From assembly GCA_007694005.1 (NCBI GenBank), contig RECN01000078.1, positions 1 through 37,002 of the forward strand: a DNA stretch of 37,002 nt. Reading direction: 5' to 3'. A model generated the notes under the pieces. The model saw nothing but the letters and a program-made list of their open reading frames with translations. It searched no databases and was not told the DNA's origin. Shown piece by piece: positions 1 through 37,002 of the stretch. Source of the DNA: Spirochaetaceae bacterium (GTDB lineage Bacteria > Spirochaetota > Spirochaetia > DSM-27196 > SKKC01). Each line of letters opens with the position of its first letter. Within the stretch, counting starts at the first letter, position 1. Both the position numbers and the translations under genes were made by a program.

Positions 1-1329
1 ACCGACGTGACTACCGGCAACCCAGCCGCTGGCCCAGCAGATCTGCAGGCTGTAGCCGCCGCTCTGGCGGTTGAAGTCGAGCAGGTCACCAAGTACGTAC
101 AGATTGGTGAAGTCGCGGACCTGCATGGTTCTGAAGTCAACGGCGACAGGGTCGAGGCCACCGCTTGAGACAACTGCTCTGTCGGTCCCCATGAGACCAC
201 CGAAGCTGCAGGGAAGTCCCTTGATCGTTGCGCCTATCAGTTGTCGCTGAGCCTTGCTCAGACCGGCAAGCTTGATCTGCGGATCAAGTTCGCAGAGGTC
301 GCAGACAGCGCTCACAAGTCGGGGGGGGAGCCACTGCTTCAGAAGCGTTTTTAGTATGGTGCCTCCTGCAGTGCCGATAGCCTCCTGTATGTCGTTTCGA
401 AACTCCTCCTCGCTCCGGGCAGGCATGAGATCTATGCGCAGTCGGATCGGGCCGTCGGCTGCGAGCGCTCTGAGGTCGCGGGCTGCGTTCAGGGCGAGCG
501 GTCCGCTGAGACCGAAGTGGGTGAACAGCAGTTTGCCCCGTCGCACCATGGCGCGTTTTGCATTAGCCCAGGCGGCATGATCTCTGACCGGCAGACTGGG
601 CTTCGGGGTGGAGGCGCTATCAGCGTACTGCTCCACAATAAGCCCTGCATCCTCCATCGCGAGCCCCTGAAGGACGGTGATCCACCGGTCGGGGACCTGT
701 ATGGGAACGAGCGATACGTCGACATCGTGTGCCTCCAGACCAAGCTCCCGAAGCCAGGGATACGCGTCTCCGGTGGAGCCGGTTTCAGGATGCGACGTTC
801 CTCCGGTTGCCAGGATGATCGTCCGACCCCTGATAGTCTCACCTCGTCCGGTCTGTACCCCCGGTACCAGGTGCTTCCCGTCCTGATCGACCTGCGTGGG
901 AAGCAGACTGTGTACCGGTGTCGCCGTGCGGACGGTAACTCCGCCTTCCTTCATGTACCGGCTCAGTACTCTGTGTACGCTTTCGGCTGAGTCGGTCACC
1001 GGAAACACGCGCTGCTCGGCCTCGACCTTTGTTTCCAGGTCGTAGCGGCGAAGAAACTCGCGCATGTTCTCGGGGGTAAATCTTGCAAACAGACTGTGGA
1101 GACTTTTTCCCTGGTCTCCGTAGCGACTCGTAAGCAGGTGCCGGTCAAAGGTCGCGTTTGTGACGTTGCATCTGCCTCCACCGGTAATGCGCAGTTTCTC
1201 CCCGAGGCGACGGTTCTTTTCCAGCAGGAGGACCCGCGCCCCACACTCCGCCGCTCTTCCGGCGGCCATCATGCCCGAGGCTCCCCCGCCGATCACGATG
1301 CAGTCCCAGGTGTTTTCCGCGTGTTGCAT
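1..1329 (-). CDS. HI0933/BaiN-family NAD(P)/FAD flavoprotein, C-terminus cut by window edge
   Basis: The frame is open from an ATG at 1329 to the left edge without a stop (443 codons), so the gene continues outside. The N-terminus carries a Rossmann FAD-binding GGGASG (residues 14-19), then LEKN and the family hallmark GGGRCNVTN (about 50-58). An ATGG segment lies near the middle and an NRQSGGYSLQ segment near the end, which in this family contacts FAD. Members include BaiN and RdsA-type proteins; they are flavoproteins of mostly unknown substrate, usually about 400-430 residues, so only a short tail is probably missing. The gene is divergent from the Asp-box protein at 1413, with 83 bases between. 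Family assignment is firm; the reaction is not known. Confidence 0.9.
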   Translation of the reverse strand, partial: MQHAENTWDCIVIGGGASGMMAAGRAAECGARVLLLEKNRRLGEKLRITGGGRCNVTNATFDRHLLTSRYGDQGKSLHSLFARFTPENMREFLRRYDLETKVEAEQRVFPVTDSAESVHRVLSRYMKEGGVTVRTATPVHSLLPTQVDQDGKHLVPGVQTGRGETIRGRTIILATGGTSHPETGSTGDAYPWLRELGLEAHDVDVSLVPIQVPDRWITVLQGLAMEDAGLIVEQYADSASTPKPSLPVRDHAAWANAKRAMVRRGKLLFTHFGLSGPLALNAARDLRALAADGPIRLRIDLMPARSEEEFRNDIQEAIGTAGGTILKTLLKQWLPPRLVSAVCDLCELDPQIKLAGLSKAQRQLIGATIKGLPCSFGGLMGTDRAVVSSGGLDPVAVDFRTMQVRDFTNLYVLGDLLDFNRQSGGYSLQICWASGWVAGSHVG

Positions 1330-1412
1330 ACCGCATCATACCTGAACCACATGCGTACATGAAACGAAGATGTATTGACGAAGAGGATTTATTCCCGGCA
1401 TATAAGCAGATC

Positions 1413-2642
1413 ATGCACACACGTTTAGTTATCACAATCCTGGTTTGTGTCAGTTTCATCCCGGCCTGCGCGGGCTTTGATATCGACGCCTTCGTCGCCG
1501 CCCTCGAAGCGGAAAACACGAATACACGAGGCAGTCAGGTTCACGCGGAACCGGCAGCGGCAACGGAATCGCGGGAGCGTATGGACGAGCGCATCGCAGG
1601 ACGCGGAACCGTATTTCCTGAGGCCATGCCGGTTATTGCGGACGAGTCGCGGCTCATCGTCGCTGAAGTACTCGACCTGGGGTTTCATCCTGCCGCGGTA
1701 AGCAGCGTTGACGCATCCCACGCGTGGGTCGTCGGGGATGATGGCGCGATTGCCCGAACCCGTGACGGGGGGCGTTCGTGGGAACGCGTCGATGTCCCGG
1801 GTCTCACGACGCGTATCGCGGCAGTTTCATTCTACGATCGAGCCCATGGCATTGTGGCGGACAGCGGCAATACGGTGGCCATAACTTCAAACGGCGGAAA
1901 TACCTGGGTTACCGAGACGCTGCAACGGCGCGTTCGCATTCCGGAGGACACGTTCCTGTACACCTTCACCGACGGTGGACTTCCTTCGCGATCGAGTTTT
2001 CACTCGGCGCACGCCCACGGTCCGGCTACCTTTCTTGTAGGTGGTACCTTCGGCGAGGTTTATCTGTACCGGAACGGGGTGTGGGAAGAGCGGACTTTTG
2101 TGAGCGGACAGACGGTCTACGGCATCGCCTCGGCATCAGACGGCACCATTCTTGCCGCGACCGGCATCGGCCTGGCCGACAACTTCGGTATAGAGCGGTC
2201 ATCCTTTGACCACCCGGAGTGGGAGAGCATCGTGAACTTCACCGGTCCGCCGGCACAGGGCGTACGGCTGAGCGACAACGGGCGGCTTATCGCGTGGGGG
2301 TATCCGCTCATGGGAGATTCCTTTGGTGATCAGACGTTCTTTGCCCGCGACCGTGTCGTGTTTGCCGATTCCAGAGAGACCCTCGTTCAGCGATGGGGGG
2401 TCGGTGACTTTACCGCAGATGCCGCCTGGGTCTTTCTGAATCCGCCGTGGTCAGCTGAAACGGCGGATGAGAACACCTTAGGGCTGATCTTCAGCGAAGA
2501 CGGCGGAGATTCCTGGACCATGTATGGAAGTACCATAGAAACAGGCCTGGCGGCCGCGGCATTGTTCGAGCCGGGGCACGCGCTGGGTCTACGGAGCCTG
2601 CCCGGAACCTGGCTGCGCGAGCTCGTACGCCTGCGCTGGTAG
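1413..2642 (+). CDS. Secreted Asp-box (BNR/Ycf48-like) repeat protein
   Basis: The protein begins with an export signal (MHTRLVITILVCVSF, then IPACAG), so I start at ATG 1413 and not at the in-frame ATG 54 bases upstream, which would bury the signal. The Cys in IPAC could be a lipobox, or signal peptidase I could cut after ACA. Three Asp-box motifs of the form S/T-x-D/N-G-G-x-x-W are visible at about residues 116-123, 158-165 and 361-368, the pattern of sialidase-like and Ycf48-like beta-propellers. No catalytic sialidase residues are obvious, so it is more likely a structural or binding propeller. A TATAAG hexamer ends 6 bases before the ATG and there is no Shine-Dalgarno. Its stop is two bases from the stop of the convergent ATPase gene. 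Confidence 0.75.
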   Translation: MHTRLVITILVCVSFIPACAGFDIDAFVAALEAENTNTRGSQVHAEPAAATESRERMDERIAGRGTVFPEAMPVIADESRLIVAEVLDLGFHPAAVSSVDASHAWVVGDDGAIARTRDGGRSWERVDVPGLTTRIAAVSFYDRAHGIVADSGNTVAITSNGGNTWVTETLQRRVRIPEDTFLYTFTDGGLPSRSSFHSAHAHGPATFLVGGTFGEVYLYRNGVWEERTFVSGQTVYGIASASDGTILAATGIGLADNFGIERSSFDHPEWESIVNFTGPPAQGVRLSDNGRLIAWGYPLMGDSFGDQTFFARDRVVFADSRETLVQRWGVGDFTADAAWVFLNPPWSAETADENTLGLIFSEDGGDSWTMYGSTIETGLAAAALFEPGHALGLRSLPGTWLRELVRLRW

Positions 2643-2644
2643 TC

Positions 2645-3667
2645 TCAGCCGAGAAGGTGTATCGAACCCGCCGGGCAGCACAGCCGCACCGTCTGCCCGA
2701 CTGAGCAGCCCGGTTCTTCCTGCACCTCGAGCTCGCCGAGCTCTGTTTCCACGATGTAGAGGCAGTAAGAACCGAAGTACCCGACGTGGCGGATCTGCCC
2801 TTCAAGACAGCCACCCTCGGGCTCTGATTGTCCTGTATTGGTGAACTCGAATTTCTCCGGACGAAGCACGGCTATCGGGGCACCCTGATCGGCCGCTCGC
2901 TCAGCAGGTACGGGGCCGTCGAGCCAGTGTGCCGGGAGCCGTTTGAGTTTCTCGTGCGTGAAGGTGTTCGCACTCCCGGTGAAGCGTGCCGCGTACAGGG
3001 TCGTCGGCCGCTCATAGATATCCCGGGGGACACCGGACTCTACGATTGCTCCGTCCCTCATTATGACAAGGCGGTCGGAGAGGTAGAGTGCCTCAGTCCT
3101 GCTGTGTGTCACGAAAACCGTCGGTATCTGCAGGGTCCGTTGTACGTTTAGAAGGTGCCGGCGCAGTGATCCCCGGCGCTCGGTGTCGATCGCGGAGAAT
3201 GGTTCATCGAGAAGCAGGGCCTTCGGTGAGGGCGCGAGCGCTCGTGCGAGCGCAACCCGCTGCTGTTCGCCACCCGAAAGCATCGCAACTGCACGATCCT
3301 CGAAGCCTGCAAGCTCGGTGAGATCGAGCAGTTCACGAACCCTTCGCATGCGGGCTTCTGACGGAAGCTTCTGCACGCGCAAACCGTAGGCGATATTCTG
3401 TCCGACGCTCAGGTGAGGGAACAGGGTGTAGTCCTGGAACACGTAGCCGATCTGACGACGCTCCGGGGGGAGCCTTGTGACCTCGCGTCCGCCGACGAAG
3501 ATCTGTCCGCTGTCGGGCCGTTCGAAGCCCGCGATAAGGCGGAGGATGGTCGTCTTTCCGCTCCCGCTTTCTCCGAACAGCGTCAGGAGTTCGCGCTCAT
3601 CGATCTGAAGATCTGCGGTCAGGGAGAAATTCCCGTAGTCGCGTCGTATGCCGCGCAGCTCTATCAC
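2645..3667 (-). CDS. thiQ: ABC transporter ATPase with TOBE domain, thiamine operon
   Basis: This is the ATP-hydrolysing subunit of the importer encoded by the two genes upstream. Walker A GESGSGKT is at residues 32-39, the Q-loop at about 78, the signature LSGGEQQ at about 130, Walker B LLLDEP at about 151-156 and the switch His in VTHS at about 188. After residue 230 a TOBE-like regulatory domain follows, making it 340 residues, longer than the roughly 230-residue ThiQ of E. coli and closer in build to FbpC/AfuC/PotA. It starts with GTG, and its first four bases (GTGA) overlap the permease stop, so translation is probably coupled. Thiamine specificity is inferred from the TPP riboswitch and the ThiB-like binding protein; on sequence alone iron or polyamine transport would also fit. 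Confidence 0.85.
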   Translation of the reverse strand: MIELRGIRRDYGNFSLTADLQIDERELLTLFGESGSGKTTILRLIAGFERPDSGQIFVGGREVTRLPPERRQIGYVFQDYTLFPHLSVGQNIAYGLRVQKLPSEARMRRVRELLDLTELAGFEDRAVAMLSGGEQQRVALARALAPSPKALLLDEPFSAIDTERRGSLRRHLLNVQRTLQIPTVFVTHSRTEALYLSDRLVIMRDGAIVESGVPRDIYERPTTLYAARFTGSANTFTHEKLKRLPAHWLDGPVPAERAADQGAPIAVLRPEKFEFTNTGQSEPEGGCLEGQIRHVGYFGSYCLYIVETELGELEVQEEPGCSVGQTVRLCCPAGSIHLLG

Positions 3668-5298
3668 AGTCCTGCCTCCTCACGCTGTACGCTTGTAATG
3701 TCCACCACGAAGAAGATCAGACCGACGAAGACCATATACACGACTCCGAGGGCCAGCGCAACGTCGAAGCTCTGAAAACCGATCAGACGGTACATGGCGA
3801 TCGGAAAGGTGACAATGCGTCCGCGCCCTATGGTCAGTACCGAGGTAAAATCCGCGAGGCTCACGGCAAATGCGAATGCAAAGGTGTTCACGAGCCCCCG
3901 CCAGAGGACGGGAACTTCAACCGTCCACAGCAGATGCAGAGGCCGGGCACCAAGACTGCGTCCCGTTTCCAGGTATCGGGTTGGGAGCGCCCGCAGGTGA
4001 CCGCGCATGTTCCGGAAGACCAGCGGGAAAGCCATAATGCTCTGCGCCATTACGATGAGAACGAGCTCCGGTACGATTCCGAAGAGGAGGAGTCGAAGGC
4101 CCAGGCTCAGGGTGACGCCGCTGATTGCAAGGGGCATGGTGAGCACGGTGTCGAGCCACCCCGGCAGGTGGTCTCTGAGGCTCCGTGCGCAGAGATAGGC
4201 GAGCGATGAACTTACCAGGGCTGAAAGCGTCGCCATACCGAGACTCGTCATGAGGATGTCAGGTAGCTGTGCCTGCATGATTTCGGAAACCTCCCGGGTA
4301 CCGACGGCGCCACCGAAGAGGGCTCGAAACGAAATCAGGCTGAACCTGCCGTTTGAGGTAAACGCCCTGACGACCACGGTGAGCAGCGGAGCGAATAGAA
4401 AAAGTCCGACTGCCGCCCAGTACAGAACGGCCAGCGTGCGCGCAGGGCGCGCGAGCTCATTCCAGCGTCGCGCGTGAAAACGCCGCCCGCTGCGGACCGT
4501 GCCGGCGCCTTTCTTTCGTGTGAGGTACTGTATCAGGCTTACCAGAAAACCGGCCACGGCAAGTTGCAGGGCCGCGAGCGTTCCAGCGGCGGTCAGGTTC
4601 AGGTTTGTGAACATCTCCTGAAATATGCGCACCTCAAGCGTCGCGTAGCGTACACCGCCGAAAACAAGGACGACGCCGAAACTCACGAAACAGTACAGAA
4701 ATACGATGATAAAGGCGCTCACAAGCGACGGCGTTATCAGCGGAAGGTGCAGATGTAGAAGGCGTGAAAAGGGGCGCTCGCCGAGCGACGCCGACACCCA
4801 TCGGTAGCGTTCATCGACCTGCATCCAGCCGCCGGCGATAATGCGAAGCGCTACCGAGATATTGAACATGGTGTGGGCGATGATGATGCCGACGCCGGAG
4901 TATACGAAGGTAAGATCGCCTCCGAACAGGCGGCCGAGCAGCCCTGCCCTGCCGTAGAATCCGATGACCGCAAGAATCACGATCAGGCTCGGCATCACGA
5001 AGGGTACGAGGCTCAGGCTCTGTATGATCTGCCTGCCGCGAAATCGATAGTGCGACATGAGATAGGCGCCGGGAATCGCGACTGCCACCGATATGGCAGC
5101 CGAAACCGCGGCCTGCAGAATGGAAAACCGAAGACTGCGCCACGTACTCGGTCTGCTCAGAACCGACTGCACCTGACCTGCCCAGGCGCCAGCCGTACTT
5201 CCTGCGAATCCTGCGCCGAGTACCGTGAGTACCGGCGGCAGGATTACGGCAAGAAAGATCACTGAGATGAGTACCGGGGCCCGGCGCGATGAGCTCAA
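3664..5298 (-). CDS. thiP: Thiamine ABC transporter double permease (ThiP/FbpB type)
   Basis: A 544-residue inner-membrane protein with two successive binding-protein-dependent permease domains, about twelve predicted membrane segments. Each half has an EAA-like loop that would dock the ATPase: SLGERPFSRLLHLHLPLI in the first half and SLGARPLHLLWTVEVPVL in the second. This duplicated single-chain design is typical of ThiP and of the Fe3+ permeases FbpB/AfuB. The best start is TTG at 5298, because it forms a TTGA overlap with the stop of the binding protein and leaves a short charged leader before the first membrane segment. The same four-base coupling recurs with the downstream ATPase. Specificity for thiamine rests on the riboswitch and the neighbouring binding protein. 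Confidence 0.88.
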   Translation of the reverse strand: MSSSRRAPVLISVIFLAVILPPVLTVLGAGFAGSTAGAWAGQVQSVLSRPSTWRSLRFSILQAAVSAAISVAVAIPGAYLMSHYRFRGRQIIQSLSLVPFVMPSLIVILAVIGFYGRAGLLGRLFGGDLTFVYSGVGIIIAHTMFNISVALRIIAGGWMQVDERYRWVSASLGERPFSRLLHLHLPLITPSLVSAFIIVFLYCFVSFGVVLVFGGVRYATLEVRIFQEMFTNLNLTAAGTLAALQLAVAGFLVSLIQYLTRKKGAGTVRSGRRFHARRWNELARPARTLAVLYWAAVGLFLFAPLLTVVVRAFTSNGRFSLISFRALFGGAVGTREVSEIMQAQLPDILMTSLGMATLSALVSSSLAYLCARSLRDHLPGWLDTVLTMPLAISGVTLSLGLRLLLFGIVPELVLIVMAQSIMAFPLVFRNMRGHLRALPTRYLETGRSLGARPLHLLWTVEVPVLWRGLVNTFAFAFAVSLADFTSVLTIGRGRIVTFPIAMYRLIGFQSFDVALALGVVYMVFVGLIFFVVDITSVQREEAGL

Positions 5299-6353
5299 CG
5301 AAGCGCGTCCTCCCAGGCCTCCAGCCAGGCGCTGAAGTTCTCTTCGATCAGGTCGTTATCAAGGCGTACGCCCTCGACATCAACGTTACCTTCAAGGAAG
5401 GACTGCGGCAGTTCGACCGCCGGGTGTATGGGGTACATGAACTGCGTGAATGGAATCTCGCGCTGAAACTCTTCGGACACGATGAAGTCAATGAGGCGTT
5501 CGGCGTTCAGCCTGTTCCGCGCACCGCGTACGATACCGGCTACCTCGATCTGCATGTAGGCCCGGTTATCAAAAATAGCGCTGCGGTAGCGGTCGGTTTC
5601 CTCGAACTCGCGGTGAAAGGCCGGACTCGTTTCGTAGCTGATTACCAGGGGCGCTTCACCCTGCGTGTACAGGCCGTAGCCCTCAGACCAGCCACCGGTA
5701 ACCGTCAGTATGTTCGGTGACAGTGCTTCCCAGAAATCCACGAAGCCGTCTTCACCGAACTCAGCGATGCTTGCGAGCAGGAAGTTTCGCCCCGGCGAAC
5801 TGGTTCCGGGATGCAGCATGATGATGCTGTTGCGGAAGCGGTCGTCAAGCAGATCGTCCCAGCCGGTCGGCGGTTCTGACAGCGCTTCGGAGTCGTAGTT
5901 CAGGGTAATGAATCCAAAATCGAAGGGGGTAACCAGCCAGTCGTCGGTTACCGCGAGTTCAGGCCGCACGAGGTCTATGTTCGACGGCTCGTAAGCTTCG
6001 AACAGACGGTCCGTCCGCAGGCGCGGAATAAAACTCTCGTCAAAGCCGATGACTACATCCGCCCGCGGGTCATCCCGCTCAAGAAAGGTCTGTGTGTACA
6101 GCGTTCCGGTGTCGCCGATGCGCTCAAGCGTCACCGTCACACCGTATTCCTCGGCGAAATGGCTCTCAATCAGCCGTCTGAGCGTACCGGCGAGCGAATC
6201 GTAGGTGTACACCACGAGTTCGTCGGTTTCGACCCGACGGTCCTCGACGGCTTCGAAGTCTTCGGTCACGCCACGAGCCCAGCCGAAGCCCGTCAGGGAT
6301 GTAAGCAGCACGAAGGTAAGGAAAAGAAGGGAAAATCTCGGTCGCATGGTCAT
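5295..6353 (-). CDS. thiB: Thiamine (or TPP) periplasmic binding protein ThiB
   Basis: I start at ATG 6353, which lies 6 bases after a GGAGG; the frame is open upstream through the riboswitch, but that part is leader RNA. The N-terminus is an export signal (RPRFSLLFLTFVLLTSLTGF). The mature part resembles the type-2 periplasmic binding fold of ThiB: ELVVYTYDSLA at the start, ADVVIGFDES, TPFDFGFITLNYD, and the segment VISYETSPAFHRE that is characteristic of thiamine binders. The product is 352 residues, close to the family's usual 320-350. It is the first gene of a three-gene importer operon and is the gene directly controlled by the TPP riboswitch. Confidence 0.93.
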   Translation of the reverse strand: MTMRPRFSLLFLTFVLLTSLTGFGWARGVTEDFEAVEDRRVETDELVVYTYDSLAGTLRRLIESHFAEEYGVTVTLERIGDTGTLYTQTFLERDDPRADVVIGFDESFIPRLRTDRLFEAYEPSNIDLVRPELAVTDDWLVTPFDFGFITLNYDSEALSEPPTGWDDLLDDRFRNSIIMLHPGTSSPGRNFLLASIAEFGEDGFVDFWEALSPNILTVTGGWSEGYGLYTQGEAPLVISYETSPAFHREFEETDRYRSAIFDNRAYMQIEVAGIVRGARNRLNAERLIDFIVSEEFQREIPFTQFMYPIHPAVELPQSFLEGNVDVEGVRLDNDLIEENFSAWLEAWEDALR

Positions 6354-6359
6354 TGAAGA

Positions 6360-6405
6360 CCTCCAGACAGAACGTGTTTTACACGGGGGGTGATCACCTG
6401 TGGAG
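6360..6405 (-). promoter_or_regulatory. Hairpin able to hide the thiB ribosome binding site
   Basis: Reading the minus strand, CTCCACAG (6405-6398) can pair with CTG-TC-TGGAG (6370-6361), giving 5 plus 3 base pairs with a two-base bulge. The 3' arm covers four of the five bases of the GGAGG that serves thiB. A smaller hairpin, CGTGT/ACACG, sits in the loop. No run of U follows, so this looks like a translational rather than a terminator-type expression platform for the riboswitch. The competing structure that would free the site was not identified. Confidence 0.45.
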
Positions 6406-6449
6406 AACCATAGGACCGGAATGCTCGTCAGAAGTTTCAACGCTGCAAT

Positions 6450-6541
6450 TCCTCCGCCGGCATTACCCGGATCAGGTTCAAAGGGTGTGATCTCAGCCAC
6501 CAGCGGCCGTACAACGTACGGCACTGCGGTAGCACCCCTGC
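6450..6541 (-). promoter_or_regulatory. TPP riboswitch (THI element)
   Basis: On the minus strand the aptamer starts with GCAGGGGTGC, contains GGCTGAGAT followed by ACCCTTTGAACCTGATC, and ends in GGGTAATGCCGGCGGAGG. These are the conserved P1/P2, the CUGAGA pyrimidine-sensing loop and the P4-P5 pyrophosphate-sensing arm of the THI box. In the P3 arm, GCCGTACGTTGTACGGC forms a hairpin, as is common for the variable P3. About 95 bases separate the aptamer from the thiB start. When TPP is bound, thiB-thiP-thiQ expression should fall. Confidence 0.95.
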
Positions 6542-6555
6542 ATAGTGTGTACTAG

Positions 6556-6585
6556 AAGCTATCGCCCGAAGCCGTCTGCCGTCAA
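6556..6585 (-). promoter_or_regulatory. Candidate promoter of the thiamine operon
   Basis: On the minus strand TTGACG (6585-6580) is followed after 18 bases by TAGCTT (6561-6556). The -35 box is five of six to consensus, the -10 weak. Transcription would begin near 6549, just before the riboswitch. The -35 overlaps the stop codon of the upstream cyclophilin gene. Confidence 0.35.
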
Positions 6586-7067
6586 GCCGGGCTGATTTCT
6601 ATCGAAGTGATCGAATCACCTTGAGCGATCGCATCGACAACGTCCTGACCTTTGGTTACCTTGCCGAAGACCGTGTGCTTACCGTCGAGGTGAGGTTGTG
6701 GGGCATGGGTGATGAAGAACTGGCTGCCGTTTGTGTTGGGACCTGCGTTCGCCATGGAAATGACTTTTGCCTCGTGCACCAGCGGATTGCCCTTCGTTTC
6801 ATCTTCGAAACGATACCCCGGACCGCCCGATCCGCTGCCGGTGGGATCACCACCCTGTACCATAAAGTTGCTGATGACGCGGTGAAACGTGACTCCATCG
6901 TAAAAGTTCTCGTTGGCCAGAAAGACGAAGTTGTTCACCGTCTTCGGCGCGTGTTCCGGATATAGCTCGAGGGTAATGTCTCCCTTGCTCGTGTGCATGA
7001 CGGCCGTGTAGGTCCGGTCCGTCTCTATCGTCATCTCGGGCGGTGTTGCCCATTTCTGCGTGCTCAT
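6582..7067 (-). CDS. Cyclophilin-type peptidyl-prolyl cis-trans isomerase
   Basis: A 161-residue single-domain cyclophilin that catalyses proline cis-trans isomerisation. The active-site segments are clear: [21 protein letters not shown] (catalytic Arg in FHR and the Gln in MVQGGD), [21 protein letters not shown] and the [11 protein letters not shown] loop. There is no signal peptide, so it is probably cytoplasmic. ATG 7067 is preceded by GGAG with 8 bases between. The gene follows the small GNAT-like gene on the same strand after 27 bases and stops just before the thiamine operon leader. Confidence 0.95.
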
Positions 7068-7094
7068 GTGAACTGCTCCTGTGTGTGGAATGCG

Positions 7095-7367
7095 CTATCG
7101 ACGAAGCGCAGCGTATTCCGGATGTTTGTCCATGAACTTTGCCACAAATGAGCAGCTTGGTCGAACGCCATAGTTATGCGCTTCCGCATACTCGAGGGCG
7201 GTGCGGGCGAGACGCCCCGCGAGCCCGTGTCCCCTGAGCTCGTCGGGCACATAGGTGCTGACATAGTCGAGGGTTTTGTCATCGATCTTCTGATAGGAAA
7301 GATACGCGGTTTCGCCATCGATCTCGGAAAAGAACAGCTGCTTTTCCTCGTTGTGTTCAATACTCAT
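7095..7367 (-). CDS. Small GNAT-like N-acetyltransferase (YjdJ-type domain)
   Basis: A protein of 90 residues starting MSIEHNEEKQLFF. It contains ETAYLSYQKI, then VPDELRGHGLAGRLARTALEYAE, which fits the R/Q-x-x-G-x-G/A acetyl-CoA pyrophosphate loop of short GNAT proteins, and the ending VRPSCSFVAKFMDKHPEY, typical of the minimal YjdJ-like acetyltransferase family. The frame stays open upstream of ATG 7367, but conservation of the family begins here. The Shine-Dalgarno is weak. It is probably cotranscribed with the cyclophilin. The substrate is unknown. Confidence 0.8.
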   Translation of the reverse strand: MSIEHNEEKQLFFSEIDGETAYLSYQKIDDKTLDYVSTYVPDELRGHGLAGRLARTALEYAEAHNYGVRPSCSFVAKFMDKHPEYAALRR

Positions 7368-7470
7368 ACATGCCAGTCTACTGCGAGTGTCCGCGTTTAT
7401 GAAGGTCGCCGCGGACGGACCCGCAGCCACTTTTCGTGACCCGCATACTTCCGGGTATACTCGAGTTGTT

Positions 7471-8409
7471 ATGAAAATCACATCACGATGTTTTGTCGTT
7501 CTACTCCTGCTGCTGCTGATGCCGGGGCTTTCCCTTCACGGGGGCGAGCACGGGAGCCTGCGCCTTGGACTCATGCCCGCGGTGAACTCCATACCCCTGC
7601 TTGTCGCGCAGTCAGAGGGCTTTTTTACCGTCGAAGGCGTCAGCGTGGAGCTCGAGATGTTCAGGGATCAGCTCTACCGGGAGACATCGCTACAGACCGG
7701 GCGCATCGACGGGAGCGTGTCGGATCTGGTGAACGCGGTGAACGCCTGGTATAACGGCTTCCCCGTCCAGGTCGCGTCGAGAACCGACGGCCTGTTTGCA
7801 CTCCTGACGTCCGCGCGTTCGGGGATCGAGTCCATAGACGCGTGGCCGACGCGGGGCCGGGTTCAGCTTGGCGCGCTGCAGGACAGCGTGATCTTCTACG
7901 AGGCATACCGCATGCTCGGTGAGCACGGAATCGGTCCGGAACGCCTTGATCTGGTTCCGACGTTTCAGATTCCGCAGCGCATGGAAATGCTGCTGCAGGG
8001 ACAGCTGCAGGCGGCAATGCTTCCCGAGCCGGTAGCCTTTCTTGCCGCGTCGCAGGGCGCTCATGTGATTCTCGATACGCGCATGCTCGAAAGTACCGCC
8101 ACGGTCATGCTCTTTACCCCCGACGCCATGCGCTCGAAGGCTCAGGCGATACGCGCCTTCTTCCGCGCCTACAATCGTGCCGTTGACGCGGTCAACGCGA
8201 GTCCGGATTCCTTTCGCGACGTAATCGTCGCTGACGGCGAGTTCCCGCCACCGGTCCGCGACACCATGGTCATTCCGGTGTTCGAACACGCCAGGGTACC
8301 GACGGAGGCCGAGTTCGATCATCTCGTTGACTGGATGCGCAACAGTGGTATGATTTCCCGACGACCGGCGTACCGCGACATTGTCGATCCGCGGTATCTG
8401 CCGGACTGA
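7471..8409 (+). CDS. ABC transporter substrate-binding protein, NMT1/SsuA/ThiY type
   Basis: A 312-residue exported protein: MKITSRCFVVLLLLLLMPGLSLHGG is a signal peptide, which fixes the start at ATG 7471. The mature part begins LRLGLMPAVNSIPLLVAQSEGFF, the usual opening of NMT1-like binding proteins for sulfonates, taurine, nitrate or pyrimidine thiamine precursors. DGSVSDLVNAVNAW and AAMLPEPVAFLAA fit the same fold. It forms a three-gene importer with the next two genes, with a one-base overlap to the ATPase. A TATACT hexamer ends 9 bases before the ATG, with no Shine-Dalgarno. The ligand is not decided by the sequence; the thiamine transporter nearby makes a pyrimidine precursor an attractive but unproven idea. 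Confidence 0.85.
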   Translation: MKITSRCFVVLLLLLLMPGLSLHGGEHGSLRLGLMPAVNSIPLLVAQSEGFFTVEGVSVELEMFRDQLYRETSLQTGRIDGSVSDLVNAVNAWYNGFPVQVASRTDGLFALLTSARSGIESIDAWPTRGRVQLGALQDSVIFYEAYRMLGEHGIGPERLDLVPTFQIPQRMEMLLQGQLQAAMLPEPVAFLAASQGAHVILDTRMLESTATVMLFTPDAMRSKAQAIRAFFRAYNRAVDAVNASPDSFRDVIVADGEFPPPVRDTMVIPVFEHARVPTEAEFDHLVDWMRNSGMISRRPAYRDIVDPRYLPD

Positions 8410-9155
8410 TGCTCGTTTTTGAGTCCTGTACGGCCGGGTACGGTGGTGCACCGGTGTTTCGGAACCTGGGGTTTTCGGTGGCCGCCGGTGAACTGTACGC
8501 CATCATCGGGCGATCCGGCTGTGGCAAGACCACGCTGCTCTCGGCTGCCGCCGGGCTTCATCGTCTGGAAGCTGGCGCTGTTCTGCGTGACGGTGAGCCC
8601 ATACTCGCGCCGCATCCCCGGGTCGGGCTGGTACCGCAGCAGCCGGGGCTCTTTCCCTGGTATACCGTTGTCCGCAACGTCGGGCTTGGTCTCGAGATTT
8701 CCGGCATACGCCGCCGGAGCAGGGAATACTCGGATCGGGTATCGAGAGCTCTCGAAGCGGTCGGGCTTACGCATCTGCGGTCCCGCTATCCGGCCCGGCT
8801 TTCAGGTGGTGAGGCGCAGCGGGTCTCGCTCGCCCGAACGCTCGTGCGTGAACCCGACGTGCTGCTGCTCGATGAGCCCTTTTCCGCACTCGATGCCATT
8901 ACCCGTGAAGCGCTGCAGGACGATCTTATGAAACTTCTCTCCCTGAGGCGTCTCGCGGCGGTTCTTGTGACGCACAGTATAGAGGAAGCGGTCTTTCTCG
9001 GGAGTCGCATTGCGATCATGAGCGGAAGTCCCGCCGGACTGACGGAGCTTCCGTCCGGACCCGATCGCAGTACCCGCACCTGGTCGCGTATCGATCAGGC
9101 CTACACCGAGCAGTGCAGGGACGTCAGGAAACGCTTTGGAGCTCTGCATGGCTGA
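8409..9155 (+). CDS. ABC transporter ATPase, SsuB/TauB/ThiZ type
   Basis: A 248-residue ATPase with Walker A GRSGCGKTT (about residues 34-42), Q-loop LVPQQPGLFPW, signature LSGGEAQRVSLARTL, Walker B VLLLDEPFSALD and switch His in VTHSIEE. The Q-loop ending in FPW is typical of the nitrate/sulfonate/taurine/ThiZ ATPase subgroup, which agrees with the NMT1-like binding protein upstream. Its ATG shares one base with that gene's TGA, and its own end overlaps the permease start by 8 bases, so the three are translated as a unit. There is no C-terminal regulatory domain. Confidence 0.92.
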   Translation: MLVFESCTAGYGGAPVFRNLGFSVAAGELYAIIGRSGCGKTTLLSAAAGLHRLEAGAVLRDGEPILAPHPRVGLVPQQPGLFPWYTVVRNVGLGLEISGIRRRSREYSDRVSRALEAVGLTHLRSRYPARLSGGEAQRVSLARTLVREPDVLLLDEPFSALDAITREALQDDLMKLLSLRRLAAVLVTHSIEEAVFLGSRIAIMSGSPAGLTELPSGPDRSTRTWSRIDQAYTEQCRDVRKRFGALHG

Positions 9156-9900
9156 TCCGGGACGATCGGTTCTGAGACGTGTCGGGAACCTTGGCAGCGG
9201 CGCCGCTGTTATCGTCGGTGTCTGGTGGATTCTGGCGCTCGTTGTATCAAACAGGGTTCTGCCCCCGCCGCATGTCGTGTTTGCGCGTGTGTTCGAGCTC
9301 TTTCCGAACCCGCTTCTGGCCCACGCACAGGCGAGCCTTGCGCGTGTTCTGAAGGCCGTAGGTCTTGCGACCGTCTGCGCGCTGCCGCTCGGAATTCTTC
9401 TCGGCCGTAACCGTGTGGCCGACTCGATACTCTCGCCGGCAGCCTACCTAATGTATCCGGTTCCGAAAATCGCGCTGCTTCCCATCGTGTTTCTGCTTCT
9501 CGGTGTCGGAGAAGAGGCCAGGGTCGGAATTGTCGCGCTTGTACTCTTCTTTCAGATGCTCTTCGTGGTTCGCGATGCCGCCCGGGCGGTGCCCGCCTCC
9601 TACGTGAAGGTACTCGCCGGACTCGGCGGACGTCCGATACATACGGTGCGATACGTCGTGCTCCCGGCGGTCCTGCCTGCGATACTCACCGGTCTGCGTA
9701 TCGGCATAGGTACGGCTCTCGCGGTGCTTTTTTTCGCCGAAACCTTCTTTACCCGCTACGGACTCGGATTCTTCATTATCGACAGCTGGAGCAAGGTCGC
9801 CTACGTAGACATGATGGCGGGAATCGTCGCTCTCTCGATCGTGGGTATTGCCCTGTTTACCATAGTCGATCTACTCGAAAGCGTGTTCGTCAGGCACTGA
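9148..9900 (+). CDS. ABC transporter permease, SsuC/TauC/ThiX type
   Basis: A 250-residue inner-membrane protein with about six membrane segments. The loop GLGGRPIHTVRYVVLPAVLPAI is the EAA motif that docks the ATPase, and YPVPKIALLPIVFLLLGVGEEA is the conserved stretch of the SsuC/TauC/ThiX family. I chose ATG 9148, 6 bases after GGAG, over a TTG twelve bases earlier. The last 11 bases overlap the end of the convergent flavoprotein gene. It completes the importer; a single permease gene implies a homodimer. Confidence 0.92.
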   Translation: MADPGRSVLRRVGNLGSGAAVIVGVWWILALVVSNRVLPPPHVVFARVFELFPNPLLAHAQASLARVLKAVGLATVCALPLGILLGRNRVADSILSPAAYLMYPVPKIALLPIVFLLLGVGEEARVGIVALVLFFQMLFVVRDAARAVPASYVKVLAGLGGRPIHTVRYVVLPAVLPAILTGLRIGIGTALAVLFFAETFFTRYGLGFFIIDSWSKVAYVDMMAGIVALSIVGIALFTIVDLLESVFVRH

Positions 9901-11248
9901 AGATTTCGACAATGGTCGGGTGCCCACCGGGGATGCGCGAGATCTGTTCGACAGTAAGCCCCGCGTTGCAGGCAAGCTGTATGAAGGTGCACAGAGTCGC
10001 CGCCTGTTCCCCGAACGCAGCGCCCGCGACCACGGTATCATCGCTTCTTCTGATCCACAGCTTCACGAAACCCGCAGTTGACCCGTGTATGTGTGCAGCA
10101 AGAAGCGCCGTGTACGACCGGCGTACGAGCTCGTATTCATCGGTGCTTTCCTCAGGCAGGCTGTCGACCGGGCCCACCCACGCCACCTCGGGGTTGCTGT
10201 AGACGGCTTCGAGGATCTCAACGTGTCCGGGGCTGGTCGCCGTCGGAGGTGTCACCGCTGCCACCGGAGCATCTGCCGGTGTTTCGCCACCCACGGCCCT
10301 GACCGCTTCGCGGGCTTCATGGACCGCCTTCGCGACGGTGAAGGTACCTCCTGCCGCATCACCAATAGCGTATACGGTGGGGACGGAGGTCTGGCCCTGC
10401 GCGTCAGTCTCAAGGCCGCCGTCAGACCGGCGCCGAAAACGGGATGCCGAATCGGCCCCACCGGCGTCGATGCAGCTGAGATCAGCGGCTCTGCCGGTCG
10501 CGATAAAGGCGTGGCTGCTTTCGATGACGCGACCGTCTGCGGTGTGCGTGTGAACGCGGTCTCCGACCTGTTCGACCTTCGTTATCGCGGTCCGGCGATG
10601 CACGGAAATCCCCTGGTCGGTTTCGAGATGATGGGTAATCGCCTCGGCGACCTCTTTTTCACCGCGCGACAGGAGTCGGGCCCCGCGGGTGCATATCTCG
10701 ACACGGCTGCCGAGGGCGGCAAAGGCTGAGGCGTACTCGGTCGTCGTCACACCGCCACCGACGAAGACGATGTGTTCCGGGATAGCGGTCAGGGTCTGCG
10801 TATGCCGTGGTGCGATGATGCGGTCTCCGTTGGGTTTGACCCCGGGTGCAAAGGTCGGCTCTGAACCGGCAGCGATTATGATCGCTTCTCCCTGCAGCGT
10901 GCGCACCGGGGCCGGTTCGTCTCCCTCGTACACGTCCACCGCGTTCGAGGCGTTAAGCACCGCGCGCCCCTGTACTAACTCGACCCCGGCGGCGGCGAGC
11001 TCGGAGCTGTTCTGCGCGATCCATTCCTTGCGGGTGGCGTTGATGTGCGAAACGATCGCCCCGGCATTCGTCTGTCCGTGCCCGCCGGCGGCGTGCAGCC
11101 ATACTTTGCTCGGAAGCAGACTGCCCATGGTTGCGCGCCCACCGGCCGGAGTCGCCGATACGAGCTGTACCGTATACCCCGCGCGTCGTGCCTGCCGTGC
11201 TGCCTCGAGCCCCGCAGGCCCGCCACCGATAATCACTACATTACTCAT
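9890..11248 (-). CDS. Pyridine nucleotide-disulfide oxidoreductase-like flavoprotein without redox cysteines
   Basis: A 452-residue protein with the whole architecture of dihydrolipoamide dehydrogenase, mercuric reductase and glutathione reductase: FAD Rossmann motif GGGPAGLEAA (residues 8-17), NAD motif VFVGGGVTTTEYAS, the second FAD segment VYAIGDAAGG and a dimerisation domain ending in HPTIVE (443-448). In place of the canonical GGTCLNVGCIPSK it has GGRATMGSLLPSK (36-48), so the two cysteines are Ala39 and Leu44. The C-terminal His-Glu pair is kept. It therefore should not do dithiol chemistry but may still pass hydride from NAD(P)H to FAD. Upstream is a very AT-rich stretch and the divergent dCMP deaminase. 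The substrate is unknown. Confidence 0.9.
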   Translation of the reverse strand: MSNVVIIGGGPAGLEAARQARRAGYTVQLVSATPAGGRATMGSLLPSKVWLHAAGGHGQTNAGAIVSHINATRKEWIAQNSSELAAAGVELVQGRAVLNASNAVDVYEGDEPAPVRTLQGEAIIIAAGSEPTFAPGVKPNGDRIIAPRHTQTLTAIPEHIVFVGGGVTTTEYASAFAALGSRVEICTRGARLLSRGEKEVAEAITHHLETDQGISVHRRTAITKVEQVGDRVHTHTADGRVIESSHAFIATGRAADLSCIDAGGADSASRFRRRSDGGLETDAQGQTSVPTVYAIGDAAGGTFTVAKAVHEAREAVRAVGGETPADAPVAAVTPPTATSPGHVEILEAVYSNPEVAWVGPVDSLPEESTDEYELVRRSYTALLAAHIHGSTAGFVKLWIRRSDDTVVAGAAFGEQAATLCTFIQLACNAGLTVEQISRIPGGHPTIVEIFSA

Positions 11249-11310
11249 ACATATAAAATATCATATATAAATGCCGGTGACAATCCCGGCCCGGTTACAA
11301 CCTCTGCCCG
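11249..11310. promoter_or_regulatory. AT-rich divergent intergenic region
   Basis: These 62 bases separate the flavoprotein gene (minus) from the dCMP deaminase gene (plus). The part from about 11249 to 11273 is almost pure A/T with overlapping TATAAA, CATATA and TATATA strings, in sharp contrast to the GC-rich surroundings. It probably holds one or both -10 elements; no convincing -35 can be assigned, and neither gene has a Shine-Dalgarno. Confidence 0.4.
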
Positions 11311-11844
11311 GTGACAGAACCGCATCCCTGTGACAGACTGCTCTCTGTGGAAACACCGAACCTGAGCTCATCCGCTATTGATGATCAACTGCTCGCTTCC
11401 GTTACCGATGCGACGACCCGACTCGACGGACGTCCGTCGTGGGACGCCTACTTCATGGCGACGGCTCTGCTTCTGGCCTCCCGGTCGAGCTGCGAGCGGC
11501 TGCACGTCGGGTGCGTAATCGTCTCTGGCGGCGACAACCGCAATCGCATAATCGCAGCCGGGTATAACGGTCATCTGCCGGGAACTCCTCACAGCTCGCG
11601 CATGCGCGACGGGCACGAGCAGGCCACGGTGCACGCGGAGCAGAACGCAATTGCCGATGCTGCGCGCCGCGGCGCAGGTCTCGACGGAGCGACCATCTAC
11701 GTTACGCACTTTCCCTGCATCAACTGCGCGAAAATCCTCGCAGCCGCCGGGGTCAGCGAGATCGTATACCATCTCGACTACCGGAACGACCCCATCGTAC
11801 CGGAGTTGCTGTCCGACGCCGCCGTTTCCCTGAGGCAGCTCTGA
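11311..11844 (+). CDS. dCMP deaminase family protein (ComEB type)
   Basis: A zinc-dependent deaminase, probably converting dCMP to dUMP for thymidylate synthesis. Zinc and catalytic motifs are HAEQNA (His108, catalytic Glu110) and PCINC (Cys136 and Cys139). RPSWDAYFMATALLLASRS before them is the standard ComEB/dCMP deaminase N-terminus, and AAGYNGHLPGTPH is the substrate loop. The start is uncertain: GTG 11311 gives 177 residues, GTG 11347 would remove 12 residues that are not conserved; neither has a good ribosome site. It is followed after ten bases by the secreted protein gene, so the two may share a transcript. Confidence 0.88.
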   Translation: MTEPHPCDRLLSVETPNLSSSAIDDQLLASVTDATTRLDGRPSWDAYFMATALLLASRSSCERLHVGCVIVSGGDNRNRIIAAGYNGHLPGTPHSSRMRDGHEQATVHAEQNAIADAARRGAGLDGATIYVTHFPCINCAKILAAAGVSEIVYHLDYRNDPIVPELLSDAAVSLRQL

Positions 11845-11854
11845 GGAGGTCGCC

Positions 11855-13375
11855 ATGAAGCGAAGGACTCGCGGTCGCGTATGGCTCCGAGCACTGTTCC
11901 TGCTCGTGCTTCTGCCGGTCCTGCCACCGCTGTCCGCCCAGGTCAGACACGCGGAGCGGGCAGTCGAGCTTCAGTGCGGTCCGGACACCGACGCCGCGAT
12001 CACCGTCGAACTGCATACCGAAAGCGGGGCGCCGCTCGTCCTGCACCTCATGCTGCAGGATCCCGAAGGCATCGCCGAGCGTCTTGTCATCGATACCGGT
12101 GTCGCCAGGCTCGATATGGTCCTGCCTGCACAGGAAGAACACAGCGTCACCATCAGTCCCTTCGCCGAGCCCGGTGTCTACGATCTGCGCCTTGAAATCG
12201 GTACCGCACACGGGACCTGCTCGCGCGAGTTCCGCATCGGCTTCATGGACTTCCGGTGGGGGCGCGACAATTTCCGCTTTGGAAATAACGGATCAACCAC
12301 GCACGGGGAGGTGCGTCCGTACTCAGTGAACCTGCTCGAGTGGGGACGGGATCGCTTCGGTGAACTCTCTCCGGTGGAAGAGGTGGCGATGATCCGTCGA
12401 ACCTACGAGCTCTTCAAGGGTGCGACCGGACGCTGCTACGCGTTCAGCGTCAGTCAGGCACGATTCATGGAAGACCCCGGTCTTCTGCCTTCGTATTATC
12501 CTCACGTGTACCGGGTGTTCGCCGGAGCATCCGCCATACAACGCGACATGAATCGCGTACAGAACGATACGGTGTTTCAGTATTTTGTCGCAGGTGCCTA
12601 CGATGTGCATCACCGGCAGTCGGCCCGTGAGCGGGCGGCAGAGGTACACGCGATCATGGATCGCATCACCGAAGGCCGCGCAGCTCCGTTCGGCTATCTC
12701 GGCGAGGACAGGCATCATTCCATGCTCGCCTACGGCTTCATACACGATCCCGCAGGAGGGATAGTGCAGCTTGTCGCGGCGAACAACTGGAAGGAACAGC
12801 AGACACATAACCTCTCGAGCGACGACGCTGAGCTGGTGCTCATCAGGCTTCATGAAACCGACGAGGAGTCCATACGCTGGCTCGACGAGCCTATACGGGC
12901 CTATCGGAATGCCGACAAGATCGTATTTATTGATCCGGACCTGGTCGAGCCTCCCGCTGCGGACACGCTTGCGCAGATGGTACAGGACGTTCTGGACGCG
13001 CTCCGCAGCCCCGCGCAACGCAGCGCAATCGTAGTCGAAACGGTCAGATCATCCATGCTCGTCGACGGAGACGGAAACCGGGCAGGGAGGGACGGAGGAC
13101 GACGGTACTCCGATATACCGGGGGTGACGTTTCGGGTCCACGGGGAGAACATGGTTTTCGAAGTGTCCGGGGAGCTGTGGGATGATCTCGAGCTGGTGCT
13201 TCACAGGCTCGAGCGTGAGGGATCGGAGGTTCTTCCCGAGACGCGCATTGCGCTTCTTGATCCGGGTGATCCGCTCGTCGGAACCGAGGCTGCCGCGCGG
13301 ATCATGCGTGACGTTTCGATGAACCCTGCCGAACCAACCCGTTTCCCGTTACGCGACCTCCGTCCCCGGCAGTAA
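11855..13375 (+). CDS. Secreted protein with papain-like Cys/His/Asn pattern
   Basis: A 506-residue exported protein with signal peptide (RALFLLVLLPVLPPLSAQ), preceded by a strong GAGGAGG 6 bases before ATG 11855. I do not recognise a named family. Residues about 35-130 look like a beta-rich domain. From about 132 there is DFRWGRDNFRFGNN, then TGRCYAFS (Cys194), and later RHHSMLAYGF (His287/288) and VAANN (Asn310/311). The order Cys, His, Asn with small hydrophobic surroundings is what papain-like cysteine peptidases and transglutaminase-like folds show, so a hydrolase domain is a reasonable guess. The last 150 residues are unassigned. It probably acts in the periplasm or outside the cell. 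Confidence 0.6.
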   Translation: MKRRTRGRVWLRALFLLVLLPVLPPLSAQVRHAERAVELQCGPDTDAAITVELHTESGAPLVLHLMLQDPEGIAERLVIDTGVARLDMVLPAQEEHSVTISPFAEPGVYDLRLEIGTAHGTCSREFRIGFMDFRWGRDNFRFGNNGSTTHGEVRPYSVNLLEWGRDRFGELSPVEEVAMIRRTYELFKGATGRCYAFSVSQARFMEDPGLLPSYYPHVYRVFAGASAIQRDMNRVQNDTVFQYFVAGAYDVHHRQSARERAAEVHAIMDRITEGRAAPFGYLGEDRHHSMLAYGFIHDPAGGIVQLVAANNWKEQQTHNLSSDDAELVLIRLHETDEESIRWLDEPIRAYRNADKIVFIDPDLVEPPAADTLAQMVQDVLDALRSPAQRSAIVVETVRSSMLVDGDGNRAGRDGGRRYSDIPGVTFRVHGENMVFEVSGELWDDLELVLHRLEREGSEVLPETRIALLDPGDPLVGTEAAARIMRDVSMNPAEPTRFPLRDLRPRQ

Positions 13376-13429
13376 CTCCGGCTGCTATTGACGCCCCGGT
13401 ATAAGCTAGTGCCGGCAAACAATGTTACT

Positions 13430-13444
13430 TGATAATTACTATCC
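13430..13444. promoter_or_regulatory. Fur/PerR-like box upstream of the metal-exporting ATPase
   Basis: TGATAAT-T-ACTATCC is a 7-1-7 inverted repeat; the left half matches the Fur consensus half TGATAAT exactly and the right half matches ATTATCA at five of seven positions. It lies 73 bases before the ATPase ATG in an otherwise gene-free gap of 141 bases (13376-13516). Promoter boxes around it are not clear. A role in iron- or peroxide-dependent control of the exporter is inferred. Confidence 0.45.
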
Positions 13445-13516
13445 GCACGGGTAATTCTGCTCTGGTATTGCCGCCTCCTGTGGCATATCCTGATCGTACA
13501 GGAGCAGCACGCTATC

Positions 13517-15595
13517 ATGCCCGAGAATCACGAACACACCCGTACGCGGTGGATCAGATCAATACCGCCGGAGGCGATTGCCGTCGCGATCACGCTCATC
13601 TCCCTGATTACCGGCTTCGTCCTCGAACGTACGGCGGGATTTCTTTCCCTCGCGGCATGGACTGCCTACGCGGTTTCCTATGTTTTTGGCGGGTATTTTG
13701 GACTCAGAGCGGGGGTGGCGACGCTCGTCGAGCGCAAGATTGACATAGATCTGCTCATGGTGCTCGCTGCCATTGGTGCGGCGATTGTCGGAGCACCGTT
13801 TGAAGGCGCGCTCCTGCTGTTTCTGTTTTCGCTGTCGAATGTGCTGCAGGATTACGCCCTCGACCGGACACGCAGTGCAATCAGGGCCTTAAGCGAACTC
13901 CGTCCCGATACAGCCATCATTCTTGAGCATGCTTCAGACCGTACGGGGCGCGAGCTTCCCGTGCGGGACGTCCCCGTCGGTGCAATCATGCAGCTCAAAC
14001 CGGGCGGGCGGGTTCCGCTCGACGGAACCGTCATGCAGGGACAGAGCAGCGTCGATCAGTCGAGCGTAACCGGAGAGTCTCTGCCGGTGGAAAAGGGAGT
14101 CGGTGACGCGGTCCTCGCCGGAACCATGAACCAGAATGGTGAACTGATTTGTGAAGTCACAAAGAGCGCCGACCACTCGACTATCGCGAAGGTGATCGGT
14201 CTTGTTGAAAGCGCGCAGGAAAACAAGGCAAAGACCGCGAGGTTTCTCGAAACATTTGAGCAATACTACGCTGCGTTCGTGATTCTCTTCACCGTAGCTG
14301 TGTGGGCGGTCCCCTTCTACTTCTTTGGCGAGTCCTTCAACAGCAGTTTCTATCGGGCAATGACGGTCATGGTGGCAGCGTCTCCCTGTGCCCTCATAAT
14401 CAGCACGCCCGCGAGCATCCTTTCGGCCATAGGGAACGGTGCGCGAAGGGGGCTTCTGTTCAAGGGTGGCGTTCACGTCGAACAGTCGGGTGGACTCAAG
14501 GTCATTGCCTTTGACAAGACCGGTACCCTGACCCGCGGCAGACCCGAAGTGCACGAGATACAGCTTGTCGCGACCGACGAAGGCAATGCAGGCCGGGATA
14601 CCGCCGATTCGGTGCTCGCGCTCGCCGCGGGGCTCGAGAGTGCGAGCGAGCACGTCATTGCAGCGTCTATCTGCGAGCAGGCACGCACCCGGGGGCTGAC
14701 GTTTCCTGCAGTCTCGCAGTTCGAGAATATCCCGGGAGTCGGGATCAGCGGCAGCATAGACGGTGAAATCTACCTCGTCGGCAGCCCTTCGCTGCTCAGG
14801 ACAGGTATAGATGCGAAAGAGGAAGCAGAAATCGCGGAGCTGGTCGCCGACCTGCAGGACAGACAGCATACCGTCGTGGTGGTTTCGCGCGGCACTCGTG
14901 ACGCGCACCGCGTCATCGGTCTCATAGGCCTGAAAGATCAGATACGGCCAGAGTCGGCCCGCATTGTCCGTGAGCTCAAGGCCGAAGGAATACTGCGGGT
15001 AGTCATGCTGACCGGTGACAACGAGAGGACCGCCGAGGCGATCGCAGCCGAGGCGGGGGTGGATGAAGTGTTCTGCGAGCTCCTGCCCGAAGATAAACTC
15101 ACCGTGATCGAGCGCCTTGAGCGCGAGTACGGACCGACGGCCATGATCGGAGACGGGGTCAACGACGCCCCGGCACTCGCTGCTGCGTCCGTCGGGGTGG
15201 CCATGGGTGCCGCGGGCACCGACGTAGCGCTTGAGACGGCAGATGTTGTACTCCTGTCGGATGATCTTGAGATGGTACCGTACCTCGTTTCCCTGAGTAG
15301 AAAGACCCGGCAGACGCTCGTGGTCAATCTGACAGCCGCCATGAGCCTGATTGCGCTCATGCTCGCGGGAATCTTCTTCTTTGCGCTCCCCTTACCGCTC
15401 GCGGTGATCGGGCACGAAGGGGGGACGGTGCTCGTAAGCCTGAACGGTCTGCGCCTGCTCGCGTACCGGCGGCGGCGACGACGCGGTTCGAGTACGGATG
15501 CGGTCACCCGGAGTGGTCTTAGAGCCCCATCTCCTGACGGCGCTGTTCCGCGTGCTCGCGTATGTGTTCGGCGAAATCAGGATAGCGTTCGATAA
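13517..15595 (+). CDS. P1B-4-type metal-exporting P-type ATPase
   Basis: A 692-residue pump that couples ATP hydrolysis to metal export across the inner membrane. Visible are TGES (185-188), the transmembrane metal site SPC (289-291), the phosphorylated Asp in DKTGTLT (333-339), GDGVND (545-550) and HEGGT in the last membrane segment (633-637). SPC plus HEGGT marks subgroup P1B-4 (CoaT, CtpD, CzcP, PfeT), whose substrates are Co2+, Fe2+, Ni2+ or Zn2+; Cu and classic Zn/Cd pumps have CPC. There is no N-terminal metal-binding domain. The usual HP dipeptide of the nucleotide domain is His-Val (379-380). The final 40 residues lie beyond the usual end and overlap the convergent channel gene by 77 bases. 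The Fur-like box upstream favours iron. Confidence 0.93.
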   Translation: MPENHEHTRTRWIRSIPPEAIAVAITLISLITGFVLERTAGFLSLAAWTAYAVSYVFGGYFGLRAGVATLVERKIDIDLLMVLAAIGAAIVGAPFEGALLLFLFSLSNVLQDYALDRTRSAIRALSELRPDTAIILEHASDRTGRELPVRDVPVGAIMQLKPGGRVPLDGTVMQGQSSVDQSSVTGESLPVEKGVGDAVLAGTMNQNGELICEVTKSADHSTIAKVIGLVESAQENKAKTARFLETFEQYYAAFVILFTVAVWAVPFYFFGESFNSSFYRAMTVMVAASPCALIISTPASILSAIGNGARRGLLFKGGVHVEQSGGLKVIAFDKTGTLTRGRPEVHEIQLVATDEGNAGRDTADSVLALAAGLESASEHVIAASICEQARTRGLTFPAVSQFENIPGVGISGSIDGEIYLVGSPSLLRTGIDAKEEAEIAELVADLQDRQHTVVVVSRGTRDAHRVIGLIGLKDQIRPESARIVRELKAEGILRVVMLTGDNERTAEAIAAEAGVDEVFCELLPEDKLTVIERLEREYGPTAMIGDGVNDAPALAAASVGVAMGAAGTDVALETADVVLLSDDLEMVPYLVSLSRKTRQTLVVNLTAAMSLIALMLAGIFFFALPLPLAVIGHEGGTVLVSLNGLRLLAYRRRRRRGSSTDAVTRSGLRAPSPDGAVPRARVCVRRNQDSVR

Positions 15596-16790
15596 TGCGA
15601 TTAAAGGTATCCTGATCGAGTCGGTATATGTCGCAGTAGTCGTTCGCACGTATGGTCGCGGTGCGTTCGGTCGCGAGAAGCAGGGCTATCTCGCCAAAAA
15701 ACTGACCATCGGTCAGCGTGGCGTAGACGGTCTGTTCATCGCCCGAGACAACTCGGACCGATCCCCGGGAAATGAAGTACATCTCGCGTCCAGTTTCCCC
15801 TTTGCGGACTACGTAGTCGTCGGGCAGAAACACGGTCGCCTGAAGATTCAGGATCACATCCCGAATGAGTTGTTCACCCGCCCCCTGAAAGATCGGAACC
15901 TTCTCTATGATTTCGCTGTTGATGTGGTAGGCAATCTTCGTCCGAAGCGAGAGCGGCAGCTCGTCGAGTATGTTGGCTTCTTCGTGCCCACGCCTGCTGT
16001 TCCAGAGGTACTCGTAGTAATCGTTTACGCGGCGTTGCAGGTCGGCGGGTATGGAACGATAGCGGAGAAAGGTGTTGATGCGTTCGAGCTTTTCTCTGAA
16101 CTGTGTCTTGGCGACGTCGATATTCGCGATCAGACTCGCGATATTACCGATCACGAATCCGTAAAGACCAGCACCAAGTATCTGTATAAAGATCGTGTAT
16201 ATCGTCTGAGATGCGGTAACGGGGACCAGATCACCGTAGCCTATGGTCGTAAGCGTCGTGCTCGTCCAGTATATAGCCTGCAGGTACTGCGACCGTGCCG
16301 GGAGCGTGCGATCGACCGCGTCCAGGGCGATCCACCCGACCGCAACAAAGTGAGCGGTCAGAAGAATCCAGAACATGAGCACGGCCATGCGCACGACGCT
16401 CGGGTTTACGATCTGTACGCTCTTGAGTCTGTTTACCGTCGAACTGACCCGAATCAGTTTAACGAGTCGCAAAAGGCGAAGGAGTCGCAGTACCCGCAAT
16501 GGTGTCGCGATTAACGCGCCGAAGGGAATACTCGCGAGGCCGTCTACCCACACCCAGCCTTTGAGATACCGCGTCCGGGCTTCAGGTCCATTGGCCTTTG
16601 CTTTACGGTAGCGATAAAGAAGGTCAGCGACGAATACGGCGGTAAGCATCAGCTCGGCGACCAGGACCGAGGTAGTGCGCGTGGCCGGGAAGACCAGGCC
16701 GAGAGGGATCTCTATCGTAGCGTAAATTGTCGCAACGACGGCTGTGATCTCCCAGAAAAACCTACGACGCGATCCCGTTCCTGTCTGCAT
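15519..16790 (-). CDS. Cyclic-nucleotide-gated K+ channel, SthK-like
   Basis: A 423-residue channel subunit with six membrane segments. S4 is LRVLRLLRLLRLVKLIR (about 98-114), the pore has TTIGYGD (181-187), a K+-selective filter, followed by S6, a C-linker and a cyclic-nucleotide-binding domain from about 300. The phosphate-binding cassette reads FGEIALL (365-371) with Arg376-Thr377. The build and size resemble SthK of Spirochaeta thermophila, a cAMP-opened K+ channel used as a model for CNG channels; homology is likely, ligand preference untested. A GGGGAG precedes ATG 16790 by 12 bases. It is on the strand of the TRAP operon and 48 bases after the DUF1850 gene, so it could be its last gene. 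Confidence 0.93.
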   Translation of the reverse strand: MQTGTGSRRRFFWEITAVVATIYATIEIPLGLVFPATRTTSVLVAELMLTAVFVADLLYRYRKAKANGPEARTRYLKGWVWVDGLASIPFGALIATPLRVLRLLRLLRLVKLIRVSSTVNRLKSVQIVNPSVVRMAVLMFWILLTAHFVAVGWIALDAVDRTLPARSQYLQAIYWTSTTLTTIGYGDLVPVTASQTIYTIFIQILGAGLYGFVIGNIASLIANIDVAKTQFREKLERINTFLRYRSIPADLQRRVNDYYEYLWNSRRGHEEANILDELPLSLRTKIAYHINSEIIEKVPIFQGAGEQLIRDVILNLQATVFLPDDYVVRKGETGREMYFISRGSVRVVSGDEQTVYATLTDGQFFGEIALLLATERTATIRANDYCDIYRLDQDTFNRIIERYPDFAEHIREHAEQRRQEMGL

Positions 16791-16838
16791 GCGGTGCTAA
16801 GCTCCCCGTATGAGTGTCGGCAGCGAATGCACGATCGT

Positions 16839-17342
16839 TTAACGGGTGTGCGCCTGAGCCGGTTCCGCGCGAATGATAATTCGCTCGTAGGCCCCTCCGG
16901 CGGTGTACAGGGGTATGCGGACGTCCCGGTATATTACGGTTTCCCGCGTCAGTTCAGACACCCAGAGGAGAAGTTCCTCCCGGGTGTCGTCCGTGTGATA
17001 GACGACAATGCGGCCTTCGCTGTCGGTTTGGTGTTCGGTACCGGGAGTCCATGGCAGGCCTGGGCCGAAGGCGAGAAATCGTGTTGCAAGCGCCTCTATT
17101 CGTCCGTCCTCGTTGAGTCTGAAGTCCCCCTGTACCGCCGTCAGACTGACGGAGTGAACGTACTCAAGCGTGAACTCATCTCCGGGAGAGAGGGGCAGAC
17201 GCTCTATCGTCTCCCCGCTCTCGGCCCGTAGAATATTCAGAATGTGTGCGGTATCCCGACCGCAGGCCACGACGCCGGATACAACCAGAACGCAGATCAG
17301 CCCCGCGTACGCGCCGGTCCACCGCTGCCGCCGGCGTATCAC
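16839..17342 (-). CDS. DUF1850 lipoprotein linked to TAXI-TRAP transporter
   Basis: A 167-residue protein beginning with GTG at 17342, which forms a GTGA overlap with the stop of the TRAP permease. The start gives RRRQRW, a hydrophobic stretch and the lipobox VVAC (Cys27), so it is probably a lipoprotein. EFTLEYVHSVSLTAVQGDFR and the FGPGLPW segment match the DUF1850 pattern of a conserved HS motif and a GxGLP motif. DUF1850 proteins are commonly encoded next to TAXI-type TRAP transporters; their role is unknown. Confidence 0.85.
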   Translation of the reverse strand: MIRRRQRWTGAYAGLICVLVVSGVVACGRDTAHILNILRAESGETIERLPLSPGDEFTLEYVHSVSLTAVQGDFRLNEDGRIEALATRFLAFGPGLPWTPGTEHQTDSEGRIVVYHTDDTREELLLWVSELTRETVIYRDVRIPLYTAGGAYERIIIRAEPAQAHTR

Positions 17343-19372
17343 GAGAAGGCGGGGCTTGGCGGGGGGGCGACACCGCGGGCGATCTTCAAGCGCTGTACGA
17401 CGACGATCAGCACAAAGGCAGCCACGCTCAGAAGGTCGGTTATAAGACCCGGCCAGACCATTGCTACAGCAACACCGAAGAGGATTGCGGTCTCCCACCA
17501 CGAAAGCCGGGTGAACAGCCAGCGCTGAATGACCGCAGACAGGCAGTAGATGCCAAGCAGCGCCGTAGCACAGATCAGAACAACCTCGGGCCAGGTTGTA
17601 TCGATAAGCAGAAACTGAGTGTTGTAGACGAACATGAAGGGCAGGAAGAAGGCCCCGAGATCGAACTTGAAGCCGATCAGGCCGGTTTTGATAGGATCTG
17701 CCCGTGCGATTGCAGCCGCTGCGTAGGCGGCAACACCGACCGGAGGTGTGTCGTCGGCGAGAATCGCGTAATACAGAATGAACAGATGTACCGCGACGAC
17801 GGGAAGCCCGGGCTCAGCGGCGAGGATGGCTGGTGCAACCAGCGTTGCCATGACCGCGTATTTCGCCGTGGTGGGCAGCCCGAGGCCAAGAATAATGGAC
17901 AGAATCGCCGAACCCAACAGAAGCAGGAACAGGCTGGTCTGCGCGATGACCGAGAAAACGAGGGTAACCGTCATTCCGAGTCCGGTCAGGGTGACTACTC
18001 CTACGATGATGCCGGCGCACGCGCAGGCAACCGCAATGCCGGCCATGCTCTTCGCCGCGCTGTCGAGACTGCCAATGAAGTCCTGCCAGAACCCGCGCGC
18101 TTCCTCCGTGATTGCCTCTGCGAAACCGACTTCCTGTCGCTGCATCCGCCGCCCCAGTCTCAACACCCGCTTGAGAAACAGCATGCCGAGGACGGTGAGT
18201 ATCGCGAAATAACCTGCGGCGAATGGGGTCATGCGCACGATGAGCAGGTAATGAATAAGAACGCCGATCGGAATCCAGTAGAAGACTCCCGCGAAGAAGG
18301 TTTTGAGAAAGGGGGGAATCGTATCGGCCGGCATGGGCTTCATACCGGTCTTCGCTGCCTGTAAGTGAACCATGCCGATCAGCCCGACGTAGCTGATAAC
18401 TGCGGGGATCAGCGCCGCAGCCGCGATTTCCCAGTACGGTATACCGGTGAACTCGGACATTATAAATGCTGCTGCACCCATAACCGGTGGCAGGAACTGT
18501 CCGTTCGTCGAACTCGCGGTCTCAACACCACCCGCGACGTGCGGTTCAAAGCCGGTGTCACGCATGGTCGGGATCGTGATAGAACCCGTTACGACCGTGT
18601 TCGCGACCGAGCTCCCCGCGATGCTTCCCATAAAACCGCTTGCAAGAACGGCAGCCTTGGCCGGGCCGCCGCGAAATCTGCCGAGGAGCGAAAACGCGAT
18701 CTTGACCAGATATTCCCCGGCGCCGAGAACCTGGAAGAAGGAGCCGAACAGAACGAAGGCAAACACGAAGGTTGAGGTAACGCCGATGGGAATGCCGAAG
18801 ATTCCGGAGTTCGTGAGATAAAGCTCGTTGACGACGCGGTTGATCGAGTACCCCCGGTGCCCGAGCAGTCCCGGTATGTGCTGCCCGACAAAGGGGTAGA
18901 TCAGGAATGCGATGGTCACCAGGACGAGTGCCGGGCCGAAAGCCCGGTAGGAGGCCGTGAGCAGAAGCACGACGGCAATGGCACCCATTATGACATCCGT
19001 CTGAGTCGGCGCGCCGACCCGATTCACGATCTGCTCATACTGCACAAAAATGTAAAAAATACTCGCGAAAGCGAGGACGGCGAGTAGCAGGTCGTACCAC
19101 GGAACACGGTCGTAGTTGCCCGCTGCTTTTTTTCGGTTCTGCGGAAAATAGAGATAGCAGAGGGCGAGACCGAGTGAAAGGTGGGCGCTCCGCTGCAGTA
19201 CCGAGGTCAGCATACCAAAACCGAGCGTGTACAGGTGAAACAGCGACCAGACGACCCCTGCCACGAAAATGATCATACCGAGGATACCACCGGGAGAACG
19301 GATGCGACCTTCGTCGCTCATTTTCGAGAGATCGATGCCCGTGTCAGTCTGTGCTATGTGTGCTGATTCCAC
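17339..19372 (-). CDS. TRAP transporter fused 4TM/12TM permease, TAXI type
   Basis: A 677-residue fusion of the small (DctQ-like) and large (DctM-like) TRAP membrane subunits, as is standard for TAXI systems. It couples substrate import to an ion gradient. Marks of the large subunit are GFMGSIAGSSVANTVVTGS, NGQFLPPVMGAAAFIMSE, GLGLPTTAKYAVMATLVAPA and DDTPPVGVAAYAAAAIA. I start at GTG 19372, 8 bases after GGAG and downstream of an intercistronic hairpin; an ATG further in would also work. It lies between the binding protein and the DUF1850 gene. TAXI systems carry small acids in known cases; the substrate here is unknown. Confidence 0.92.
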   Translation of the reverse strand: MESAHIAQTDTGIDLSKMSDEGRIRSPGGILGMIIFVAGVVWSLFHLYTLGFGMLTSVLQRSAHLSLGLALCYLYFPQNRKKAAGNYDRVPWYDLLLAVLAFASIFYIFVQYEQIVNRVGAPTQTDVIMGAIAVVLLLTASYRAFGPALVLVTIAFLIYPFVGQHIPGLLGHRGYSINRVVNELYLTNSGIFGIPIGVTSTFVFAFVLFGSFFQVLGAGEYLVKIAFSLLGRFRGGPAKAAVLASGFMGSIAGSSVANTVVTGSITIPTMRDTGFEPHVAGGVETASSTNGQFLPPVMGAAAFIMSEFTGIPYWEIAAAALIPAVISYVGLIGMVHLQAAKTGMKPMPADTIPPFLKTFFAGVFYWIPIGVLIHYLLIVRMTPFAAGYFAILTVLGMLFLKRVLRLGRRMQRQEVGFAEAITEEARGFWQDFIGSLDSAAKSMAGIAVACACAGIIVGVVTLTGLGMTVTLVFSVIAQTSLFLLLLGSAILSIILGLGLPTTAKYAVMATLVAPAILAAEPGLPVVAVHLFILYYAILADDTPPVGVAAYAAAAIARADPIKTGLIGFKFDLGAFFLPFMFVYNTQFLLIDTTWPEVVLICATALLGIYCLSAVIQRWLFTRLSWWETAILFGVAVAMVWPGLITDLLSVAAFVLIVVVQRLKIARGVAPPPSPAFS

Positions 19373-19401
19373 TCTGCTGTCTCCATTGTTCGAAGAATAA
19401 A

Positions 19402-19425
19402 GGAGCCCCGGTGATTCGGGGCTCC
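19402..19425 (-). terminator. Intercistronic hairpin between TAXI binding protein and permease
   Basis: Perfect 9-base-pair stem, GGAGCCCCG pairing with CGGGGCTCC, with a 6-base loop, followed on the minus strand by TTTATTCTT. The U-tract is imperfect, so it probably ends only part of transcription or protects the upstream mRNA. This would make more binding protein than permease, a common arrangement in transporter operons. Confidence 0.7.
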
Positions 19426-19451
19426 GGTCTGGTGTCGGTTGGAGCCGACTG

Positions 19452-20456
19452 TTACTGCATGCCCTGTTCGGAGAAGAACCGTTCGGCTCCGGCGTGGAGC
19501 GGAATCGGCATTCCGTCAAGCGCAGTATCGAGTGTCACCATGCGTCCGGCCGCGTGTGCCGACGAGAGCGTGTCGAGGTTACCGAACACCGCACTCATGA
19601 AATCGTATACAAGGTCGTCGGAGAGGTTCGCATCTGCAACAACCATCGCGAGCACAGCAACGGTTTCGGACTCCGGCACGTTGTTGTAGGTTCCCTCAGG
19701 AATGGCTGCCGTCGCGTAGAACGGACGAAGGTCCATGAGAGCTTCCGCGTACTCACCGGTGATCGGAACAACGACGATGTCCTGGGATACGGCAAGGTCT
19801 GCGATAACCGCACCACCGATCGCTACCGTGAAGAATGCAGCGTCGACTCGACCGTCACGGAGAAAATCTGCAGCTTCACTCGCTGCGAGGCGTTCAACAC
19901 CTGCGAGATCACCCTCGGTGAGACCCGCAACCTGCAGGACCTCAATGGCGTTTACTTCCGCACCACTGCCAAGAGGTCCGATTGCGACGCGGCGTCCGGC
20001 GAGGTCGGAAGGACTTGAGATACCCGAATCTGCGCGGGCTATGAGCTGAACCGGCTCCGGATACATGGTGAAAAGGCCACGCATGTTCGATACCGCATTG
20101 CCGTCAAAGGCTGCGACGCCGGTACCGTTGTATGCATAGTAGGCAACGTCGTTCTGTACAATTGCCATGTCCAGGTCACCCGATCGGATCAGGTTTGAGT
20201 TCACGACTGAGGCGCCCGATGATTCGACCGTCAGGCTCACGTTATCCATCTGTGTGTGCACGATGCGGGACATCGCACCTGCCATCGGGAAGTACACCCC
20301 GGTTACCCAACCGCCACCCATGTTGAGTCGAACCGGACCCGACGGGGCCGCCTCTCCCTCTTCGCGGCCACCACCCGCAAATGCCGTGCCGGCCACAAAC
20401 GCGAGGGCCAGCATTACTACAAGAACCGTGCGCATCGTAATGAATGATCGTTTCAT
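19452..20456 (-). CDS. TAXI-family TRAP transporter substrate-binding protein
   Basis: A 334-residue exported protein. ATG 20456 follows AAGGAG by 7 bases and gives a textbook signal peptide (RTVLVVMLALAFVAGTAFA). The mature part shows RLNMGGGWVTGVYFPMAGAMS at the start, typical of TAXI proteins (GTGGxxGxYYPxG pattern), then SGASVVNSNLIRSGDLDMAIVQNDVAYYA and DLAGRRVAIGPLGSGAEVNA, the conserved ligand-pocket segments. It delivers substrate to the fused permease encoded next. An in-frame ATG 45 bases upstream would displace the signal and is rejected. Confidence 0.94.
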   Translation of the reverse strand: MKRSFITMRTVLVVMLALAFVAGTAFAGGGREEGEAAPSGPVRLNMGGGWVTGVYFPMAGAMSRIVHTQMDNVSLTVESSGASVVNSNLIRSGDLDMAIVQNDVAYYAYNGTGVAAFDGNAVSNMRGLFTMYPEPVQLIARADSGISSPSDLAGRRVAIGPLGSGAEVNAIEVLQVAGLTEGDLAGVERLAASEAADFLRDGRVDAAFFTVAIGGAVIADLAVSQDIVVVPITGEYAEALMDLRPFYATAAIPEGTYNNVPESETVAVLAMVVADANLSDDLVYDFMSAVFGNLDTLSSAHAAGRMVTLDTALDGMPIPLHAGAERFFSEQGMQ

Positions 20457-20701
20457 ACAATGTCTCCTTGAATCGTCCTGACTTTGAGATAGCGAAGGCA
20501 TACCGCCCCGCTCGAAGAATGGTCTGTTACCCGTTATTACCTCCTGCTACATGGATGTTCCATAAATATGCACCCGTAAAGCGGAAAAGCGCAAGATCAT
20601 TCGGAAAAAAATACGCGTTACCATACGTTTTCGTGATCGAAAAAAAGTAATCCTACCTGCGCGTAGCTTCACTGTATAGGCTACAATCGGCCCTGCGATG
20701 C
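20457..20701. other. Intergenic leader of the TAXI operon
   Basis: About 245 bases without a gene, between the TAXI operon (minus) and the tRNA cluster (plus). It contains two homopolymer-rich stretches (A7 near 20605 and 20640), a weak minus-strand promoter candidate TTGCGC-N18-CATATT at about 20595-20566, and the perfect inverted repeat ATGGA-TGT-TCCAT at 20551-20563 close to it, which could be an operator. A strong GGAGG near 20540 on the minus strand has no start codon after it. Confidence 0.3.
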
Positions 20702-20730
20702 TTGATTCCGGCTCTCCGATCAGGTAGTAT
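20702..20730 (+). promoter_or_regulatory. Candidate promoter of the tRNA-Ser/ffs cluster
   Basis: TTGATT (20702-20707), 17 bases, TAGTAT (20725-20730). Transcription would start near 20737, about ten bases before the first tRNA. It could also drive the second tRNA and the SRP RNA, since no terminator is seen between them. Confidence 0.5.
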
Positions 20731-20746
20731 GGCCGCTACACATTTC

Positions 20747-20834
20747 GGAGAGATGCGAGAGTGGTTGAATCGGGCGGACTCGAAATCCGTTGTACTGTTT
20801 TGCAGTACCGAGGGTTCGAATCCCTCTCTCTCCG
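20747..20834 (+). tRNA. tRNA-Ser, anticodon CGA (reads UCG)
   Basis: 88 bases. Acceptor GGAGAGA pairs with TCTCTCC, discriminator G. The anticodon loop CTCGAAA is closed by CGGA/TCCG, giving CGA. A long variable arm (GTACTG/CAGTAC) is the class II feature of tRNA-Ser. T arm GAGGG-TTCGAAT-CCCTC. CCA is not encoded. Confidence 0.96.
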
Positions 20835-20851
20835 TATCTGATAACGGCACT

Positions 20852-20939
20852 GGAGAGGTGGCCGAGTGGTCGAAGGCGTGCGCTTGGAAAGCGTATGTAC
20901 CCTAACCGGGTACCGAGGGTTCGAATCCCTCTCTCTCCG
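20852..20939 (+). tRNA. tRNA-Ser, anticodon GGA (reads UCC/UCU)
   Basis: 88 bases, 17 bases after the first. Acceptor GGAGAGG pairs with TCTCTCC with a G-U at the seventh pair. Anticodon loop TTGGAAA closed by TGCGC/GCGTA gives GGA. The variable arm GTACCC/GGGTAC is long as expected for Ser. The T arm and acceptor 3' half are identical to those of the first tRNA. CCA is not encoded. Confidence 0.96.
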
Positions 20940-20966
20940 ATTCGCCCCTTCAGTGCATGTCAGGCA

Positions 20967-21062
20967 CTGTGCAATGGGCTGTCGCCCAACCCCGTCAGGC
21001 CCGGAAGGGAGCAGCGGTAAGTGACGTGTCCGTGTGCCGCAGATCGCTTGGCTCCTGAGGGG
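20967..21062 (+). ncRNA. ffs: Bacterial small SRP RNA (4.5S RNA)
   Basis: The conserved domain IV is clear: CCCCGTCAGGCCCGGAAGGGAGCAGCGG, read here in two parts as CCCCGTCAGG, then the GGAA tetraloop flanked by CCC and GGG, then AGCAGCGG. This is the Ffh-binding hairpin with its symmetric and asymmetric loops. The flanking strands pair to extend the helix. The exact ends are estimates. The RNA directs nascent membrane proteins to the translocon with Ffh. It ends within about 15 bases of the dnaX start codon. Confidence 0.9.
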
Positions 21063-21075
21063 GTGCTTATTTACC

Positions 21076-22740
21076 ATGTCGTATGAAGTAACCGCAAACA
21101 GAAAGCGCCCGACACACTTCGATGGCCTTCTTGGTCAGGAGTTCGTCGTTGCCACACTCAAGAACAGCATCCGTACCGGACGTATTGCCCACTCGTACCT
21201 GTTTTCCGGTCCCCGGGGGGTGGGGAAGACCTCGGCTGCGCGCATACTCGCGCGTTCGCTGAACTGTCCGGACGGGCCTGATCCGGACGGATGTCCCGAC
21301 TCACCGGACGGCGACGCGGTATCACGCGGTGCTGCCATCGACGTTATCGAGATCGACGGTGCGAGTAATACCAGCGTCAACGATGTCCGGCAGATCAAGG
21401 ACGAGGTGCTGTTTGCACCCCAGAGTTCACGCTACAAGATCTATATAATTGATGAGGTTCACATGCTCTCCAACAGTGCGTTCAACGCGCTGCTGAAGAC
21501 CATCGAAGAACCACCTCCCTACATTATCTTCGTGTTTGCCACAACAGAGATACACAAGGTACCAGCAACCATACGAAGCCGTTGTCAGCAGTTCAACTTT
21601 CGTCTGGTGCCTATGCCCGTTATCGCGGACGCTCTCCACGACGCGGCCAGGGATCTGGGTCTGGATGCCGAAGACGACGCGGTGCTCTGGATGGCCAAAG
21701 AGTCCGGTGGAAGTCTGCGCGACGCATACACGCTCTTCGACCAGGTCGCGAGTTTCGCGGACGGAGCAATTCGGCTTGTCGACATACAGCAGAAGCTGGG
21801 TCTGGTCGGATTCGATGAGCTTGATTCGCTTGCCGCAGCCATGGCCGAAGGTGCCGCCGATCAGGTTCTCGAACGGTGCGACGAGCTGCTCTCCGCAGGC
21901 GTCGCAATCGAGCAGTTCACCATCGATCTTGCAGATTACTTCCGGACGGCGCTGCTTGTTAAGCACGGAGTGCGGAAGACCGGTATTCTCGGCCGCCCCG
22001 CTGATCGGGTATCCGATAGTGTCGTGCAGGCCTTCACGCCGGCGCAGATACAGAAGGCCGTTGACATGCTTTTTGAGCTGTACCGCAACCTTCGCTACAG
22101 TCTGAATCCCCGGTTCGAGCTTGAGCTTGTCCTGTCACGCCTCGCGGAGCTCACGTTCTATATCTCGCCCCGCGAACTCCTCGATGAGCTCGCACGGCTT
22201 CGCTCCGGCGCACAGGCCCGACATCCACGACTGACCGATCCTGAGCGGTCGGGTCCATCGTCGCAGGCGAATGAGAACGCTACCACCGCTCGCGAGTATG
22301 CGCACGTCGTGCAGGACGCCTCCACGCAGGACACACAGAATTCGTCTCCGACTCCCGCTCCGCAGGAGATACCCCCTTCGCAGGATGCAGCCACCCCGCA
22401 GAACGGCATGTCGCGATCGGCGTGGAAAAGCATTGTCGAGACGATACGCTCGCGCAAGCTTGCGCTCGGCACCATTCTCGAGAAGCTTCATCATTTTGAT
22501 CATCCTGATCCGGACACCCTTGAACTCTGGTTCGAAAGCGCGTATCACGCGAAGGCGGCTCAGGAGGATACGGTCCTGCTGCAGGAGTGCATGAAGGAAG
22601 TGATCGGGCGGGGTATGAGAATTCGGACACAGGTGTTTCACAGTGAAGTTGAAGCCGAGGCCGTTGGTCCCGACGAGGATGCCCCGCCGGAGCAGGTAGA
22701 CATGGTCAAGCGGGTATTCCGCGGCGAAGTTATCGAGTAG
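21076..22740 (+). CDS. dnaX: DNA polymerase III subunit gamma/tau, two zinc ligands missing
   Basis: Clamp-loader ATPase subunit, 554 residues. I start at ATG 21076 (MSYEVTANRKRPTHFDGLLGQ), the usual N-terminus, not at earlier in-frame codons inside the SRP RNA. Walker A GPRGVGKT (45-52), Walker B IIDEVH (about 125-130) and sensor SRC (168-170) are intact. The zinc module that normally has four cysteines (C64, C73, C76, C79 by E. coli-like numbering) retains Cys64 and Cys73, but Ser76 and Gly79 replace the others. A Pro/Gln/Ser-rich linker follows the collar domain, then a short C-terminal domain. No A-rich slippery site for a gamma frameshift is visible. First gene of a block with ybaB and recR. 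Confidence 0.95.
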   Translation: MSYEVTANRKRPTHFDGLLGQEFVVATLKNSIRTGRIAHSYLFSGPRGVGKTSAARILARSLNCPDGPDPDGCPDSPDGDAVSRGAAIDVIEIDGASNTSVNDVRQIKDEVLFAPQSSRYKIYIIDEVHMLSNSAFNALLKTIEEPPPYIIFVFATTEIHKVPATIRSRCQQFNFRLVPMPVIADALHDAARDLGLDAEDDAVLWMAKESGGSLRDAYTLFDQVASFADGAIRLVDIQQKLGLVGFDELDSLAAAMAEGAADQVLERCDELLSAGVAIEQFTIDLADYFRTALLVKHGVRKTGILGRPADRVSDSVVQAFTPAQIQKAVDMLFELYRNLRYSLNPRFELELVLSRLAELTFYISPRELLDELARLRSGAQARHPRLTDPERSGPSSQANENATTAREYAHVVQDASTQDTQNSSPTPAPQEIPPSQDAATPQNGMSRSAWKSIVETIRSRKLALGTILEKLHHFDHPDPDTLELWFESAYHAKAAQEDTVLLQECMKEVIGRGMRIRTQVFHSEVEAEAVGPDEDAPPEQVDMVKRVFRGEVIE

Positions 22741-22755
22741 ACGAAGGAGCAGGAT

Positions 22756-23079
22756 ATGAACGTAAACCCCATGGATTTTCTCAAGAATTTTCAGAATATA
22801 CAGAGCAAGCTCAACGAGGCCCAGGAGCGCATGAAGGACGTGATCGCTGTCGGTTCAGCTGGCGGCGATATGGTCCGGGTCACCATCAACGGTCAGATGG
22901 AAGTGCAGAAGGTGGAAATATCACCCGAAGCCGTCGATCCCTCGGACATAGAAATGCTGCAGGACCTCGTGCTCGCCGCATTCACGAACGCGATGGAAAA
23001 AGTAAAAGAAGAAATCAAGCAGCAGATGTCATCCCTGACCGGCGGCATGGATCTGCCTCCCGGAATGTTCGGCGGCTGA
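22756..23079 (+). CDS. ybaB: YbaB/EbfC nucleoid-associated protein
   Basis: A 107-residue protein with an N-terminal helix (MDFLKNFQNIQSKLNEAQERM), the central VRVTINGQMEVQKVEISPEAV sheet and a C-terminal helix ending in a Gly/Met/Pro-rich tail, the complete YbaB fold. These dimers bind DNA; in Borrelia the homologue EbfC is a regulator. ATG 22756 is preceded by AAGGAG with good spacing. The order dnaX-ybaB-recR is conserved over many bacteria and supports cotranscription here, with gaps of 15 and 3 bases. Confidence 0.96.
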   Translation: MNVNPMDFLKNFQNIQSKLNEAQERMKDVIAVGSAGGDMVRVTINGQMEVQKVEISPEAVDPSDIEMLQDLVLAAFTNAMEKVKEEIKQQMSSLTGGMDLPPGMFGG

Positions 23080-23082
23080 TAC

Positions 23083-23676
23083 GTGTCGGCTTTGGATGAT
23101 CTTGTATCCCAGATTGCACGTTTGCCCGGACTCGGGCGCAAGAGTGCCGTTCGCATAGCGCATTATCTCCTCAAAAGTGACAGACGGGTAGCCGGTAACC
23201 TGTCTGAGCTGCTCGCGACGCTCCACGACCGCATACACCCCTGCAGCGAATGCGGACGCTACACAGAGGCCGACCCCTGTGCGGTCTGCAGCGACAGCGC
23301 ACGCGACAGAACCGTGATCTGTGTCGTCGAGCAGCCACAGGATGTGGAGGTGCTTGAGCAGAGCGGGGAGTTCCACGGCCTGTATCATGTGCTCGGCGGT
23401 GTGCTTTCACCTATAGATGGCATCGGTCCCGGCGAGTTACGTGTTGCCGCTTTGTATCGTCGCATCGAGCAGCTGGGAATACGGGAAGTCATCCTTGCTA
23501 CAAACCCCACCGTCGAGGGCGACACGACCGCGCTGTATCTCGTTAAGCAGCTGCAGACCCGCGGTGTAGACTGTTCGCGGCTGGCGCTTGGCCTCCCGGT
23601 CGGTGGAGATCTCGAATACGCCGACCGGCTGACTGTCGCGCGAAGCCTCCGTGGCCGTACACACTACGACTCATAG
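23083..23676 (+). CDS. recR: Recombination mediator protein RecR
   Basis: A 197-residue protein starting with GTG 23083, three bases after the ybaB stop. It shows the helix-hairpin-helix LPGLGRKSAVRIAHYLL, a four-Cys zinc finger (CSEC and CAVC), and the Toprim domain with VVEQPQDVEVLEQSG, VLGGVLSPIDGIGP and ATNPTVEGDTTALYL, ending in GLPVGGDLEYAD. These are all the RecR marks. It acts with RecF/RecO to load RecA on gapped DNA. Nothing unusual. Confidence 0.97.
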   Translation: MSALDDLVSQIARLPGLGRKSAVRIAHYLLKSDRRVAGNLSELLATLHDRIHPCSECGRYTEADPCAVCSDSARDRTVICVVEQPQDVEVLEQSGEFHGLYHVLGGVLSPIDGIGPGELRVAALYRRIEQLGIREVILATNPTVEGDTTALYLVKQLQTRGVDCSRLALGLPVGGDLEYADRLTVARSLRGRTHYDS

Positions 23677-23684
23677 GGAGCGTC

Positions 23685-26012
23685 ATGACAGAGCAGTTCA
23701 CTCTTTTTGTCAGCTGTCCGCTTTTCAGCGAGGCGCTTCTCGCCGATGAGCTTACTTCCATCTCCAGCGTGCGCGACATCACACCAGGCAACAGCGGGGT
23801 CCGCTGTACGGCAACGACGGAAGACGTGTATCGCATCTGCCTCTGGTCCAGGCTTGCCGGTCGGGTACTGCTGCAGCTTGCCGAAGGCCTGGTGTACAAC
23901 CGCGAAGAGCTGTACGCCTGCGCCGCCGCGGTCACCTGGGAGACTCATCTCGGGCCCGATGCGACGATAGCGGTCGCTGCGACCGGAAGTCATTCAGCCT
24001 TCAGTCACTCGAACATGCCGGTTCTCATAGTAAAAGACGCGATCGTCGATAGAATGCGAACGGCGCACGGACGACGACCGTCGGTGGACGTGCAGCACCC
24101 CGACATGCGTATCGCCGTTCACCTGACGTCGATTGGCGCCACACTCTCACTCGATCTGACCGGGGAGAGCCTGCATCGCCGCGGCTACCGGACCGACGGG
24201 GTCGAAGCCCCGCTTCGCGAGAATACTGCGGCATCCGTCCTTATCCGTTCCGGCTGGGCCGACGCCATGGAACGCCTCCACCGGGGCGGAGGGCTATCGT
24301 ATCCGGCGGTATGTGCCGACCCCATGTGCGGTTCGGGCACGCTGGCGGTGGAAGCCGCGCTCATGGCTGCAGACCGTGCACCAAATCTGGACCGTGAGGA
24401 CTTTGGCTTCCTGCGCTGGTGGGGGCACCAGGGGGAAACCTGGGATCGCGTGCGCCAGGAGGCCCGGGAGCGGGCGGCTGTCGGTCGACTGACCTTTCTT
24501 GAGTCAGGGAGCAGAATCTGGGCATCCGATCGTGACAGCGTCGCCGTACAGGCGGCGCGACGGAACGCTGCACGGGTTGGACGCGTGGCGCGTGAAGTCG
24601 GCGAAGCCGGCGGTGACGGAGACGTATCTCATTCTGTCCGTATCGCCGACCTCATCGAGTTTCAGGAGGCAGAGTTTCAGACCCTGTCCCGCAGCGTGGT
24701 TCTCGGCCCCCTGAAGAAGCAGCTCAAGGGAGTGACGGATGCACCGCTATTTCTCGTGACCAATCCGCCCTACGGAGTGCGACTGACACCGGACGATCCG
24801 TCCGACGACGCGTCGGTGCTGTACGCCGAGCTGGGCGAATGGATGAGTCGGTCCTTCGCCGGATTTCGGGCGACGGTGCTCGCCGCGGACCGGGAGCAGG
24901 CGCGCCACCTCGGTCTTCGCGCCGACAGCGTCTACGCACTGTACAACGGAGGACTCAAGATCGTTGCAGCCGGTCTTACGCTCGACCGTTCGAACCGCTA
25001 CAGTCCACCGGACTCGGGACCGCGCAGAAAGCAGCGTCAGGCTGACGAGGATCCCTCAACCGGGGTTCCCATGCTGGTTTCGCGGCTTCAGAAGAACCGG
25101 AAACGACTGAAGACCTATCTCCGCGAGCACGGCGTCTCCTGTTACCGCCTGTACGACGCGGATATTCCGCAGCACGCGGCTGCGGTGGACGTCTACACCG
25201 ATGTGGACGGGATGGAGTACGCCGTCGTGCAGGAGTACGCTCCTCCGAAGACCGTCGACGAACGCGCCGCCGAAGAGCGATTCGAAGAACTCTGTGAAGC
25301 GGTCGCTCGCGTGCTCGAAATTCCCGCAGCGCAGGTGTTCACCCGCACCCGTCGAAGACAGAGGGGCAGCGCGCAGTACGAGCCGCTGTGGAACGCCGAG
25401 TCCGAAATCGTCGTGGTAGTGGAAGACGAGCTACTGTTCGAAGTCAACCTGACGGATTATCTCGATACAGGGCTGTTTATGGACAAGCGTTCCGCGCGCG
25501 AACTCATCGGCGGACGAGCTGCGGGTACGAGGTTCCTGAATCTCTTCGCCTATACCTGCTCGGTGTCCGTGTACGCCGCAGCAGGTGGTGCGAAAGAAAC
25601 GGTCTCGGTCGACCGATCGAATACCTACCTTGACTGGGGCGCGCGTAACTTCGGGCTGAACGGCATTGAGGACGATGTGCATCGCTTCATACGTGCAGAC
25701 GCCCGCGAGTATCTCGCCTCCGACTGCGGCGTGTTCGACCTCATGTATATAGACCCGCCGAGTTTCTCCAACCGCAAAGGCGACCCGGAGATATTCGACG
25801 TACAGCGTGACCATTACACGCTGCTCGAGCGTGCGTTGTCACATCTGAGTCCGGCCGGGGAGATCTACTTTGCGACTAACCTCCGGGGATTTCGCCTGTC
25901 TGAGGAACTGCAGAATATCGCGCGGGTCGAAGATATCTCCGCGGAAACGCTGCCGCCGGACTTCGAGCGCAGTTTCCGGAATCACGCTCTGTTCCGCGTG
26001 GGCCGCCTATAA
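23685..26012 (+). CDS. rlmL: Fused 23S rRNA methyltransferase RlmKL
   Basis: A 775-residue protein with an N-terminal THUMP RNA-binding region, a first Rossmann methyltransferase containing DPMCGSGTLAVEAAL and NPPYGVR (about 359), and a second one containing FLNLFAYTCSVSVYAA and DPPSFSNRK (about 688). In E. coli the first half makes m2G2445 and the second m7G2069 of 23S rRNA. ATG 23685 follows GGGAG. It is somewhat longer than the E. coli enzyme (about 700). It is eight bases after recR, on the same strand. Its last six bases overlap the convergent gene. Confidence 0.94.
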   Translation: MTEQFTLFVSCPLFSEALLADELTSISSVRDITPGNSGVRCTATTEDVYRICLWSRLAGRVLLQLAEGLVYNREELYACAAAVTWETHLGPDATIAVAATGSHSAFSHSNMPVLIVKDAIVDRMRTAHGRRPSVDVQHPDMRIAVHLTSIGATLSLDLTGESLHRRGYRTDGVEAPLRENTAASVLIRSGWADAMERLHRGGGLSYPAVCADPMCGSGTLAVEAALMAADRAPNLDREDFGFLRWWGHQGETWDRVRQEARERAAVGRLTFLESGSRIWASDRDSVAVQAARRNAARVGRVAREVGEAGGDGDVSHSVRIADLIEFQEAEFQTLSRSVVLGPLKKQLKGVTDAPLFLVTNPPYGVRLTPDDPSDDASVLYAELGEWMSRSFAGFRATVLAADREQARHLGLRADSVYALYNGGLKIVAAGLTLDRSNRYSPPDSGPRRKQRQADEDPSTGVPMLVSRLQKNRKRLKTYLREHGVSCYRLYDADIPQHAAAVDVYTDVDGMEYAVVQEYAPPKTVDERAAEERFEELCEAVARVLEIPAAQVFTRTRRRQRGSAQYEPLWNAESEIVVVVEDELLFEVNLTDYLDTGLFMDKRSARELIGGRAAGTRFLNLFAYTCSVSVYAAAGGAKETVSVDRSNTYLDWGARNFGLNGIEDDVHRFIRADAREYLASDCGVFDLMYIDPPSFSNRKGDPEIFDVQRDHYTLLERALSHLSPAGEIYFATNLRGFRLSEELQNIARVEDISAETLPPDFERSFRNHALFRVGRL

Positions 26013-26672
26013 CCCTTCTTCCACCCGCTGGCCATAGGCATCGAGCAGTTCCCTGAGTTGCCGGGACCCGAAACGCTGTGTCGCCTGCGCCTGCCCGACA
26101 ACCGGATTTGCGTACTCGGTCCAGATGCGATAACGGACGTAGGTGTGTTCTCGCCCACCAATGAAGACGGTCTCCAGATACCAGGAGCCCTCCATGTGGG
26201 AGACGCGACCGTCGAGAGACTCTTCGAACACGAATCGGACGGCACTTGCCCGGGGGCTTAGCTCCTCGACGGTGACCCGGCTCAGGGTCTCGAAGTCGGC
26301 GCGGAAGATCAGCAATCGGAACCGGAGGAGTGTGCGGTGGATCGCTTCGGTGGCCGAAATCTGACGTATAAGCTCGCTTTCGGCCATATTGGGGACAAAT
26401 TCATGGTAGCGGTCGATGTCATTCAGAACTGCGAGAAACTGCGCCCGCGGTACTGCATAGACGCCGTGTACATCCCCGTAGATCGCAAGGCTGCTTTCGG
26501 GGCGCAGGCCGGAACGCTCCACAGAGATGTCGATGGTTTCCGCGCTGTTCGCCAGATTGGGCAGAACCCGTGATGAAAGGGCCTCGGGTACAACCGAGCG
26601 GGCCCCGATGGACACTGCAATACCAAGGAAAAAGAAGATGGTTAAGGGAAAAACACGGTGAAACAGATGCAT
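26007..26672 (-). CDS. Exported START/SRPBCC-like protein
   Basis: A 221-residue protein with an N-terminal export signal or anchor (RVFPLTIFFFLGIAVSIGARS). The body, from about residue 60, reads like the START/SRPBCC helix-grip fold: YGDVHGVYAVPRAQFLAVLNDIDRYHEFVPNM is a typical opening (strand, helix, the DxxxYxxFxP pattern), and MEGSWYLETVFIGGREHTYVRYRIWTEYANPV fits the long central strands. Such domains bind lipids or other hydrophobic ligands. The Shine-Dalgarno is weak. It is divergent from uraA. The ligand is unknown. Confidence 0.75.
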   Translation of the reverse strand: MHLFHRVFPLTIFFFLGIAVSIGARSVVPEALSSRVLPNLANSAETIDISVERSGLRPESSLAIYGDVHGVYAVPRAQFLAVLNDIDRYHEFVPNMAESELIRQISATEAIHRTLLRFRLLIFRADFETLSRVTVEELSPRASAVRFVFEESLDGRVSHMEGSWYLETVFIGGREHTYVRYRIWTEYANPVVGQAQATQRFGSRQLRELLDAYGQRVEEGL

Positions 26673-26687
26673 ACACCTAAACGTACA

Positions 26688-26715
26688 TTGACAGACAGCG
26701 AAATTCCAGTAGCCT
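26688..26715 (+). promoter_or_regulatory. Candidate promoter of uraA
   Basis: A perfect TTGACA (26688-26693), 16 bases, then TAGCCT (26710-26715). Transcription would start near 26722, about 34 bases before the ATG. Confidence 0.4.
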
Positions 26716-26755
26716 ACCGGAGCAACAAATCCTTTCTTTCGGGGGACCTACCACT

Positions 26756-27952
26756 ATGGCAGAAGATATTTCGGCTCGATTTTCCACGACTCAGAAGGTA
26801 TTCATAGGTCTGCAGCATACGCTGGCCATGCTCGGGGCTACGGTCCTGGTACCTGTTCTGACGGGACTCAACGTTTCGGCGACCCTGTTCGCAGTCGGTG
26901 TAGGAACGCTGCTGTTCCACTTCTTTACGAACAGACGCGTTCCGGGCTTTCTCGGTTCGTCGTTCGCGTTTATCGCACCTATCATTATTGCAGCGGACCG
27001 CCTGAGTCTGCGGCACGCGCAGGCAGGGATAATCGGGGCGGGTATCGTGTACATCCTCGTCGGATACCTCGTGCAGATCGCCGGTCCGGACCGCGTCCGC
27101 AAAGTCTTCCCCGCTGTGGTTACCGGTCCGGTCATCATGGTAATCGGGCTCGGGCTTGCGCCGGTGGCGATATCAAGCGCACAGGCTAACTGGCTTATCG
27201 CCGGGCTCACGCTTCTGGCGGTGATCGCGATTTCCATCTTCGCGAAGGGCTTCCTGAAGGTCATACCTATACTGCTCGGTCTGGTCGTCGGCTATGTCTC
27301 GGCTATGCTCGCCGGAATCGTCGATTATACGCCGATTGCCGAGGCTGCCTGGGTCGGGCTTCCTGGTTTTACCCTGCCGATATTCTCCTGGGAGGTATTG
27401 CTGATCGTGACTCCCGCAGCTATCGTCAGCATCATCGAACACATCGGTGATATTCTTGCTATAGGAAACACGATCGGACAGGATACGACCAAAGATCCCG
27501 GTCTTCCTCCCACCCTCTACGGTGGCGGTGTTGCGACCATCGTTTCCGGTTTCCTCGGTGGTCCGAGCCTTACGACCTACGGCGAGAACATCGGTGTCCT
27601 CGCACTGACCGGCATATACAGTACCTTTGTCGTCAGCATGGGTGCGGTCTGGGCGGTCCTGATGGCGTTCATCCCGAAGGTTGAAGGTATTATCATTTCA
27701 ATACCCGATCCGGTAATCGGCGGGGTCTCGATTCTTCTGTACGGTATGATTGCTGCGGTTGGTATACGGACGCTCATCGAGAACCGGGTGAACCTGCTCG
27801 CGGCGCGCAATCTTATAATTGTCAGCGCGGTGCTGATCATCGGTGTCGGTGGCGTGGCGATTGAAGTCTTCCAGGGCTTTGAGCTGAGCGCGATGGTTCT
27901 TGCCGCCGTCACCGGCATCGTCCTCCACCAGGTTCTGCCTGCTTCTTCATGA
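26756..27952 (+). CDS. uraA: Uracil-xanthine (NCS2) permease, UraA type
   Basis: A 398-residue nucleobase:cation symporter with about 12-14 membrane segments. GLQHTLAMLGATVLVPVLTGLN is the NCS2 opening with the conserved QH, FLGSSFAFIAPI is the substrate-contact segment of TM3, and EHIGDILAIGNTIG, GGGVATIVSGFLGGPSLTTYGENIGVLALTG and NRVNL are the TM8/TM10 signatures. The TTYGENIG form is typical of uracil rather than xanthine carriers. The gene ends in an ATGA overlap with rarD. Confidence 0.93.
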   Translation: MAEDISARFSTTQKVFIGLQHTLAMLGATVLVPVLTGLNVSATLFAVGVGTLLFHFFTNRRVPGFLGSSFAFIAPIIIAADRLSLRHAQAGIIGAGIVYILVGYLVQIAGPDRVRKVFPAVVTGPVIMVIGLGLAPVAISSAQANWLIAGLTLLAVIAISIFAKGFLKVIPILLGLVVGYVSAMLAGIVDYTPIAEAAWVGLPGFTLPIFSWEVLLIVTPAAIVSIIEHIGDILAIGNTIGQDTTKDPGLPPTLYGGGVATIVSGFLGGPSLTTYGENIGVLALTGIYSTFVVSMGAVWAVLMAFIPKVEGIIISIPDPVIGGVSILLYGMIAAVGIRTLIENRVNLLAARNLIIVSAVLIIGVGGVAIEVFQGFELSAMVLAAVTGIVLHQVLPASS

Positions 27953-28905
27953 GCAGGTTATCCGAGCGCACCGGTACCGTCTTCGCCGCCGGTGCGTTCG
28001 TGATCTGGGGGCTCCTGCCCCTGTACTGGAACGTCTTCGCGGCTGTCGCGGCTATTGAGATTCTGGCTCATCGCCTTCTCTGGACGAGTATTACGGTATC
28101 CGCGCTGCTTCTGATTCTGCGCAAATTCGAGCTGCCGCGCATGCTTCGGGACCCCTACCTCCGTCCCCGGCTGCTGCTTTCGGGGCTGCTCCTCGGCGTA
28201 AACTGGTTTACGTACATTTTTGCGGTTAACTCGGGGCGGGTGCTCGACGCGAGCATGGGGTACTACATCAACCCGCTCGTGTCCGTGCTTCTGGGGACGC
28301 TCGTACTGCGCGAGAAACTGAATGCGCTTCAGCGACTGGCTGTTCTGATCGCCGCGGCGGGGGTGCTGTTTACGATTGCCGTAGAGGGTATTGTTCCCTG
28401 GGTAGCGCTCGTGCTGGCCGTAACCTTTGGTCTGTACGGGCTTCTGAAAAAGCATCTGCCACCGGCACCACTGAATGCACTGGCGGCAGAAACTGCGGTT
28501 CTTGTACCGGTCGGACTGCTGATTATCACCGTCCGCGCCGTGAGCGGCACCTGGGCTTTTGCACTTCCGGATGTACCCGTCGTAAGGACGGGAATCCTGC
28601 TCGCCGCTGCGGGCATCGCTACCGCGGTGCCCCTGTATCTCTTTGCCGAAGGCGCGGCGCGTATAGCGCTTTCGCGGCTTGGCTTTCTTCAGTACATAGC
28701 GCCGACTCTTATGCTGGTCGTGGGCGTACTCGTCTTTGGCGAAGCGTTCACCTACGTGCAGGCCGTCACCTTCGGGATGATCTGGACGGCGCTGCTTCTG
28801 TACTCAGTCTCGGGAATGCTGCACAAGCGTTCTATACTTCGGCGTCAACCGACCCTTCCCCCTGACCGGGCAGTGTACGATACAGGGCGACAAGCAGGAT
28901 CGTGA
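27949..28905 (+). CDS. rarD: RarD/EamA-family transporter
   Basis: A 318-residue membrane protein with about ten segments and two EamA repeats. GTVFAAGAFVIWGLLPLYWNVF, EILAHRLLWTS and WFTYIFAVNSGRVLDASMGYYINPLVSVLLG are the RarD-specific blocks of the drug/metabolite transporter superfamily. Its ATG overlaps the uraA stop, so the two are probably cotranslated. The last 74 bases overlap the convergent gene; the C-terminal tail in that overlap (after about residue 290) is not conserved. The substrate is unknown; the name comes from chloramphenicol-sensitivity phenotypes. Confidence 0.93.
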   Translation: MSRLSERTGTVFAAGAFVIWGLLPLYWNVFAAVAAIEILAHRLLWTSITVSALLLILRKFELPRMLRDPYLRPRLLLSGLLLGVNWFTYIFAVNSGRVLDASMGYYINPLVSVLLGTLVLREKLNALQRLAVLIAAAGVLFTIAVEGIVPWVALVLAVTFGLYGLLKKHLPPAPLNALAAETAVLVPVGLLIITVRAVSGTWAFALPDVPVVRTGILLAAAGIATAVPLYLFAEGAARIALSRLGFLQYIAPTLMLVVGVLVFGEAFTYVQAVTFGMIWTALLLYSVSGMLHKRSILRRQPTLPPDRAVYDTGRQAGS

Positions 28906-29572
28906 CGTATCCGGTGTACGCGCCACCGACGATCATGGTCAGGAATACGCCAAGAATCGGGATTACGCCAACGACACCACCGATAAGTCCTGTCACGAGC
29001 CCGAGACCGAGGACGATCAGAAAGAAGATAAAGACGGGTACGATGTGTCCTGCGACGGTCTTCATGCTTTTCTTTATGGCCTGGAAGGCGTTGGTGTGGT
29101 CAGTCATGACCGAAACCAGGGTGAAAATCAGGAAGAAGCTCAGGATCACACCCGGCAGAACGAGCAGGAGCGATGCGAGGCCGACAAGCACGCTGACGAG
29201 AACGACTGCGATGGCCACCGGTATGATGCGAACACGTGTCCGTATAAGCGCGTCTTTCAGGTCGGCTTTCTCGCCCTTCAGTGCCTGATCCGCCATTGCG
29301 ACGGTCATCGCGTGGGCAAACAGACCGATTATCCCGCTGACGAGTGTGGTAAAGAAGACGGCACCTATGGCTGCACCGAGCCCGGTAAGCGCTTCGCCTG
29401 TGGTAATCTGCTGGGGGTCAGTTGCGGCCATTGCGGCAAAGGGGAGCGCTGTACCGACAAAAATCAGCGACAACAGTATGCCGATGACACTCGCTGCAAG
29501 CAGGGGTACGAAAATCAGCGGATTTTCCTTCGCGACGCGATAGCTTTCTTTTAAGAGAAATGAAATACTCAT
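28832..29572 (-). CDS. Polytopic membrane protein, DUF4013/GPDPase-membrane-domain-like
   Basis: A 246-residue protein with about six membrane segments in pairs. ATG 29572 follows GGAGGG by 4 bases, giving MSISFLLKESYRVAKENPLIFVPLLAAS. The amphipathic start and the pattern of paired long hydrophobic helices with SAFQAIKKS-like connecting helices (here NAFQAIKKSMKTV) are common to the membrane domain found in DUF4013 and glycerophosphodiester phosphodiesterase fusions. No catalytic domain is attached. The function is unknown. Confidence 0.75.
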   Translation of the reverse strand: MSISFLLKESYRVAKENPLIFVPLLAASVIGILLSLIFVGTALPFAAMAATDPQQITTGEALTGLGAAIGAVFFTTLVSGIIGLFAHAMTVAMADQALKGEKADLKDALIRTRVRIIPVAIAVVLVSVLVGLASLLLVLPGVILSFFLIFTLVSVMTDHTNAFQAIKKSMKTVAGHIVPVFIFFLIVLGLGLVTGLIGGVVGVIPILGVFLTMIVGGAYTGYVTILLVALYRTLPGQGEGSVDAEV

Positions 29573-29697
29573 TTGTCCCTCCAATATATACAAGGATATA
29601 GCTGTTCGGAGCAGCAAACAAGCCGCAGCCTCTCGCAGTCGGGTTTTTTCGTGAAATACGGGACGTTCAGGTTCAGATTTGCTACATTGTAGCGCAC

Positions 29698-30633
29698 ATG
29701 GAACTACCAGTATTCCCCGAGACAACAGAAATATCTCTTTCCCTGTCCTGTGACCTCAGGAGGGTTCTGGGTGGAAACCGGCACGGCATTTCGGAGTTCA
29801 CCTTTGCAGGGCTGTATCTGTTTCGCACGCATTACGAGTACCGCGTTTCCCGGACGCACTGTGGCAAACTGGTAATACACGGAGTGCGCGACGGCCGACG
29901 TTTTGTGTCGCTGCCCTGCGGGTTTCCCGAGTCTCCCGAGGAGCTGTGTGGGCTCATCGCAGCCCATGACTACCTCAAGAACGCGTCGGAAGCGGATATA
30001 CAGACGCACCGGAGCCTCTTCGAAGCGTCGGGATACGGCATCGTCGCCGACCGGAACAACTTCGACTACCTGTACAGCGCGGCGGATCTCGCCGATCTTT
30101 CCGGCAAAAAGCTCCACAAGAAGCGGAATCACGTCAACGGGTTTCTCAAGGAGTATGCACACGAAGAGCGACCACTTGACGATCAGACCGTACACGACGC
30201 CCTGTCGGTGCTGGAGGCCTGGCGTGAAGGCCGTGAGGATGAAGGCGACTACGCCGAGTCGAAAGAAGCGGTAACACGATTCGATCAGCTCGGTCTGTCG
30301 GGGATGGTTGTTTACGTCGATGGTGTACCGGTTGCATTTGCCGTCGGAGAGCCATTAGTGACGGATTACATGTACGTTGTTCACGTTGAGAAGGCCGTTC
30401 CGGGATACCGGGGAGCCTATCAGTTCGTGAACAAAGCTTTTGCCGAAGAGCTCGTGAAACGTTATGAGGTCATCAACCGCGAGCAGGATCTCGGCGAACC
30501 GGGCATACGGCAGGCCAAGATGACGTACCGTCCCTGCGGCTTCGTCGAAAAATACCGGATTGCGGGAGCAGGGAGTCCTGACCTCCTGGTGCCGACCCCC
30601 GAGCGGGAAGCAGTCGGGTGTGCGGGGGATTGA
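29698..30633 (+). CDS. DUF2156 protein (LPG-synthase C-terminal-like acyltransferase fold)
   Basis: A 311-residue cytoplasmic protein made of two GNAT-like halves. The middle segment NNFDYLYSAADLADLSGKKLHKKRNHVNGF is the DUF2156 hallmark, as is the later VDGVPVAFAVGEPL followed by GAYQFVNKAFAEEL and REQDLGEPGIRQAKMTYRP. DUF2156 is related to the C-terminal domain of phosphatidylglycerol lysyltransferases (MprF), but this protein has no membrane part; the substrate is not known. A TACATT hexamer ends nine bases before ATG 29698 and no Shine-Dalgarno is present. The -35 of the next promoter overlaps its stop. Confidence 0.85.
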   Translation: MELPVFPETTEISLSLSCDLRRVLGGNRHGISEFTFAGLYLFRTHYEYRVSRTHCGKLVIHGVRDGRRFVSLPCGFPESPEELCGLIAAHDYLKNASEADIQTHRSLFEASGYGIVADRNNFDYLYSAADLADLSGKKLHKKRNHVNGFLKEYAHEERPLDDQTVHDALSVLEAWREGREDEGDYAESKEAVTRFDQLGLSGMVVYVDGVPVAFAVGEPLVTDYMYVVHVEKAVPGYRGAYQFVNKAFAEELVKRYEVINREQDLGEPGIRQAKMTYRPCGFVEKYRIAGAGSPDLLVPTPEREAVGCAGD

Positions 30634-30658
30634 CCTTTCGATCGACAGGTAAGACAAT
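30630..30658 (+). promoter_or_regulatory. Promoter of the RHH/CobW gene pair
   Basis: TTGACC (30630-30635), exactly 17 bases, GACAAT (30653-30658). Both hexamers are close to consensus. Transcription would start near 30665, shortly before the GGAGG of the small regulator gene. Confidence 0.6.
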
Positions 30659-30669
30659 GTAACACCTGT
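30645..30669. promoter_or_regulatory. Inverted repeat, probable operator over the promoter
   Basis: ACAGGT (30645-30650) and ACCTGT (30664-30669) form a perfect 6-base inverted repeat with 13 bases between, centred at 30657. It covers the spacer, the -10 box and the predicted start point, a position where a bound protein blocks transcription. The neighbouring ribbon-helix-helix protein is the obvious candidate binder. Confidence 0.5.
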
Positions 30670-30681
30670 GGAGGAAACGGT

Positions 30682-30954
30682 TTGGTCGGAAAACGCAAAG
30701 AAGAAATCATTACCTTCAAGGTCGATGAAGCACTCGCACACGAACTCAGGCATATACCGAACCGCAGCCAGTTCATCCGCGACGCCCTGCTGAGCGCTCT
30801 GAAAAACGAGTGTCCGGTCTGTCACGGCGCGGGGACACTGAGTCCGAATCAGATGAAACACTGGCAGGAGTTCGCCGAGCATCATCGTGTGGTGGCATGC
30901 GACGACTGTAACGAGACCTACATCGTCTGTGACGCATCAGAATCGTTACCGTGA
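30682..30954 (+). CDS. Small ribbon-helix-helix protein with C-terminal zinc ribbon, candidate metal-responsive repressor
   Basis: A 90-residue protein starting with TTG 30682, 7 bases after GGAGG. Residues about 8-42 (EIITFKVDEALAHELRHI, then NRSQFIRDALLSAL) have the CopG/NikR/RHH_1 pattern: an N-terminal beta strand followed by two helices, which binds DNA as a dimer. The rest holds CPVCHGAG and, 26 residues on, CDDC, a four-Cys zinc ribbon. The stop overlaps the CobW GTG as GTGA, so the two are translationally coupled. An inverted repeat lies over its promoter. I infer an autoregulated, zinc-sensing repressor of the downstream GTPase; it is not a family member I can name. Confidence 0.8.
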   Translation: MVGKRKEEIITFKVDEALAHELRHIPNRSQFIRDALLSALKNECPVCHGAGTLSPNQMKHWQEFAEHHRVVACDDCNETYIVCDASESLP

Positions 30955-31988
30955 AACGCATACCGATTACACTGGTCACCGGTTTTCTGGGATCGGGCAA
31001 AAGCACCTTCATTAACCGGGTCGTCGAGAACTTTCCCGGTCGCCGATTCGGTCTGATCGTAAATGAGTTCGGCGATGTGCAGCTTGAAAGCAATATCGTG
31101 AAAGCGTCCGAGGAACGCATCGTTGAGCTTTCGAACGGCTGCATGTGCTGCGTCATCCGGGGCGATCTGCTTTCAACGGTAGACAGGCTGCTCCGCCGGC
31201 AACCGGATATTGATCACATAATTCTCGAAGCCTCGGGGCTCTCCGACCCGGTACCGATCGCGAACACCTTTCTGAACGCGGATCTGAACGGGACGATACG
31301 GTTTGACGCGATCGTGTGCCTCTTTGACGTCGAGAACTACGAGCGTAATTTCCGGGACTACAGCGTCTCACACGTGCAGCTGGAATACGCTGACTTCATA
31401 GTGCTCACCAAGACGGATGCTGCCGATGCCGACCGCGCGCAAGCCGCACGCGAGTTTCTCTCAACCATAGATACCGAGGCGCGCATCTTCACGGTCGACG
31501 AAGCGCTCGATCCCGATGTCGTTATCGACACCTTCACCGGTGATCACGCCGACATCCGGGATCTTGAGATAGCCGATCATAACCACGCGCACGGTGATCA
31601 GGACACACACGACGGGCACGAACACGACCACGCGCACGGTGATACGGACACGCACGATCACCACGATCACGCTGGCTACCATCACGCTCACGAAGACGTG
31701 GAAACGCTGTTTTTCCGGACCGATCGCCCTCTGTACGCAGACCACTTTGGCTATGTCTTTCAGCATATGCCCGAAGGTGTGGTGCGGGCGAAAGGTTTTC
31801 TCGACCTCGCCGACGAAGAGGCGGAAGACGCGAAGTACATTCTTCAGTACACAGGTGCACGCAAGGATCTGTACTCCGTGGACTGGAAACCTGGGGAAAA
31901 ACGTCAGAGTGCCCTGGTTTTTATCGGTAAAAATTTCGATGCTGCGGCGCTCCAGCGCCGTCTTGAAGCTTGCCACGCGCCGCTATAA
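30951..31988 (+). CDS. His-rich CobW-family (COG0523) GTPase metallochaperone
   Basis: A 345-residue G3E GTPase. Walker A GFLGSGKS (residues 11-18), the metal-binding CxCC motif in NGCMCCVIRGDLL, EASGLSDPVPIANTF and the guanine-specificity motif TKTD are all intact; a CobW C-terminal domain follows. Between them is a His/Asp-rich stretch, residues about 209-250 with about 15 His. Proteins of this family (ZigA, ZNG1, YeiR, NHase activators) deliver zinc or other metals to client proteins using GTP. The His-rich part and the coupled zinc-ribbon regulator argue for zinc, with nickel or cobalt as alternatives. The start is GTG 30951. Confidence 0.93.
   Translation: MKRIPITLVTGFLGSGKSTFINRVVENFPGRRFGLIVNEFGDVQLESNIVKASEERIVELSNGCMCCVIRGDLLSTVDRLLRRQPDIDHIILEASGLSDPVPIANTFLNADLNGTIRFDAIVCLFDVENYERNFRDYSVSHVQLEYADFIVLTKTDAADADRAQAAREFLSTIDTEARIFTVDEALDPDVVIDTFTGDHADIRDLEIADHNHAHGDQDTHDGHEHDHAHGDTDTHDHHDHAGYHHAHEDVETLFFRTDRPLYADHFGYVFQHMPEGVVRAKGFLDLADEEAEDAKYILQYTGARKDLYSVDWKPGEKRQSALVFIGKNFDAAALQRRLEACHAPL
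31581..31670 (+). repeat. 45-base tandem repeat coding for a His-rich 15-residue unit
   Basis: Two adjacent 45-base units (31581-31625 and 31626-31670) in frame, encoding NHAHGDQDTHDGHEH and DHAHGDTDTHDHHDH. Both begin with the identical 13-base core CACGCGCACGGTG. This is a recent in-frame duplication inside the metal-binding segment of the CobW protein. Confidence 0.85.
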
Positions 31989-31989
31989 T
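31984..31989 (+). promoter_or_regulatory. Candidate -10 element of the CPA2 gene
   Basis: A perfect TATAAT overlapping the end of the CobW gene, 17 bases before the ATG at 32007. The nearest -35-like string, TTGAAG at 31963-31968, is only 15 bases away, so promoter strength is uncertain. Confidence 0.4.
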
Positions 31990-32006
31990 ACGCTTACAAT
32001 GGCCGA

Positions 32007-34517
32007 ATGCAGAATTATCTGGCTTCGCTCGGCATGACATTACCCATTGAAGACCCCGTGCTCATCTTCGGCTTCATTATGGCATTGATCCTTCTGGCGC
32101 CCATCGCCGCGCGGAAGGTCCGCCTGCCCGAGATCGTCGGGCTCATTGCAGCGGGTATCGTATTTGGCCCATACGGCCTTGGCATACTCGAACGCGGTGA
32201 GAGTGTGGAACTGCTCGGTATGGTCGGACTCATGTACATCATGTTTTAGGCGGGTCTGGAAATCGACCTGGAACAGGTCAAGCGGAACATGAGTCATTCC
32301 GTGATTTTTGGACTCATTACCTTCAGCATTCCCCTCGTTATGGGGACGGTACTCGGCATGTCGGCCTACGCCATGAGCTTTGCCGTCGCGGTCCTGCTCG
32401 CGAGCACGTTTTCCAGTCATACCCTGGTTACCTTTCCGGTGGTCACGAAACTCGGTCTTGCGAAGGCGCCTGCGGTCACAACCGCGATCGGTGGAACGAT
32501 TATCACCAATACGCTGGCTCTGCTCGTCCTGGCCATCGTCGCGGCCACCGCGCAGGGTGATCTGTCGGGAGCGTTCTGGTTCAGACTGTTTCTCATTATG
32601 ACCGTGTATGTGGTGGCAGTACTCATCATTGCCCCGAGGCTCGGACGATGGTTTTTGAGAAAGCCCAAGAGTGATGAGAACCTTGAGTTCGTGTTCGTCC
32701 TCGCAATGGTCTTTATAACGGGATACCTTGCGCACGTAGCGGGGCTTGAACCCATTATTGGCGCGTTTCTCGTCGGCCTCTGTCTGAATGCCCTCATACC
32801 CGAGCGCAGCCTGCTCATGACCCGGATACACTTTACCGGAGACGCGATTTTTATCCCCTTCTTCCTGCTGAGTGTCGGCATGCTCGTCGACGTTCGACTC
32901 CTGTTCTCCGACCTGTTCACCTGGGCTGTCGCCATCGGCATGATCGTCGTCGCGTTGCTGTCAAAACTCTTCGCTGCCGCAGTAGCCGGCAAGCTGCTTG
33001 GATACGGACGGACCGAGAGTACGCTGATTTATGGTCTGAGCGTGAATCAGGCGGCGGCAACCCTGGCGGCCGTACTCGTGGGATACAACATCGGTCTGTT
33101 TGGTGATCCTGTTGTCACCGGAACAATCATGATGATCGCGGTTACCTGTTTTGCAGGACCCATAATTACCGAGCGCTCCGGACAGAAACTTGCCGAAGAA
33201 GAGGCCTCGCGACCGCACTCACTTGAAACGCTTCCGCAGCGTATCCTCCTGCCGATCAGTCGCCGGGAAGACGCCCGGCATCTTCTTGATCTGGCGATGC
33301 TTCTGCGCCAGAAGGGCACGAACGAGCCGGTCTATCCGCTTTCTATTACCGAAGAGGGTACTGACGTCGAGTCGGGAGTGGCTGCCGGTGAACGCCTGCT
33401 CGCAGATACGGTGGTGCGCGCCCTGACCGCGGGTATTCCGGTGACACCGCTGACAAACGTTGATCTGAATGTCGGAGCCGGTATCGTGCGAAGCGCGCGG
33501 GAGAATCGTGTGCCGCTGATCCTGGCAGCGTGGGACGGTGCTTCGACGAGCCGTTCGCGCGTGTTCGGTCGCGTACTCGACGAGGTTCTGGAACGGACCA
33601 ACCGCACTTTTTTAGTGACCCGTATCGCATCTACGATTTCCTCGGCGCGCCGTATGCAGCTCCTGCTGCCTCCCTTCGCCGACCATGAGCCGGGCTTTGA
33701 CCTGGCGATCTCGCTCGTGCGGAGAATCGCTGCCGCGGCTTCGATCTCACTGAGAGTGCACGCCCCCCACGACATGCTCAAGCGTTGCGAGAATCTCTTT
33801 GCTCCCGATAAGGACGGGTCTGAGCTTGAGACCGAAGCCTACAGCTCGTGGAAGTCCTGTGTCGACGGTATCGGTTCGCGGGTAGAGGACGGTGACTGGA
33901 TCGTACTCGTCTCGGCGAGAGCGGGGGAAGTCGCCTGGCAGCCGAGTCTGAACCGCATTCCCTCGGCGTTTGCGTCCCGCTTCGCGGAACATAATCTCAG
34001 CGTCGTGTTCCCGGGAGATACCGGTCTCGGCTCGGGCGCGAGTGGGAAACAGTCTGGTGCCGGCAACGGCGGTCCTGCCGGCGTTGCTGAGGCATCGCCC
34101 TTTTCGCGTGGGCGCACGCTGCTCGGCCTGAAGGACAGAAGTATTGACCGGGTCGTTTCGCGCCTCGTAGAAACGGTGGATTGGGAGAGCCGGTCGACCC
34201 GGCGGTATCTCGTTGAACTGCTGAATCGCTATTCGCGCAGTGAAGCAGTGGAGCTCACCGAGAGTGTCGTGCTGCTGCACGCGCACGTAGCGGCGGTGTC
34301 CGAGACGGTCGTAATGCTTGGAGCCCTGAAGGAGCCGCTGAGTCTCGCGGGGATTACCGCTCCGGTGCGGGTTGTCATCATCCTGCTGAATCCGGTCGAT
34401 CTTCCCCCTGAAGAGCACCTGCGGGTACTCGCTCGAATTGCGCGGGCAATCAGAACACCGGGATTTACCGAGCTTCTGCAGGAGGCGGAGAAACCGGAAG
34501 ATGTTCCCGGGTTGTAA
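32007..34517 (+). pseudogene. CPA2-type cation/proton antiporter interrupted by an in-frame TAG
   Basis: From ATG 32007 the frame encodes the first three membrane segments of a KefB/NapA-like antiporter and stops at TAG 32247-32249, right after MYIMF. In the same frame the protein goes on at once with AGLEIDLEQVKRN and continues for about 755 codons to TAA 34515 without another defect; the joined motif MF-x-AGLEIDL is the expected family sequence. So one codon has been changed to amber. The intact product would have about 12 membrane segments and, from about residue 400, two universal-stress-like cytoplasmic domains. Alternatives are a sequencing error or amber read-through. An ATG at 32289 could start a product lacking the first helices, which is unlikely to work. 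Confidence 0.85.
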
Positions 34518-34539
34518 ACAAGTGTGATAGAATCCGCGC

Positions 34540-35859
34540 ATGCTGAGCCTGAATCGCCCCGGGCGCGTTGACTTCCCCCTGCTTTTCGTCACCGTTGCGC
34601 TGATTGCTCTCGGAGTCCTGTTCATTTACTCAAGCAACAGGGCTTCGAGTGCATCGTTCCGCTCGGCCGAGCACACCCGACAGATCCTGTGGGCTGTACT
34701 CGGGGGCGTTCTCCTTGTGTTCACCGCGGTGTTCGACCTGAGTCTGTTCCGACGTTATGCCTTTGTCGCGTACGGGGTAATTATCATTCTCCTTGTGCTG
34801 ACGCTGTTTTTCGGCCGTGTCGTGAACGGTGCGCGTCGATGGATCGGCATAGGGAACCTTGGCATGCAGCCGTCCGAGTTCGCGAAGCTGGTCGTGATTC
34901 TGGTATTGGCCCGGGTCATGGACACCTACAGCGGTTCGCTGCACAAGCTTGGGCACTTTCTGATCCTTCTGGGTATCGCCGCGGTACCCGCCGCGCTCAT
35001 ACTCGTACAGCCCGATCTCGGTACTGCCCTCGCGGTTGTCCCCGTCGTGTTCGCGATGGCACTGGTGGCAGGCGCCTCTTTGAGCCACCTCGTTTTCTTT
35101 GGTACGACCGGCGTTCTCACCATAGTCATTGCGGTGCTTCCGGCTGCGAATCAGCATCTGGTGGAAGGTAATTCGGCTTTTCTTTCGGTGTTCGGAGAGA
35201 CCGGACTGATGCTGCTCATGGTCCTCGTGTTTCTCGGCGTTACGCTGCTCTGCTGGGTCGCCAAGGTGGTTACCGGCAAGCAGTGGTTCAGGTGGCTTTC
35301 GTACGGAGCGGGTATCTCTGCTTCGTCGCTCATGGGAGCGATGGTCATACAACGTGCGCTTCGGCCTTTTCAGGTCATGAGGCTTATCGTATTTCTCAAC
35401 CCGAATATTGATCCCCGCGGCGCGGGATGGCATACCATACAGAGTCTGACCGCAGTCGGCTCCGGTGGCTTTGCTGGAAAGGGGTTCCTGCAGGGGACGC
35501 AAAGCCAGCTGCAGTATCTCCCGCAGCAGAGCACCGACTTTATCTTTTCCATCCTCGCCGAAGAGCTCGGTTTTATGGGAGTGCTGCTCGTGTTCGCCCT
35601 GTACGGCTTCCTGCTGTTTCGCGGGCTTGTCATTTCGCTGCGCGCACGCGACACGTTTTCGGGACTCGTGGCCGCGGGTGTCGTGACCCTGTTCGCGTTT
35701 CAGTTTTTCGTGAACGTCGGCATGACCATCGGGATTATGCCGATCACCGGCATACCTCTGAAACTCATGAGCTTCGGGGGGTCCTCACTGTGGTCGGCAA
35801 TGATCGCGGTCGGCCTGCTCCTGAACATTGCCGCACGGTCCCGGGTTCGCGAGATTTGA
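34540..35859 (+). CDS. rodA: SEDS-family peptidoglycan polymerase RodA
   Basis: A 439-residue membrane glycosyltransferase that polymerises lipid II for side-wall growth together with a class B PBP. Visible are GARRWIGIGNLGMQPSEFAKL (the signature loop), LVQPDLGTALAVV with the essential Asp, and the C-terminal QQSTDFIFSILAEELGF and NVGMTIGIMPITGIPLKLMSFGGSS. It is longer than E. coli RodA (370) through extra segments at about residues 195-275. I call it RodA over FtsW from the PITGIPLKLMSFGG ending. An extended -10, TGATAGAAT, ends six bases before the ATG and no Shine-Dalgarno is seen. The following CobW gene starts 20 bases after its stop. Confidence 0.9.
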   Translation: MLSLNRPGRVDFPLLFVTVALIALGVLFIYSSNRASSASFRSAEHTRQILWAVLGGVLLVFTAVFDLSLFRRYAFVAYGVIIILLVLTLFFGRVVNGARRWIGIGNLGMQPSEFAKLVVILVLARVMDTYSGSLHKLGHFLILLGIAAVPAALILVQPDLGTALAVVPVVFAMALVAGASLSHLVFFGTTGVLTIVIAVLPAANQHLVEGNSAFLSVFGETGLMLLMVLVFLGVTLLCWVAKVVTGKQWFRWLSYGAGISASSLMGAMVIQRALRPFQVMRLIVFLNPNIDPRGAGWHTIQSLTAVGSGGFAGKGFLQGTQSQLQYLPQQSTDFIFSILAEELGFMGVLLVFALYGFLLFRGLVISLRARDTFSGLVAAGVVTLFAFQFFVNVGMTIGIMPITGIPLKLMSFGGSSLWSAMIAVGLLLNIAARSRVREI

Positions 35860-35879
35860 GTTTGTTCAGCCAGACGCTG

Positions 35880-36893
35880 ATGGATACGCTTATGCCGTCG
35901 ACAGACAACACGGACAAGAGAGTTCCGGTGACGGTTTTCACCGGCTTTCTCGGCTCCGGGAAGAGCAGCTATATTAACCACCTGCTGAGCACCGCTCCCC
36001 ACATACGTTTCGGCATCGTCGTTAACGAGTTTGGTGCCGTGCCCCTCGAGAGCGAAATAGTCCGTGCGCAGGCGGGGGATATTATGGAGCTCTCGAACGG
36101 CTGCATGTGTTGTGTCGCGCGGAACGACCTCCTGCGCGCCGTGAAACGACTTGTCCGGGCAGATCGGAAGCTCGATCACATCCTCGTCGAAGCGTCCGGG
36201 CTTTCGGATCCTGTTCCGGTCGCGCAGACCTTCCTGCAGGGGCCGGGGCGAAAGCACTTTGAGCTTGGCCCTCTTGTCTGTCTCGTCGACGGAACACAGT
36301 TCGAAGAACATGCGCGCGAGTTCGACGTCGTTTCAACGCAGCTTGCGTTCTCCGACTACGTGCTTGTGAATCGACACGAGCATCTTCGCCCCGAAGCTGT
36401 TTCGCGTCTCGAATCGGTTCTGTCGCAGGCGGCCCCTGAAGCGCGGGTGCTGTACGCGGGCGGCGACACAGCGGGAGACATTGAACTATCAATTCTCGGC
36501 GCTGATCCCCGCGACAGCGCTGATCCCGCCGGGGACAGAGGCTCCGGTGACCGGGCGATGCTTCGCGTCCCGGAGCGGAACGAAGGACACCATCACGATG
36601 CCGTTGTCATTTCCGAGTACACAACCGATCGGCGCATCGATTCACAGCGCCTCGGTGAGGTGCTGAAGTCGCTGCCTCCGGGAATTGTGCGAGGGAAAGG
36701 CGTATTACATTTCGCAGGCCGCAGGTACCGTCGGTATCGTTTCATCCTGCAGCACACCGTCGGGCGCACCACCTTCGATGCACGAAGAAAGAAACGCAAC
36801 GATTCATCACAGTCGCACCTGCTGTTTATCGGCAGGGGCTTTGATACCGACGAACTTCGGGAACGGGTAGCCGCATGCACCGTACACGATTGA
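35880..36893 (+). CDS. Second CobW-family (COG0523) protein with altered G4 motif
   Basis: A 337-residue G3E GTPase paralogous to the one at 30951. Walker A GFLGSGKSS, the CxCC motif in NGCMCCVARNDLL, VEASGLSDPVPVAQTF and a CobW C-terminal domain are present. The guanine-recognition motif (N/T)KxD is replaced by VNRHEHL, so base specificity or GTP binding may differ. The His-rich insert is only a short GHHHD after an Asp/Gly-rich loop. The start may be ATG 35880 or ATG 35892; neither has a strong ribosome site. It overlaps the next gene by 19 bases. Confidence 0.9.
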   Translation: MDTLMPSTDNTDKRVPVTVFTGFLGSGKSSYINHLLSTAPHIRFGIVVNEFGAVPLESEIVRAQAGDIMELSNGCMCCVARNDLLRAVKRLVRADRKLDHILVEASGLSDPVPVAQTFLQGPGRKHFELGPLVCLVDGTQFEEHAREFDVVSTQLAFSDYVLVNRHEHLRPEAVSRLESVLSQAAPEARVLYAGGDTAGDIELSILGADPRDSADPAGDRGSGDRAMLRVPERNEGHHHDAVVISEYTTDRRIDSQRLGEVLKSLPPGIVRGKGVLHFAGRRYRRYRFILQHTVGRTTFDARRKKRNDSSQSHLLFIGRGFDTDELRERVAACTVHD

Positions 36894-37002
36894 ACCTGCT
36901 GTTGCTGTTGCTGCTCGCAGCTGCAGCCACGACTGCTTCCGCGAATCCGTTTTTCGGCGCAGATCAGGCCCAGCCGGGTCGATCGCGCAGTGAGGTGTCG
37001 CC
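36875..37002 (+). CDS. Start of an exported or membrane protein, cut by window edge
   Basis: ATG 36875 overlaps the end of the CobW gene by 19 bases. Forty-two codons are visible: MHRTRLNLLLLLLLAAAATT is a signal peptide, followed by ASANPFFGADQAQPGRSR. The short NPFFG motif right after the signal, and the position behind a CobW gene, recall the N-termini of some NicO/RcnA-type nickel/cobalt transporters, but too little is seen for an assignment. Confidence 0.6.
   Translation, partial: MHRTRLNLLLLLLLAAAATTASANPFFGADQAQPGRSRSEVS

Follow-up and report, generated by a model that had tools for sequence, protein, structure and literature searches.

A small ribbon-helix-helix zinc-ribbon protein and its two-box operator, predicted to control zinc uptake genes in Spirochaetota and other phyla

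The window, by which we mean the whole 37,002-nucleotide stretch of Spirochaetaceae DNA that was analysed, contains two overlapping genes on the forward strand, preceded by a promoter and two nested symmetrical elements:

30682-30954, + strand: gene for the ribbon-helix-helix (RHH) plus zinc-ribbon regulator (ORF calling; 273 bp, TTG start, 90 aa)
30951-31988, + strand: CobW/COG0523 GTPase gene (345 aa; ORF and Pfam domains)
30630-30658, + strand: sigma-70-type promoter, TTGACC-17-GACAAT (9/12 match)
30648-30666, no strand assigned: operator GGTAAGAC-AAT-GTAACACC, lying over the -10 box and the region of the start point (predicted from conservation)
30645-30669, no strand assigned: outer inverted repeat ACAGGT-N13-ACCTGT, present here, with outer arms that are not conserved

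The regulator ORF follows a ribosome site (SD GGAGG at 30669-30673), and its TGA stop is shared with the GTG start of the CobW ORF in a GTGA overlap. Both domains of the GTPase are recognized by Pfam (PF02492, 5.7e-47, and PF07683, 1.4e-18, for the N- and C-terminal domains), and a His-rich linker separates them at residues ~209-250 of the translation. The initial annotation, which had described a 90-residue protein joining an RHH fold to a four-Cys zinc ribbon, its GTGA overlap with a His-rich CobW GTPase and a promoter before the regulator, is borne out in these respects: the protein has the CxxC...CxxC motif and a weak PF01402 match, and the promoter has its -35 element TTGACC at 30630-30635 and its -10 element GACAAT at 30653-30658, with a 17-bp spacer. 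A scan of the region found this one promoter where 0.8 are expected by chance, so that it is its position relative to the gene and the operator that carries weight. Its -35 element and spacing are retained at L107 and L108, the corresponding loci of two other genomes of the same genus.

Relatives of the regulator were found in 84 of the 297 genomes of the class (37 of 112 genera), and 155 encoding loci were recovered from GTDB genomes. The best 80 of these 155 cover at least eight phyla, among them Spirochaetota, Bacillota, Planctomycetota, Hydrogenedentota, Zixibacteria, Pseudomonadota (Magnetococcales) and Electryoneota, as well as Myxococcota and Thermodesulfobacteriota, both assigned by submitters' titles; no relatives were found among viral contigs. 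Five cysteines and two histidines (C44, C47, H60, H68, C73, C76 and C83) are invariant in 78/78 homologues. Cysteines 44, 47, 73 and 76 fit a zinc ribbon, lying in a C-terminal CxxC...CxxC region of ~45 aa, while H60, H68 and C83, judged from their conservation, may form a sensing (regulatory) site beyond the ribbon. At two loci (L105 and L106) the regulator is shortened to 72-77 aa, has lost the second CxxC and C83, and adjoins a GAF-HD-GYP-like gene; these are perhaps metal-blind forms.

The RHH half of the window protein matches PF01402 weakly (17.4 bits, below the cut-off of 20.5), and the same model is matched by 42 of the 78 homologues, the best at 4e-05. The beta-strand/helix/helix pattern is conserved throughout the family, and the two helices appear in the predicted model. 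The window protein reaches the cut-off of no family in Pfam or NCBIfam, and the whole architecture is covered by none of them, in agreement with the earlier claim that the protein belongs to no named family. Membership in aCcr1 (NCBIfam NF053762) was ruled out, since the score of 20.9 bits, confined to the RHH part, falls below the curated cut-off of 60. A sequence search of the PDB gave only zinc-knuckle similarity to anti-TRAP and DnaJ. AlphaFold monomers of the regulator reached moderate confidence (pLDDT 78, with pTM 0.42, and 72), and a PDB structure search with the pLDDT 78 model, a moderate-confidence monomer, returned no match below E 0.9.

The genes found beside the regulator are mostly those of zinc import. 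Within ~2.8 kb downstream, znu genes are present in 75 of 122 distinct loci (two or more in 71, one in 4), and for a Zixibacteria locus these were confirmed by Pfam (ZnuA PF01297, 7e-68; ZnuC ABC_tran; ZnuB PF00950). A CobW gene lies downstream in 5/122 loci, namely the window, L071, L107, L108 and L110, which all belong to the window's family, and upstream or divergently in another 5/122; the remaining 37/122 either lack both znu and CobW genes or are cut short. The pairing with COG0523 that the initial annotation had highlighted thus recurs at five loci of the window's family, but it is a local variant, the usual partner being znuABC. No recurrent small partner gene of the toxin type was seen, the neighbours being znuABC, CobW and housekeeping genes, and a CopG-type RHH antitoxin was therefore ruled out for want of an adjacent toxin gene.

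The repeat ACAGGT-N13-ACCTGT over the -10 box, proposed earlier as the regulatory site, is a real palindrome (0.00 expected from shuffles), but its outer arms differ within the genus (ACAGGT...ACCACT at L107 and ACCGGT...ACCGCA at L108), and as an operator it was rejected on this ground. The inner 19 bp, GGTAAGACAATGTAACACC (30648-30666), are instead identical in the window, L107 and L108 (three genomes, same genus) and match the cross-phylum operator at 13/16 positions. This inner tandem pair, which we take as the operator, comprises the near-palindromic boxes GTAAGAC and GTAACAC with a 10-bp period, the local counterpart of the consensus GTAWTAC-N3-GTAWTAC with GG/CC flanks. Conservation upstream of relatives, suggested at the outset as a check on the repeat, accordingly holds across phyla for the inner site and fails for the outer arms.

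Scored with the pattern GGTATTAC-N3-GTAATACC at a threshold of at least 12/16 matches, with expectations obtained from shuffles, the operator is present in 86 of 120 distinct upstream regions of RHH genes against 1.45 expected. Outside Spirochaetota it occurs at 30/34 loci when operator counts are combined with phylum assignments. It consists of two 7-bp GTAWTAC boxes, each palindromic by itself, whose starts are spaced at exactly 10 bp (93 such pairs, against an expectation of 0.3). Which base fills the central W in one box does not depend on the base in the other (26/23/18/18), and a third box at +/-10 was not found in this survey of operator anatomy. In the relatives' upstream regions a TTGAC -35 element most commonly stands 8 or 18-19 bp before the operator; the spacer and the -10 element would then lie beneath the bound protein, which implies repression. 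The spirochaete families f5 and f7 (L075-L083 and L086) retain the regulator without a GTAWTAC operator upstream, and one genome of this group, G244, has no operator site within one mismatch.

Sites of the same type also occur away from the regulator gene. Two further COG0523 genes of the window genome carry the operator: a near-perfect site lies 10 bp before a ZigA-like gene (C49:6016; 580 bits versus a cut-off of 600), and another immediately ahead of a further COG0523 gene (C4, start ~9975) that adjoins a WD40-like gene. A third near-perfect site precedes a DinB-type gene followed by the gene for a substrate-binding protein. In this C4 region (L206, G000:C4:4106-9975), the COG0523 and WD40-like genes are followed by a perfect operator, then by the DinB-type gene and by genes for a Peripla_BP_2 binding protein and an ABC ATPase, a possible metal-chelate importer within the zinc regulon. 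The znuA gene of the window genome runs into a contig end, and its promoter region therefore falls outside the assembled sequence; a further match, at C44:6211, overlaps the start of znuC and may be due to chance.

Across 20 genomes carrying the regulator, 19 of the 47 sites that are not at RHH promoters lie at most 300 bp upstream of znu or CobW genes, compared with 3/41 sampled sites in 30 non-carriers (Fisher p=0.0004); two of these three are weak generic ABC ATPase matches and the third is znuA. About half of the sites in carrier genomes adjoin unrelated genes, as chance predicts. Genome-wide counting of sites against a reversed pattern was dropped because non-carriers also exceed this control (63 versus 33 sites), and the location test against non-carriers was used in its place. 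One non-carrier, G102, closely related and incompletely assembled, has a perfect operator 59 bp before znuA (L296; G102:C10:13549) and no RHH regulator found in its genome, reflecting either a lost gene or an assembly gap.

The identity of the genes under the operator also bears on the metal that is sensed. The initial annotation left room for nickel or cobalt, and one could imagine a nickel or cobalt sensor akin to NikR, though smaller, that works for a CobW GTPase loading Ni or Co, given that NikR is a known RHH protein with a nickel site and that Ni and Co chaperones are found among the G3E GTPases. We regard this as highly improbable: the conserved partner of the regulator in many phyla is znuABC, the targets in trans are ZnuA and zinc-linked COG0523 proteins (ZigA-like and WD40-associated) rather than nik or cbi genes, and Pfam finds no NikR_C domain in the regulator. 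With znuABC as canonical partner, zinc is the far likelier ligand as judged from gene context, and the association with ZnuABC, with ZigA-like and WD40-associated COG0523 genes and with a His-rich ZnuA would point to the same metal. A manganese or general divalent-metal repressor was also considered, because transporters of the PF01297/PF00950 type are also able to carry Mn; the two models cover Mn importers as well, and MntC models are among the best NCBIfam matches for one ZnuA. This reading seems very unlikely, since a second importer of this type is encoded elsewhere in the window genome together with a regulator that is DtxR-like by sequence (C147), which is the usual Mn arrangement, since zinc is the metal suggested by the COG0523 genes and the His-rich ZnuA among the targets, and since Cys-rich ligands favour zinc.

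Another possibility is that a FUR-family Zur binds the operator and that the RHH protein is only an accessory factor or an anti-repressor. The window genome does encode one FUR-family protein (C49:14077-14529), and some FUR-family sites are similar in form, for instance the predicted Desulfovibrio Zur site ATGCAACNNNGTTGCAT (PMC545781). However, five genomes have the RHH protein with an operator before the RHH gene or znuA and no FUR-family match: G057, G002, G145 and G157 with RHH and operator, and G089 with RHH and an operator-bearing znuA. Within the limits of assembly completeness, FUR is thus unnecessary for the RHH-operator pair. Of the 297 genomes of the class, 269 encode FUR proteins, among them genomes in which the motif shows no link to zinc genes; the presence of a FUR protein therefore says little and was dropped as a test for Zur, only absence being informative. 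Moreover, the 10-bp period of the box pair fits tandem RHH dimers, and we consider it highly improbable that Zur is the protein bound there. The earlier reconstruction that predicted this Desulfovibrio site explicitly left znuABC regulation in some delta-proteobacteria unexplained and suggested another mechanism (PMC545781).

Based on these comparisons, we propose that the 90-residue protein is very probably a zinc-corepressed autorepressor of zinc uptake, the representative of an RHH-zinc-ribbon family unrelated to Zur and AdcR. The family, its invariant Cys and His residues, the operator with its placement over promoters, and the targets (the regulator itself, znuABC and COG0523 genes) are established at the level of sequence. 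As to mechanism, the regulator would form RHH dimers and each self-palindromic GTAWTAC box would be read by one of them, so that a pair of dimers, offset by one helical turn, would occupy the -10 region next to each other and turn transcription off. Cysteines 44, 47, 73 and 76 would hold the zinc of the ribbon, and H60, H68 and C83 may supply the remaining ligands of a second site with a regulatory role. With ample zinc, the Zn-bound regulator would bind its operator; under zinc depletion it would let go, and the regulator, ZnuABC and the COG0523 chaperones would be made. In the window's family, a His-rich COG0523 GTPase gene appears to have taken the place of znuABC directly downstream of the regulator. 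The idea of a metal sensor that is complete in itself and represses both its own gene and that of its chaperone is thus retained in its core, by virtue of the operator on the regulator itself, COG0523 genes and znuABC, but Ni/Co is unlikely as ligand and the CobW partner is local.

Compared with known systems, the protein resembles NikR in its N-terminal RHH domain followed by a putative metal-binding C-terminal part with His/Cys ligands, and in its predicted metal-responsive control of an importer. It differs in being 90 aa long with a zinc ribbon in place of the NikR_C (ACT) domain, in having an operator of two GTAWTAC boxes 10 bp apart where NikR has long-spaced half sites, and in targeting zinc genes. 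Short boxes, each its own palindrome and repeated in tandem at roughly one helical turn, as in the met boxes bound by MetJ, are a further feature shared with the RHH proteins MetJ, Arc and CopG, which nevertheless have neither a zinc ribbon nor a metal-gene regulon. The resemblance to Zur lies in the target set of znuABC and COG0523 genes and in an operator placed before them, over the promoter; by contrast, no PF01475 FUR domain was matched by Pfam in the regulator or its relatives, which have an unrelated fold, a smaller size, another operator and carriers without any FUR protein. Like AdcR, the regulator is predicted to be a non-Zur repressor of zinc import, but AdcR has a MarR fold and its operator and lineage are unlike those of the regulator; no MarR winged-helix domain was matched by Pfam in the regulator or its relatives. 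The GTPases predicted to be under the regulator are of the same kind as the zinc-linked COG0523 proteins YciC and ZigA, which PMC2770081 places under Zur and not under an RHH protein. The same study used WD40 and znuABC neighbours to mark COG0523 subfamily 5 and a DtxR-like ZntR motif for archaeal znuACB (PMC2770081).

The sensor families for zinc import named in a review are only Zur (FUR) and AdcR (MarR) (PMC6103462). In the open-access papers covered by our search, no description of an RHH zinc-uptake regulator was found; we rate the family as a putative new structural family doing the work of Zur, of which an earlier description elsewhere is possible. It is rather likely, in our view, that this RHH-zinc-ribbon family, characterized by a conserved H60/H68/C83 regulatory site and a two-box operator and spread over at least eight phyla, serves as the principal sensor of zinc uptake in bacteria that lack Zur or use it otherwise. 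It would then represent a third sensor of zinc import unrelated to Zur and AdcR, whose operator can be recognised, so that zinc regulons become predictable in Spirochaetota, Planctomycetota, Zixibacteria, Hydrogenedentota and several Bacillota lineages. It would also offer a very small protein for studying the zinc ribbon as a switch, and place COG0523 zinc chaperones under a non-Zur regulator.

Two minor observations concern other genes. CydD-like ABC transporter genes in two families (L245, G200:C135, and L236, G260:C253) start 5-8 bp after an operator match and are a possible new member of the regulon. In the window itself, a CPA2-type antiporter ORF after the CobW gene (32007-34517) has an in-frame TAG at codon 81, representing either a nonsense mutation or an assembly error; its L107 counterpart has Gln at this codon and an intact ORF of 833 aa.
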